Origin: a virus
Virus record (IMG/VR): IMGVR_UViG_3300026521_000028
Span: 1 to 44,337 of that record
DNA: 44,337 bases
Strand: one strand, 5' to 3'
The position numbers were made by a program, and so were the translations under genes. Shown here one piece after another: positions 1 through 44,337 of the stretch. The notes beneath the pieces were generated by a model that saw only the letters and a list, made by a program, of their open reading frames with translations, did no database searches and had not been told where the DNA came from. Numbering within the stretch: position 1 is the stretch's first letter; each line of letters opens with the position of its first letter.

Positions 1-144
1 GTTCAAGTTTACCTTTAGCTGTTAAAACTTCTCGTTCATATTTTGATGTATCTATGTTACCAGCTTTTAGCTCTTTTAGCTCTGCTTGTAATAAAGCCTG
101 TTTCTCTGCTAATTGGTTGTAACTATAATCTAAACTCTTAAGTT
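1..144. repeat. Terminal overlap, left copy (duplicates 44194-44337)
   Basis: Bases 1-144 repeat the last 144 bases of the window. The only differences are at 127-128 (AA here, CC at 44320-44321). The copies lie in the same codon phase of the gp16-like gene, so this is best explained as the overlap of a circularised assembly. The two differences change two adjacent codons (Asp-Tyr here, Glu-Asp at the other end), which suggests strain variants or contig-end errors. Confidence 0.9.
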
Positions 145-1807
145 TCTTACCTATTTTACTAGATAATCTCGCACTATCTTTAGCTTTGACTTCAGCTTTA
201 GTCAATAGAGCATCTACATCAGCCTTATGTTGTTTATCTAAATCTTTTTGCATTTTATCAGCAGCTTCTAACTCAGACCTAAGGTTCTTTATATCTTCTC
301 TATGTTTTGAAACATCCTTCATAGGTCTAACATATTCTGGTTTAGCTTTAGCTATTGCAGTAACTTCTTTAAGTTTAGCTTCTAAGTTTTGTATTTTAGC
401 TTTCTGCTCTTCAATACTTTTTAGTAAATTTGCATTAGGCTTCTTACCATATAGCTTCTGAGAACCTTTAAGTTTCTTGTTAAGTTCCTTTAGGTTTCCT
501 GATATGTTTTTAGCACTATCTTTAGCCTTATTAACTTTCTCAATAGCTTTATCATATGCTTTCCTAGCTTTATTGTGTGCTATTTTAGACTCTAAAGCCT
601 CTGAAACTCTCTTAAGTTTGTTTTGGACTGATGTTTTCATCTTAGCTATTGTAGATGTTTCTTTATCATAAACTACTTTTAGCTTCTCAGCGTTTGTAAC
701 AGCTTCTTTAAGATGTCCTTCACTAGCTAGATAATCCTCTCTACTCTTTAAAGTTTCCAAACCTTTCTTTTGTTTCAAGAAGTGTTCACTCTGAGTAGCA
801 GCATCATCAAAAGTAGTCTTAAGTTCTGCGTGAGTCTTTAAACCTTCTTCTTTTAAAGCTATTACATCTTCTAACTCTTTTTGTTTAGCTCCTATCTCTT
901 GCTCTAATAACTGTTTCTTAGTAACTGTTTTTACTGAGCCATCTTCATTTTTAATTACAAAGTTAGAACCTTCAGGTTTTCTAGTTACAATATGACTTAA
1001 CCAACCAGCTGTTGTACCTAAAGCACCACCAAAACCAGCTGTATAAGCATATGTTTTGTCTGAAGCCTCTGTACCTGTAACCAGGTCATAACCATATTGA
1101 CTCATTACTGCTTGAGATGTACCCATCATAGTACCAGCAAGTATCTTATGTCTCTCAGCTAATTGTATAGCCTTTGTACCAGTTTTAGTCATCTTAAATG
1201 CAGACCCAGCACCTAATGTTACAAGAGAGTCCACATCAGTTAATGAAGCTACAAACATACCAATATAATCAACTAATTCAGCATCTTGTGCTGCGTGTTG
1301 TTTCTCTCTTTCTTTATCTTGTATATAATAGAGTCTTCTTGCGAAGTCATATTGAGTCTTTATGTTTCCATCAGCATTTAACTGTGCTATAATCTCATTA
1401 GGTAAATCTTGAGTAGCCTTGAAATACATATCATCAGTCATAGGTGTATGTTTCAAGCTGTTAAGTTTCTCATCAGCTCTTGCAAAGTAAATATCGTTCC
1501 ACTCTTCTTCAGTCACTACATTACCTTGAGGGTCTATAAAACCTCCATCAGTTTCTTTGTAGTCTTGCATTATTTGAGAAGATGGAGCTAACTTAGCATA
1601 TGCAGCTCCTTCATCAAATTGCTTTTCCAAAGTGTATTTATCACCCATACCACCAAACATAGTAGTAGAGTTCATCAGGTCCTCAAAAGGTGTAACCTCT
1701 CTACCACCAGCCTTAACACTAAAATCCTGTGTAGGAGCTTCAGGTTCAGGTTTGTGTTCTACACCTCTAATACCCTCAGCGTCCTTTAATATATCATAAG
1801 CTTCCAT
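1..1807 (-). CDS. Internal virion protein, gp16-like, N-terminal part (runs off window start)
   Basis: This open frame starts at an ATG at 1807 behind a good Shine-Dalgarno (AAGGAGG just upstream) and stays open for 602 codons to the window edge. Joined across the circular overlap it continues in the same frame into 41933..44193, giving about 1355 aa, close to T7 gp16 (1318 aa). It directly follows the gp15-like gene, the T7 order. By homology of position it should be an ejected internal core protein that helps DNA cross the cell envelope. Residues about 1-190 look globular, then come weakly hydrophobic stretches (for example VDYIGMFVASLT). From about residue 290 a long Lys/Glu/Ala/Leu-rich coiled-coil-like region fills the rest of this part. 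I see no lytic transglycosylase domain at the N-terminus, unlike T7 gp16. The assignment rests on size, position and neighbours rather than on a motif. Confidence 0.8.
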   Translation of the reverse strand, partial: MEAYDILKDAEGIRGVEHKPEPEAPTQDFSVKAGGREVTPFEDLMNSTTMFGGMGDKYTLEKQFDEGAAYAKLAPSSQIMQDYKETDGGFIDPQGNVVTEEEWNDIYFARADEKLNSLKHTPMTDDMYFKATQDLPNEIIAQLNADGNIKTQYDFARRLYYIQDKEREKQHAAQDAELVDYIGMFVASLTDVDSLVTLGAGSAFKMTKTGTKAIQLAERHKILAGTMMGTSQAVMSQYGYDLVTGTEASDKTYAYTAGFGGALGTTAGWLSHIVTRKPEGSNFVIKNEDGSVKTVTKKQLLEQEIGAKQKELEDVIALKEEGLKTHAELKTTFDDAATQSEHFLKQKKGLETLKSREDYLASEGHLKEAVTNAEKLKVVYDKETSTIAKMKTSVQNKLKRVSEALESKIAHNKARKAYDKAIEKVNKAKDSAKNISGNLKELNKKLKGSQKLYGKKPNANLLKSIEEQKAKIQNLEAKLKEVTAIAKAKPEYVRPMKDVSKHREDIKNLRSELEAADKMQKDLDKQHKADVDALLTKAEVKAKDSARLSSKIGKKLKSLDYSYNQLAEKQALLQAELKELKAGNIDTSKYEREVLTAKGKLE

Positions 1808-1822
1808 TTGACCTCCTTACAG

Positions 1823-3985
1823 CTAGTGTAGAAGCCAATTAGGTACTCCAGCTGTATATTTTGAATTTGTTAACTGTGCATCAACCGACTTAGGTTTATA
1901 TGCACTTGCGACTGTTTGCTTAAAGAAAGCAGCTATTTTATCATCTGTTGTAATAACAGGTATCTGAGCACCATTCTTTTTATGGTACACTATCTTTGTT
2001 TTGTTTCCTGGTATGTCAATTATCTCTACAGGAGAGTCTGCATACGCATTGTTTGTCAATAGATGTAACTGTTTATGTAAAGCCACTTCCACTTCATCAG
2101 TAACATCACCTTCAACAGTAATTAAGTCTAGTAACTTAGGGCTAAGTTTTACATCACCTCCAACATCTTGAAGACCATATATCTTCTCAGTAAGTTGTTC
2201 AGCTTTCTTAACATCTCTTGTAAGCACATAGGCTTTTCGTAGATAGTCCTCTGCTTCCTTACCGTAACCACCAGCACTAAGATTGAACTTAGCCTTAGCT
2301 TTAGCATACTCTTGATTACCAGCTATAGTTTTTTCTACTTCTTGTACTGAGTCAGGGTTTAACATAATCTCTCTGTAAGCTTCTGCAAAACTTGGGTTCT
2401 CTGATACAAAAGTAGATAACTCATAAATCTCTTTATCTTTAGCACTAATATAAGCCTTTAGCTCTCTTGGATACTTACTCCACTTATCAGCTAACCTTAT
2501 TGCAACACCACGAGCGTCAGCTTCAATAGCTGGTATCTTACCATCTTTTGTATCTACTGGTTCATTGATTATTACATCTCTCTGTTGGTTTATATAAGAA
2601 CTTACAGTATCTTTAGTACCTCCATAGCTCTTATAAGTATTTAGTATCTCAAGTGCAGTATCAACTTGTGACTCATCACCTGAAGATAATATATCAAGAG
2701 CCTTAACAACTTGAGCTTTAATTTTAGGTTTAACCTCTTGTTTTACATCATCTGGTAATACATCATAATCTGCTTTGTTTAGAATACCACCAGCGTCAAG
2801 ATGTTGATTTACTAAAGAAGCCTTTTGATATGAAGAACTCTTCAAACTATCTTTATGTAACTGCATTAGAGTAGCTCTTCTACCCATAGGAGTATTTAGG
2901 TCAAAACCATTAGCTTCTGCTTCCAACTCTAAGTAAGGTTTAATCTTCTTATAGTTAGGTGAAGATGTATCCACATCAACAGAACCATCTGGGAAATTTT
3001 GTATCTTAATACCTTGTATCAAAGGAACTAAAGGTGTAAAACTTCCTGATAATACTGCTGCTTTTATTTGTCCTTTAAATGCTTTGGTATTACCTGAAGT
3101 CTTAGAGCTATAATAAGTTTGAGCTTTTACCATCATTAACTGATAGCTAGGAGTATTTAGAATATCCTCATCAGTTGTTGTATTAGCATCTAAGAATTTC
3201 TTAAGTAATACTTTGTTACTTTTGATAGCTTCAACATCTTTAAGAGCCTTAGTATAGTAAAAGTTTCTTACATCAAACTCACTCATCTGTAAGGCTTGTA
3301 ACCCTTTCTCAGTAGAGATTTTCTTAAAGTCATTTATAATAGTAGCAACATTAACACCACTCCTAACAGTATCCATTACAACTGGAGTAACACTAGCGTC
3401 TAGCACTTCCTTTTTGTTTGCTATTAAGCTATGAGTCAGTTTCTTGTTTAAACCATCAAATGTTGTAAACCCTGTACTCATAGAGTAAGCTATTGCTTTT
3501 TGCTTAGTCTCTTCGTCCATACCATTAAAGAACTCTGAGTCTCCTATAGAGTAATTACCGTTATTATCAACTGTTACACCATATGGAGATAATACTTTGT
3601 CTTTAAAGTCAATCAAGTATCTACCGTAGTCTGTACGCTTACCACCAGCAACATCAGCAGCCTCTGTTGTAGTTAGTTGAGCATTGAAACCTAAGTTAGC
3701 CTTAGAGAACTCAGTTTTATACTGCTCTAATAATACTCTTTGCTTCTTCTCGTTCTCTCTACGAGTCTCTTCTTTTTCTTTGGTTTGTATATTACCTACT
3801 GTGCTAATAAGTCTAGCAGTATTACTAATAGCCTTACTAACTGATTGCCATTTTCTAACACCACTATTATCTTGAATAGCAGTAGCTACTTTAGTATCCC
3901 TTTGTTTAGGAGCTCTTACAGTAGCGTCTTGTGTTATTGAAAGTGGCTTTAAGTTACCACTATACCCTAATAAATCGTTTACCAT
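1823..3985 (-). CDS. Internal virion protein, gp15-like
   Basis: 720 aa, close to T7 gp15 (747 aa), and placed between the gp14-like and gp16-like genes exactly as in T7. In T7-like phages this protein forms part of the internal core and is ejected with gp14 and gp16 to build the trans-envelope DNA conduit. The sequence is mostly helical, with many Lys/Glu/Ala/Leu-rich stretches, has no signal peptide or clear membrane segment, and ends in NWLLH. The ATG at 3985 has the Shine-Dalgarno AAGGAGG about 7 bases upstream. It is 9 bases from the gp14-like stop and 15 bases before the gp16-like start, so it is part of a tightly packed late operon. No catalytic motif is visible and the function is inferred from size and synteny. 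Confidence 0.8.
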   Translation of the reverse strand: MVNDLLGYSGNLKPLSITQDATVRAPKQRDTKVATAIQDNSGVRKWQSVSKAISNTARLISTVGNIQTKEKEETRRENEKKQRVLLEQYKTEFSKANLGFNAQLTTTEAADVAGGKRTDYGRYLIDFKDKVLSPYGVTVDNNGNYSIGDSEFFNGMDEETKQKAIAYSMSTGFTTFDGLNKKLTHSLIANKKEVLDASVTPVVMDTVRSGVNVATIINDFKKISTEKGLQALQMSEFDVRNFYYTKALKDVEAIKSNKVLLKKFLDANTTTDEDILNTPSYQLMMVKAQTYYSSKTSGNTKAFKGQIKAAVLSGSFTPLVPLIQGIKIQNFPDGSVDVDTSSPNYKKIKPYLELEAEANGFDLNTPMGRRATLMQLHKDSLKSSSYQKASLVNQHLDAGGILNKADYDVLPDDVKQEVKPKIKAQVVKALDILSSGDESQVDTALEILNTYKSYGGTKDTVSSYINQQRDVIINEPVDTKDGKIPAIEADARGVAIRLADKWSKYPRELKAYISAKDKEIYELSTFVSENPSFAEAYREIMLNPDSVQEVEKTIAGNQEYAKAKAKFNLSAGGYGKEAEDYLRKAYVLTRDVKKAEQLTEKIYGLQDVGGDVKLSPKLLDLITVEGDVTDEVEVALHKQLHLLTNNAYADSPVEIIDIPGNKTKIVYHKKNGAQIPVITTDDKIAAFFKQTVASAYKPKSVDAQLTNSKYTAGVPNWLLH

Positions 3986-3994
3986 AATTCCTCC

Positions 3995-4639
3995 TTAACT
4001 TGGGACTTTTAAACCAACTGCTGAACCAGCACTTGCACCACTTGCTGCACCACCTACACCAGCAGCTATTACACCAGCTGTACCTGTAGAAGTTGAATAT
4101 GTGTAACCTCTAACTTCTTGATTGTTAGCTTGATTGATTGCATTAGATAAATCAATATCTAAGTTTAAGTTCTCACTCTCATAATTCATTCTCATCATCT
4201 CAAGGTTATCACCAACAGCTCTATGTTGAGCCTCAGCACCTTGAATTATTGTACCTTTAGCCATAGAAGCCTGAATTGACTGAGCGTTCTTAAGGCGTTC
4301 TGCAAGTCTCCCTGAGATATGTTTTGTTGCTAAAGCATTATCTGTTACACTCTGAGCACTTGCCAGTTGCATCTCAAAGTTTGTAAGTTTAGTAGCAGTA
4401 GCTTGATTTATAACTTTGTTTGTATCTACAGTTTTATCTGCTTTTATGTTAAATCTTCTTAAGAGTTCAGCTCGTCTCTTCTTAGCGTCAGCCTCAGCTA
4501 ACTTTCTACTTCTATCAGCAGCTTGTGTATTTGCTGCATTTGCATCAGCTGCTCTTTGGTCAGCTGCATTATTAGCTTGGTCAGCTGCATACATACTAGC
4601 ACCAGCTACAACAACAGCAGCAGTAATTACTCCACCCAT
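3995..4639 (-). CDS. Internal virion protein, gp14-like
   Basis: 214 aa (T7 gp14 is 196 aa). It opens with a Gly/Ala/Val-rich hydrophobic segment (about residues 2-20) followed by a long Ala/Arg/Lys/Gln-rich helical region, and ends in a Gly/Ala/Ser-rich tail (about residues 185-210). This layout is typical of gp14, which in T7 inserts into the outer membrane after ejection. The start at 4639 has AGGAGA 4 bases upstream and overlaps the end of the preceding cupin-like gene by 13 bases. It is followed by gp15-like and gp16-like genes, and this gene trio is the main support. Confidence 0.75.
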   Translation of the reverse strand: MGGVITAAVVVAGASMYAADQANNAADQRAADANAANTQAADRSRKLAEADAKKRRAELLRRFNIKADKTVDTNKVINQATATKLTNFEMQLASAQSVTDNALATKHISGRLAERLKNAQSIQASMAKGTIIQGAEAQHRAVGDNLEMMRMNYESENLNLDIDLSNAINQANNQEVRGYTYSTSTGTAGVIAAGVGGAASGASAGSAVGLKVPS

Positions 4640-5034
4640 AGCTTCTCCTTATAAATCTCTTCTTCAAATAATTCTTGTTCAGCTTCCTCTACAGTAGTAG
4701 CATCTGTTCTAAACACATTAGCCCAAAGTACATCAGTTAGACAATATCCAATCTTTTGTACACCCTTAGCATTAATAAAGGTCTGAGGTGCTTCTAATAC
4801 AACCTCCTTCTCACCATTACTAACTACTATCTTACCTTCTAATAATATATTGTAACAATCTTCTTTATGATGTGCTCCAATCAACATAGTACCTTGTAGA
4901 GCAAACATCTCTCTGTAATACATACCATTAAGAAACATATGACGAACTGGTGGTTCATACACAGTATCTAACTGTTGTAATTGATGTTGTAACTCGTTAA
5001 TCTCTTCCTGTATAACGATAGACTTTTGTCCCAT
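4627..5034 (-). CDS. Cupin-like virion-associated protein
   Basis: 135 aa from the ATG at 5034, chosen because GGAGG lies 7 bases upstream; a longer reading from 5049 would put that site inside the gene. The middle of the protein (about residues 30-105) has a cupin-like pattern: a His-containing strand around RHMFLNGMYYREM, then HHKEDCYNILLEGKIVV, then FINAKGVQKIGYCLTD. Small cupin-like proteins sit next to gp14 genes in many T7-like phages of aquatic bacteria. The acidic C-terminus (residues about 115-135) is probably a tail peptide. The start overlaps the preceding gene and the end overlaps the gp14-like gene, so translation is probably coupled. The biochemical role is unknown. Confidence 0.6.
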   Translation of the reverse strand: MGQKSIVIQEEINELQHQLQQLDTVYEPPVRHMFLNGMYYREMFALQGTMLIGAHHKEDCYNILLEGKIVVSNGEKEVVLEAPQTFINAKGVQKIGYCLTDVLWANVFRTDATTVEEAEQELFEEEIYKEKLWVE

Positions 5035-5269
5035 CTTTGAACCTCCCATCTAGTTCACTATGATTTCTCCAATAAGAGTCTTGCTGAGTACAAAAGTAAA
5101 TCTCTTGGTCTACAAACTCTTCTCTAAACAACTTATTAGCCATTCTATATAATAGTCGTTTGTTAGGACCTCCAATATGGATTATGAATACACCTTTTGG
5201 AGCTTCACTATACTGCCAAACTATATAATTCAATCCTTCACTATAACATTCACAATCAGTTATATTCAT
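4997..5269 (-). CDS. Unknown small protein in the internal virion protein operon
   Basis: 90 aa, starting at an ATG with AAGGAGG 5-6 bases upstream. It has no membrane segment. It overlaps the following cupin-like gene by 38 bases, which indicates coupled translation in the late operon. It holds the position of T7 gene 13 (upstream of gene 14). The segment GVFIIHIGGPNKRLLYRMANKLF could belong to an alpha/beta fold such as GNAT, to which T7 gp13 is related, but the match is too weak to assign. Apart from the coding pattern and context nothing shows its role. Confidence 0.55.
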   Translation of the reverse strand: MNITDCECYSEGLNYIVWQYSEAPKGVFIIHIGGPNKRLLYRMANKLFREEFVDQEIYFCTQQDSYWRNHSELDGRFKDGTKVYRYTGRD

Positions 5270-5328
5270 ATTACCTCCTTATCGTAATTATAAATACCCT
5301 AGAAGGCTCAAAGAGCCCTCAGAGGTAG

Positions 5329-5508
5329 TTACCTAAGGAGACTCCGTAGTTTTACAGCTCTTCGCCTTATTCTACGATTTTGACTCTCCATCCAGTTTCT
5401 TATCAAGTATGTTGCTGAGTAGTTAAACTTATCACTCAGTGTCTGTATAACACTTTTAAGATATTCGTTTTCTCTTTTAACAGCTTCTAACTCTTCCTTA
5501 ATTGTCAT
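5329..5508 (-). CDS. Small coiled-coil basic protein, 59 aa
   Basis: ATG at 5508 with AAGGA 6 bases upstream, ending TAA at 5329-5331. The first half is a charged coiled-coil-like helix (MTIKEELEAVKRENEYLKS), the second half is strongly basic with an RNRRIRRRAVKLRS-like tail. The basic end could bind nucleic acid. It fills what would otherwise be a 280-base gap. A short hairpin (GGCTC-AAA-GAGCC at 5305-5317) lies between its stop and the next gene and could attenuate transcription, although no good T-run follows. Confidence 0.55.
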   Translation of the reverse strand: MTIKEELEAVKRENEYLKSVIQTLSDKFNYSATYLIRNWMESQNRRIRRRAVKLRSLLR

Positions 5509-5547
5509 TACTAATCCTTAGTGTACATTAACTACTCAGTGTTTACA

Positions 5548-6384
5548 TTATGACACTGAAGTCTCGTTACCTTCTTCATCTGTTATTGTAAAATCAATAT
5601 GTGGTCTACCATAACTCACAACCATACTGATATTGAAGCTGTTAGAACTTGCATCAAATAAAATCTCATCCTCTACAAAACAAGCTCTATCATAAGCAAC
5701 AACTTTAGCAGTCTTCTCATCTACTTTAGCAAACCCATTGCTAGTAAGTAAGGCACCTTTATCATCTACTGAACCTATGAACTTGTAATCATCCACAGAA
5801 GAAAAACCAAAACTAGATAAATCTATAGTAAGCTCTCCAGTATCACTATCAAAAGTACCCTCAACAGCTGTATATAAATCACCACCAGCGTTCCAAGCAT
5901 TACCTAATATAACTAAAGCATCAAACACATCATTAGCTGTTCCAGATTTAGAGAAGATATTAGCTAATATTTCAATTTGTGTAAGTACTTCTTCAATGTT
6001 TATAGTAGTTTTTCTTGACACTACAGTATCTGTAGCTACATCCTCAAGTAATCCACTTGTAAGAGTAATGTTATTGTCAGATATACTGTCAATAGTGTAC
6101 TCTTCATCTAATATTACAATAGTGTTACCAGCTTTAAACCCTAAAACATCTTCAACAGTTATTACTGTATCATCCTTAGCTGCATCAGCAGTTACTTTAG
6201 TTTCAATAGCTGTAAGTAAGTCTAAGTAATCTTTAAGGTCTTTAAGCTCTTTTACAACATCACTGTTCAGTTCGTTTTGTCCTGATAGTAACTCATCAAT
6301 TCTATCCTGAGCGTTAGCAATGTTTGCTTTTGTAAATGGACTTGTAGACCTTGGTGTTAATGTTAGTTCTGTTCCTAATCCCAT
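5548..6384 (-). CDS. Putative virion or tail-associated protein, unknown family
   Basis: 278 aa. The N-terminal 65 residues are charged and helical (a likely coiled coil around IDELLSGQNELNSDVVKELK). Next comes a beta-rich, Val/Asp/Thr-rich domain (about 70-125) that resembles the small beta-sandwich modules of phage tail proteins (KVTADAAKDDTVITVEDVLG). The C-terminal half is beta-rich and acidic. Start ATG at 6384 with AAGGAAATA upstream. It sits in the late region between the lysis genes and the internal virion proteins, so a structural role is likely, but I do not recognise the family. Confidence 0.6.
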   Translation of the reverse strand: MGLGTELTLTPRSTSPFTKANIANAQDRIDELLSGQNELNSDVVKELKDLKDYLDLLTAIETKVTADAAKDDTVITVEDVLGFKAGNTIVILDEEYTIDSISDNNITLTSGLLEDVATDTVVSRKTTINIEEVLTQIEILANIFSKSGTANDVFDALVILGNAWNAGGDLYTAVEGTFDSDTGELTIDLSSFGFSSVDDYKFIGSVDDKGALLTSNGFAKVDEKTAKVVAYDRACFVEDEILFDASSNSFNISMVVSYGRPHIDFTITDEEGNETSVS

Positions 6385-6468
6385 ATTATTTCCTTATAAA
6401 TATTATTTGTTGTGTTTAGCATACACACACATTTAAGCGTTGCCTTCCACCCACCTTACATTATTTAC

Positions 6469-6789
6469 CTATGATTTTAACACTACAAGGCTTGTAGCAT
6501 CATTATCAGACTTTACCTTAACAGTATCAAGACCTACAGTAACATTTAAGTATTGTTTAGTACCATTATCTTGCTCAAAGTCAATATAAGTATTTCCACC
6601 ATCTATAGAATATTTACAAGTATCACTAGCTTTAACTAAAACTCCTCGTTTGTTAGTAACATCTATATCAAGAACATCACCAGCTGTTGCTAAATATGTA
6701 GGCACCATTGACTCTACTGCTACATTGCTATCTAAGTCTGCTATAGCTCCACTATTTATTATTTTTGTTCCATTAGTTGTAATTGCCAT
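6469..6789 (-). CDS. Putative small structural protein, 106 aa
   Basis: Begins MAITTNGTKI, an opening it shares in style with the capsid and fibre genes here. The rest is beta-rich, Asp/Val/Thr-rich and lacks membrane segments. Its ATG overlaps the TAA of the frameshifted amidase (TAATG at 6787-6791), so it is translationally coupled to that product. A decoration or tail-associated protein is a reasonable guess from composition and late-region position; nothing more specific is visible. The 80 bases behind it contain no gene. Confidence 0.6.
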   Translation of the reverse strand: MAITTNGTKIINSGAIADLDSNVAVESMVPTYLATAGDVLDIDVTNKRGVLVKASDTCKYSIDGGNTYIDFEQDNGTKQYLNVTVGLDTVKVKSDNDATSLVVLKS

Positions 6790-7372
6790 TACAAACTCCT
6801 TTCTATTTTAAATTTATCCACATCAAAGTTAGGACAGGTTTTAGGACTTACCATATAGTGCCCAAGTATTGTATCATAAGATACATCAAACTCTTTTATT
6901 AAACTCTCTAGGCTATCAAATTGTTCTTTAGTAAACTCATCTATACCTATCAAACATATACCAACATAATTATTGTAACCCTTAGCGTGAGCACCTTGCT
7001 TTGTTAGAGGTCTACCAGATTGTACAGTACCATCCTCTAATATTACATAGTGGTAGCCTATGCAATCAAAACCACGCTCTCTATGCCATCTATCTATAGT
7101 AGAGACATCATCACCCCTACCTTGCGGACTATCTGAGCAGTGGATTACAATACCATCTACTTTCCCAGCGTTTTACATACACCATCAAATACATCCTCCG
7201 TTGTAGGGTTATGTTTTGAAGCTGCTATACCATCAATCATAGTAAGTGCTAGGTCTTTACCTATTCCATTCTTTTTTGACTTTAGTAGTTTGTTTATACC
7301 AAGCCCTATAAGCTCCTCAGCTGCTTTGCTGGTAGCTAATTTTAATAATAGTTTTATTATCATATTAATCAC
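6789..7372 (-). CDS. Endolysin: T7-lysozyme-like N-acetylmuramoyl-L-alanine amidase, made by -1 frameshift
   Basis: Expected 194 aa: 71 aa read in frame from 7372, then a -1 slip at GGGAAAG (7160-7166), then 123 aa of amidase to the TAA at 6789-6791. In the 123-aa part, counted from the Val after the slip, His7, Tyr36, His101, Lys107 and Cys109 match the T7 lysozyme zinc ligands and catalytic residues His17, Tyr46, His122, Lys128 and Cys130, with the same internal spacings (29 residues between the first pair, 8 between the last His and Cys). The amidase frame is closed by TAA just upstream of the heptamer and has no ATG, GTG or TTG before the first zinc ligand. It should cut the amide bond between muramic acid and L-alanine in the periplasm. 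The N-terminal helix could anchor or export it. A sequencing indel in GGGAAA is the main alternative. Confidence 0.8.
7157..7372 (-). CDS. Short in-frame product of the frameshift locus: hydrophobic N-helix protein
   Basis: 71 aa from GTG at 7372; a GTG two codons earlier (7378) gives 73 aa. The inner GTG is preferred because GGAGGG ends 5 bases before it. The N-terminal 22 residues are hydrophobic with one Lys-rich break (MIIKLLLKLATSK), followed by an amphipathic helix and a polar tail ending TLGK, then TAG. It could be a holin or antiholin-like partner, or merely the leader of the frameshifted endolysin. It overlaps the preceding holin-like gene by 4 bases if the outer GTG is used. No family recognised. 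Confidence 0.65.
   Translation of the reverse strand: MINMIIKLLLKLATSKAAEELIGLGINKLLKSKKNGIGKDLALTMIDGIAASKHNPTTEDVFDGVCKTLGK
7160..7166 (-). other. Programmed -1 ribosomal frameshift site GGGAAAG
   Basis: Read on the minus strand the zero-frame codons are CTG GGA AAG TAG, giving an exact X XXY YYZ heptamer, G GGA AAG, with the stop codon directly behind it. Slipping back one base leads to GGG AAA GTA GAT and into the amidase frame. The same heptamer drives the lambda G/GT frameshift. A GGAGG lies 28 bases upstream (7195-7199), farther than the stimulatory site in dnaX. I see no convincing stem-loop immediately downstream. Confidence 0.7.
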
Positions 7373-7374
7373 AA

Positions 7375-7683
7375 TCACCCTCCTAATAGTAACTTAAGGT
7401 TATCAATACCTATGTAACCTAGTAGTAGACTAACTCCACTCGCTATGTAAAACATTTGAGTAAGTTTAGTAACCTCAGACTCTATGCTATCGTATTTCTT
7501 CATTTCAGCCTCATCGTGACTCTTGAAGAATACTGTAAGCTCATCCATCTTATCTAATAATGCCTTATCTCTCTCTATAGCTACAGCTTGATGTACTTCC
7601 ATCTTTCGTATTCTATCGAATAGTTCATTAAGGTCTTTCTTTGTATCATTTATAAATACACCTATAACTTCATTATCCATCAT
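7375..7683 (-). CDS. Holin-like protein (XhlA-type coiled coil plus C-terminal membrane segment)
   Basis: 102 aa. Residues about 5-75 form a charged coiled-coil-like region (LDKMDELTVFFKSHDEAEMK) and residues about 79-97 a single hydrophobic segment (FYIASGVSLLLGYIGI). This layout is typical of haemolysin XhlA-family phage proteins, small membrane proteins next to endolysins that cooperate in lysis. ATG at 7683 with AGGAGA close upstream. A second ATG directly follows it. It lies immediately upstream of the amidase locus and overlaps it, which fits a lysis cassette. The family call is from architecture only. Confidence 0.65.
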   Translation of the reverse strand: MMDNEVIGVFINDTKKDLNELFDRIRKMEVHQAVAIERDKALLDKMDELTVFFKSHDEAEMKKYDSIESEVTKLTQMFYIASGVSLLLGYIGIDNLKLLLGG

Positions 7684-7819
7684 ATCTCCTTTTGTACACC
7701 TTAGTTGAGCTAGTCTTTAGGTTAATTTGTCCAATTAACTCACTACTTTTATAAGGTTTATACTTATCTGTAATTTACTTGTCCATAAGTTTCAACTTTA
7801 CTTTATTTTCACTCATTAT

Positions 7820-7984
7820 TTACAACTTCTGTTTATAAGTACCATTGCGATACTCTTCCAATATTTCTTTTATCCTGTCATCTAATGCTATATCTACACT
7901 ACCTTTATCAAAGGGCACATCCCATACAAACCCTACAGATAAAGCTGCCAGGAATAAAAATATTCCTGATAGTAGTATAGCCAT
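7820..7984 (-). CDS. Small membrane protein of the lysis region, 54 aa
   Basis: ATG at 7984 overlaps the tailspike stop codon (TAATG), so translation is coupled. Residues about 2-21 are a strong membrane or signal-anchor segment (MAILLSGIFLFLAALSVGFV), followed by a charged periplasm-type tail ending KQKL. There is no cysteine, so it is not an outer-membrane spanin lipoprotein. It could be an inner-membrane spanin-like protein or a pinholin. T7 carries its holin gene (17.5) right after the fibre gene, which supports a lysis role. The stretch from 7684 to 7819 holds only a 13-codon frame interrupted by TAA. Confidence 0.55.
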   Translation of the reverse strand: MAILLSGIFLFLAALSVGFVWDVPFDKGSVDIALDDRIKEILEEYRNGTYKQKL

Positions 7985-9606
7985 TATGCTTGAGTACCTA
8001 CAATAGTACCATCATCATCTGCTGCTGGTATTCCATTAAGTATTCTTAAATCTCCATCAGCATCTACCCATAAACTATAATCACCCATAACTAGGTTTTG
8101 TCTATTAAAACCCGCATAATACTGCTTAAATGCTACAGTAGCTCCATTAATCTTACACATTTCAACTATATTATGACTACTTGGTGGCTCTGCCTCTGTT
8201 CCTTCTAAATAACAACCTGAAACTACAGTATAACTCATAGAACCAAAATTCAAGTCGTTATTGATATAGGACCCTTTTATTGTGCCTCTATATATACCTG
8301 AAAATATAGCTCTATTAGCATCAGTTACTACATTACCACTTGAAGTTATGTTTTCAAAAGAGAAACCATATAAAGCATAACCTATAAGGTTATCATTAAA
8401 ATTACCACCATTTACTGTAATATTTTTTAAATTTGCAAAAGTGTAAGCCCCAGTTGGTGAACCTTCGACTGTTACATTATTAAATACAATACCATCTATA
8501 TTTGATGTATCTCCATTATAACCATCTATCAAGTAAACTCTTGTATCATCTGTAATACTAGTATAACAATTAGTTAATGTTAAGTTATTAAATACTACCC
8601 CTTTAACATACATAATAGCATCATTTGGTACAGTAATAGCTGCTACTTCACAATTACTAATGCTAACATTATCAAATATAACATTGTCACATAAACGGAA
8701 TCTTATTGGGGCTTTATCTGAAAAATAAGGGTATGCTGGTGTGCTATTTTGAATTGTACCATCATATATAACATTAGCAGCTTTAAAGTTTTTAATATAG
8801 TTATTATCAGTAGTTTGCCCGATAAGGTGTATTCCACCCTTAACATTAGTTAACTCTACATTACTTATATAACTATCATCAGGTTCTAAATCAACTAAAA
8901 TGTTAGCACCTATATAATCACCTGAAATATTTGATATTTTTATAAAATGGCTATCTCCAGTTATAGCTACTACTAATCTATAACAGTTATTACCATATAT
9001 TTCATTAATGGTAACTCTATTACTTGCTTTTATATATACAGCATCTCCTCTAATATCTTGTGCATTAATTTCATCTATAATAATTGACTGAACATTTTCT
9101 ATATTAATCGCAGGAGACCATTCACCAGTATCAGTAGCTATATTTCCATATACTGTAAGTTTATTTTTGAAAGATATATTGTTACTGCTTATATTAAGAA
9201 TACCTTCTCCACTTGTATAACCTGATATTTGTTTAAACCTTGAATTATCAAATATATACGAAACATTACCTCTATTAAATGATAAGTTTGTTACAGCATA
9301 AGTTAATGAGTCAAATATAACCCCTTTACCTGCATTTATAGCTGCTGTAATAGCTGCTGTATCATCAGTAACACCATCACCTCTAGCATCAAACCACTTA
9401 ACTTCTACAGGACCAGTGAACTGTCTGTGCCATCCATTAAATATAGTTCCTCCATCGTTAGTAGCAGCCTCCGAGCTTCTATAAATAAACACACCACCTC
9501 TAGCTTCTTCAGCTACTACACAAGTAGCTCCATCTGCTAACATATCAGTAGGTAAGTCAGCTATTGTATCCACACTAAAGTCTATTGTTTTTGTTGTTAA
9601 AACCAT
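7984..9606 (-). CDS. Tailspike with right-handed beta-helix (pectate-lyase-like)
   Basis: 540 aa from the ATG at 9606, chosen because GGAGA lies 7 bases upstream and the ATG overlaps the preceding stop as TAATG. A TTG-initiated form from 9621 is less likely. Residues about 70-90 hold the classic beta-helix entry motif (ARGDGVTDDTAAITAAI), then about 350 residues of Asn/Ile/Val/Thr-rich repeats (for example IVFNNVTVEG, VVFNNLTLTN) that form the coils of a parallel beta-helix. Such spikes bind and often cut surface polysaccharide. The N-terminal 60 residues probably attach it to the adaptor encoded just upstream. It is located before the lysis genes, not after gp16 as in T7. The sugar specificity cannot be read from the sequence. 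Confidence 0.8.
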   Translation of the reverse strand: MVLTTKTIDFSVDTIADLPTDMLADGATCVVAEEARGGVFIYRSSEAATNDGGTIFNGWHRQFTGPVEVKWFDARGDGVTDDTAAITAAINAGKGVIFDSLTYAVTNLSFNRGNVSYIFDNSRFKQISGYTSGEGILNISSNNISFKNKLTVYGNIATDTGEWSPAINIENVQSIIIDEINAQDIRGDAVYIKASNRVTINEIYGNNCYRLVVAITGDSHFIKISNISGDYIGANILVDLEPDDSYISNVELTNVKGGIHLIGQTTDNNYIKNFKAANVIYDGTIQNSTPAYPYFSDKAPIRFRLCDNVIFDNVSISNCEVAAITVPNDAIMYVKGVVFNNLTLTNCYTSITDDTRVYLIDGYNGDTSNIDGIVFNNVTVEGSPTGAYTFANLKNITVNGGNFNDNLIGYALYGFSFENITSSGNVVTDANRAIFSGIYRGTIKGSYINNDLNFGSMSYTVVSGCYLEGTEAEPPSSHNIVEMCKINGATVAFKQYYAGFNRQNLVMGDYSLWVDADGDLRILNGIPAADDDGTIVGTQA

Positions 9607-10427
9607 TAAATTATTCTCCAAGTTCCATTATTTATTACTGTCACATCAGGCTGTATTGTTACAGGACCTATCGACATACCATTTGCTGATGCTGCTATTG
9701 TACTATCTGCACTTATTATAGCATCTCCTATATATATTCCAGCACCTAAAGATAAACTGCTTCCAGCTGTAGCAGCTACAGATACTATTGCAGCTATATT
9801 ATCTTCTACAGCATTAATATCATTCATATTAGATACTGTAGTATTAATATCACTCATATTAGATACTGTAGTATTAATATCACTCATATTACTAGCTACA
9901 ATATTTACATTGTTTATATTATCAGCTGTAGTATTAATATCATTCATATTAGATACTGTAGTATTAATATCACTCATATTAGATACTGTAGTATTAATAT
10001 CACTCATATTACTAGTTACAATATTTACATTGTTTATATTATCAGCTGTAGTATTAATATCATTCATATTAGATACTGTAGTATTAATATCACTCATATT
10101 ATCTGCTGTAGTATTAATATCACTCATATTATCTGCTGTAGTTCTTACATTATCTATTTCAGCTAGTATATCGCTAACATCACTAGGAGCTGTATTTAAT
10201 CCCTCTCCATCTGTAGACACTGTAATCTTAACTACATAACCATCTGACGGAGCATCTGCAAATACTATGCTATTATTTATAACATCCCATTCGTGCGAAG
10301 CGACCTCGTGGTCAGCTTCATCATAAAAATAGTCTACCCTACAATGGCTCTGCGATAGTATAGTCGGAGATACTGTGTAAATCCTGTTTATACCATCAGC
10401 GTTGTAAACTTCCGTTGTTATCGCCAT
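9606..10427 (-). CDS. Tail fibre N-terminal adaptor (gp17-like) with decapeptide repeat stalk
   Basis: 273 aa. Residues 1-75 resemble the T7 gp17 N-terminal domain that attaches fibres to the tail (YNADGINRIYTVSPTILSQS, later DYFYD and VITVS-like strands). Residues 98-207 are eleven decapeptide units of the form xxNMSDINTT. The C-terminal 55 residues are Ala/Ile/Gly-rich. T7 gp17 is 553 aa, so this is a short fibre lacking a receptor-binding head. The separate spike encoded next probably supplies that. ATG at 10427 with AGGAGAAAT upstream, 9 bases from the gp12-like stop. Confidence 0.75.
   Translation of the reverse strand: MAITTEVYNADGINRIYTVSPTILSQSHCRVDYFYDEADHEVASHEWDVINNSIVFADAPSDGYVVKITVSTDGEGLNTAPSDVSDILAEIDNVRTTADNMSDINTTADNMSDINTTVSNMNDINTTADNINNVNIVTSNMSDINTTVSNMSDINTTVSNMNDINTTADNINNVNIVASNMSDINTTVSNMSDINTTVSNMNDINAVEDNIAAIVSVAATAGSSLSLGAGIYIGDAIISADSTIAASANGMSIGPVTIQPDVTVINNGTWRII
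9807..10136 (-). repeat. Decapeptide (30-bp) tandem repeat with 120-bp higher-order unit
   Basis: Eleven 30-bp units encode residues 98-207 of the fibre adaptor. Four-unit blocks of 120 bp repeat almost exactly: 9841-9960 and 9961-10080 differ at a single base (9896 C versus 10016 T). Each unit carries Asn-Met/Ile-Ser/Asn-Asp/Asn-Ile/Val-Asn, suggesting a repetitive fibrous stalk. Near-identity points to recent expansion or homogenisation. Confidence 0.95.
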
Positions 10428-10436
10428 TAATTTCTC

Positions 10437-12986
10437 CTATATTATCTCTTTTCCTTTTTCTCTATATGTACCACTTAGCGTTATTGCACTTATAGTAAAA
10501 GGACTCTCACCGTTATTTATAATACTAAGAGTTGTTTTATTAGTATCACTTAACACATTTATCTGTCTACCGTTAGTTATGCCTTTTGTTATTGTCAAAC
10601 CTCTATCTTCCTTAAATATATCCAAGGAAGCTTTACCGTCTAAAGACACACCTATAGTCCTTAGCTGTACTCTACCTCTGTTAGTCTGTACTTGAGCATT
10701 AGTTTTCTTAGGTCTCCACTTAGTTAGTACAATCTTGCTTTCATAAGGTGTAGTGCCTAAGTCAAGATGCTGAAAATCACTATCAAATACCTTAGTACCT
10801 AGTGGTATCTTATATACACCATCAACAGATACAAAATAGAGGTAATCATTTATAACCATAATATGTAATATATCATTTATTAGTATATTACTAAAATCCC
10901 AACTATACCAAGAACTTTGAACCATTTGGTCTCCAGATATTACCTCACGATATAAATACAATTTCTTACTATTGTTTACCCTAACTATTAAAGTACCGTC
11001 TTCAACATAATTTACAATTTGCTGTACAGTTCCTTTGATATAAGTAGGTACTTGTATAGTTAAGTCTATTGCTTTGTTCTCTGATGTAAGCCTAGCAACC
11101 CTATAACGATAAAGCCTGGCAGTATCACCTGTAGTACCAGAGAATACAATACTATCTCCATCATATATTGTACCTCCATCATTATTATAACTATAATTAG
11201 ATAGCTTATTAACTATAATATTCATAGGTGTAATACCTTGTTCAGTATTGAATAAGTATTGTCCCTCAGAGGTCATTATTAGTAGACCACTTTGAAAGAT
11301 AGCAACTTTAAGTATCTCAAGCACTCTTTCAGAAGCTATTTTAACCTCTATTGTATCACCGTCTAAAACGCTTATAATAGTAGTTGAATAGAAGTTCCAT
11401 AATACATCAACCTCAGAGAATGTTAAAGCATCTCCAGATACAATACAAATTCTACCATTTATATAGAATAATTGTTGTATAGTCTTACCTACAAAGTAAG
11501 GGTCTTTATTGTTATCCTCGTTACCTACTAAAGGAGGCTTAAGTTGGTCTGATGTATTTAATAATCTAGCCTCGAAGTTCCCATCAGATAGTCTTGTAAT
11601 CACAATAGGTAAATTGTTCATCATAGGTAAATATCTATCATAAGTTGAATAAAGATAATAACCATCGTGCGTGTATATAGTGCTAGTAACCTGATACGTA
11701 GCTCTATTTGTAAACTCTTGCCAAGTATCATTCCACCTTATAGCATAATAAGATGTTTGGTCATAACCATCGCTAGAGTTTATCCTAACGACTGCACCAT
11801 CCCACGGGAAGTTTGAAGGTAAGTCCTGTAACTTAGGCACATCATACTTCCATCCAAACGAAGCCATAGAACCCCAAGAATCCCAATAATTAAATGTAAA
11901 ATTTTCAAAGCCATATTTCCATATCTTTATAAGCGAACCATTAGCTTCTGTTCTAAACCCACTCGCATTTCTTGTAGGAGTTACTAACGAACCTATAAAC
12001 TCGTTTAATTGATTCGTAAAACTACTGGCAACATCAGCAGCATCTATCTCAGTCACTACAGTAAACTCTTGTTCACCTATATTCAATAAGTATGATGTAG
12101 GGTCTTCAGAGTTAGCTGTGTTTACAGTTACTGTGTATTTACCTACTATATCATCACCCTCAGAATCCTTTTGATTAGTCCAAGTAAGAGCTCCATCACC
12201 ATTTGATGAGTAATTAAAACCATCAATAGAGTTCCAAGTAAAACCATCTATATCTATAAGGTCTCCTTCTCCTACAATAGACCCTGTCCGTATCTCCACA
12301 TCAAAGTAATCATCTTGAGCATCCGCTTTAGTTGATACTATATTACATACCTCTGAAGTGTACATTATTTTATTAGCTAATGCTCTAGCAGCATACTCAG
12401 ATTTATCGCTATCTGCTTCATACTGAGTACCATCTAGTTCAACAACATACCTATATGTATGGTCTACATCATTAGAACTCCTAGATAGCCAATAGTAAGC
12501 TATATTCTCAGCGTGTACCTCAACATCACCAGCTGTTGATTTATACAAGTAATCCAACTCTGGCATATTCTCAGTTGATTCTTGTGATATGCCTACAATT
12601 TTCTCACTATTTACAAGATAAGTAGTATCTCCTATAGTTATTCCACTTAACGCTGTAGCTTTAGTGTGCATAAGGTACTCAGACACTTCTTGAGGAACTG
12701 ATATAGATTTTTCACCCTCACCTATTGTGTGTGCAGTTATTACACCGTTTTGACTTACTGTTAGTATATGAGATTCTCCTGTAGACCTAGAATAATCATA
12801 TATAAAACTACTATCAGAAGGTATATCTACCAGCCCCTCCTCTACATTAGGTCTCCTTGTAGTACCTAGAACCAACGATGGATTACAATTAATCATTTCT
12901 GTTACTTGGTTATCTTTACGAAGACTCTCAGTCTGATTAGATACACCACCATAAACTCCAGGTAGTGTTTTAACTATTAAAGCCAT
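10437..12986 (-). CDS. Tail tubular protein B, gp12-like (nozzle)
   Basis: 849 aa (T7 gp12 is 794 aa), directly after the gp11-like gene with a TAATG overlap at 12986. The N-terminus (MALIVKTLPGVYGGVSNQTE, then CNPSLVLGTTRRPNVEEGL) is the typical gp12 opening, in which the protein starts its beta-propeller. The rest is beta-rich with many Tyr/Trp/Asp strands. In T7 six copies form the tail nozzle that closes the channel. The protein has no signal peptide or catalytic motif. The fibre adaptor gene follows. Confidence 0.88.
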   Translation of the reverse strand: MALIVKTLPGVYGGVSNQTESLRKDNQVTEMINCNPSLVLGTTRRPNVEEGLVDIPSDSSFIYDYSRSTGESHILTVSQNGVITAHTIGEGEKSISVPQEVSEYLMHTKATALSGITIGDTTYLVNSEKIVGISQESTENMPELDYLYKSTAGDVEVHAENIAYYWLSRSSNDVDHTYRYVVELDGTQYEADSDKSEYAARALANKIMYTSEVCNIVSTKADAQDDYFDVEIRTGSIVGEGDLIDIDGFTWNSIDGFNYSSNGDGALTWTNQKDSEGDDIVGKYTVTVNTANSEDPTSYLLNIGEQEFTVVTEIDAADVASSFTNQLNEFIGSLVTPTRNASGFRTEANGSLIKIWKYGFENFTFNYWDSWGSMASFGWKYDVPKLQDLPSNFPWDGAVVRINSSDGYDQTSYYAIRWNDTWQEFTNRATYQVTSTIYTHDGYYLYSTYDRYLPMMNNLPIVITRLSDGNFEARLLNTSDQLKPPLVGNEDNNKDPYFVGKTIQQLFYINGRICIVSGDALTFSEVDVLWNFYSTTIISVLDGDTIEVKIASERVLEILKVAIFQSGLLIMTSEGQYLFNTEQGITPMNIIVNKLSNYSYNNDGGTIYDGDSIVFSGTTGDTARLYRYRVARLTSENKAIDLTIQVPTYIKGTVQQIVNYVEDGTLIVRVNNSKKLYLYREVISGDQMVQSSWYSWDFSNILINDILHIMVINDYLYFVSVDGVYKIPLGTKVFDSDFQHLDLGTTPYESKIVLTKWRPKKTNAQVQTNRGRVQLRTIGVSLDGKASLDIFKEDRGLTITKGITNGRQINVLSDTNKTTLSIINNGESPFTISAITLSGTYREKGKEII

Positions 12987-13555
12987 TACACTAATCCTGA
13001 AGGATTTTGCGTTCTATTTAACAATCTGCTACCAGACATTAAATTTACTTTTCTATGTTTAATCTGTGCTTTCTGTAAGGCTATCTGAGCTCTCTGAGCA
13101 TTTGTTTCAAGCACCCTAAGCTCTTGCGTATCACCTAGAACATTATTATAAAACGCTGTAGTTGCTTCCCTAACTATAGCATCAGCTACTACATAAGGTA
13201 AATCATCAAATGTAACTTCAAACACTACATCAATTTCTTGAGCACCTTCAAATATGTAAGTTCTCTTAACTGTATCGTATAGTTTATGGTCTTTAACAAT
13301 TATAGTTGGATGGTAAATACCTAAAATACTATTACTTACTGGAATGTATCCCTCTGTGTTTGGTATCATAGGATAGTTCTTTTCTGTATTAAACCAATAA
13401 CCCTCTTGTTGAATACTCTGGCTCATTCTTAATATAGTATCTCTAGCTATACCTACATCGCTAGTAGAGTCTGCTTCTATTGCTTGTGTGTTATCTGTTA
13501 TAGGTATTTCACCTATAGCTCCTAAGAGCTGATTACATCCTTCATATAAATCCAT
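12986..13555 (-). CDS. Tail tubular protein A, gp11-like (gatekeeper)
   Basis: 189 aa (T7 gp11 is 196 aa). The opening MDLYEGCNQLLGAIGEIPIT and the central region with INTE-type Trp-Phe-Asn (EGYWFNTEKNYPMIPN) are characteristic of gp11-type proteins. Twelve copies join portal and nozzle in T7. It ends in a short basic Asn/Gln-rich tail. It lies between capsid and gp12-like genes as expected. Start ATG at 13555 with AAAGGAAAT upstream. A terminator separates it from the capsid gene. Confidence 0.87.
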   Translation of the reverse strand: MDLYEGCNQLLGAIGEIPITDNTQAIEADSTSDVGIARDTILRMSQSIQQEGYWFNTEKNYPMIPNTEGYIPVSNSILGIYHPTIIVKDHKLYDTVKRTYIFEGAQEIDVVFEVTFDDLPYVVADAIVREATTAFYNNVLGDTQELRVLETNAQRAQIALQKAQIKHRKVNLMSGSRLLNRTQNPSGLV

Positions 13556-13609
13556 ATTATTTCCTTTATTTAATATCTATAATTGTATCTAACTTAAGAT
13601 ACTAAATAG

Positions 13610-13634
13610 AAAAAACAGAGAGCCTAAGCTCCCT
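13610..13634 (-). terminator. Rho-independent-type terminator after capsid gene (T-phi-like)
   Basis: On the minus strand GGGAGC-TTAG-GCTCTC forms a 6-bp stem with one G-U pair and is followed by TGTTTTTTC. It lies 14 bases after the capsid stop codon, the position of the T7 RNA polymerase terminator T-phi. It would cut back expression of tail and later genes relative to capsid. Confidence 0.7.
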
Positions 13635-13647
13635 TATAAGTCAATGC

Positions 13648-14592
13648 TTAAGCATCTCCACCTGTAATTGCTACAGCAGCACCTGGGTTAAGTATACCCA
13701 TACCTAACGCATATGTTGAAGTCATAAGTGTACCTAGCTTCTCTGGTATATAGTTAGCTTCTGAACTAACATCCATCAGTTTTACAACACCTACAGCATC
13801 TGAAGTGAATAATAAACCTTGAAGTTTCTTATCAGTACCTCCAACATCAACAGCTGTACCTTTACCAAATTGGTTAGACATTACAACTTTAATACCAGCT
13901 ATCTCAATAACATTACCTTTAGCAATAGAACCGTTATCACCACCATTGAAATCTCTGTTAACTGCTTTAGCAGATTGTACTAAGTTGTAGTAGTTAATCG
14001 GGTCTGTTACAAATATAGGCTCACCTGTTACATCATTAGATTCTAAATGAGCTTTAGCAGCAAATATAGTATCTATGATAGCATCACCTTTCTCTTCAGC
14101 TGTAGCACCATTTTCGATTGTATCATTGTTTATTTCAAAACCATCTGGTTGAGCCGCAACACCAACAGATTGAGTAGCAGCTAATACAGTCTCGAATACT
14201 TGCTTGTCAATCTTAACAGCTAGTGCCTCGCCACTTCTTTTAGCAAGTTCACCTCTAATCTCAAAGTGTGCCATTTTCTCTTCATAGTTATCAACAAATG
14301 TAGATACATATTGTAAATCTTCGATTAAGATTACTCTCTCGTTATCTAACATATCAGTTGTAGATACATCATCACCAGGTGCGTGTGTTTTAACCTCAGA
14401 ATCAGAAATGTTACCAGTTACAACGAACTGTGCAGATTTACCATTAGAGATTGTTCTAACTTTAACTAGGTCAAGACCTATATTTTTCTTATCAAAAGCG
14501 TGTAACACCTCTCCTGAATATACCTTAAGGTTCAGAGCTTTTCTATCAGAACCTCCCTCAATTGATGTGAACGCATTTGCAGTAATTGCCAT
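13648..14592 (-). CDS. Major capsid protein, gp10-like
   Basis: 314 aa (T7 gp10A is 345 aa). Residues 1-60 contain the typical MAITANAFTSIEGGSDRKAL opening and LNLKVYSGEVLHAFDKK. The middle includes VRTISNGKSAQFVVTG and HAPGDDV, found in the HK97-fold capsid proteins of T7-like phages. It is preceded by the scaffold gene and followed by a terminator, the T7 order. I see no slippery site near the end, so no gp10B-type frameshifted minor form is predicted. ATG at 14592 with CAAGGAAAACAA upstream. A candidate phage promoter lies 28 bases before the start codon. Confidence 0.92.
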   Translation of the reverse strand: MAITANAFTSIEGGSDRKALNLKVYSGEVLHAFDKKNIGLDLVKVRTISNGKSAQFVVTGNISDSEVKTHAPGDDVSTTDMLDNERVILIEDLQYVSTFVDNYEEKMAHFEIRGELAKRSGEALAVKIDKQVFETVLAATQSVGVAAQPDGFEINNDTIENGATAEEKGDAIIDTIFAAKAHLESNDVTGEPIFVTDPINYYNLVQSAKAVNRDFNGGDNGSIAKGNVIEIAGIKVVMSNQFGKGTAVDVGGTDKKLQGLLFTSDAVGVVKLMDVSSEANYIPEKLGTLMTSTYALGMGILNPGAAVAITGGDA

Positions 14593-14620
14593 TTGTTTTC
14601 CTTGTGTTTATTTAATTAAA

Positions 14621-14640
14621 TACTCTTCTATTGTATTAAG
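14621..14640 (-). promoter_or_regulatory. Candidate phage RNA polymerase promoter upstream of capsid
   Basis: Minus-strand CTTAATACAATAGAAGAGTA. The core AATACAATAGAAG resembles the candidate at 19476-19490 (AATACTATAGGAC) and the -10 to +5 part of SP6/T7-type promoters. A hairpin GGGAAG/CTTCCC (14640-14665) lies just upstream of it. Position before the most strongly needed late gene fits. No biochemical support. Confidence 0.35.
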
Positions 14641-14674
14641 GGAAGCAAGAAGAGACAATCTTCCCTCTACATAT

Positions 14675-15493
14675 CTAAAATGAGCTATTAGCTATCTTAG
14701 CCGCTACCATATTAGTATATGAAGCGTCTTTTCCATATAAACTATTGTTCATAGCCTTATACATATCAGCTTTAGTTTCAAAACTGTTTGTATTACCTGA
14801 AGTTCCTTGAGTACTGCCACTAAGTGTTCTCTTAGGTATTGGACTACCTTTAGCAGCCTTAAACTGTGTAGCTAATGCTTCTACACCAAACATAATCTGT
14901 GACTCATCTCCTGAGTTAACCTGACTATTAAACACATTAATCTGTTCAGGTGTCCAGTTATCTTTAGCCCACGAAATCATATCACTATATGCATCAGCAC
15001 CACCTACAGTTTTATACACTTTATTAGCTTGAGCCTCTTGTATAGCTGCTTGACCTTGAATATAAGTATCTACAACTTCCTTAGTGATACCTAACTTCTC
15101 TAACTCAGCATATGAACCTTCAGATAAGCTCCCATCAGTATTGAACTCTTGAGTATATTTACCCATTTGCTCAGGAGTCAGTAAACCTTTACCATCTGAC
15201 TTTGTAACTTCATTATTAGTATCAGAGTCTTTAGGAGGTTCTTTTACATCTTGAGTAACCTCAAGATTTTTTGTATCTTTAGCAACCTCTGGGGTCTCCT
15301 GTGCTGCTTTAAGCTTTTCATACTCAGCCTTATAGTCAATTTCAGGTTCTTTAACTTCCTCTTGGTACTCAGGTGCTTTATCAGGGTCTGCTTGACCTTC
15401 TGCTTTAGCTCGAGCCTCATCAACTTTATCAATCATTGATTGTTCATACTCCGTTGGAGTTACAACCTCTTGGTTTTCTATAGCCTCACTCAT
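14675..15493 (-). CDS. Capsid assembly scaffold, gp9-like
   Basis: 272 aa, T7 gp9 being 307 aa. It is highly charged and Glu/Lys/Pro-rich over residues 1-110, then helical, with a C-terminal segment ending in IANSSF. It has no hydrophobic or catalytic segment, as expected for a scaffold that guides procapsid assembly and then leaves. It sits between portal and capsid genes. ATG at 15493 follows a short basic ORF by 5 bases. Part of the Glu/Lys-rich segment varies between relatives of this family, so the identification relies mostly on order and composition. Confidence 0.82.
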   Translation of the reverse strand: MSEAIENQEVVTPTEYEQSMIDKVDEARAKAEGQADPDKAPEYQEEVKEPEIDYKAEYEKLKAAQETPEVAKDTKNLEVTQDVKEPPKDSDTNNEVTKSDGKGLLTPEQMGKYTQEFNTDGSLSEGSYAELEKLGITKEVVDTYIQGQAAIQEAQANKVYKTVGGADAYSDMISWAKDNWTPEQINVFNSQVNSGDESQIMFGVEALATQFKAAKGSPIPKRTLSGSTQGTSGNTNSFETKADMYKAMNNSLYGKDASYTNMVAAKIANSSF

Positions 15494-15498
15494 AATAA

Positions 15499-15630
15499 TT
15501 ACTTACCTTTAGTTGATTTTTTAGTTAAGTCTCTAAAACCTGGGTTTGCTCTTTTACCAGCTTTAAAGTCAGCTACTTCTTTCTTTTTATCTCTTGCTTT
15601 GTAACTTGCATCTACTATCATTTTTGCCAT
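15499..15630 (-). CDS. Small basic protein between portal and scaffold, 43 aa
   Basis: ATG at 15630, AAGGA 7 bases upstream, stop TAA at 15499-15501, 3 bases after the portal stop and 5 before the scaffold start. Strongly basic (12 Lys, 3 Arg) with the pattern FKAGKRANPGFRDLTKKSTK. It exactly fills the gap between two conserved genes and has good coding context. The charge suggests nucleic-acid or capsid binding; the function is unknown. Confidence 0.6.
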   Translation of the reverse strand: MAKMIVDASYKARDKKKEVADFKAGKRANPGFRDLTKKSTKGK

Positions 15631-15633
15631 AAA

Positions 15634-17148
15634 TTATCCTTGTATTTTATTAGGGTCCTGTACATTAGGAACTCCTGCATCTGTAAGACTCTGCTGTTCT
15701 TGAGCCACCTCTTCCTGACTTGCAAATAATGTTGATACATCTTTAATTGCTAAGGCTGTACCTATACGCTTAAGGTATTCATCCATTTTTATATATTTTA
15801 CAACATATTCAGGATTTACTTCAGCTAATAGACTATTTAACTGTCTTAGTTTCTCTAAATCTTGAGTTCTACCTAAAGCAGATAAACCAGTTGTAATAGT
15901 TGGTTCAACCATATCACCTAAATCGAAGTTCATATCTTGCATTAGTAGGTTAACTAATGGTAATTGAAACTCTTGTGAGATAATACTATAGATACCACCT
16001 AGGGCATCTTCAAGTTCCCTAGCTAGATACTGTATCTCTAGGGCTGTTGTTCTTTCACTATCACGGGTAGTCGTAGATTGTAACAGAAATGCTGCACCAA
16101 TCCTACGAGTTATATCCTCAATCATCTTAAGAGGAATTTGAAGGTCAGCTTGTTTATCAACTGACAATCTTGAAATATCTGCCTCAAGGTTACCAACTAC
16201 AACACCACCATTCTCAGCTTCTTCAAGTTCATCAATTTCTATAGGACTTCCTGGTTTTATACCGAACACAACCTTAGCAGCTACAGCACTATATTCAATC
16301 ATCATCTGTGTTAAACCTTCAAGACTCCTAAAGTCTCCAAGAAGTTGCTCAACTAAACCACGACCGTAGTTCTCACCATTAATCTTAGTCCATCTAAGAA
16401 CCATAAGAGGCATATGTTTATCTTTGACAGTCTGTTCAGAACCATCTACAATAATTGTATTAACCTCTTGATATGTAAGCCAGTTTTTACCTTGCCTTAT
16501 ATATCTAGTATATAATTCAATATCTTTTTTCTTCTCATCATCTGTAAGCTCTAACTTACTTGCAAGGTCCTCAGGTAACGCTGAGTAATCTATCTTCTCT
16601 TTTAGTATTACATCAATAACATTACCTGAGAAGTCCCTAGTAACTACATAGCTGTCTAGCTTATATAGATGCATAGTACCTTCTTCAAACATTAATACAG
16701 CATTGCCAGTTACAATTAGATTTACAAACGCTTGATGAACTATAGGTCTCATCCCAGAGGCTTCAATCTTATCCATAACTCTTGTTTCTAACTTACTAAG
16801 CTGTGATTCAATCTCAGCATCCATACCATCTTGTTCATCTGTTTCAGCTGCTTGTTCATCAGTAACTTTCAATCTAAAGAAAGCACTATTTGGAGGGAGT
16901 AAACCTAGTAGTAACTTATTACTTAAGTTGTTTACGGCCCTAGCACCAAGACTGTTGAATGTATCAGGTAATCTCGTTTGTTCCGTAAAGCTCTCATCAG
17001 GTAATACACTAGGTATTGTAAGCTTACTACAGTCTCTAGCCTTATTTAATGTTGTAATTCTATCACCATCTAGTTTGTCGAACTTAGCCTTTAAACCTGA
17101 CTCTTGTTTTAATTCCTCAGCTGTTGGGAATGTCTTTGTATTAGCCAT
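15634..17148 (-). CDS. Portal (head-tail connector) protein, gp8-like
   Basis: 504 aa (T7 gp8 is 536 aa). Recognisable features are the opening region with RDCSKLTIPSVLPDE (about 37-51), the conserved FNSLGARAVNNLSNKLLLGL (about 64-83) with PPNSAFFRL just behind it, and the wing/stem region TTTRDSERTTALEIQYLAREL (about 359-379, key residues ERTTALE). Twelve copies form the vertex through which DNA is packaged and ejected. ATG at 17148, AGGAGAGAAAC upstream. The C-terminus is Gln/Asp-rich. Confidence 0.93.
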   Translation of the reverse strand: MANTKTFPTAEELKQESGLKAKFDKLDGDRITTLNKARDCSKLTIPSVLPDESFTEQTRLPDTFNSLGARAVNNLSNKLLLGLLPPNSAFFRLKVTDEQAAETDEQDGMDAEIESQLSKLETRVMDKIEASGMRPIVHQAFVNLIVTGNAVLMFEEGTMHLYKLDSYVVTRDFSGNVIDVILKEKIDYSALPEDLASKLELTDDEKKKDIELYTRYIRQGKNWLTYQEVNTIIVDGSEQTVKDKHMPLMVLRWTKINGENYGRGLVEQLLGDFRSLEGLTQMMIEYSAVAAKVVFGIKPGSPIEIDELEEAENGGVVVGNLEADISRLSVDKQADLQIPLKMIEDITRRIGAAFLLQSTTTRDSERTTALEIQYLARELEDALGGIYSIISQEFQLPLVNLLMQDMNFDLGDMVEPTITTGLSALGRTQDLEKLRQLNSLLAEVNPEYVVKYIKMDEYLKRIGTALAIKDVSTLFASQEEVAQEQQSLTDAGVPNVQDPNKIQG

Positions 17149-17167
17149 CTGTTTCTCTCCTTAACAT

Positions 17168-17665
17168 CTAGTAAATACCAAGACTCTGGTTTGTCGAAGC
17201 CGTTGTAGGTGATATGTCAACTGTTGTACTAGATATAGTTGATGTTCTATTCTCATCATCCTCTTCTTGATTAATTGATAATGAGTAATCAACATTACCA
17301 GATGTTCCTGTAAGACTCTCAGGAGCTTCTTTTCTCCTAGCTTCACTGGCTTCATACACAGCTATCTCAGAGCGTTCATTAATATAGTTTTCCCAATCAG
17401 TTATAGCTGCTTTAAGGTCTGTACCATCATCTAAAGTGTATCTCTGATACGTTGGGTCATAATTTATACTGCTAAGTGTGTCTGTCTCTTTAGACCTATA
17501 CTTACTCTTAGTTCCAATATAGGCACCTTTATTAACCTGGTTTACAGCCCATTCATAATCATCTTGCCCCTTAAAAGTAGTGGGTCTTTCACCATACTTT
17601 CTCCGTGCAGGTCCTACTCTCTCTGGTTCATACTCAGTTGTATGACTTCCACTACCACCACCCAT
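17168..17665 (-). CDS. Small tail/head protein upstream of portal (gp7.3/6.7-like position), 165 aa
   Basis: Starts MGGGSGSHTTEYEPERVG and is rich in Ser/Thr/Glu/Tyr, with a helical middle (AAITDWENYINERSEIAVYE) and a low-complexity Ser/Thr-rich C-terminus. It abuts the next upstream gene (stop at 17666), which also begins MGGGG, so the pair probably arose from similar N-terminal modules. T7 has small virion assembly proteins (6.7, 7.3) in this position. No motif beyond that. Confidence 0.6.
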   Translation of the reverse strand: MGGGSGSHTTEYEPERVGPARRKYGERPTTFKGQDDYEWAVNQVNKGAYIGTKSKYRSKETDTLSSINYDPTYQRYTLDDGTDLKAAITDWENYINERSEIAVYEASEARRKEAPESLTGTSGNVDYSLSINQEEDDENRTSTISSTTVDISPTTASTNQSLGIY

Positions 17666-17929
17666 CTAAACAACCCCCGTTGGAGTTGCTGGAGCTGTAT
17701 AACCACCAGCCTGTGATGTACTCTCTGTAAGAGGTATTACAAGGCTTGAAGTCCCTGTTGCTGCTTTAGCCTTTTCTTCTGCTGTTCTTTTAGCTCCTGT
17801 TGTAAACGCAGCTTGGTCTATATTCTCTGGCATTGCTTCTGCCGAAGTTCGCTCAGGTGCTATAGGTGTGAATACATCAGGTGCTTGTGCTGCTATGTAG
17901 TCTGTACTACTTTTTCCACCGCCACCCAT
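17666..17929 (-). CDS. Small Gly/Ala/Thr-rich virion protein (gp6.7/7.3-like position), 87 aa
   Basis: Starts MGGGGKSSTDYIAAQAPDVF; the rest is Ala/Thr/Pro/Ser-rich and lacks hydrophobic segments. Size and composition resemble T7 gp7.3 (99 aa, tail assembly) and gp6.7 (88 aa, head protein). The ATG at 17929 overlaps no other gene but follows a 57-aa gene by 1 base, with AAGGAGATTTAAT directly upstream. Structural role inferred from position. Confidence 0.6.
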   Translation of the reverse strand: MGGGGKSSTDYIAAQAPDVFTPIAPERTSAEAMPENIDQAAFTTGAKRTAEEKAKAATGTSSLVIPLTESTSQAGGYTAPATPTGVV

Positions 17930-17930
17930 A

Positions 17931-18104
17931 TTAAATCTCCTTATTAAGTGCTTGTTTTAATTCTCGTAATAATTCTATTACACCAGCTACTTTGCCTCGT
18001 TCAAAAGGACTAAGAGTCTCAGATACATCTAAGACATCTGGGTATCTCTTATCTAACTGCTGTATTAAATCTTTACTATCTAAAGGTATTTTTCTTATTG
18101 CCAC
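17931..18104 (-). CDS. Small unknown protein with GTG start, 57 aa
   Basis: GTG at 18104 preceded by AGGAGG with a 4-base spacer; the overlapping ATG at 18106 stops after three codons, so GTG decides the start. Acidic/basic helical protein (SKDLIQQLDKRYPDVLDVSE, then FERGKVAGVIELLRELKQAL). It is the first gene of the morphogenesis block, preceded by about 265 bases without a gene that hold two promoter candidates. The ERGK-type helix pattern could be DNA or protein binding. No family recognised. Confidence 0.6.
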   Translation of the reverse strand: MAIRKIPLDSKDLIQQLDKRYPDVLDVSETLSPFERGKVAGVIELLRELKQALNKEI

Positions 18105-18160
18105 ATAACCTCCTATTGTTTATAGTAATTAAACTATAATAATTAAATGTAATTTTATCA

Positions 18161-18180
18161 AGTAGTCTATAGTACGCCTA
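18161..18180 (-). promoter_or_regulatory. Candidate phage promoter 1 before virion genes
   Basis: Minus-strand TAGGCGTACTATAGACTACT. The core TACTATAGAC resembles 19476-19490 (TACTATAGGAC) and T7-type CACTATAGG. Confidence 0.3.
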
Positions 18181-18200
18181 CGAAAGATTACAAAACTCTA

Positions 18201-18220
18201 TACTTATAGTGTGTTTCTAA
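18201..18220 (-). promoter_or_regulatory. Candidate phage promoter 2 before virion genes
   Basis: Minus-strand TTAGAAACACACTATAAGTA. It shares TAGAAA-ACACTATAAG with 36909-36928 apart from a one-base indel, and contains the CACTATA core of T7-family promoters. Upstream of the morphogenesis operon. Confidence 0.4.
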
Positions 18221-18369
18221 CAGCGATAGCTGCTACCAGATGAAAGAATTTAAGTTGTTTAACATCCTAAGTACCTTAGAGACTTAAAGATTCTTAAAGT
18301 ATATCATCCCTTCCTCTCATCTTACTATGTCCAGTCTAATTCAATAATCCCTTGTAAACCCCATAAACA

Positions 18370-18471
18370 CTACTGTTTCAAGGTATTTATCTTTTTACTA
18401 CAATCATTACAAATCAAGGTGTACCAGTTACCTGGTTTCTGTCTATTACAGTTCCTACACAATACATCCAT
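18370..18471 (-). CDS. Zinc-ribbon mini-protein, 33 aa
   Basis: ATG at 18471 with AGGAG 7 bases upstream, stop TAG at 18370-18372. Cys5-x2-Cys8 and Cys21-x2-Cys24 form a complete four-cysteine zinc site in 33 residues, with Trp16-Tyr17 between and a Lys-rich end. Such tiny ribbons usually bind nucleic acid or a transcription partner. It comes right after a 30-aa membrane peptide gene and the exonuclease, whose overlapping stops and starts suggest one operon. Confidence 0.65.
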   Translation of the reverse strand: MDVLCRNCNRQKPGNWYTLICNDCSKKINTLKQ

Positions 18472-18564
18472 TTAGTGCTCCTTTGTTGTAATATACCAAC
18501 GATATTGTAATAAAGTATTTGCTATTATAAATACTCCAACTACTTCATCAAAACTTAAGTGCAT
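18472..18564 (-). CDS. Small membrane peptide overlapping exonuclease end, 30 aa
   Basis: ATG at 18564 lies inside the last codons of the exonuclease gene and has GAGGAG 7 bases upstream; stop TAA is adjacent to the next ATG. Residues about 7-22 are hydrophobic (EVVGVFIIANTLLQYRWYI). T7 encodes comparable tiny membrane peptides (6.3) behind its exonuclease gene. Function unknown. Confidence 0.5.
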   Translation of the reverse strand: MHLSFDEVVGVFIIANTLLQYRWYITTKEH

Positions 18565-19348
18565 CTATAAGCTCCTCACCTTTCTTAGGAGGTACCCAGA
18601 AGTTTATTCTAAGCTTACCTTCATTATTTCTTTTTAATTGGTGCATATTAGCTAATCTCATTGTTGTATAAGCCTCTGTACGCCCTAAACCAGCTTTACG
18701 GTATGCTAACAGTACCTTAGCCCATAAAGTACGCTCAGAGTGTTCTCCAGGGTCTCCTAGCAGTTTCTTAGCTTTAACTGGTCCTATATTAGGACATCCC
18801 TTATAACCATCTGTTACATCTCCTGTGAGTGTTTGTAAGAAACTATAATATATAGCTTCTTCGTGTGTAACAGTTACCCATTCATCTTTACCATAGTTAT
18901 AGTGTGTACCTACTGATTGATATAATACATCTTTATCAATAGCACATAAAACATACTTATCAGGAGACTCAGCTTTCTTGTAGCAGACTACATCATCAAC
19001 CTCACAGTTTAAAGGACTCATAGATTTGTATTTCTTCTTAATGTATGCTAACATCTCTTTATACTTATCAGGTTTCCTAGACTCTTTCCTATTGTGTTTG
19101 TAAAGGTCTTTCAGGCTCTCTGATAGTTTATATCTAAAGTTTGTACCTCGTTCACCTAACCATAACTCACACTCATCGCAGTCTGTATTAAATAATATAC
19201 CATCAATCAAACCATCTATAAAATCCTTAGCATTTGTAAAGTCTACATAATATGTTATGTTTCCTTCAGCATCTTCAAGCTCTTCCTCTAATGCGAACCC
19301 TACCTTATATAATATACTATCGCCATCAATTAATGCTATTTTGCTCAT
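18548..19348 (-). CDS. 5'-3' exonuclease (FEN-like), gp6-like
   Basis: 266 aa from the ATG at 19348, which has GAGGAG 7 bases upstream; the open frame extends 9 codons further (19375) but that part overlaps another gene and lacks the family opening. Motifs: IDGDSILYKVGF (metal-binding Asp, residues about 6-8), EVDDVVC (about 124-130), AIDKDVL (second metal site, about 142-148), then TGDVTDGYKGCPNIGPVKAKKLL, the helix-3-turn-helix region of FEN nucleases. T7 gp6 (300 aa) removes RNA primers and degrades host DNA. It follows the dATP/dGTP hydrolase-like gene. Confidence 0.9.
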   Translation of the reverse strand: MSKIALIDGDSILYKVGFALEEELEDAEGNITYYVDFTNAKDFIDGLIDGILFNTDCDECELWLGERGTNFRYKLSESLKDLYKHNRKESRKPDKYKEMLAYIKKKYKSMSPLNCEVDDVVCYKKAESPDKYVLCAIDKDVLYQSVGTHYNYGKDEWVTVTHEEAIYYSFLQTLTGDVTDGYKGCPNIGPVKAKKLLGDPGEHSERTLWAKVLLAYRKAGLGRTEAYTTMRLANMHQLKRNNEGKLRINFWVPPKKGEELIDALKF

Positions 19349-19469
19349 CCCAATACTCCTCATAAGCTTCTTCATACTCCGTTACAAGAGTATTAATCAT
19401 CGTAGTAGGTATGATATTTTTGTGTATCATATCTAGTAACTTCTCTGTGTTAGACATAGTAATTGTCAT
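19326..19469 (-). CDS. Small acidic protein overlapping exonuclease start, 47 aa
   Basis: ATG at 19469 (a second ATG at 19457), AGGA about 8 bases upstream, stop TGA at 19326-19328 inside the exonuclease gene in another frame. Helical and acidic at the end (EYEEAYEEYWDEQ). The GAGGAG that serves the exonuclease lies within it, so the two are coupled. Unknown function. Confidence 0.5.
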   Translation of the reverse strand: MTITMSNTEKLLDMIHKNIIPTTMINTLVTEYEEAYEEYWDEQNSIN

Positions 19470-19475
19470 CTTATA

Positions 19476-19490
19476 GTCCTATAGTATTTA
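19476..19490 (-). promoter_or_regulatory. Candidate phage promoter before exonuclease
   Basis: Minus-strand TAAATACTATAGGAC, with ACTATAGGA close to T7 CACTATAGGG. It lies within the 23 bases between the dATP/dGTP-hydrolase-like gene stop and the 47-aa gene start, where it partly overlaps the ribosome binding site region. Confidence 0.35.
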
Positions 19491-19492
19491 CT

Positions 19493-19780
19493 TTAGTTAT
19501 CGGCTTTACGGTCAAAATAATCTAAGAACATTAGGTTGCAGCCTATGTGATACAGATGTGAGTGTCCACTCTCTTTGTCAATCTTTTCACCATCATTGTA
19601 AGCCATAAGGTGTCGCAACAGAGCATCTTTATATCTATGTATATCATCTTCTTTAGCTTCTTTCCAGTTATTTTTACCATACTTCTCTGCACCAAATGTA
19701 AGTATTTCAGCTACTCCTAGTATGAACTTAGGTTCAACCAGAGAAACCATAGGTTTACCTCCATCAAATTTTTTAAGCAT
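19493..19780 (-). CDS. dATP/dGTP diphosphohydrolase-like protein
   Basis: 95 aa. The order KFDGGKP (4-10), LTFGAEKYGKNNW (about 27-39), RYKDALLRHLMAY (about 49-61), then DKESGHSHLYHIGCN (68-82) and the closing FLDYF matches the dATP/dGTP diphosphohydrolase N-terminal domain common in phages, where His/Glu/Asp residues bind metal. It probably trims the nucleotide pool. MazZ of Z-genome phages belongs to the same broad group, but no PurZ is present here. ATG at 19780 with AGGAGATAAT upstream. Confidence 0.75.
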   Translation of the reverse strand: MLKKFDGGKPMVSLVEPKFILGVAEILTFGAEKYGKNNWKEAKEDDIHRYKDALLRHLMAYNDGEKIDKESGHSHLYHIGCNLMFLDYFDRKADN

Positions 19781-19788
19781 ATTATCTC

Positions 19789-20079
19789 CTAATAAATGTT
19801 TAGATTATGTTTATTGTTTAAAGCATCTACCACTTTTAACAACGAATTTAGCTTATAAGGGTGTAACCTACGCCTGTATTTATAAATCTCCCTTATCATA
19901 TCAAATAAGATTAATTTATTTGTTATAGGTATATCATAGGGTATACCGTGTACATCTCTATACATAGAATATATTTTCTTTATAACTTCAACCCTCTGTA
20001 ACTTCTTAAGTTCAGATGGGTCGACTGAGGTTACTCTTTTTTGTAACTCATCTATTTCTTGTTGAGTCATACCACCCAT
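19789..20079 (-). CDS. Unknown protein, 96 aa
   Basis: Begins at an ATG overlapping the preceding stop (TAATG, 20077-20081), with a second possible start at 20070 (MTQQEIDELQ). Charged and helical, with basic Tyr/Arg-rich middle (EIYKYRRRLHPYKL). No motif. It lies in the nucleotide metabolism block between MazG-like and dATP/dGTP hydrolase-like genes. Confidence 0.6.
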   Translation of the reverse strand: MGGMTQQEIDELQKRVTSVDPSELKKLQRVEVIKKIYSMYRDVHGIPYDIPITNKLILFDMIREIYKYRRRLHPYKLNSLLKVVDALNNKHNLNIY

Positions 20080-20531
20080 TAATATACATAAGTCTCTAAA
20101 AACTGCTTAATAGTAGCTTTAGGGTCAACCCAATCAGGACCTTTTTGTATCTTACCATTAACCTTCTCAGTTCCTTTAGCATTATTTGCATCTATAACAG
20201 CTTGAAGACTAGCATTTAGCATCTCAGGGTCTAAACCTAAGGTATCTGTAAGAATACTATACATATATTTTTCCTGTACTTTGATACTATACCAATCGAA
20301 AGATTTATCACTCCCAAGATACTTAAAGATACTACCTTGCATTACAAATTGGTAATCAGCCCAAGCATCAATCATCTCAATAATAGCATCTAATCTATCA
20401 GATGTATTACCTTCAAAATACATAAGCATTCCATCTTTAAACTCTTGAGCTTCCTCAGATAGCATTCTAAGTTCTAACTCGGGGTCAAAGTTTGTATTGT
20501 TTCTTTTGTAGTTCCATCTCGCTATTTGCAT
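20079..20531 (-). CDS. MazG-like nucleotide pyrophosphohydrolase
   Basis: 150 aa. Glu26-Glu27-x2-Glu30 (SEEAQEFKDG) and Glu52-x2-Asp55 with Asp59 (EMIDAWADYQ) form the metal site of all-alpha NTP pyrophosphatases, which convert (d)NTP to (d)NMP and PPi. It follows nrdB with a 1-base gap and precedes the dATP/dGTP hydrolase-like gene, so the nucleotide pool genes are clustered. MazG-type enzymes in phages are thought to adjust nucleotide or alarmone levels. ATG at 20531, AAGGAGAATAAAT upstream. Confidence 0.72.
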   Translation of the reverse strand: MQIARWNYKRNNTNFDPELELRMLSEEAQEFKDGMLMYFEGNTSDRLDAIIEMIDAWADYQFVMQGSIFKYLGSDKSFDWYSIKVQEKYMYSILTDTLGLDPEMLNASLQAVIDANNAKGTEKVNGKIQKGPDWVDPKATIKQFLETYVY

Positions 20532-20532
20532 A

Positions 20533-21543
20533 TTATTTATTCTCCTTTAAATCATCCCAAGAACCTGTTAAAGCTCCTTTACCATAGTCCGTAACTCTAT
20601 TCTCAAAGAAGTTTACAAGACTTACACCAGCTGTTACTTCATCCATATAAGGTAATGGATTTGTTTCTATATTGTAATTTGGTTTCATACCTAGAAGCTT
20701 TAGAGCATTATCTGCTTGATACCTAATGTATTGTTTTACATCATCTTTATTCATATGAGGTGGATTTAGAAAATCAACTAAACTCTCTTCATAAGCTACA
20801 ATCTCTCTTATAGCCTCATAAATGTCGAATTTTAACTCATCATCCCATATATCAGGATTCTCACTAATGTAATCTCTAAACAGATGTGAGTTACCTTCTT
20901 GATGCTGTGCCTCATCTTTGATACTCCAATCAACTATTTGACAGGCACCTTTGTACTTGTTTTGAAACTGGTATTGCAATAACATAGCAAACTGTGCCAT
21001 AAGTGAGATACCTTCAGTAGCTCCAGCATACACAGCTAACATTCTAGCAACAGCCCTTCTAAACTGTTCATCAACCTCAGCATCACTCATACCATTTGCT
21101 TTGTACTCCTCATACTTCTTAACTTTAGCTTTATCAAGATAATCCGTTTTAGTTTCCATAACAGGTATCTCTAAGAACTCTGAGTAAATCTCATCACCAA
21201 ATCCTAGAGTCTCTGTTAGAAGTGCATATGCTGATATATGTGTGTTCTCTCTGTTTGCAAAGGTTCTAAGCATCATTTGAACTTCAGTAGGTTTGAAAAT
21301 TCTTAACATTATATCATAACCAGCACCAACCATTATATCATTTTGGGTGAATAATCTTAACACATTTGTTATGAACTCTTTCTCTTCCTTAGAAGCATTA
21401 TTAAAATCTTTTATATCCTCAGAAAGAGTTACCTCTTCCTCAGTCCAGTGGAGTTTCTCGTGGGTCTTCCAATAGCTGTAAGCCCACTCATATTTCATTG
21501 GTTTATACATTGGGTATTTAGTTGTTTGTTTTATTAAGCTCAT
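20533..21543 (-). CDS. nrdB: Ribonucleotide reductase class I, small subunit NrdB
   Basis: 336 aa. Landmark residues: HWTEEE (32-37), KEEKEFI (52-58), Glu99-x2-His102 with Tyr106 (RENTHISAYALL, equal to the E. coli Glu115/His118/Tyr122 set), EGISLMAQFAMLLQ (about 178-191) and DEAQHQEGNSHL (about 211-222, metal ligands Glu and His). It holds the diiron-tyrosyl radical that starts ribonucleotide reduction in NrdA. ATG at 21543 overlaps the stop of the preceding 65-aa gene (ATGA). The C-terminus should dock on NrdA. Confidence 0.93.
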   Translation of the reverse strand: MSLIKQTTKYPMYKPMKYEWAYSYWKTHEKLHWTEEEVTLSEDIKDFNNASKEEKEFITNVLRLFTQNDIMVGAGYDIMLRIFKPTEVQMMLRTFANRENTHISAYALLTETLGFGDEIYSEFLEIPVMETKTDYLDKAKVKKYEEYKANGMSDAEVDEQFRRAVARMLAVYAGATEGISLMAQFAMLLQYQFQNKYKGACQIVDWSIKDEAQHQEGNSHLFRDYISENPDIWDDELKFDIYEAIREIVAYEESLVDFLNPPHMNKDDVKQYIRYQADNALKLLGMKPNYNIETNPLPYMDEVTAGVSLVNFFENRVTDYGKGALTGSWDDLKENK

Positions 21544-21737
21544 TTAGTATCTCCTTTATCTTTTACTATGAATACTCTTACACCATAAGGGAACTTACTG
21601 TTAATAAGGGTATACCATTTTGTTATTACTGGTCGTGTCATATATCTTGACCTATATTTTACATAATGACCATAGTCCTTTCGTATAAAAGTTGTAGGTG
21701 TATTTTCTACCCTATCTAAGGTCGCTATTATAATCAA
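21540..21737 (-). CDS. Small basic protein between nrdA and nrdB, 65 aa
   Basis: ATG at 21737 with AAGGAAATAAAT upstream, 9 bases after the nrdA stop, and a stop overlapping the nrdB start. Rich in Tyr, Arg and Thr (YGHYVKYRSRYMTRPV), beta-like, with no cysteine, so it is not a glutaredoxin. The gapless position in a nrdA-x-nrdB operon suggests real translation. Function unknown. Confidence 0.6.
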   Translation of the reverse strand: MIIIATLDRVENTPTTFIRKDYGHYVKYRSRYMTRPVITKWYTLINSKFPYGVRVFIVKDKGDTK

Positions 21738-21746
21738 TTTATTTCC

Positions 21747-23534
21747 TTATTGGCAAGATAGACACTGGTCTACCTCTATTATTTCTCTAGCTTTGCTAGT
21801 ACTATCAGCTCTTACAGCTGCTGTTGACCTACAGTAATACAAAGATTTAACACCATTCTTCCAAGCTCTCATATGGATATTATACAGATTCCTAACATCT
21901 TCATCAGCTGGTAAAAATAAGTTTACACTCTGTGCTTGGTCTATGTGAGGTGCTCTATCACAAGCTAAATCAACTGTTACGAATTGGTTGATTTCAATAG
22001 CTGTTCTGAATACATCCTTTTCCCAGTCGCTTAGGAAGTCAAGGTGTTGTACTGAACCAGCGTTCTTTACTATTGACTTCCAAATAGGAGTAACCCATTC
22101 TAAATATTGTAATAAACCATCACTCTCTCCATAATACTTCTCTAAAATCTCTTCAAGATACTTATTCTTAACTGTGTAACTACCTATATTAGTTTTGTGG
22201 ATGTAAGCATTAGCTAACCTAGGGTCTATACCTTGACTCGTAGCATTACATAAAGTGCTTATAGACGCTGTAGGTGCTATAGATGTTACGTGTGTGTTTC
22301 TATTATAACCTCCAGTATTTTCTGATAAAGGGCATTTACCATATATAGAAGCAGCTTTTGAATTAGCCTCTATAGTAGCTAAATTAATAGCTTTAAAGAT
22401 TTGCATATTCAACCCTTTAGCCATAGGACTATCCCAAGGTAACATCTTGCTTTGTAATAAACTATGGAAGCCCATTACACCAAGCCCTAAGCTTCTCTCA
22501 TACATAGCAGACTTCCTAGCTGCTTCAAAACCTGGTTTGTTCTCTGTTAGGTCTATGAAGTCTTGCAACACATTATCAAGAAACCTAGTTACATCATATA
22601 CAACCTGTTCTAAATCATCTTTGTATTCATACCAATATTCTAAGTTTAAGCTACCTAAACAACACACACCTGTATAATCTGGAGCTGTTGCTAATGTAAT
22701 CTCAGCACATAAGTTGCTTTGAGTAACCTCTATACCAGATTGTTTGTATTCTTCAGGAGCTAAACGATTTACAGTATCCTTAAACAGCATAAAAGGCTCT
22801 CCAGTTTCCATACGATTTACTAATATCTTCTTAAATAGGTCAAAAGCATCTATTGTATTTACAACCTTACCTGTTTTAGGTGATATTAAGTCCCAAGTTC
22901 CTCTTGCTTCAACTGCCTCCATAAAACTATCAGGAATAACCACCCCGTGATGTACATTAAGGCTTCTACGGTTCCCATCGCCTGTAGGTCTTCTAACATC
23001 TATAAACTCCTCTATTTCTGGGTGACTTACATCTAAATAAACTGCTTGACTTGCTCTTCTAAGTCCACCTTGACTAACTGCAAGTGTAGAACTATCACTA
23101 ACTTTAATAAACGGAATAATACCACTAGATTGTCCATTAGCTCCTACCTTTTCACCTATAGCTCTTACATTACTCCAAGAGGTTCCGATACCTCCACCAA
23201 AACTACCTAACCAGTTATTCTCTGTGAACTTCTCAAAGATACCTTGTTTGCTATCTTCTACTTCATTAACATAACAGCTCATAGGAAGCCCACGCTCAGG
23301 AGCTTTACCATTAGAACTTATAGGAGTGCTAGGGTGGAACCAATAATTATTAATATAGCTGATAATTCTTTTAGACATCTCATCATCATCACTATACTTA
23401 GACATTCGTTTCACCCATTGTGTATAGTCCTCCTCTTTAAGAAAGTACCTCTCTTCATACATATCTTTACTAAACTGTGGTAAACCATCCCAGCCTCTTT
23501 TATCTTTAGTGTGTTTCATACCAGTTGTTCCCAA
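21747..23534 (-). CDS. nrdA: Ribonucleotide reductase class I, large subunit NrdA
   Basis: 595 aa from a TTG at 23534, which has AAGGAG 9 bases upstream; an ATG at 23519 (MKHTKDKRGWDG) is the alternative. Landmarks: LPMSCYV (redox Cys, about 83-89), SFGGGIGTSWSNVRAIG, SNLCAEITLA with the catalytic Cys (about 275), GVCCLGSLNLEY (second redox Cys), SLYYCRS (radical-transfer Tyr pair, about 569) and the C-terminal CLSCQ that is reduced by thioredoxin or glutaredoxin. It makes deoxynucleoside diphosphates for phage DNA. At the short end for NrdA, as it lacks an N-terminal ATP-cone. It overlaps the end of the DNA polymerase gene. Confidence 0.92.
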   Translation of the reverse strand: MGTTGMKHTKDKRGWDGLPQFSKDMYEERYFLKEEDYTQWVKRMSKYSDDDEMSKRIISYINNYWFHPSTPISSNGKAPERGLPMSCYVNEVEDSKQGIFEKFTENNWLGSFGGGIGTSWSNVRAIGEKVGANGQSSGIIPFIKVSDSSTLAVSQGGLRRASQAVYLDVSHPEIEEFIDVRRPTGDGNRRSLNVHHGVVIPDSFMEAVEARGTWDLISPKTGKVVNTIDAFDLFKKILVNRMETGEPFMLFKDTVNRLAPEEYKQSGIEVTQSNLCAEITLATAPDYTGVCCLGSLNLEYWYEYKDDLEQVVYDVTRFLDNVLQDFIDLTENKPGFEAARKSAMYERSLGLGVMGFHSLLQSKMLPWDSPMAKGLNMQIFKAINLATIEANSKAASIYGKCPLSENTGGYNRNTHVTSIAPTASISTLCNATSQGIDPRLANAYIHKTNIGSYTVKNKYLEEILEKYYGESDGLLQYLEWVTPIWKSIVKNAGSVQHLDFLSDWEKDVFRTAIEINQFVTVDLACDRAPHIDQAQSVNLFLPADEDVRNLYNIHMRAWKNGVKSLYYCRSTAAVRADSTSKAREIIEVDQCLSCQ

Positions 23535-25362
23535 TTTTAGCTTCTCCTTCTAATTTAATTCTAAAACCAATTTGCTCTGTGATAGTTTCAAAAGCCTTCT
23601 CAGCAATCTTAGCTACCCTATCAGCAATCTCAGCTCTACACTCTACCTGAGCCTCATCGTGGATATTTAAGATATATTCATAATCTTCTCCAACCTTAAA
23701 CTCTGATTGTAATTGTTTATCATATTCTATCAACCAATACTTCATAACTAAAGCACCAGCACCTTGAAGTAACACATTGAGTGCTGAGTGTTCACTTCTA
23801 ATTAAATAAGGGTTACCATCTAGGGCTTTGAGAGTTCCATTTCTTTTAACCGCACCCACCACTGCTTCTCCAAGTTTTGCAATAGCTGGTAACTTTCTAA
23901 GAAATCGTTTTTTAAGTTTATCACCTTCTTTAAATCCACCACCGACGATTTCACCAAGCTTCGCTGCTCCAGCTCCATATAAGAACCCATAGATAAAAGT
24001 TTTAGCGTTGTCTCTCGTAGGTAATCCAGCTGCTTTTTGATTTGCTGTGTGAATATCTCCATTTAAAATCTCCTTACCATAAGCCCCTCCATCATATTTA
24101 GCCATAAAATGGGCTAATACACGCAGTTCCAACCCACTTGCATCACAACCAACAATCTTGTATCCATCTTTAGCCTTAAACAACTTCCTACACTCAGGAC
24201 CTTTATAAGCCCTTGGACTAGGTACTTGAGCCATATTAGGTTTACTATGAGTACATCTACGAGTTACTGCTCCTAGTGTATCTACTTGACCGTGGATACG
24301 ATTATCACTACCAACCTGCTTAAGCCACGCTTGAGGTCCTAAAGCTAACTGACCTAACAACTTAGTAACATTGAAATATTGTGCTAGTATTTGAGCTTCT
24401 GGAACATCCTTAATTCCCTTTAAGATACCCTCATTGATTATTGGGTTACCCTTCTCAGTTTTCTCAGGACTCTCCCAGTTGAATAAGGTTTTCATCCAGT
24501 ATGCTATGTGTTGCCTACTTGATGGGTTGAACTCTGTAATTACATCAACACCCCATATCTTTCTACCATCTTCCATTTCCTTAAAGTAGAAACCTTTATC
24601 AAGCTGTTTTTGATACAAGGCTGAGATACTACCATCTTTCTTATACTTGTTTTTGATTTCATTCTTCTTTGTAAATATAGGTAATGGTTTGAATACTTTG
24701 AACATCTCTTGTTCCATACGCTCTTTATCTTCTTCAAGCTCTATATGGAGCCTTTGTGCAGCTTCAACATCAAATAAAACACCATACAACTCCTGTCTGG
24801 CTATGATATGTGCAAAATCTTGCTCCAGGCGAATACTTTCTGCTGGTGGTAAACCAACTTCTTGCAATTTATTGTATATAGCAGCAGTTGCTATTCCATC
24901 TTGTTTACAATAATCAAACATACTTTGATTTAACTCTTCCCATCCACCATCATAATCGTCTTTCATAGTTTTAGTACGGTAACCCCAAGCTCTAAGACTA
25001 TGAGAACCTTTAAGTTTTGGAGGCATTGCAATACGCCTAGCATCATACTTCATCATATCAGGGAACATAAGTTTACTACAGATTAATGTATCTATACACT
25101 CAACTTCTTTTGTAAGATTTACATTATATAGTTTTTGTATAACCATATTATCAAACTTGATTATATTGTGTCCTATAACTAAGTCAGCAGCGTGTAGTAG
25201 CTTAACCATATCAGAAATATTACCGTCTCTACCTACCATAGTTTCATTATCACTATACATATAAGACTTGTTTGTATCTAAGTCATAGATAGTACCACAG
25301 TGGATTACTGTAGTGTCTAAGAGAAGTCCGTTGGTCTCTAAATCATATACTAGTCTACGCAT
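23506..25362 (-). CDS. DNA polymerase A family, gp5-like
   Basis: 618 aa from the ATG at 25362 (MRRLVYDLETNG), which matches the T7 gp5 start; the open frame extends 16 codons further upstream. Exonuclease motifs DLETNG and FDNMVI in GHNIIKFDNMVI, polymerase motif A DASGLELRVLAH, motif B KTFIYGFLYGAG, motif C IHDEAQVE are intact, so proofreading and polymerase activities are both expected. T7 gp5 is 704 aa; the difference lies mostly in the thumb/thioredoxin-binding region, so use of host thioredoxin as processivity factor is uncertain. It overlaps a 28-aa ORF at its start and nrdA at its end. Confidence 0.95.
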   Translation of the reverse strand: MRRLVYDLETNGLLLDTTVIHCGTIYDLDTNKSYMYSDNETMVGRDGNISDMVKLLHAADLVIGHNIIKFDNMVIQKLYNVNLTKEVECIDTLICSKLMFPDMMKYDARRIAMPPKLKGSHSLRAWGYRTKTMKDDYDGGWEELNQSMFDYCKQDGIATAAIYNKLQEVGLPPAESIRLEQDFAHIIARQELYGVLFDVEAAQRLHIELEEDKERMEQEMFKVFKPLPIFTKKNEIKNKYKKDGSISALYQKQLDKGFYFKEMEDGRKIWGVDVITEFNPSSRQHIAYWMKTLFNWESPEKTEKGNPIINEGILKGIKDVPEAQILAQYFNVTKLLGQLALGPQAWLKQVGSDNRIHGQVDTLGAVTRRCTHSKPNMAQVPSPRAYKGPECRKLFKAKDGYKIVGCDASGLELRVLAHFMAKYDGGAYGKEILNGDIHTANQKAAGLPTRDNAKTFIYGFLYGAGAAKLGEIVGGGFKEGDKLKKRFLRKLPAIAKLGEAVVGAVKRNGTLKALDGNPYLIRSEHSALNVLLQGAGALVMKYWLIEYDKQLQSEFKVGEDYEYILNIHDEAQVECRAEIADRVAKIAEKAFETITEQIGFRIKLEGEAKIGNNWYETH

Positions 25363-25441
25363 TAGCTTTCTCTCTAGCTTCTCGTCTTTGTTTATTATCG
25401 TAGTAATCATCCATCATTTGCATCTGCATTATAGCACTCAT
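25355..25441 (-). CDS. Small Met/Gln-rich ORF before DNA polymerase, 28 aa
   Basis: ATG at 25441, immediately after the primase-helicase stop, with GAGG about 9 bases upstream; its TAG overlaps the polymerase start region. Met-rich beginning (MSAIMQMQMMDDYYDNK) and basic end. It probably couples polymerase translation to the primase-helicase; whether the peptide acts is unknown. Confidence 0.4.
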   Translation of the reverse strand: MSAIMQMQMMDDYYDNKQRREAREKANA

Positions 25442-25442
25442 C

Positions 25443-27059
25443 TTAAAAATCCTCACTTTCTTCATTTTCATCTTGTAATTGGTCTATGTCCTCAGCTTCC
25501 ATAAGAACACCTGTATCACTATCATATCTAAATCCTATAGTTTTACCTGTAGCTTGACCACTAAACCTATCTTTAATTACTCTTATTAAACCTTTTTGTC
25601 TCTCTTCTAAGTCCTCGTGAACAGTGTTTCGCTCAACTCCTAACATAAGAGCAGACCATCTCATAATCGCCCTTGAACCTGTAAACATATTTTGTTCAAC
25701 CTTACCTCCAGCCTCGTGACTTGGTCCAGTCTTAGGTGGATTAAGATGACTAACAAGCAATATCCATACATTAAGTTCCTGAGCTAACCCAGCTACCTCA
25801 GCCATAAGCTTATCAAGGTTTCTTCGTTCATCATCAGCAGCTGCATTAAGAGCTGTAAGATTATCAATGTAAAAGTGTTCAACACCAAAACTATGTTTCA
25901 TAAATCTAATCTTACTAGATATTGTTTCCCAGTCAATCATACCGAAGTTATCATAGATGTACAGCCCTCTCATATCTTGTATGGTCTTCTTAAGCTTCTC
26001 AGGGTCATTCTCTTGATTAGGTAGATGATAGAAACAACCATCAATCTTACCAGCTATCCTTAGTAAAGTCTCTCTAGTAGACTGTTCTAACATAAAGGTT
26101 CCTACTGTGTAACCTCGTTTTAAATCATCAGCTATTGATGTCATTACAACATCTGTTTTACCTACAGATACTCCAGCTCCTAGAGATACTATCTCACCTA
26201 GTCTCCTACCATATGTTATTTGTGTCATCTTCTCGAAGAACCACGGTCTACCAACCTCCACTGGTTGTAATGCCTGTTCCAAGATATCCTCAGGAACACA
26301 TATACCTTCTGGTTTATATGCCTCTGCATTATAGAAAGCTTTAGCTATCGAAGGTTTCCCTTTAGCTATAAGTAACTCATTAGCATCTTTGTAATCTGGA
26401 TGTCTAATTATCTTTACTTTCTCAATAGGGAGTATGTTTACACACTCTTCTACTGCTTTCCTACCAGGCTCATCATTATCAAACCATAAATATATCTCAT
26501 CAAAACTGCTAATCCACTCTAGGTGCCTTGATACTTCCTTCTTAGCACTTTGAGCACCGCTTGACAGACTCACAACAGGGTATTTACCATCAAAACCAGT
26601 TGCAACTGAGAGAGCATCAATCTCACCCTCAGTTATTGTAAGTTTTCTTCCTCCTGAACCCCATAATTGTTGTCCATACATCATAGCATCTTTGGTATCA
26701 CCAAGAAACTTAAATGTCTTATCAGCAAAACGAACCTTTTGTGCTACTGGTTGTTTATCTTTATCATAATAAGTAGCTATTTGACAAGTCTTACCACCTA
26801 GAGAACCTATACCATATTTGTATTGCTTACAGATAGCTTCAGGTATCTTACGCTTACCTAAAGGTTGATATTCTGAACTAATCATAGCCAACTTCTTAGA
26901 CCTTTTAGGTCGCTGTTCAGATTGTGTACCATCTGGTGGAGACCAATGTGTACAGGCAAAGCAGTAACTAGAGCCGTTAGTATATACAGCGACACCGTCA
27001 CTAGACCCACACTCATCACAAGAAGTATGGTGAGAAAATTCACTTTCAGTTTGTTCCAT
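25443..27059 (-). CDS. DNA primase-helicase, gp4-like
   Basis: 538 aa (T7 gp4A is 566) from the ATG at 27059, which has AAGGAG 7 bases upstream and starts MEQTESEFSHHTSCDECG; the frame is open 24 codons further but without a ribosome site. Zinc-binding Cys14, Cys17, Cys33, Cys36, then a TOPRIM domain with TEGEIDALSV (about 145-154) and WFDNDEPGRKA. The helicase part has Walker A GAGVSVGKTD and Walker B-type EHFYIDNLTAL, and the DnaB-family GSRAIMRWS. It unwinds DNA and primes lagging strands. The C-terminus is acidic as in T7 gp4, where it contacts polymerase. Confidence 0.94.
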   Translation of the reverse strand: MEQTESEFSHHTSCDECGSSDGVAVYTNGSSYCFACTHWSPPDGTQSEQRPKRSKKLAMISSEYQPLGKRKIPEAICKQYKYGIGSLGGKTCQIATYYDKDKQPVAQKVRFADKTFKFLGDTKDAMMYGQQLWGSGGRKLTITEGEIDALSVATGFDGKYPVVSLSSGAQSAKKEVSRHLEWISSFDEIYLWFDNDEPGRKAVEECVNILPIEKVKIIRHPDYKDANELLIAKGKPSIAKAFYNAEAYKPEGICVPEDILEQALQPVEVGRPWFFEKMTQITYGRRLGEIVSLGAGVSVGKTDVVMTSIADDLKRGYTVGTFMLEQSTRETLLRIAGKIDGCFYHLPNQENDPEKLKKTIQDMRGLYIYDNFGMIDWETISSKIRFMKHSFGVEHFYIDNLTALNAAADDERRNLDKLMAEVAGLAQELNVWILLVSHLNPPKTGPSHEAGGKVEQNMFTGSRAIMRWSALMLGVERNTVHEDLEERQKGLIRVIKDRFSGQATGKTIGFRYDSDTGVLMEAEDIDQLQDENEESEDF

Positions 27060-27063
27060 ATCA

Positions 27064-27210
27064 TTACTCCTTACCTCTTTCAGCTTGTTGTAACTCAGCA
27101 TATAAAGCTGTGTAATCACACTCAGTTTCACCTCCGTGGTCTAGTAAAAGCTTCAGCGATACTAATAGCTCTTGTATTTGGTTTTGAACTTCATCTTCTA
27201 ACATATCCAT
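27064..27210 (-). CDS. Small acidic helical protein before primase-helicase, 48 aa
   Basis: ATG at 27210 overlaps the TAA of the preceding 43-aa gene (TAATG). Ends TAA-TGA 4 bases before the primase start, and its last codons hold the primase Shine-Dalgarno. Leu/Gln/Glu-rich amphipathic helix (EVQNQIQELLVSLKLLLDH). A small replication-linked protein of unknown role. Confidence 0.55.
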   Translation of the reverse strand: MDMLEDEVQNQIQELLVSLKLLLDHGGETECDYTALYAELQQAERGKE

Positions 27211-27341
27211 TATACTTCTCCAACCTCTCTAAGTATCATATCAGCAGCTGTAAGTGCCTCATTGTGTTCTAGGTACTCGTCCTCATACATAAGCTCTCCA
27301 GCTATTTCATCTCTTGTCATATATTTAAAATGTTCGTTCAT
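27210..27341 (-). CDS. Small acidic protein, 43 aa
   Basis: ATG at 27341 with AAAGGAAAATCA upstream; ends TAA overlapping the next ATG. Contains MTRDEIAGELMYEDEYLEHN and an acidic C-terminus. It lies 10 bases after the RusA-like gene. Tight overlap on one side and a ribosome site on the other support coding; no function visible. Confidence 0.55.
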   Translation of the reverse strand: MNEHFKYMTRDEIAGELMYEDEYLEHNEALTAADMILREVGEV

Positions 27342-27351
27342 TGATTTTCCT

Positions 27352-27744
27352 TTAAATTTCTTTTATTCTTACCTCAACATAAGCATCATCTTTACAAACA
27401 CCACCAAAGGTAGCTGTAATCTGTTGTATATGTTGGTAATTATCATCAGGCAATCTACCTAATTCTACCAAAGCGTCCTGTGTGAATTTACTCACAACAG
27501 AAGCTATATTATCTAAGTCAAACAATCTTTTGTTCTCATAGAATATCTTGTAATGTATTTTAACTTTATCCATAACAGGTAAGTCAAGCACATCATCTGT
27601 AATCACATCTTTAAACTCTCTTTTCAACTTGTTTGTAAGTTGATAATGAGCATTACGATATTGGTTTAGATTAAGACTATGTCGCTTGTTTCTTATCGTT
27701 AGGAAGTATGGGACTTTCAGGGAGTGTATATCTCCCTTAGCCAT
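27352..27744 (-). CDS. RusA-like Holliday junction resolvase
   Basis: 130 aa. The conserved RusA core is present: Asp76-x-Asp78-Asn (RLFDLDNIASVV), Asp90 in FTQDAL and Asp100-Asp101 in RLPDDNYQ; these Asp residues bind metal. RusA enzymes cut Holliday junctions as dimers. In T7 that job, needed to debranch DNA for packaging, is done by gp3 endonuclease I, which is absent here, so this gene probably replaces it. It directly follows the Tad2-like gene (no gap) and precedes small genes before the primase-helicase. Confidence 0.78.
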   Translation of the reverse strand: MAKGDIHSLKVPYFLTIRNKRHSLNLNQYRNAHYQLTNKLKREFKDVITDDVLDLPVMDKVKIHYKIFYENKRLFDLDNIASVVSKFTQDALVELGRLPDDNYQHIQQITATFGGVCKDDAYVEVRIKEI

Positions 27745-27960
27745 CTAAACTACTACCCAATCCTCAGCTAGTATATCTGTTTGACTAGCAAACCAAGGTA
27801 CCTGGTTTTTACACGCTGTAAACATATAAATATAAGGTAGACTCATTTTACTGTATTTGTCAGGCATTTGAAGTGCAATCCACATACCTTTACCATTCCA
27901 ACCTTTTCTAGCTACTTTATCTCCAGACTTTAAGACATCTAATGCATTACCGAATGTCAT
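27745..27960 (-). CDS. Tad2-like (DUF2829) anti-defence protein
   Basis: 71 aa. The opening MTFGNALDVLKSGDKVARKGWNGKGMWIAL and the closing WFASQTDILAEDWVVV (residues about 56-71) are the two hallmarks of the DUF2829 family (opening given by its key residues FGNAL, RKGWNGKGM). Members named Tad2 bind the signalling nucleotide of the Thoeris defence, and some also bind cyclic dinucleotides, so the likely role is to mop up host alarm signals. Some DUF2829 proteins are untested. The ATG overlaps the SSB stop (27960), so it is made together with SSB in the replication operon rather than in the early region. Confidence 0.78.
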   Translation of the reverse strand: MTFGNALDVLKSGDKVARKGWNGKGMWIALQMPDKYSKMSLPYIYMFTACKNQVPWFASQTDILAEDWVVV

Positions 27961-28604
27961 TAAAAGTCTCCATTTTCATCATCAGTATAAGCTTCCTCAT
28001 CAGCAAACTCACCGTTATCTGAAGGTAAGTTTAAGTCAGTATCTTCATCCTCAAGTTCATCATCACCACCAAAGCTAACCAACTCAAGTAATTGCACTTT
28101 CTCTAAAATAAGGCTTACACCTATTGTTTTATCTGAAGCCATAGCATAAGGGTTAGCAAAAGCAACACATCTGATAGTACTACCATTACCAATCTGAACC
28201 ATTGGTATCTCACCTGCACTTGCTTTAGGACCTACAAGAATAACTTTGTTTTGCCCAGGTCTTCTGTCATCTACATTGTTCATTTTAAACTTGAATATAA
28301 TGTTACCAGTTTCATCACCATCTTTTGTATACTCTTCTTTGAAGACTTCTCTAGGTTTGTACTGTTTTGGTTTAGGTTTACCCTCATTTGCTTGTTGTAA
28401 TGCAGTATCTCTAAGAGCTTCAAGCTTCTTAATGAACTCTGGAACACCAGGAGCCTCTGGGTCACACACTAAATCTACACTATACTGACCTTTTGCATTA
28501 TATTCTCTGTCAGGTTTATCTAACTTTGCCCATAATGCTGTACCTTTTGGTGATGTTACTTTAGTACCTTTAACTGTGAATGGTTTTTTAATTGCTGCTG
28601 CCAT
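27960..28604 (-). CDS. Single-stranded DNA-binding protein, gp2.5-like
   Basis: 214 aa (T7 gp2.5 is 232 aa). The OB-fold part (residues 1-170) includes KGTALWAKLDKPDREYNAKG, close to marine T7-like SSBs. Residues about 177-214 form a strongly acidic tail ending in Phe (DDENGDF), which in T7 gp2.5 contacts polymerase and primase-helicase. Located behind the RNA polymerase block, as in T7. ATG at 28604 with AAAGGAAATATAAT upstream. Confidence 0.9.
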   Translation of the reverse strand: MAAAIKKPFTVKGTKVTSPKGTALWAKLDKPDREYNAKGQYSVDLVCDPEAPGVPEFIKKLEALRDTALQQANEGKPKPKQYKPREVFKEEYTKDGDETGNIIFKFKMNNVDDRRPGQNKVILVGPKASAGEIPMVQIGNGSTIRCVAFANPYAMASDKTIGVSLILEKVQLLELVSFGGDDELEDEDTDLNLPSDNGEFADEEAYTDDENGDF

Positions 28605-28616
28605 ATTATATTTCCT

Positions 28617-28802
28617 TTATTGTTTATTCATTTCTATCAGAGCACCTTGCTCACCTATCAGTAGAGATAAATCATATTGTAACTCATCAACTACTTTCTT
28701 AATACCTAATAAAGCTTTAAGCCTAAGGTCTATATCTCTTATTGTAAGTACAGTATCTATAGCATCAGCTATATTTGCCCTTACACTCTCTTTATTTGTC
28801 AT
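28617..28802 (-). CDS. Small helical protein between RNA polymerase and SSB, 61 aa
   Basis: ATG at 28802, GGAG 11 bases upstream, 14 bases after the RNA polymerase stop. All-helical, Leu/Ile/Asp-rich (SVRANIADAIDTVLTIRDID), no membrane segment. Clean frame, same strand, fills the gap exactly. Function unknown. Confidence 0.6.
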   Translation of the reverse strand: MTNKESVRANIADAIDTVLTIRDIDLRLKALLGIKKVVDELQYDLSLLIGEQGALIEMNKQ

Positions 28803-28816
28803 TCAATTATAGTCTC

Positions 28817-31342
28817 CTAACTAAATATATAAGCACTCTCTCTAACCTCTTCTAGGTTTAAATCACCTATTATTAAGTCCTTTACTTCAAGAGCCTTGAA
28901 AGGTGCTGTTTGTTCTACAAAATCATACAAAGGCTCATCATTAAATATCTCAATATAAGCCTCTCTAACTTCCTCAGCTAATTTCTCCGTATCAGCGGCG
29001 TGTACACCATAACTATCGTGTATCAAAGCAAAACTAGTTACACCTCGTTGTAATAGCCTTTCAACTGTTCTAAACATCAAGGTAGCATCAAGGCTATGTA
29101 CATAATTAGGTGCTATACCATTAACCATTTTCTTACCATCAAGTTGAGTTGTAGGTGTTCTTATAGATAACTTAGCCAATGCTGTTGTAACTCTAGTTGT
29201 TTTGTATTTCACAATACGATGTACAACAGGGAACCCAAATATAGGGGTCCTATAGAATATATGTGAACCTTTATCAACCACTTCTTTCGTAAGACTCTTC
29301 AAGAAATCCCTACATACAACAGCACCTTCAACAACCTCTCCAATACCTCTGTAGTTTAGTTTGGATAATAATGTGGCTACTTGCCATTTCTCAAGGCCAT
29401 CAGCCCAGAATTGGTTTTTAGTACCCTCATAAGGTTCGATAATATCTTCCATAACTTGGTCTTTCATACCAAAAGTTGATACATTATATGGGAATGTCAT
29501 AGTATTCCTCTTTGTAATCTTGCGATTAATCTTACCTATCATTGAGTTACCAATAACCCTAAAGTCTATTGTATGCTCTTTTTTATCACTTGTTGTGTAT
29601 GTAAATGTCTTAGGGTAATCTTGAGTCTCTAGGTACCTATTAACACATACAGCTACTTCTCCATATATGTCAGCTATTTTTGTATTGTTGTTGTGGTTTA
29701 CAACATTAACAGCTGAAGCCCCTCTATCATCTTTCATAAGACCACTATATATTTGTATACCACTACAAGTAGCATCTAGAGCTATTGGAATATGTGATTT
29801 AAAACTGCTAGGATCTCTAATCCAATCAGCATACTCAAAGCACCAAGCAAGGAATATATAAGGCTCATCGGCATCAGTCCACCTGGTGTTAACCAATGGG
29901 TCTTGTGCAATTTTGCATATTTCATCTGTCATCTCCTCCATAAGTCTTACCCTATCATCAAACAATTCTTTATCATAACCAAATACATTAGCACCGTGTA
30001 TCTTAAACCATCTTACAGACTCAGGTGTGTCTAAAGGCTTACCCTCTGCAAACATAAGGAGACTCTTAACAACCTTAGCTCCCTGAGGATTAAGATGAGG
30101 TTGTATTGGATATAAACGACCTCTAAAGTCTACTTGATAACTAAAGTATATTTCACTATACTTGTTATACTTCTTAGCAGCACTCATAGCGAGTTTTACA
30201 ACAAGACTCTTAGATTTTAGAGTATCAAACTTATCCTCAAGCTTCATAATCTTATCTCTATACTCTATGTAAGGTGTTTTGTTATTTTCATCATATTCAA
30301 CAACATCTACTATATCATATGGATTAGGAAGGTCATCATCAGGTAAACCCCCAAGTAAAGTATACTCAGAGGTATAATCCATTAAATGTTTATCATACAC
30401 TGTTTCCAGAACCTTTAAAACCCTTGAGTTAACTCTCCAAGGTACTCTCTGTACTGCATTTACAATATTTAAGTAACGCTTAGTGAACTCAGGATGTGCA
30501 TCAAAATACCCTCTAACCATCTTACGATTTACACGGTCGTTATGCATTTTAACTAAGTCTATGTTAAGGAAGTCACAATAGTAACCTCCATTACCACTAA
30601 ATTCTTTCCACTCTTTAGGTTTTACAACAAATATAGGATAACTATAAGTGAAGAATGGAGACAAGTCCTTCATCTGCTCTATAATTTCTATAGTAGTGTC
30701 TGTAAGTTTCAATAGAGACCTTTTCTTTTTACTTTTAGTTTTTATTGTAATAGTTTTTACTAAACCACAGCCTGATTTAATAACAGCTTCTATTAAATTA
30801 AGACCTAAAGTCAACCCTTGAATATTATCAGGGTCTCCAAGCTCCATTTTCTTCTTACCTAACATCATCTTTTTATTGGTTCGTCTTCTAACACTAAGCT
30901 TTTTGTATTTCTTATCTATATACTTATCTAATGTTGGTACTTTACCTTTAAACAACTCTAGTTTATACTCCTGTTTAATAGAAGATAATATACTTCTCGC
31001 TACAGTAAGTAAAGGTACACTATAAATAGGGTATTTACCTCCCCAAGACTTCAATGTGTTATTCATAATAGAACTAAGAACCATATAAGCTAGAGTATCT
31101 TCATTATCTAAGTAATCCATTATAGGCTCTCTAGTTGCAAATGAGGCTCCTCTAAGACTCTTAGATGTTAAATACTCTCTTATCTTAGCACTAACAGGTT
31201 GTATTGTTCTCTTTATAAGAATAATACCCTCATTTGTTTCACTACCTCTACCATCTTCAACATTCTTATTGAATATGTTTTGAGACTTTATTACAGAAAC
31301 ATCATATGCTTCTTGCTCTAGTTGCCTCTGTGTTTCAATCAT
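28817..31342 (-). CDS. Single-subunit DNA-dependent RNA polymerase, gp1-like
   Basis: 841 aa (T7 883). Catalytic Asp523 in DATCSGIQ, Lys611 and Tyr619 in TKRNTMTFPYN (T7 Lys631/Tyr639), His749 in APNYVHS (T7 His784) and Asp776 in IHDSYG (T7 Asp812) are all present. It transcribes the middle and late genes from its own promoters. The segment between SIRTP and GIAPN is about 15 residues, whereas the T7 specificity loop region there is about 25, so the promoter sequence should differ from T7. No T7-lysozyme gene sits in the early region to inhibit it. ATG at 31342 with AAAGGAAACTAA upstream. Confidence 0.96.
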   Translation of the reverse strand: MIETQRQLEQEAYDVSVIKSQNIFNKNVEDGRGSETNEGIILIKRTIQPVSAKIREYLTSKSLRGASFATREPIMDYLDNEDTLAYMVLSSIMNNTLKSWGGKYPIYSVPLLTVARSILSSIKQEYKLELFKGKVPTLDKYIDKKYKKLSVRRRTNKKMMLGKKKMELGDPDNIQGLTLGLNLIEAVIKSGCGLVKTITIKTKSKKKRSLLKLTDTTIEIIEQMKDLSPFFTYSYPIFVVKPKEWKEFSGNGGYYCDFLNIDLVKMHNDRVNRKMVRGYFDAHPEFTKRYLNIVNAVQRVPWRVNSRVLKVLETVYDKHLMDYTSEYTLLGGLPDDDLPNPYDIVDVVEYDENNKTPYIEYRDKIMKLEDKFDTLKSKSLVVKLAMSAAKKYNKYSEIYFSYQVDFRGRLYPIQPHLNPQGAKVVKSLLMFAEGKPLDTPESVRWFKIHGANVFGYDKELFDDRVRLMEEMTDEICKIAQDPLVNTRWTDADEPYIFLAWCFEYADWIRDPSSFKSHIPIALDATCSGIQIYSGLMKDDRGASAVNVVNHNNNTKIADIYGEVAVCVNRYLETQDYPKTFTYTTSDKKEHTIDFRVIGNSMIGKINRKITKRNTMTFPYNVSTFGMKDQVMEDIIEPYEGTKNQFWADGLEKWQVATLLSKLNYRGIGEVVEGAVVCRDFLKSLTKEVVDKGSHIFYRTPIFGFPVVHRIVKYKTTRVTTALAKLSIRTPTTQLDGKKMVNGIAPNYVHSLDATLMFRTVERLLQRGVTSFALIHDSYGVHAADTEKLAEEVREAYIEIFNDEPLYDFVEQTAPFKALEVKDLIIGDLNLEEVRESAYIFS

Positions 31343-31383
31343 TTAGTTTCCTTTATCTAGTTATGTCCTGGTTTAAGGTATCT

Positions 31384-31689
31384 TTAAGACTCACCAGAGT
31401 AAGTTACATTATTTACAGGTTCTTCAGGTGTTAAGTGTATGTTGTTTCTATCTAATTCAAACTGCATATTACCATTTTCCATAATCAATGTAGATATAAA
31501 CTTACCTAACTGCTGTGCAGTAATTTCAAAGCCAACAGAGTGTTCTTTATAAGCCTCTTCTGTTGTAGCTCTAGCTGTTGCAATAGTTTGATGTATCATA
31601 TTACTAAGCAATACATTAGCTACATTTGTTTTCTCTGCAATATCTAGTTGTATTTCATTCCTAGTCATCTTAGAAACCACACTTTTCAT
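31384..31689 (-). CDS. Unknown protein before RNA polymerase, 101 aa
   Basis: Starts at 31689 (MKSVVSKMTRNEIQLDIAEK); an internal ATG at residue 8 is possible. Helical N-terminal half, then a segment around FEITAQQLGKFISTLI and an Asn/Glu-rich end. The start overlaps the preceding 50-aa gene by 20 bases. No cysteine, no membrane segment, no recognised motif. Confidence 0.6.
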   Translation of the reverse strand: MKSVVSKMTRNEIQLDIAEKTNVANVLLSNMIHQTIATARATTEEAYKEHSVGFEITAQQLGKFISTLIMENGNMQFELDRNNIHLTPEEPVNNVTYSGES

Positions 31690-31822
31690 TTAAGAAGCTT
31701 TTAGGAATAATATAATTTTTCTGCTCTATCTTCTCTCTTGCATTTAAAAGTTCCCAGTATCTTGGTAATACACTTTTAGCAGTTTTGAATACTTCTTTAA
31801 TTTCATTTTTTAATATTAACAT
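31670..31822 (-). CDS. Small basic helical protein, 50 aa
   Basis: ATG at 31822 with AAGGA 8 bases upstream, stop TAA at 31670-31672 overlapping the next gene. Lys/Leu-rich helix (NEIKEVFKTAKSVLPRYWEL), Tyr/Trp in the middle and Cys48 near the end. It fills 150 bases between thyX and the 101-aa gene. Unknown function; small early proteins at this place often act on host enzymes. Confidence 0.55.
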   Translation of the reverse strand: MLILKNEIKEVFKTAKSVLPRYWELLNAREKIEQKNYIIPKSFLNEKCGF

Positions 31823-31843
31823 TTGTTGTTCCTTTATTGTCTA

Positions 31844-32578
31844 TTATTTATTGTCACTATTTGTAACACATTCAGTGAATAAAAACTTATGGTCTTCAGG
31901 TAGACTCTCATACACTTCATAAGCTAATTCTCGTATTTCAGCTAGTGCTGCTTTAGATGTTCTAAGTGCTAAGAAGTTCTGTAAGCTTCTAGCGTTTATA
32001 GTCCATACTAAAGATGTTTTGTAGGCTTCTGGCATACAATATTTAGCTTTATCGTTAGCTACATTTTTAATTATAGTATCTCTTAAATTATTTAAAGCTT
32101 GTATAGAACTGTAATCTACTAGGTACTCGTTTGTCATAACTAGATATTTAGAAGCTCTTTTATATATGTCAGTATCTTTAAAGCAAATCTTTCCACTTAA
32201 TACACGAAGGTCTTGTCCCATTGGTGTAGGTGTGAAAGGTTCTTCTTCTTTAAGTTCTTTCAAAGTGTATCTTGTACTCTTAACACTTAAAGAAGCCATA
32301 CGATGCCTTGCCAACTCTTGAAGACAAGCTCTACTAATACCATCTATATCAAAGGTATAGTTTAGATGCTCTATGGTACTAGCGTGTTTGTTTTTATTTG
32401 CAACTCGTTCTATACGCTCTGTGTTACATCCTGGTTTAACACTCTTATAGTCAGAAGGAGGGACACCAAACTCATCTTTAATATAAGTTACCACATTAGG
32501 TGTTGGCTTATTCCAGCACTTTCCTATAGCCTTATCAGCTACCCAAAGTGGTGTGTTGTGTAATAGTTCTACTTTCAT
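31844..32578 (-). CDS. thyX: Flavin-dependent thymidylate synthase ThyX
   Basis: 244 aa. The signature RHRxxSxxxxSxR is at residues 91-103 (RHRMASLSVKSTR), with STIEHLNYTFDIDG (67-80) before it. Converts dUMP to dTMP with methylene-tetrahydrofolate, FAD and NADPH, so it supplies thymidine for phage DNA together with NrdAB. It lies apart from the other nucleotide genes, in the early region just before the RNA polymerase, so thymidylate production may begin first. ATG at 32578 shares bases with the preceding gene's stop. Confidence 0.93.
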   Translation of the reverse strand: MKVELLHNTPLWVADKAIGKCWNKPTPNVVTYIKDEFGVPPSDYKSVKPGCNTERIERVANKNKHASTIEHLNYTFDIDGISRACLQELARHRMASLSVKSTRYTLKELKEEEPFTPTPMGQDLRVLSGKICFKDTDIYKRASKYLVMTNEYLVDYSSIQALNNLRDTIIKNVANDKAKYCMPEAYKTSLVWTINARSLQNFLALRTSKAALAEIRELAYEVYESLPEDHKFLFTECVTNSDNK

Positions 32579-32763
32579 TATTTAATAGCCTTAATAACAA
32601 AAGTAAGTAACATACCACCAAACACATAGGTCCATTTAAAAGCCTCAATAAAACCTAACTTAGCTGCTGCCCATATAATAAAGCTCCAAATCGCAAGGTT
32701 GAATACAGTAGCTAAAACTATAATTAAAACTAATGCTATTCCTGTTGCTGCACCAGCACTCAT
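32578..32763 (-). CDS. Small membrane protein, 61 aa
   Basis: Two hydrophobic segments: residues about 5-36 (long, GIALVLIIVLATVFNLAIWS) and about 44-60 (TYVFGGMLLTFVIKA). Abuts the 146-aa gene without gap and overlaps thyX. With the 68-aa membrane protein and the lipoprotein nearby it forms an envelope cluster in the early region, possibly changing the membrane or blocking competing phages. No family recognised. Confidence 0.6.
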   Translation of the reverse strand: MSAGAATGIALVLIIVLATVFNLAIWSFIIWAAAKLGFIEAFKWTYVFGGMLLTFVIKAIK

Positions 32764-33204
32764 CTAAGCCTCCTTAGCTATCTCAGGTAATCCCTGAGCT
32801 CTTAACCATTCATTTGCACAAGCTGTTTTAGTTGTGTTGAAGTGACTAGGATTACTAATCTCAATTACAGACCCTTCAGAATCTGTTAGAGTGTATAAAT
32901 AACCATCACCATCAATATTAATAGCAGATATATCAAAAGCTGTAATATTACCATTAGTTATGATATATACTATAGTACCTATACCAACTGGTTGTTTAAC
33001 TTCACTCTGGTTCTCTATAATAACAATATCTCTCATAGAACAATAAAGAAACTTTCTGTAGTTTAACTTAGGCATACACCAGCATAAAGCACCTTCTTCT
33101 TGTATCTCATTTATTGTAGCTACTCTAAGGCTTGTTTTACCTTCTTTATCTGTGTAATTAAATGCAATCATTTGACCTACTGCTAATCTTTGTATCTTAT
33201 TCAT
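32764..33204 (-). CDS. Beta-rich cytoplasmic protein, 146 aa (WYL-like?)
   Basis: Residues about 10-60 show a small beta-barrel pattern: IAFNYTDKEGKTSLRVATI, then LCWCMPKLNYRKFLYCSMRDI. The first half recalls WYL or SH3-like ligand domains (an Arg-Lys-Phe then R-D-I ending) but lacks the WYL triad, so this is only a hint. The second half has a NGNITAFDISAINIDGDGYL beta segment and a Trp-Leu-Arg-containing helix. ATG at 33204 with AAGGAAAATAAA upstream. Confidence 0.55.
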   Translation of the reverse strand: MNKIQRLAVGQMIAFNYTDKEGKTSLRVATINEIQEEGALCWCMPKLNYRKFLYCSMRDIVIIENQSEVKQPVGIGTIVYIITNGNITAFDISAINIDGDGYLYTLTDSEGSVIEISNPSHFNTTKTACANEWLRAQGLPEIAKEA

Positions 33205-33214
33205 TTTATTTTCC

Positions 33215-33421
33215 TTAATCTTTTAATATTATTCCAGCACCAACTACTACAACACCTGCACCCATCATCTTCATCCAAATAACAAACCCAGCCCACATTG
33301 AAGCTCCTAAAGCAACTCCTGTACTCCAAGTATATAACCAAGTACCTATACCTGTAATTTGTGCAAACACTAATGCTATTATACCTATAAGTGCTATTAT
33401 ACTTCCTATTCCATTTTTCAT
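33215..33421 (-). CDS. Small membrane protein, 68 aa
   Basis: Two membrane segments: residues about 5-27 (IGSIIALIGIIALVFAQITG) and about 36-66 (Gly/Val/Met-rich, ending GAGIILKD). Its ATG overlaps the lipoprotein stop (33421), so both are translated together. The role is unknown. Confidence 0.6.
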   Translation of the reverse strand: MKNGIGSIIALIGIIALVFAQITGIGTWLYTWSTGVALGASMWAGFVIWMKMMGAGVVVVGAGIILKD

Positions 33422-33840
33422 TATCTAAAGTCCTTATTATCTAATTTTGGTGTATCAATCAAACTTCCTCTGAAGTCTATATCATTTAATATTGTTTGTG
33501 GTTTGAATGTCACTCTATAATGATATACACTAACATTTGCATCATTTAACTGCTCTGAGAAGTATGTAACATTATTAGAAAGCCCTAAGTAATGCTTCTT
33601 ATATGAATGTTCTCCAGTCTTACAAGTAACTGCTAATTTCTTACCAGTCGTTTCTATTGAACATCTACCAGCTATAGTGAGTATATATTCACCATTGATA
33701 CCATTGTAAAACACAATCCTTCTTTCTAGCTCGAACATATCTGCTTTGGTTGATAAGTTCTGTGAGGCTACTCTAGCATCCGAATCACATCCTGTAAATA
33801 ATGCAGCTACTAAAGCTACTCCTAGTAATAATTTCTTCAT
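33421..33840 (-). CDS. Beta-sandwich lipoprotein with signal peptide
   Basis: 139 aa. Residues 1-17 are a lipoprotein signal (MKKLLLGVALVAALFTG) followed by Cys18, the lipobox being LFTGC. The mature part is beta-rich (RRIVFYNGINGEYILTIAG, GLSNNVTYFSEQLNDANVSV, YHYRVTFKPQTIL) and matches a family of phage-encoded beta-sandwich lipoproteins found in many unrelated phages of Gram-negative hosts. An envelope role such as superinfection exclusion is plausible but untested as far as I know. Stop overlaps the 68-aa membrane gene, and the ATG (33840) overlaps the ligase stop. Confidence 0.75.
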   Translation of the reverse strand: MKKLLLGVALVAALFTGCDSDARVASQNLSTKADMFELERRIVFYNGINGEYILTIAGRCSIETTGKKLAVTCKTGEHSYKKHYLGLSNNVTYFSEQLNDANVSVYHYRVTFKPQTILNDIDFRGSLIDTPKLDNKDFR

Positions 33841-34709
33841 TAATCTATCTCCTCTTTTGTTTTATCTGCTCTTGTTCCTATATATACTGGTTGTATATAA
33901 GTTTCATCTATTCTTTCATACTGTATTTCAATAACTTTACCTATGAAACCCTCTGGTGGCTCATCTCTAGCTATGTCACATAACCCACTCCCAACACTTA
34001 CAGTTCTTCCAGCTTTATCTCGTAAAGTCAAAGAACCAATCATTCCTTGATATTTACCTTCACCACCTGTTGTACCTATACATAGTAGGTCAGCTGTATG
34101 TCTTCCTTTAAGTTTTACAGCGTGATGAACTCTCTTACCATAGTGGTAGGTACTGTCTGGTCTGATTAACATACCACCTTCCCAACCATCAGATACCCAT
34201 TTATCAACAGTAGCTAATGCGTCCTGTAACTTACATAAAATCCCCTCCTCGTGTTCAAGCTGTGGTATGTTTATATCCACTTTCTCTTGCATAAAGATAA
34301 TCCGTTGGTCATAAGGTGTATCAAAAGCAGCACCATCACCAAAGATTGGAATACAATCAAATATCATAATCTTTGACTTCTCTTCAAGTTCCTTAGGGTT
34401 TTCTAGTCCCTTACCAAAGTTAGTTCTGAATGTTGTAACTTTTGTGCTAGTAGCTCTTGAGCCTAGTTTACCATCACAGTCATAAAGATATTCACCTATA
34501 AGCACAAAGTCGTGTTCTAGGGTGCTTAAATGCTTCCTAATGACCTCTATGTTAAACTGTTTGTGGTTCGATGTGTAGAAATTAACAGTTGTACCTATCT
34601 TTTCTATAAACACCTGATGTCCATCGTACTTTTTAGATAATCTCCAAGTACCTGTTAAGTCCTTGATTTTATCTTTACCATAGGTTTTAGCTTTTTGCTG
34701 TTTGAACAT
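33840..34709 (-). CDS. ATP-dependent DNA ligase, gp1.3-like
   Basis: 289 aa (T7 gp1.3 is 359 aa). Lys27 in the KYDG motif I (27-30) takes the AMP. Later motifs are GEYLYD (III), MIFDCIP (IIIa), EGGMLIRP (IV) and AVKLKG (V), then an OB-fold region with GSGLCD. It seals nicks in the replicated DNA. The protein lacks part of the N-terminus compared with T7 ligase. It lies in the early region, as in T7. Start at 34709 overlaps the preceding 64-aa gene. Confidence 0.92.
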   Translation of the reverse strand: MFKQQKAKTYGKDKIKDLTGTWRLSKKYDGHQVFIEKIGTTVNFYTSNHKQFNIEVIRKHLSTLEHDFVLIGEYLYDCDGKLGSRATSTKVTTFRTNFGKGLENPKELEEKSKIMIFDCIPIFGDGAAFDTPYDQRIIFMQEKVDINIPQLEHEEGILCKLQDALATVDKWVSDGWEGGMLIRPDSTYHYGKRVHHAVKLKGRHTADLLCIGTTGGEGKYQGMIGSLTLRDKAGRTVSVGSGLCDIARDEPPEGFIGKVIEIQYERIDETYIQPVYIGTRADKTKEEID

Positions 34710-34881
34710 ATATAAATCCCTTCATTGAATGTAAGTCATCTATTACTTCTAACGGTAATATAACCTCGTGATACCCAACCTCAAGTAACACAGTATCTTT
34801 ATCTATATCAAAAGAGGCTTTAAGTTTTGTAACCTCATTACCTCTATCCAAACCCTCATAACTATAACTATATTTTCTCAT
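34687..34881 (-). CDS. Unknown small protein before DNA ligase, 64 aa
   Basis: Starts at the ATG at 34881 that overlaps the stop of the 31-aa ORF (ATGA). Beta-rich (VTKLKASFDIDKDTVLLEVG), moderately acidic. It overlaps the ligase start by 23 bases. The overlap chain on both sides supports coding. No function recognised. Confidence 0.55.
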   Translation of the reverse strand: MRKYSYSYEGLDRGNEVTKLKASFDIDKDTVLLEVGYHEVILPLEVIDDLHSMKGFIYVQTAKS

Positions 34882-34973
34882 ATCCTTATTCCTTGTACAT
34901 ATTCATCTTTAACTTTATCACTATACAACCTGTTTACTATCTTCTGTTTATGTATTAACTGTTGGTCAGTCAT
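34878..34973 (-). CDS. Small peptide, 31 aa
   Basis: ATG at 34973 with GGAG 9 bases upstream; its start lies inside the end of the 73-aa gene and its stop overlaps the 64-aa gene. Basic and helical (QLIHKQKIVNRLYSDKVKDE). Overlaps at both ends suggest translational coupling. Confidence 0.45.
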   Translation of the reverse strand: MTDQQLIHKQKIVNRLYSDKVKDEYVQGIRI

Positions 34974-35187
34974 AATAACAATCTCCTCTAGTTTCACAAA
35001 CTGCTTCCATTCTAGTCTCTTCCCTAAGGTCATCTAAGAACTCTCGATGACTCTCCTCACGGTACTTAGCTTTCTTTAAATCCTCTTCAAACAGTTTCTT
35101 ATCTATGTAATCACTAGGTTCAGGGAATATAGTAGCCCCTGAGTAACCTGTTTGGTTAAATCTATTATCATCAGTCCATACACCCAT
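34966..35187 (-). CDS. Unknown small protein, 73 aa
   Basis: Starts MGVWTDDNRFNQTGYSG, followed by an acidic helix with many Arg/Glu/Asp and an end holding two Cys (ETRGDCYYD). No motif. ATG at 35187 lies behind a GGTGCTTAA leader without a strong ribosome site. It overlaps the 31-aa ORF by 8 bases. Confidence 0.5.
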   Translation of the reverse strand: MGVWTDDNRFNQTGYSGATIFPEPSDYIDKKLFEEDLKKAKYREESHREFLDDLREETRMEAVCETRGDCYYD

Positions 35188-35196
35188 TTAAGCACC

Positions 35197-35265
35197 TTAA
35201 ATTAAACTAATTACATACCAACCAAATAGTAATGTAAATATCAATGTTAATGTTATACCCATCAT
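35197..35265 (-). CDS. Tiny membrane peptide, 22 aa
   Basis: Two ATGs in a row (35265, 35262) behind AAGGAG with 3 or 6 bases spacing, then a single hydrophobic segment (GITLTLIFTLLFGWYVISLI) and TAA at 35197-35199. The strong Shine-Dalgarno and the hydrophobic composition argue for translation. Tiny membrane peptides are common in early phage regions. Confidence 0.4.
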   Translation of the reverse strand: MMGITLTLIFTLLFGWYVISLI

Positions 35266-35272
35266 CTTCTCC

Positions 35273-35860
35273 TTAATGTTGTTTAAAGTACACTCCGTTT
35301 TTACACGCACCATCTGGTTGATAACACCAAGTACATATCTCAGGGCTACATTTAACATCGCTAAAGGTAGCTGGACATTTAAAAGTCAATCCACCACCCT
35401 CGTGGCTACCGTAGTTTATTTTACCATCGTGTAAGCTATCAGTTATCATAACATTTGGTAATGCTCTAAACTTCTTAAAAGCTTTTGGGAAGTCATTAAG
35501 CCTCTTTGTGAAGCTATAGAAAGTCCAGTTAGGGTTAGCTTCTATTATCTCCATCCACTTCTTGATGTAGGACTTAGAGTAAAACTCACCAGCTTCGTGA
35601 ATTCTTACAACTCTTTGTTTAACATTCTTCTTTTTAAGCTTCATATCCCAAACAACAAGTTCATTATTCATAAGCTCTACAAATAAATCACCTTTAGTAA
35701 TCTCATAGGTTCTGTTCCTGCCTTCAAGTACATTAGGATATCTTATTTGAGGCTTCAAGGCATAACAGCCTTGACATTGTCTACCACATATATCCATAGA
35801 TACAGGAATTGAGAAGATAAGTTGCTGTTTTAGCTTTGCATTTTCATATTTAAGTAACAT
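35273..35860 (-). CDS. gp88-like, radical-SAM-type Fe-S protein
   Basis: 195 aa. Cys25-x3-Cys29-x2-Cys32 (CGRQCQGC) is the radical-SAM cluster signature. The region RIHEAGEFYSKSYIKKWMEI then WTFYSFTKR is characteristic of the phage gene product 88 family, whose members pair this motif with a barrel-like core. The C-terminus holds further cysteines (CSPEICTWC and GACKNG), perhaps a second cluster. The substrate is unknown; these proteins may modify nucleic acid or a host component. It lies in the early region, coupled by overlap to the 130-aa gene upstream (35860). Confidence 0.65.
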   Translation of the reverse strand: MLLKYENAKLKQQLIFSIPVSMDICGRQCQGCYALKPQIRYPNVLEGRNRTYEITKGDLFVELMNNELVVWDMKLKKKNVKQRVVRIHEAGEFYSKSYIKKWMEIIEANPNWTFYSFTKRLNDFPKAFKKFRALPNVMITDSLHDGKINYGSHEGGGLTFKCPATFSDVKCSPEICTWCYQPDGACKNGVYFKQH

Positions 35861-36252
35861 TACAAACTCCTATCTATTGTATATGTACCATTAGCTATCT
35901 TCTCTCTTGTAGTAGCTATTCCTTCACCTAAGAATTGATTACGATATTTACCTGTAGTCGTTGAGTAATCCCAATCTTCACCTAGAACTACTGAACCATC
36001 ACTATATTTAATAGCAATCACACTATTGTAACTCTGGAATATAGTTTTACCATAGGTTGTAATTATAAATTGGTTTGGAACATCATTACCATTTGCAGAT
36101 TTCATTAAGGATACCTTAGGACAATATCCCTCTAGGTATCTTACTTTAGCTTTAAGCTCTTCATAGCTTGTAATTATAAATTGGTTTGGAACATTAGCTT
36201 TAAGCTCTTCAAGTTCCTCTTGCTTCTTTACCATTATATCAAATTCATTCAT
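35860..36252 (-). CDS. DUF8033-like protein with internal duplication
   Basis: 130 aa from the ATG at 36252 with AAGGA 8 bases upstream; an in-frame extension to 36312 overlaps a 20-aa ORF and lacks a ribosome site. The C-terminal part (IFQSYNSVIAIKYSDGSVVL, EDWDYSTTTGKYRNQFLG) resembles a small phage domain of unknown function (DUF8033). Before it, VPNQFIIT(S/T)Y occurs twice because of a 33-bp duplication. N-terminus is a charged coiled coil. No catalytic motif. Confidence 0.6.
   Translation of the reverse strand: MNEFDIMVKKQEELEELKANVPNQFIITSYEELKAKVRYLEGYCPKVSLMKSANGNDVPNQFIITTYGKTIFQSYNSVIAIKYSDGSVVLGEDWDYSTTTGKYRNQFLGEGIATTREKIANGTYTIDRSL
36051..36194. repeat. In-frame 33-bp direct duplication in DUF8033-like gene
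   Basis: 36051-36083 and 36162-36194 are identical except for one base (G at 36056, C at 36167). Their 111-bp spacing is exactly 37 codons, so both are read in the same frame and give VPNQFIIT(S/T)Y twice. Confidence 0.9.
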
Positions 36253-36272
36253 TGTTATATTCCTTGTTGTTA

Positions 36273-36335
36273 TTAAGCATATACTGTTATTGCTTCGCTG
36301 TCTGCTGGACATTCTACCTCTACGATTTCCATCAT
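36273..36335 (-). CDS. Leader-like small ORF, 20 aa
   Basis: ATG at 36335 overlaps the TAA of the HTH gene and has GGAG 5 bases upstream. Acidic peptide (MMEIVEVECPADSEAITVYA). It ends 20 bases before the next gene's start. Translation is likely through coupling; function unknown. Confidence 0.4.
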   Translation of the reverse strand: MMEIVEVECPADSEAITVYA

Positions 36336-36820
36336 TAAGCTCCTACAATAAGAGTTCTTTTAAAAGCTATGGCATTATCAATCATACCATTACCATAGAG
36401 TTTATAATCTTTCACCCAATGCCATACAGTTTGGTAGTGATACCCTGTTTGTTCTGCTACCTCCCTATAAGTCTTTAAACCATCTATGATAAGCCTAGCA
36501 TAATGTACTCTATCCACTAGGTAACTTGATTTAGCTCTAGTATTACGCTTTTTAATAGGGTAATCAACAGTTATTTTTCTTATAGTAGCTGATGAACTTC
36601 TTACGACATCCATTAGAGTTCTTAAAGATACTTTATATTTATCCATCATTACTTCACATTGTACTGAAATATCATAAGCATAATCATTTATCTTTGTAAT
36701 ATCCCATTTAACATCTAATGTGTTATAAGTGTTTATAAGCTTTCTAAGCTCATTACAGTCTCTTCTAAACTCTTTATTATTACACAACATACCTGCTTTA
36801 CTTAGTCTTATTCTTTTCAT
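36335..36820 (-). CDS. HTH-containing early protein (putative regulator)
   Basis: 161 aa. The C-terminal part holds a helix-turn-helix pattern (GLKTYREVAEQTGYHYQTVW, residues about 114-133) of the homeodomain/recombinase-like type. The N-terminal two thirds are basic and helical with several Cys, not recognised. Could bind phage or host promoters early in infection. ATG at 36820 has AAAGGAATAAC upstream and is preceded by a long (AAT)n tract. Confidence 0.6.
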   Translation of the reverse strand: MKRIRLSKAGMLCNNKEFRRDCNELRKLINTYNTLDVKWDITKINDYAYDISVQCEVMMDKYKVSLRTLMDVVRSSSATIRKITVDYPIKKRNTRAKSSYLVDRVHYARLIIDGLKTYREVAEQTGYHYQTVWHWVKDYKLYGNGMIDNAIAFKRTLIVGA

Positions 36821-36830
36821 TGTTATTCCT

Positions 36831-36855
36831 TTATTATTATTATTATTATTATTAT
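36831..36855. repeat. ATT microsatellite in 5' leader of HTH gene
   Basis: About eight TTA/ATT units in a row, reading (AAT)n on the coding strand, directly before the AAGGA ribosome site of the HTH gene. An unstructured AU-rich leader would favour translation, and slippage could vary its length. Confidence 0.85.
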
Positions 36856-36908
36856 AGTAATTATCTTATAGACTCTTTAAGTATCTTATAGATGTATATA
36901 CAGAGAGA

Positions 36909-36928
36909 GTCTTATAGTGTTCTTTCTA
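36909..36928 (-). promoter_or_regulatory. Candidate phage promoter upstream of HTH gene
   Basis: Minus-strand TAGAAAGAACACTATAAGAC, sharing TAGAAA and ACACTATAAG with 18201-18220 apart from one inserted base. It lies in the 150-base gap between the 83-aa gene and the HTH gene. Confidence 0.4.
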
Positions 36929-36974
36929 TTATGTCTTCTCTTAAGTTGTTCTTAAGATTTGCATTTATTTTGTA

Positions 36975-37226
36975 TTAAAGTACAAAACAATCTATAGCTT
37001 TAAATATAATATTATTTGAAGCCTCTTCACTTACTCCTATAGCCTTATAGTTATCATCATTAACTATTCTCCATAGATGAGGGCTATCAAAACTATAATC
37101 TTTATGTAACCTCTTTATATTTGATTTGATTTGCTTTCCATTATGTAAATATACTGTGAAACCTTGAGGATTTATAAGTGTTGCACCATTCTTTAATGCT
37201 TCAATACATTCTGCTTGTGTTTTCAT
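36975..37226 (-). CDS. Unknown early protein, 83 aa
   Basis: ATG at 37226, AAAGGAAAAC upstream. Starts MKTQAECIEALKNGATLINP, similar in style to many small phage proteins with an N-terminal beta hairpin and a middle rich in His/Lys. Two Cys. Between this gene and the 202-aa gene lies a 69-base gap with a perfect palindrome. No function recognised. Confidence 0.6.
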   Translation of the reverse strand: MKTQAECIEALKNGATLINPQGFTVYLHNGKQIKSNIKRLHKDYSFDSPHLWRIVNDDNYKAIGVSEEASNNIIFKAIDCFVL

Positions 37227-37240
37227 TGTTTTCCTTTGTT

Positions 37241-37260
37241 TATATAGTGTTTATTGGTGC
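37241..37260 (-). promoter_or_regulatory. Candidate phage promoter upstream of 83-aa gene
   Basis: Minus-strand GCACCAATAAACACTATATA, core AAACACTATA as in the other candidates but followed by TAA instead of AG. Overlaps the palindrome at 37256-37271. Confidence 0.3.
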
Positions 37261-37271
37261 TTTAAAGCACC
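37256..37271. other. Perfect 16-bp palindrome GGTGCTTTAAAGCACC
   Basis: Eight-base arms without spacer, in the gap between the first and second early genes. It could be a dimeric operator or, as RNA, a hairpin processed by RNase III as in T7 early mRNA. No T-run follows, so a terminator is unlikely. Confidence 0.6.
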
Positions 37272-37295
37272 TAGAAACCATAAAGAGGCTTTAGG

Positions 37296-37904
37296 CTACT
37301 CTTCATCTGTTGTAGGTGATAGAAGGGCTTGTGAGGCTTCTATAATAGCTTTTAATTCTTCTTGTGAAAATTTACTAAGGTTACTGATAACTTGACTAGC
37401 TTTTAATTCAATGATAGCACCTTCATCTGTTTGGGCTAACTTAAACTCTTTATATAATTCTTTCAATACCATCTCATAATCATCATTATATACTTTTATT
37501 TTAGCCTTAGGGAACATAGAACCATCATCTTTAAATTTAACTTTATTTAGCTTATTTTTAACCGTTTTAATCTTAGTTGTTTCATTTTTATCCTGTAAAT
37601 GCTTCATAAGATTCACTGCTTTTTCTATATTGTATAATTTAAGTCTGTCAGGTATTACAAAAAGATTAGTATCTACTATAACCCCTGCTAGTGCTACCAT
37701 TCTTTTAGCACGATTTACAAAAGATTTAGGACTGTGTAGTTCTTCTGCTACCTCTTGAATTTGATTGTTTAAGGCTGTTACCATAGACTTTACACTATTA
37801 CCTGTTTTTATCGTTGCTATAGCCTCTGTTAGTAAGGCTTTACTGCTAGTATCTGCATTATCTAATGCTACTAAGCATTCTGTTATTCTTTCTTTATTCA
37901 TCAT
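37296..37904 (-). CDS. First early protein, 202 aa, unknown
   Basis: First gene after the gene-free leader region. Starts MMNKERITECLVALDNADTS with CAAGGAATAAAC upstream. Helical N-terminal half, then a Lys-rich segment (NKLNKVKFKDDGSMFPKAKI) and a helical C-terminus with acidic end TTDEE. No membrane segment. Being expressed first from host promoters, it may act on the host, but no known early T7 function (kinase, Ocr) is recognisable. Confidence 0.65.
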   Translation of the reverse strand: MMNKERITECLVALDNADTSSKALLTEAIATIKTGNSVKSMVTALNNQIQEVAEELHSPKSFVNRAKRMVALAGVIVDTNLFVIPDRLKLYNIEKAVNLMKHLQDKNETTKIKTVKNKLNKVKFKDDGSMFPKAKIKVYNDDYEMVLKELYKEFKLAQTDEGAIIELKASQVISNLSKFSQEELKAIIEASQALLSPTTDEE

Positions 37905-37969
37905 TGTTTATTCCTTGTTATTCATTTAATTATTCTTTACTTTAGTAAATACCACGATAAAAGCATCTG

Positions 37970-38028
37970 ATTATACTCTTAATAATAGTATTTAACATTA
38001 TATAGCCCTTGTTCTACAGTTTATTATA
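37970..38028 (-). promoter_or_regulatory. Candidate early promoter cluster with three TATAAT boxes
   Basis: Minus-strand TATAAT occurs at 37970-37975, 37997-38002 and 38023-38028, 65-125 bases before the first early gene. No clear TTGACA is seen at the right distance. Some could be chance hits in AT-rich DNA. Confidence 0.4.
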
Positions 38029-38247
38029 GCTATATAGTTTATTTTGTAAGTGATAGTCCGACATACCACTTTTACACTAGCTTTTACTTATACACTAGCA
38101 ACCACCATTTGATGGATTAACAATAACAATTGTAATAGTTTATATTGTGAAATACAATAAAGTTAATTACAATAAATGGTTAGTATCATATTTAAAGTCT
38201 CAGATACCATTTAACTCTTAAAGAACTTAGTAACTCTTTCAAGTTAC

Positions 38248-38259
38248 AGTGTAATTATA
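38248..38259 (-). promoter_or_regulatory. Candidate early promoter, copy 1 of TATAATTACACT
   Basis: Minus-strand TATAATTACACT; the same 12-mer recurs at 38451-38462. TATAAT fits a host sigma-70 -10 box. No recognisable -35 at 16-18 bases upstream. Compare the three strong A1-A3 promoters of T7. Confidence 0.4.
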
Positions 38260-38394
38260 CCAGCTATAATCTTAATCTATTCTTAAAATCTTGATGAATT
38301 TCAAAATTCTTTAACTCACTTGTTGATATTGTATAACTACCACATAATAAGTTATACTTAACGGATACCTAAAGGTTGTCGCTAATAGATTAAC

Positions 38395-38400
38395 ATTATA
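38395..38400 (-). promoter_or_regulatory. Additional TATAAT box
   Basis: Minus-strand TATAAT within TTTATAATGTTAATC, between the two TATAATTACACT copies. Weak evidence alone. Confidence 0.25.
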
Positions 38401-38450
38401 AAGTAAAATAACTCAAAGCTTCTAAAGGATAACCCTTAGTTGCTTTGGAT

Positions 38451-38462
38451 AGTGTAATTATA
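38451..38462 (-). promoter_or_regulatory. Candidate early promoter, copy 2 of TATAATTACACT
   Basis: Exact 12-base copy of 38248-38259, 203 bases upstream of it in the direction of transcription, again in the orientation of the early genes. Confidence 0.4.
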
Positions 38463-38520
38463 ATATAGCATTGCTTAAAGTAAGCTTAAAGTATATAAAG
38501 ATTATAAAAGAATTACAAAA

Positions 38521-38640
38521 TATCGTGGAGTGGTTTAGGGATTCTATACTATAAGGATATAAGAACCTATAAGAACCTATAAAGGACACCATAAAAATAC
38601 TTAAAGGTAGCTTAAGATTTCGTGGAGTGGCTTAGAGATT
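38521..38640. repeat. Pair of 23-bp direct repeats near presumed genome end
   Basis: 38521-38543 and 38618-38640 match at 20 of 23 bases (shared core TCGTGGAGTGG). They are 97 bases apart. Between them a 10-mer, AAGAACCTAT, occurs twice in tandem (38561-38580). Could be binding sites for terminase or polymerase. Confidence 0.8.
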
Positions 38641-38763
38641 TTATAAGATGTGTAGAATAGTAACAATAGTAAGTAATATGAGTAATAAAGTAACATCTCA
38701 AAGATACTTAAAGAAAGTTTAAGGCATCTCAAGGATATCTTAAGGTACATTATGGTAAGCGAT

Positions 38764-38807
38764 GAAGGTGCTTGAAGGTGCTTGAAGGTGCTTGAAGGTG
38801 CTTGAAG
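38764..38807. repeat. Tandem 10-bp repeat GAAGGTGCTT, four copies and a partial fifth
   Basis: Four exact decamers in 38764-38803, then GAAG. A 10-bp period keeps the same DNA face, as in protein-binding arrays. T7 has short repeats (CCTAAAG-type) beside its terminal repeat. Confidence 0.95.
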
Positions 38808-38932
38808 ACCCTACGGGGACTTTGAGGCTCTGAGTTTATGATGATACCCTTTGGAATCCCTGAGGTATTTTTGAGTCACTATAAGTATCACTTATAATAG
38901 ATTACAAAGGTAATTAATAGTGATAATCCTAT

Positions 38933-38950
38933 AGACTTCGTTAGAAGTCT
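38933..38950. other. 7-bp stem hairpin AGACTTC-GTTA-GAAGTCT
   Basis: Perfect stem with a four-base loop in the gene-free region, not followed by a T-run on either strand. Just after it the 14-mer AGGAATCCTAACAG occurs twice (38972-38985 and 39012-39025), 40 bases apart. Confidence 0.6.
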
Positions 38951-39361
38951 TAAGATGTACAAAGGTTCTGTAGGAATCCTAACAGCGATACAAGATACTT
39001 GTAGACACTTAAGGAATCCTAACAGAGGTTTAAGATGTTTTTCTTTGTTGTTTTTGTTTTTCCAGCTCCCAAGTAAATGACTACACACAAGAGGTTACGA
39101 GGAGCTCATCCCTAACTACCAAGGAGGCGCTGACCCTACAGGCATACAGACTGTTTAGTAGTCTGTAAGTACCCTGTGTTATCCCTTAGCTGTAACATAG
39201 TGTATAGCCATCCTAGCAAGTAACTTGAAGAACCCTCGGAGGCAAGAGGGCTCCTCAAGACACTATATAGGTACCATACTTGAGGCTGGATTGATTCATT
39301 ACGAGGTTTAAGATTGTTATCTCTGTTCGTTATGTTCTTCCTATTATGTCCAGTCAAATAA

Positions 39362-39395
39362 CAAAAAGTACTCTAAAGCCCACAACCAAGGGCTT
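39362..39395 (-). terminator. Terminator hairpin behind large terminase
   Basis: Minus strand AAGCCC, an 8-base loop, GGGCTT, then TAGAGTACTTTTTG. It starts 11 bases after the terminase stop and would end late transcription before the presumed genome end. Confidence 0.5.
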
Positions 39396-39405
39396 CAGGG
39401 AGGAT

Positions 39406-41139
39406 TTAACTCCATCCTCTTAATCCTCTAAGAGCCTTAGGTTTATTATAATTATAACTAATATTATTACCACCATATAAAGGATTAGTTTTAAAGCTCT
39501 TTTTAAAGTCTCTAAGCTGTTTGTCAAGCTGTTTAGACCTATAAGCTGCTAAGGCATTATCAAGATTCTGTTCTAACACATCTCTTTCTAACCAATAACT
39601 AACACCTAAAGCTAATACATCCAGTCTATCATCGTGTCTCAATGATTGTCTATCTCTAGTTATATGTGATAGTTGAAACATAAGGCTATACATCATATTG
39701 TTAGGGTCTTTAAGAGCTGTTGTAACATCTTGAAGACAACTACTGTAATTGAATACAAGTCTATGTTGGTTCATTATAGGTTCTAATGTGTCTATAATTC
39801 TAACCTCTTTTTGTGTATTTACTTTAACTTCCTCGATGTTACAAGGGTAGATACTATTCAATATTGGAGCTAGTAATGAACTAAACATACCATCACCGAA
39901 GTTAGCCTCAACATATACATCATTTACTTTGTATCTCTTAGCTATCTGTGAGAGTTCCATAAGGTTTCTCTCATTGTAACCTCCACGAAGACCACCGAAG
40001 TCCAACACATACAATCTACCTAATAGGTGTGCTACTACAGCCCAACCCATCTCATCTGAACCTGTACCAGCTGGGTCAATCGCTAATACAACACCTTCGT
40101 ATTTCTTGAGGTCATATGAGATAGTTCCAGGTCTATGGAGCTTATCACCTCTAAACCCTATGTTTGGAATATCAGCGATTTCTTTAGAAGCTTCACTACT
40201 CCAAGTGATACTCGCTGGACCTTCAAAAGTATCTAGGTCTGTTACAATCAAGTCTTTCAGTTTCAACGGATACTTCTCAGCATCACTTAGTGAAGTGTCC
40301 AACATATATTGTAATTTAAAACCAGAGCGTCCATAACGGTTCTCACGCATAATCAAATCTTCTTCAGTAAACCTTGGTTCTGTTGTAGTACCTATAATGC
40401 TAGGGTCTCTATCCATAGCTTCAAGCATATAAGGAGCTAAACATCCTTCATATACTGAGATTTCCTCTGGATACCTTGCTGGGAATATACGAGTTACATA
40501 ACCATCTTCCCTGAAGCCATTATAGATACTCTCAGCACTCTGTGGTGTACCTAATACAAGTATTTGAGCATTATCATTAGTTTGAAGAATAGCCTCAAAC
40601 TCAGCTGTCTGTGTTCTAAGCTGTTCTCTTCTCATCTCTGTAGCAGAGTTTTGTTGTCCCTCGACATCATCTGATATTAGTAAGGAAGCCCTGTTACCTT
40701 GTAACTGACTTGTAATACCTAAGGCTCTTAGTGAAGGTTGTACTGTAATCTCACAACCATTCACATCAAAACTGGTATTAGATGTTCTATGTCCCTTACT
40801 CATATCAGGTTTTAAATGCTGTAATATAGGCATAGACTCAATCAATTTACGAATAAATATAGCGATATTATCTGAGTGCCCTCCTGACTGTGATACAATA
40901 AGTATCTTCTCGTTTGGGTCTCGTAGTAACCTCCAAGCAGCATATGCTCCTGTAATATAAGTTTTACCAGCACCCCTAAGTGCCTGTAGCACACTTCTGG
41001 AATGTCCTTCCTGTAAGAAGTCTGCCATATGGTATTGTAACTTACTTGGTTCAGGAAGTCTTAAGTGCTCCCAACATAACTTTAGAAATACTTTAAACTC
41101 TGATAAAGACAATAGCTCTAAGTTTTTAGTGTTCTCCAT
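39406..41139 (-). CDS. Terminase large subunit, gp19-like
   Basis: 577 aa (T7 gp19 is 586 aa). ATPase motifs: Walker A RGAGKT (55-60), Walker B LLISDD (about 153-158) followed by EGQQ. Nuclease motifs: AIDPAGTGSDEMGW (about 354), EANFGDGMF (about 411) and RHDDRLDVLALG near the end. It pumps DNA into the procapsid and cuts concatemers. Partner small terminase lies just upstream beyond an inserted HNH gene. Start overlaps the HNH end by 14 bases. Terminator follows. Confidence 0.95.
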   Translation of the reverse strand: MENTKNLELLSLSEFKVFLKLCWEHLRLPEPSKLQYHMADFLQEGHSRSVLQALRGAGKTYITGAYAAWRLLRDPNEKILIVSQSGGHSDNIAIFIRKLIESMPILQHLKPDMSKGHRTSNTSFDVNGCEITVQPSLRALGITSQLQGNRASLLISDDVEGQQNSATEMRREQLRTQTAEFEAILQTNDNAQILVLGTPQSAESIYNGFREDGYVTRIFPARYPEEISVYEGCLAPYMLEAMDRDPSIIGTTTEPRFTEEDLIMRENRYGRSGFKLQYMLDTSLSDAEKYPLKLKDLIVTDLDTFEGPASITWSSEASKEIADIPNIGFRGDKLHRPGTISYDLKKYEGVVLAIDPAGTGSDEMGWAVVAHLLGRLYVLDFGGLRGGYNERNLMELSQIAKRYKVNDVYVEANFGDGMFSSLLAPILNSIYPCNIEEVKVNTQKEVRIIDTLEPIMNQHRLVFNYSSCLQDVTTALKDPNNMMYSLMFQLSHITRDRQSLRHDDRLDVLALGVSYWLERDVLEQNLDNALAAYRSKQLDKQLRDFKKSFKTNPLYGGNNISYNYNKPKALRGLRGWS

Positions 41140-41638
41140 AATAACCTCTCCTAGTTAAATAACTATATAATTTCATAACTCTACTTGGAGAGTCCTTTAA
41201 AAGCCCAGCTGCTGTATTACAATTACTACATAGTAAAGCTCTAACCTCTCCTGTATCGTGATTATGGTCTGTACACATATCTTTAGCCTTGATATGGTCA
41301 CCACAACAATCACACTTACCATTCTGTTCTCTATACATCTTATCCCATTCTTCAATAGTAAGATTGTATTTTCTCTTTAGATGGTTGTTTCTATTCTGTT
41401 CGTACCTTTTATGAGTACCACCTCGTTTCTTATCAGCTTTTTGCTGTACCTCTTTGCCTTTAGGTGTTTCACTATATTGTTTCTTCTGAGATGCTCTCTT
41501 AGCTTTAAACTCAGGGTTCTTCATCTTCTCGTGATACCTTAAACGCTCTCTTTCAGAGAAGCATATCTTGCAAATGTTCTTACCTTTATAATAATCCTCA
41601 AGTGGTTTTTCAATACCACAAGTTTTACACACTTTCAT
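41126..41638 (-). CDS. HNH / endonuclease VII-type endonuclease
   Basis: 170 aa. N-terminal Cys4-x2-Cys7 and Cys23-x2-Cys26 form a zinc ribbon. The C-terminal domain carries Cys109/Cys112, then DHNHDTG (124-130) and Cys137-x2-Cys140 (CSNCN), the recombination endonuclease VII / HNH pattern. The middle is Lys/Arg-rich. Free-standing HNH genes are common beside phage terminases, either as homing enzymes or as packaging helpers. It separates small and large terminase genes that adjoin in T7, and its coding overlaps the large terminase start. Confidence 0.85.
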   Translation of the reverse strand: MKVCKTCGIEKPLEDYYKGKNICKICFSERERLRYHEKMKNPEFKAKRASQKKQYSETPKGKEVQQKADKKRGGTHKRYEQNRNNHLKRKYNLTIEEWDKMYREQNGKCDCCGDHIKAKDMCTDHNHDTGEVRALLCSNCNTAAGLLKDSPSRVMKLYSYLTRRGYYGEH

Positions 41639-41694
41639 TTAATCCTCCTAAGTATATAGACTTATTAGAAGACTCCTAAGAGTCCTCTGTAAAC

Positions 41695-41943
41695 CTAACA
41701 AGCCATTTGTAGCATATCATCAACTGATAATTTATCTACTCTTGGCATCTTTAAGTGCTCTTTTATAGCTGTTCCTAATGAGTCACTACTATCATCTTCC
41801 ATAAGGTCTGCTGTAATATCATTATCCTTTAGAAACTTAATAGCATTAGCAAGAACCTTAGGGTCATCTAAGTTCGCCTTTAGTTCTTTTGCTACTGCTG
41901 CGTGTAACTCATTAAGAGCATCAAGACTAGCTTTACTCGCCAT
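41695..41943 (-). CDS. Terminase small subunit, gp18-like
   Basis: 82 aa (T7 gp18 is 89). The helical pattern LDALNELHAAVAKELKANL then DPKVLANAIKFLKDNDITAD matches small terminases of aquatic T7-like phages. It recognises DNA for packaging. ATG at 41943 overlaps the gp16-like stop region (11 bases), with AGGAGGAGCAG upstream. A 5-bp palindromic hairpin (GACTC-CTAA-GAGTC, 41670-41683) lies between it and the HNH gene. Confidence 0.82.
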   Translation of the reverse strand: MASKASLDALNELHAAVAKELKANLDDPKVLANAIKFLKDNDITADLMEDDSSDSLGTAIKEHLKMPRVDKLSVDDMLQMAC

Positions 41944-44337
41944 CTGCTCCTCCTAAGTGATATGATTTCTTAAAGTTTAGTTTAGTCTCATATGTGCTAT
42001 TTACTAAATCTAAGTTCTCTAAAATCTTCATAAATTTCAATGGTCCAACATTCATCGGAACATCACCTCTTGACAATCTGTTAATATCTGAAAATACAAC
42101 AGAGTCACCTAATGTCTTATTGTAACCTTGTATAGACTCTTGTTTTATTAAGGCACTACCAAAGTTGATACCAACCATAGGACCACTTGTAATACCCATA
42201 TTTAATAAAGTATCTTGAAGTAGCTTTTGGTGTCCTTCATCACTATCCAAGTCATATCTAGGTTTATCAGGGTTGTTTAACTTATCTTTAGCTAACAATA
42301 TACCAGCCCATAGACTAGCATTTAACGCTGTACCTGTTGCTACTTTTGCATCAAAGTTATTTAAACCTTTAAGTAATAGAGCCTCATATGAAGCTACTGG
42401 GAACTTAAGGAATTTAAACACAGTATCATTAAGTATTCTTGTCTTACTTGAAGCACCCTCAGTCATCACTCTAGGTAATGTAGCACCGTCTGGGTGTAAG
42501 ATAGAGTTAAACACTTGTTGTTTAGTAGCAAGGTCAACTTGCTCGTTAAGTTCATCACCCCATTTGTCTTTGTTAAGTCCTTGGAACTTACCATCTTTCC
42601 ACATAACTTTGTTTAGTTTAGTAAGAGCTTTATCATCTATACCTATAGTTTGTAATCTCTTTCTATCAGCCTTAGAAATCTTAGTGATGTCTTTAGCAGC
42701 TTTAGCTATAAAGTCGTGTGAAGCCATCTGAGCTGTTACTTTAAACCAATCAGTAAATAACATCAAACCACTAATCTTAGCTTCTTTCTGAACTATATCG
42801 TCCATCTTACTTTGTATCCACCCTAAGTTATCTATAGAGCCCTCAACATCATATCTATTCACAGCTGTTTGGAATTTACCCATACCAATATCAGACAATA
42901 TACTCATATGGATATAATCATCTTCTGTAAGTTTACCTTTATAAGCCTTCATAGTCATCTTGAAACTTGGTGATAAGTTACTTAAAGTATTTCTAAGCCC
43001 TGTATTAGATACAATATTACTAATCTCAGTCATAGATGATAGACCAAACCCTAACATATGTAGCATTGAACTTAATGTAGAAGCACCGTGTAGAAACTTC
43101 TCTAGTTTATCTTCGTACTTAGCAGCTTCTCTATAACCACCTATTGTATCTACAATAGCCTTAATGTTCTTTAAGTCCTCATCAGTTATACCTGGTATTT
43201 GTTTTAGAGCCTCAGCAACCTCAGTTTTGTTCTCAGCACCTAAGAATTTCTTGATGGCAAATTTACCACCCATAGACCTACCATATACCATAGTATTTAA
43301 AGCTGTCTTTTCGTCCATCACCTCAGCCATATCGTCCTCATAGATTCTTATAGACCTTTCGTGTGTTCTTGATGAACCACCTCTAGTATTGTCAGGAGCA
43401 AAGTCTCCAAACATTCTATCATATCTTTGGTTCTCACTAAGAGCTGTCTTATAAGCTGTTGTAGCTTTAGCTTTAAACTCAACCTCATCAACTGGTAAGT
43501 GATGGTCAAGAGCATATCTCTTTTGTGCTTTAACTAAGTGTTTTACAAAGCTCTCTTCACCCATCTCAATAGCTTTTCTTTCAGAATACAACTGAGTTAC
43601 ATAACCAGCCTTAGCCTTCAGTAAACCTTTAAGTTCTAACTGTTTACCTTTCTTAGCCATAGAATGGAAGTAATCCTCCATAAGTCTCATAGAGTTAGCT
43701 AATTGTGGTGTATCGTGTTCAAACTTGTAAGATAAACCTTCTAAAGCTCCATCTATCTTAGCAGCCATATCCTCACCATCAAGTTTAGTGTTTGGTATTG
43801 TAGCTATAAAGTCTTGCTTTTGTTTACCAATCTGTTTAGCTCTTTGATAAGCTACTTCGTGAAACCATTGTTCTTGGGTAAACTCTTTACCACCAGCTTC
43901 AACATAAGCTTTATACTCACTATCAATTTGATGTAACAACTTCTGAGCTTCCTCTTGCTCTGCTCTAGCCATAGCTCTAGCATTTAAGTTACCTACAAAA
44001 TTCTCTTTATCAACTATAGGAGATGTTAACACACTAACCAAACTTCTAATATAAGGGTTTTCACTCTCATACAACTTAGTAGTAGGTGATATAGCTAGTT
44101 TTTGTAACCAACCTTTTCTATCACTTTTGAACATAGGGTTCTCTTCAAGCTTCTCTAAGTTAATTGGGTTCTCTAAGTATTCTTGTAACTGCTGTTCAAG
44201 TTTACCTTTAGCTGTTAAAACTTCTCGTTCATATTTTGATGTATCTATGTTACCAGCTTTTAGCTCTTTTAGCTCTGCTTGTAATAAAGCCTGTTTCTCT
44301 GCTAATTGGTTGTAACTATCCTCTAAACTCTTAAGTT
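41933..44337 (-). CDS. Internal virion protein, gp16-like, C-terminal part (runs off window end)
   Basis: Open from the window edge (44335) through 800 codons to the stop at 41933; an ATG at 44134 lies inside and is not the gene start. It joins the frame of 1..1807 through the 144-base overlap, making about 1355 aa. The first 300 residues visible here are coiled-coil-like; then come mixed helical segments with several weakly hydrophobic ones (LSSMLHMLGFGLSSMTEIS, WAGILLAKDKL, GPMVGINFGSALI), as in the membrane-penetrating part of T7 gp16. The end (KKSYHLGGADGE) overlaps the small terminase start. Role: core protein ejected into the cell. Confidence 0.82.
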   Translation of the reverse strand, partial: LKSLEDSYNQLAEKQALLQAELKELKAGNIDTSKYEREVLTAKGKLEQQLQEYLENPINLEKLEENPMFKSDRKGWLQKLAISPTTKLYESENPYIRSLVSVLTSPIVDKENFVGNLNARAMARAEQEEAQKLLHQIDSEYKAYVEAGGKEFTQEQWFHEVAYQRAKQIGKQKQDFIATIPNTKLDGEDMAAKIDGALEGLSYKFEHDTPQLANSMRLMEDYFHSMAKKGKQLELKGLLKAKAGYVTQLYSERKAIEMGEESFVKHLVKAQKRYALDHHLPVDEVEFKAKATTAYKTALSENQRYDRMFGDFAPDNTRGGSSRTHERSIRIYEDDMAEVMDEKTALNTMVYGRSMGGKFAIKKFLGAENKTEVAEALKQIPGITDEDLKNIKAIVDTIGGYREAAKYEDKLEKFLHGASTLSSMLHMLGFGLSSMTEISNIVSNTGLRNTLSNLSPSFKMTMKAYKGKLTEDDYIHMSILSDIGMGKFQTAVNRYDVEGSIDNLGWIQSKMDDIVQKEAKISGLMLFTDWFKVTAQMASHDFIAKAAKDITKISKADRKRLQTIGIDDKALTKLNKVMWKDGKFQGLNKDKWGDELNEQVDLATKQQVFNSILHPDGATLPRVMTEGASSKTRILNDTVFKFLKFPVASYEALLLKGLNNFDAKVATGTALNASLWAGILLAKDKLNNPDKPRYDLDSDEGHQKLLQDTLLNMGITSGPMVGINFGSALIKQESIQGYNKTLGDSVVFSDINRLSRGDVPMNVGPLKFMKILENLDLVNSTYETKLNFKKSYHLGGADGE
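44194..44337. repeat. Terminal overlap, right copy (duplicates 1-144)
   Basis: Same 144 bases as the window start except CC at 44320-44321 against AA at 127-128. The genome length without the overlap is 44193 bases. Confidence 0.9.

Follow-up and report, generated by a model that had tools for sequence, protein, structure and literature searches.

A predicted compact Tad2-type sponge gene as probable accessory cargo in the replication operon of a T7-like podophage

Introduction

Within the replication operon of a T7-like podophage, a short gene resembling those for Tad2 proteins lies between the genes for a single-stranded DNA-binding protein (SSB) and a RusA-like resolvase. This arrangement raises the question of whether the gene serves replication, as its neighbors do, or counters host defense, and, in the latter case, which immune signal its product would bind. 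The gene belongs to the PF11195 family (Tad2-like, formerly DUF2829), the tested members of which sequester alarm molecules of bacterial immunity.

The phage is represented by a 44.3-kb IMG/VR virus record that was analyzed along its entire length and is hereafter called the window. The genes of interest are all on the minus strand and include, in the direction of transcription, a T7-type single-subunit RNA polymerase (RNAP; 841 aa, 28817..31342; PF00940, E = 3.7e-85; phmmer match to T7 RNAP, E = 4.6e-76), the T7 gp2.5-like SSB (214 aa, 27960..28604; PF21265, E = 6.4e-09; phrog_112, E = 1.1e-24), the tad2-like gene, the RusA-like Holliday junction resolvase (130 aa, 27352..27744; phrog_1682, E = 8.5e-33) and a T7-like primase-helicase (25443..27131; PF21268, Toprim and DnaB_C). 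The SSB and RusA genes form the upstream and downstream edges, respectively, of what we call here the SSB|RusA slot. The window further encodes a family A DNA polymerase, ribonucleotide reductase (RNR), ThyX, and head, connector and tail proteins. When 20 kb of window sequence was compared by megablast with cultured phages, no match emerged, so that the phage has no cultured close relative. Elsewhere in the window, a 139-aa protein (33421..33840, minus strand) matches phrog_478 (recombination directionality factor) and PF25682 (Phage_VG64; 5e-50), although no integrase was noticed among the scanned window genes.

Results

The tad2-like gene is an intact open reading frame (ORF) with an ATG start that occupies exactly positions 27745..27960 (minus strand) and encodes a protein of 71 aa, a compact form of PF11195. 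The match to the Pfam model spans its full length (positions 1-73 of 73; E = 1.8e-25, 89.7 bits with a cut-off of 25), and the only PDB sequences matched by phmmer are solved Tad2 proteins, namely, SptTad2 (1.8e-15), HgmTad2/AcrIIA7 (3.4e-14), SPO1 Tad2 (3.8e-12) and ModTad2 (1.9e-11). The first-pass annotation had described a DUF2829 protein with both family hallmarks, and this is borne out by the Pfam match and by the two motifs, R18-x-G-W-N-G-K-G-M (residues 18-26) and W56-x-A-S-Q-T-D-x-L-A-E-D-W68 (residues 56-68), each of them invariant or nearly so across 73 homologs. PADLOC returned no match.

A comparison with Tad2 by structure prediction, also suggested by that annotation, was run on the monomer. 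The AlphaFold model, built with 73 sequences from the window and the fetched contigs as input, has a mean pLDDT of 95.3 and a pTM of 0.81. In the DSSP assignment on this model (codons at 27748..27960, minus strand), helix 3-11 is followed by strands 16-18, 27-31, 43-47 and 53-55, helix 60-64 and strand 68-70. The predicted fold matches Tad2: the top Foldseek hit is SPO1 Tad2 with gcADPR (E = 6.3e-08; query TM 0.84-0.90), and nothing other than Tad2/AcrIIA7 entries was retrieved from PDB at E <= 0.001 (24 matches; query TM 0.83-0.90). By homology and context, the gene is a new member of an already known family, with a likely anti-defense function, in agreement with the first-pass assignment, which sequence, predicted fold and neighborhood all support.

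Which signal such a protein would bind can be approached through the solved Tad2 structures. According to a review of these structures (PMC12043709), one protomer contributes to the gcADPR pocket the loop joining strands 1 and 2, the loop joining strands 3 and 4, and strand 4 itself, and another protomer contributes its own strand 1-2 loop, the loop from strand 4 to helix 3, and helix 3; cyclic dinucleotides are bound by Tad2 via residues inserted between strands 2 and 5. SPO1 Tad2 binds gcADPR but not 3'3'-cGAMP (PMC11722364). Invariant residues of the tad2-like protein fall in the loops and strand described as walls of the pocket (PMC12043709), both hallmark motifs lying in pocket regions, and R18, G20, W21, N22, G23, W56, S59, Q60, D62 and D67 are shared with the gcADPR-binding SPO1 Tad2 and with HgmTad2. 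The SQTD tetrapeptide is that of the SPO1, Hgm and Spt proteins, whereas ModTad2, a binder of His-ADPR, has SVSD. The long cyclic-dinucleotide insertion, which amounts to 24-30 residues in SptTad2 and HgmTad2, is absent. Given that the pocket-region residues and SQTD are retained and the insertion is missing, cyclic ADP-ribose signals of Thoeris would be expected over the cyclic dinucleotides of CBASS, which are not favored because the reported binding insertion is lacking. The protein is thus most likely, as judged from its sequence, a sponge for an ADP-ribose signal (Thoeris) and less likely a CBASS sponge.

At the site of this insertion, the tad2-like protein carries instead a segment of its own, LQxPDxxSKMxxPY (residues 30-43), relative to which SPO1 Tad2 and ModTad2 each have 13 extra residues, SptTad2 24 and HgmTad2 30. 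In the phylogenetic tree, which comprises 80 columns with few resolved forks and was used solely for the compact-clade branch and for the pairing of the window protein with its homolog L036, the protein falls in a compact branch of 75 rows with a support of 96/90; one member, L008, is placed inside this branch even though it lacks the clade motif. Among the 74 compact sequences compared, a sample ordered by resemblance to the window protein and so enriched for the motif, although other columns vary freely, Q31, P33, S37, M39, P42 and Y43 are 100% invariant and D34 and K38 are conserved at >=95%; Q31 and M39 are found in none of the four characterized Tad2 proteins.

These features suggest the alternative that the invariant loop, taking the place of the cyclic-dinucleotide insertion, recognizes a different or additional nucleotide signal, and the ligand of the compact clade could indeed differ from those of the solved Tad2 proteins because none of the latter comes from this clade, which has an invariant segment of its own. 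The gcADPR pocket regions, however, are unchanged, the sampling favors the motif, and the segment could serve in folding or oligomer contacts rather than in ligand binding. We therefore regard a sponge for another signal as unlikely for this phage; the broader proposition, that the compact clade, common in viral contigs, uses the loop for an immune signal not bound by any known Tad2, appears somewhat less likely still.

The gene neighborhood was compared among nine contigs that encode an SSB 52-85% identical to that of the window and in which the RNAP, SSB, RusA and primase genes follow one another as they do there; some of these records are fragments, but the SSB|RusA slot is covered in all nine. 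In seven (L012, L013, L014, L016, L018, L019 and L020), the slot is empty, the RusA gene following the SSB gene with no room between them (TTC TAG TAG ATG at the junction in L012). In the remaining two, the slot holds orphan ORFs unrelated to the tad2-like gene, of 69 aa in L015 (6636-6845) and 74 aa in L017 (6648-6872), both starting in a TAATG shared with the SSB stop codon. Neither orphan has a PHROG match below 0.1, and searches of IMG/VR, at the sensitivity used, recovered only the orphans themselves; we consider them candidates for other counter-defense genes. A PF11195 gene was found in none of the nine relatives, whole records being scanned. A search for a second sponge, PF24729, gave no match in the window phage or in seven relatives, and the control search was equally without any match.

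DNA homology between the window and L014 or L016 ends at the SSB stop codon and restarts at the RusA start codon, a break that implies insertion or loss of a single ORF. The tad2-like gene thus seems to have been gained or lost precisely as one ORF, which argues for optional cargo and against a part of the replication apparatus. In the comparison with L012 (6637-7026), the RusA protein of the window is 97% identical, compared to 83% for SSB and 72% for RNAP, a possible sign of recombination near the slot. A small 61-aa gene between the RNAP and SSB genes (28617-28802, minus strand) is either 35-82% identical or undetected in the relatives and appears to be a second variable spot adjoining a conserved gene.

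The junctions themselves are tight. The SSB gene ends in ...GGAGACTTTTAATG, and the last A of its stop codon TAA is the first base of the tad2-like ATG, forming a TAATG overlap (27958..27962, minus strand). A GGAG sequence (27968-27971) lies 7 nt upstream of this ATG, within the SSB codons for the C-terminal GDF. At the other end, the tad2-like gene terminates in ...GTTTAG, and the ATG of the RusA-like gene comes next with a gap of zero; the coupling to both neighbors noted in the first-pass annotation is accordingly present in the sequence. No terminator-like site was detected at the SSB/tad2-like/RusA-like junctions, and promoter-like sites within 27000-29000 are not in excess of those in shuffled sequences, in a scan that does not cover phage-type promoters. 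A dedicated promoter for the tad2-like gene was accordingly rejected, and the arrangement is most simply read as co-translation of the gene from the SSB message.

Translational coupling to SSB could also be taken to indicate that the gene functions in replication or nucleotide metabolism together with SSB and RusA, the more so because some homologs adjoin genes for RNR, DNA polymerase, glutaredoxin or the clamp loader. Relatives that share a set of replication genes would be expected to have any core replication gene as well, but the tad2-like gene is missing from all nine relatives that share the SSB, RusA, RNAP and primase genes; furthermore, homologs also adjoin structural and chaperonin genes, and the fold search against PDB retrieved no replication protein with this fold. 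We consider a replication role very unlikely and have set it aside, along with the additional part in nucleotide handling that had been raised for this gene. The gene appears instead to be an accessory, horizontally moved cassette. A late need for protection, also raised, is without support: the gene comes shortly after the phage RNAP gene and, by gene order, would be middle rather than late.

A search of viral contigs seeded with the pocket motifs recovered at least 589 relatives of the tad2-like protein. The closest homolog among the matches listed, L036, is 75% identical, and its gene follows a terminase gene; the L036 contig has no detectable protein similarity to the 24 window proteins compared with it. 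Horizontal movement is suggested because this nearest listed homolog resides in an unrelated phage. The immediate neighbors of 76 non-redundant homologs are mixed, including RNR, glutaredoxin, DNA polymerase, GroES/GroEL, portal, terminase and coat genes. In cultured phages, the PF11195 gene lies between the RNR beta and exonuclease genes (Acinetobacter phage VB_ApiP_XC38), precedes the clamp loader gene (PaBG), or follows asiA (KVP40) or the capsid gene (the autographivirus PWKp7). Location in the replication region, which the first-pass annotation had deemed unusual, is therefore not so: the family occurs in replication modules in XC38 and PaBG, and beside structural genes or asiA in other phages.

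Two other sponge families have the Acb2/Tad1 hairpin as their core. Acb2_Tad1_hairpin genes account for 6 of the 132 neighbors of compact tad2 genes compared to none of 148 control ORFs, which are computed ORFs farther off in the same loci (Fisher p = 0.010); a motif singled out five of the six, each lying immediately downstream and in the same orientation, and individual checks confirmed two of these five. This adjacency points, modestly, to counter-defense. Separately, six related genes adjoin compact tad2 genes in L039, L042, L070, L086, L094 and L106; the one in L042, scanned alone, belongs to PF13876 (N4 gp49/Sf6 gene 66), a family found in 6 of the 132 neighbors and in none of the 148 control ORFs, and these genes are possibly linked to counter-defense as well. 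In one further locus, the full tad2-like copy is preceded, some 850 bases upstream, by another stretch with weak tad2-like similarity (L005:3394-3540; 28% identity).

Given the absence of the gene from all relatives seen, it may be a recent arrival, and one could view it as a passenger that currently has no function in this phage. The intact frame, the good ribosome-binding site, the retention of all invariant residues and a GC content close to that of the genome (36.1% and 34.7%, respectively) make this highly improbable.

Discussion

We conclude that the tad2-like gene probably encodes a compact Tad2-type sponge, an accessory counter-defense protein carried in an exchangeable SSB|RusA slot of a T7-like podophage, with the ligand predicted. 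This reading is based on the family, the predicted fold, the conservation of the pocket regions, the operon junction, and the accessory, horizontally moved status of the gene. The oligomeric state, ligand, target system and timing that we infer can be put together as follows. Once the phage RNAP is active, translation of the protein would be coupled to that of SSB on the SSB message, and the 71-aa chain would assemble into a Tad2-type oligomer. The pocket formed by the GWNGK and SQTDxLAxDW segments would bind nucleotide immune signals, most likely a cyclic ADP-ribose isomer produced by a Thoeris TIR protein, and with this ligand sequestered, the effector would not be activated before phage replication is complete. 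An anti-CRISPR of the AcrIIA7 type that blocks Cas9 is extremely improbable: family members also go by the name AcrIIA7, and two of the matching PDB entries, 8kbi and 9kzr, are labeled thus or similarly, but 8kbj and 8kbk contain the AcrIIA7-named protein bound to cyclic ADPR and cGG, which accounts for that protein as a sponge.

The short slot, which among these T7-like phages is empty, filled by Tad2 or filled by an orphan, makes a clear comparative case, in which the Tad2 and orphan genes use the C-terminal codons of SSB as a ribosome-binding site. The case explains how counter-defense genes could come to lie inside replication operons without any replication role, and makes the two orphans candidates for counter-defense. 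It also draws attention to a widespread compact Tad2 clade with a ligand not covered by the solved structures.

Among the known systems, SPO1 Tad2 (gp34.65; 8sme, 8smf and 8smg) resembles the tad2-like protein in Pfam family, predicted fold, and the GWNGK and SQTDxLAEDW motifs; the window protein differs in being 13 residues shorter between strands 2 and 3, where it has LQxPDxxSKMxxPY instead. HgmTad2/AcrIIA7 (8kbi-8kbm) and SptTad2 (8wjd) share the family, SQTD and an identical GWNGKGM, but have the 24-30 extra residues at the reported cyclic-dinucleotide insertion. ModTad2, encoded by a prophage of Myroides odoratus (9eib, in complex with His-ADPR), has the same family and fold, but differs by SVSD in place of SQTD and by a 13-residue insertion; its reported target is type II Thoeris (PMC13299392). 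The Tad2-like P015 of the Sinorhizobium podovirus AP-20-A is likewise a podovirus gene product with a predicted function, but at 97 aa and closest to MoTad2, it represents a longer form (PMC13299392). The DUF2829-type protein of VB_ApiP_XC38 is 65% identical to the window protein, similarly compact, carries the clade motif and is also encoded in a DNA-metabolism module, but in a Schitoviridae (N4-like) genome and among other neighbors.
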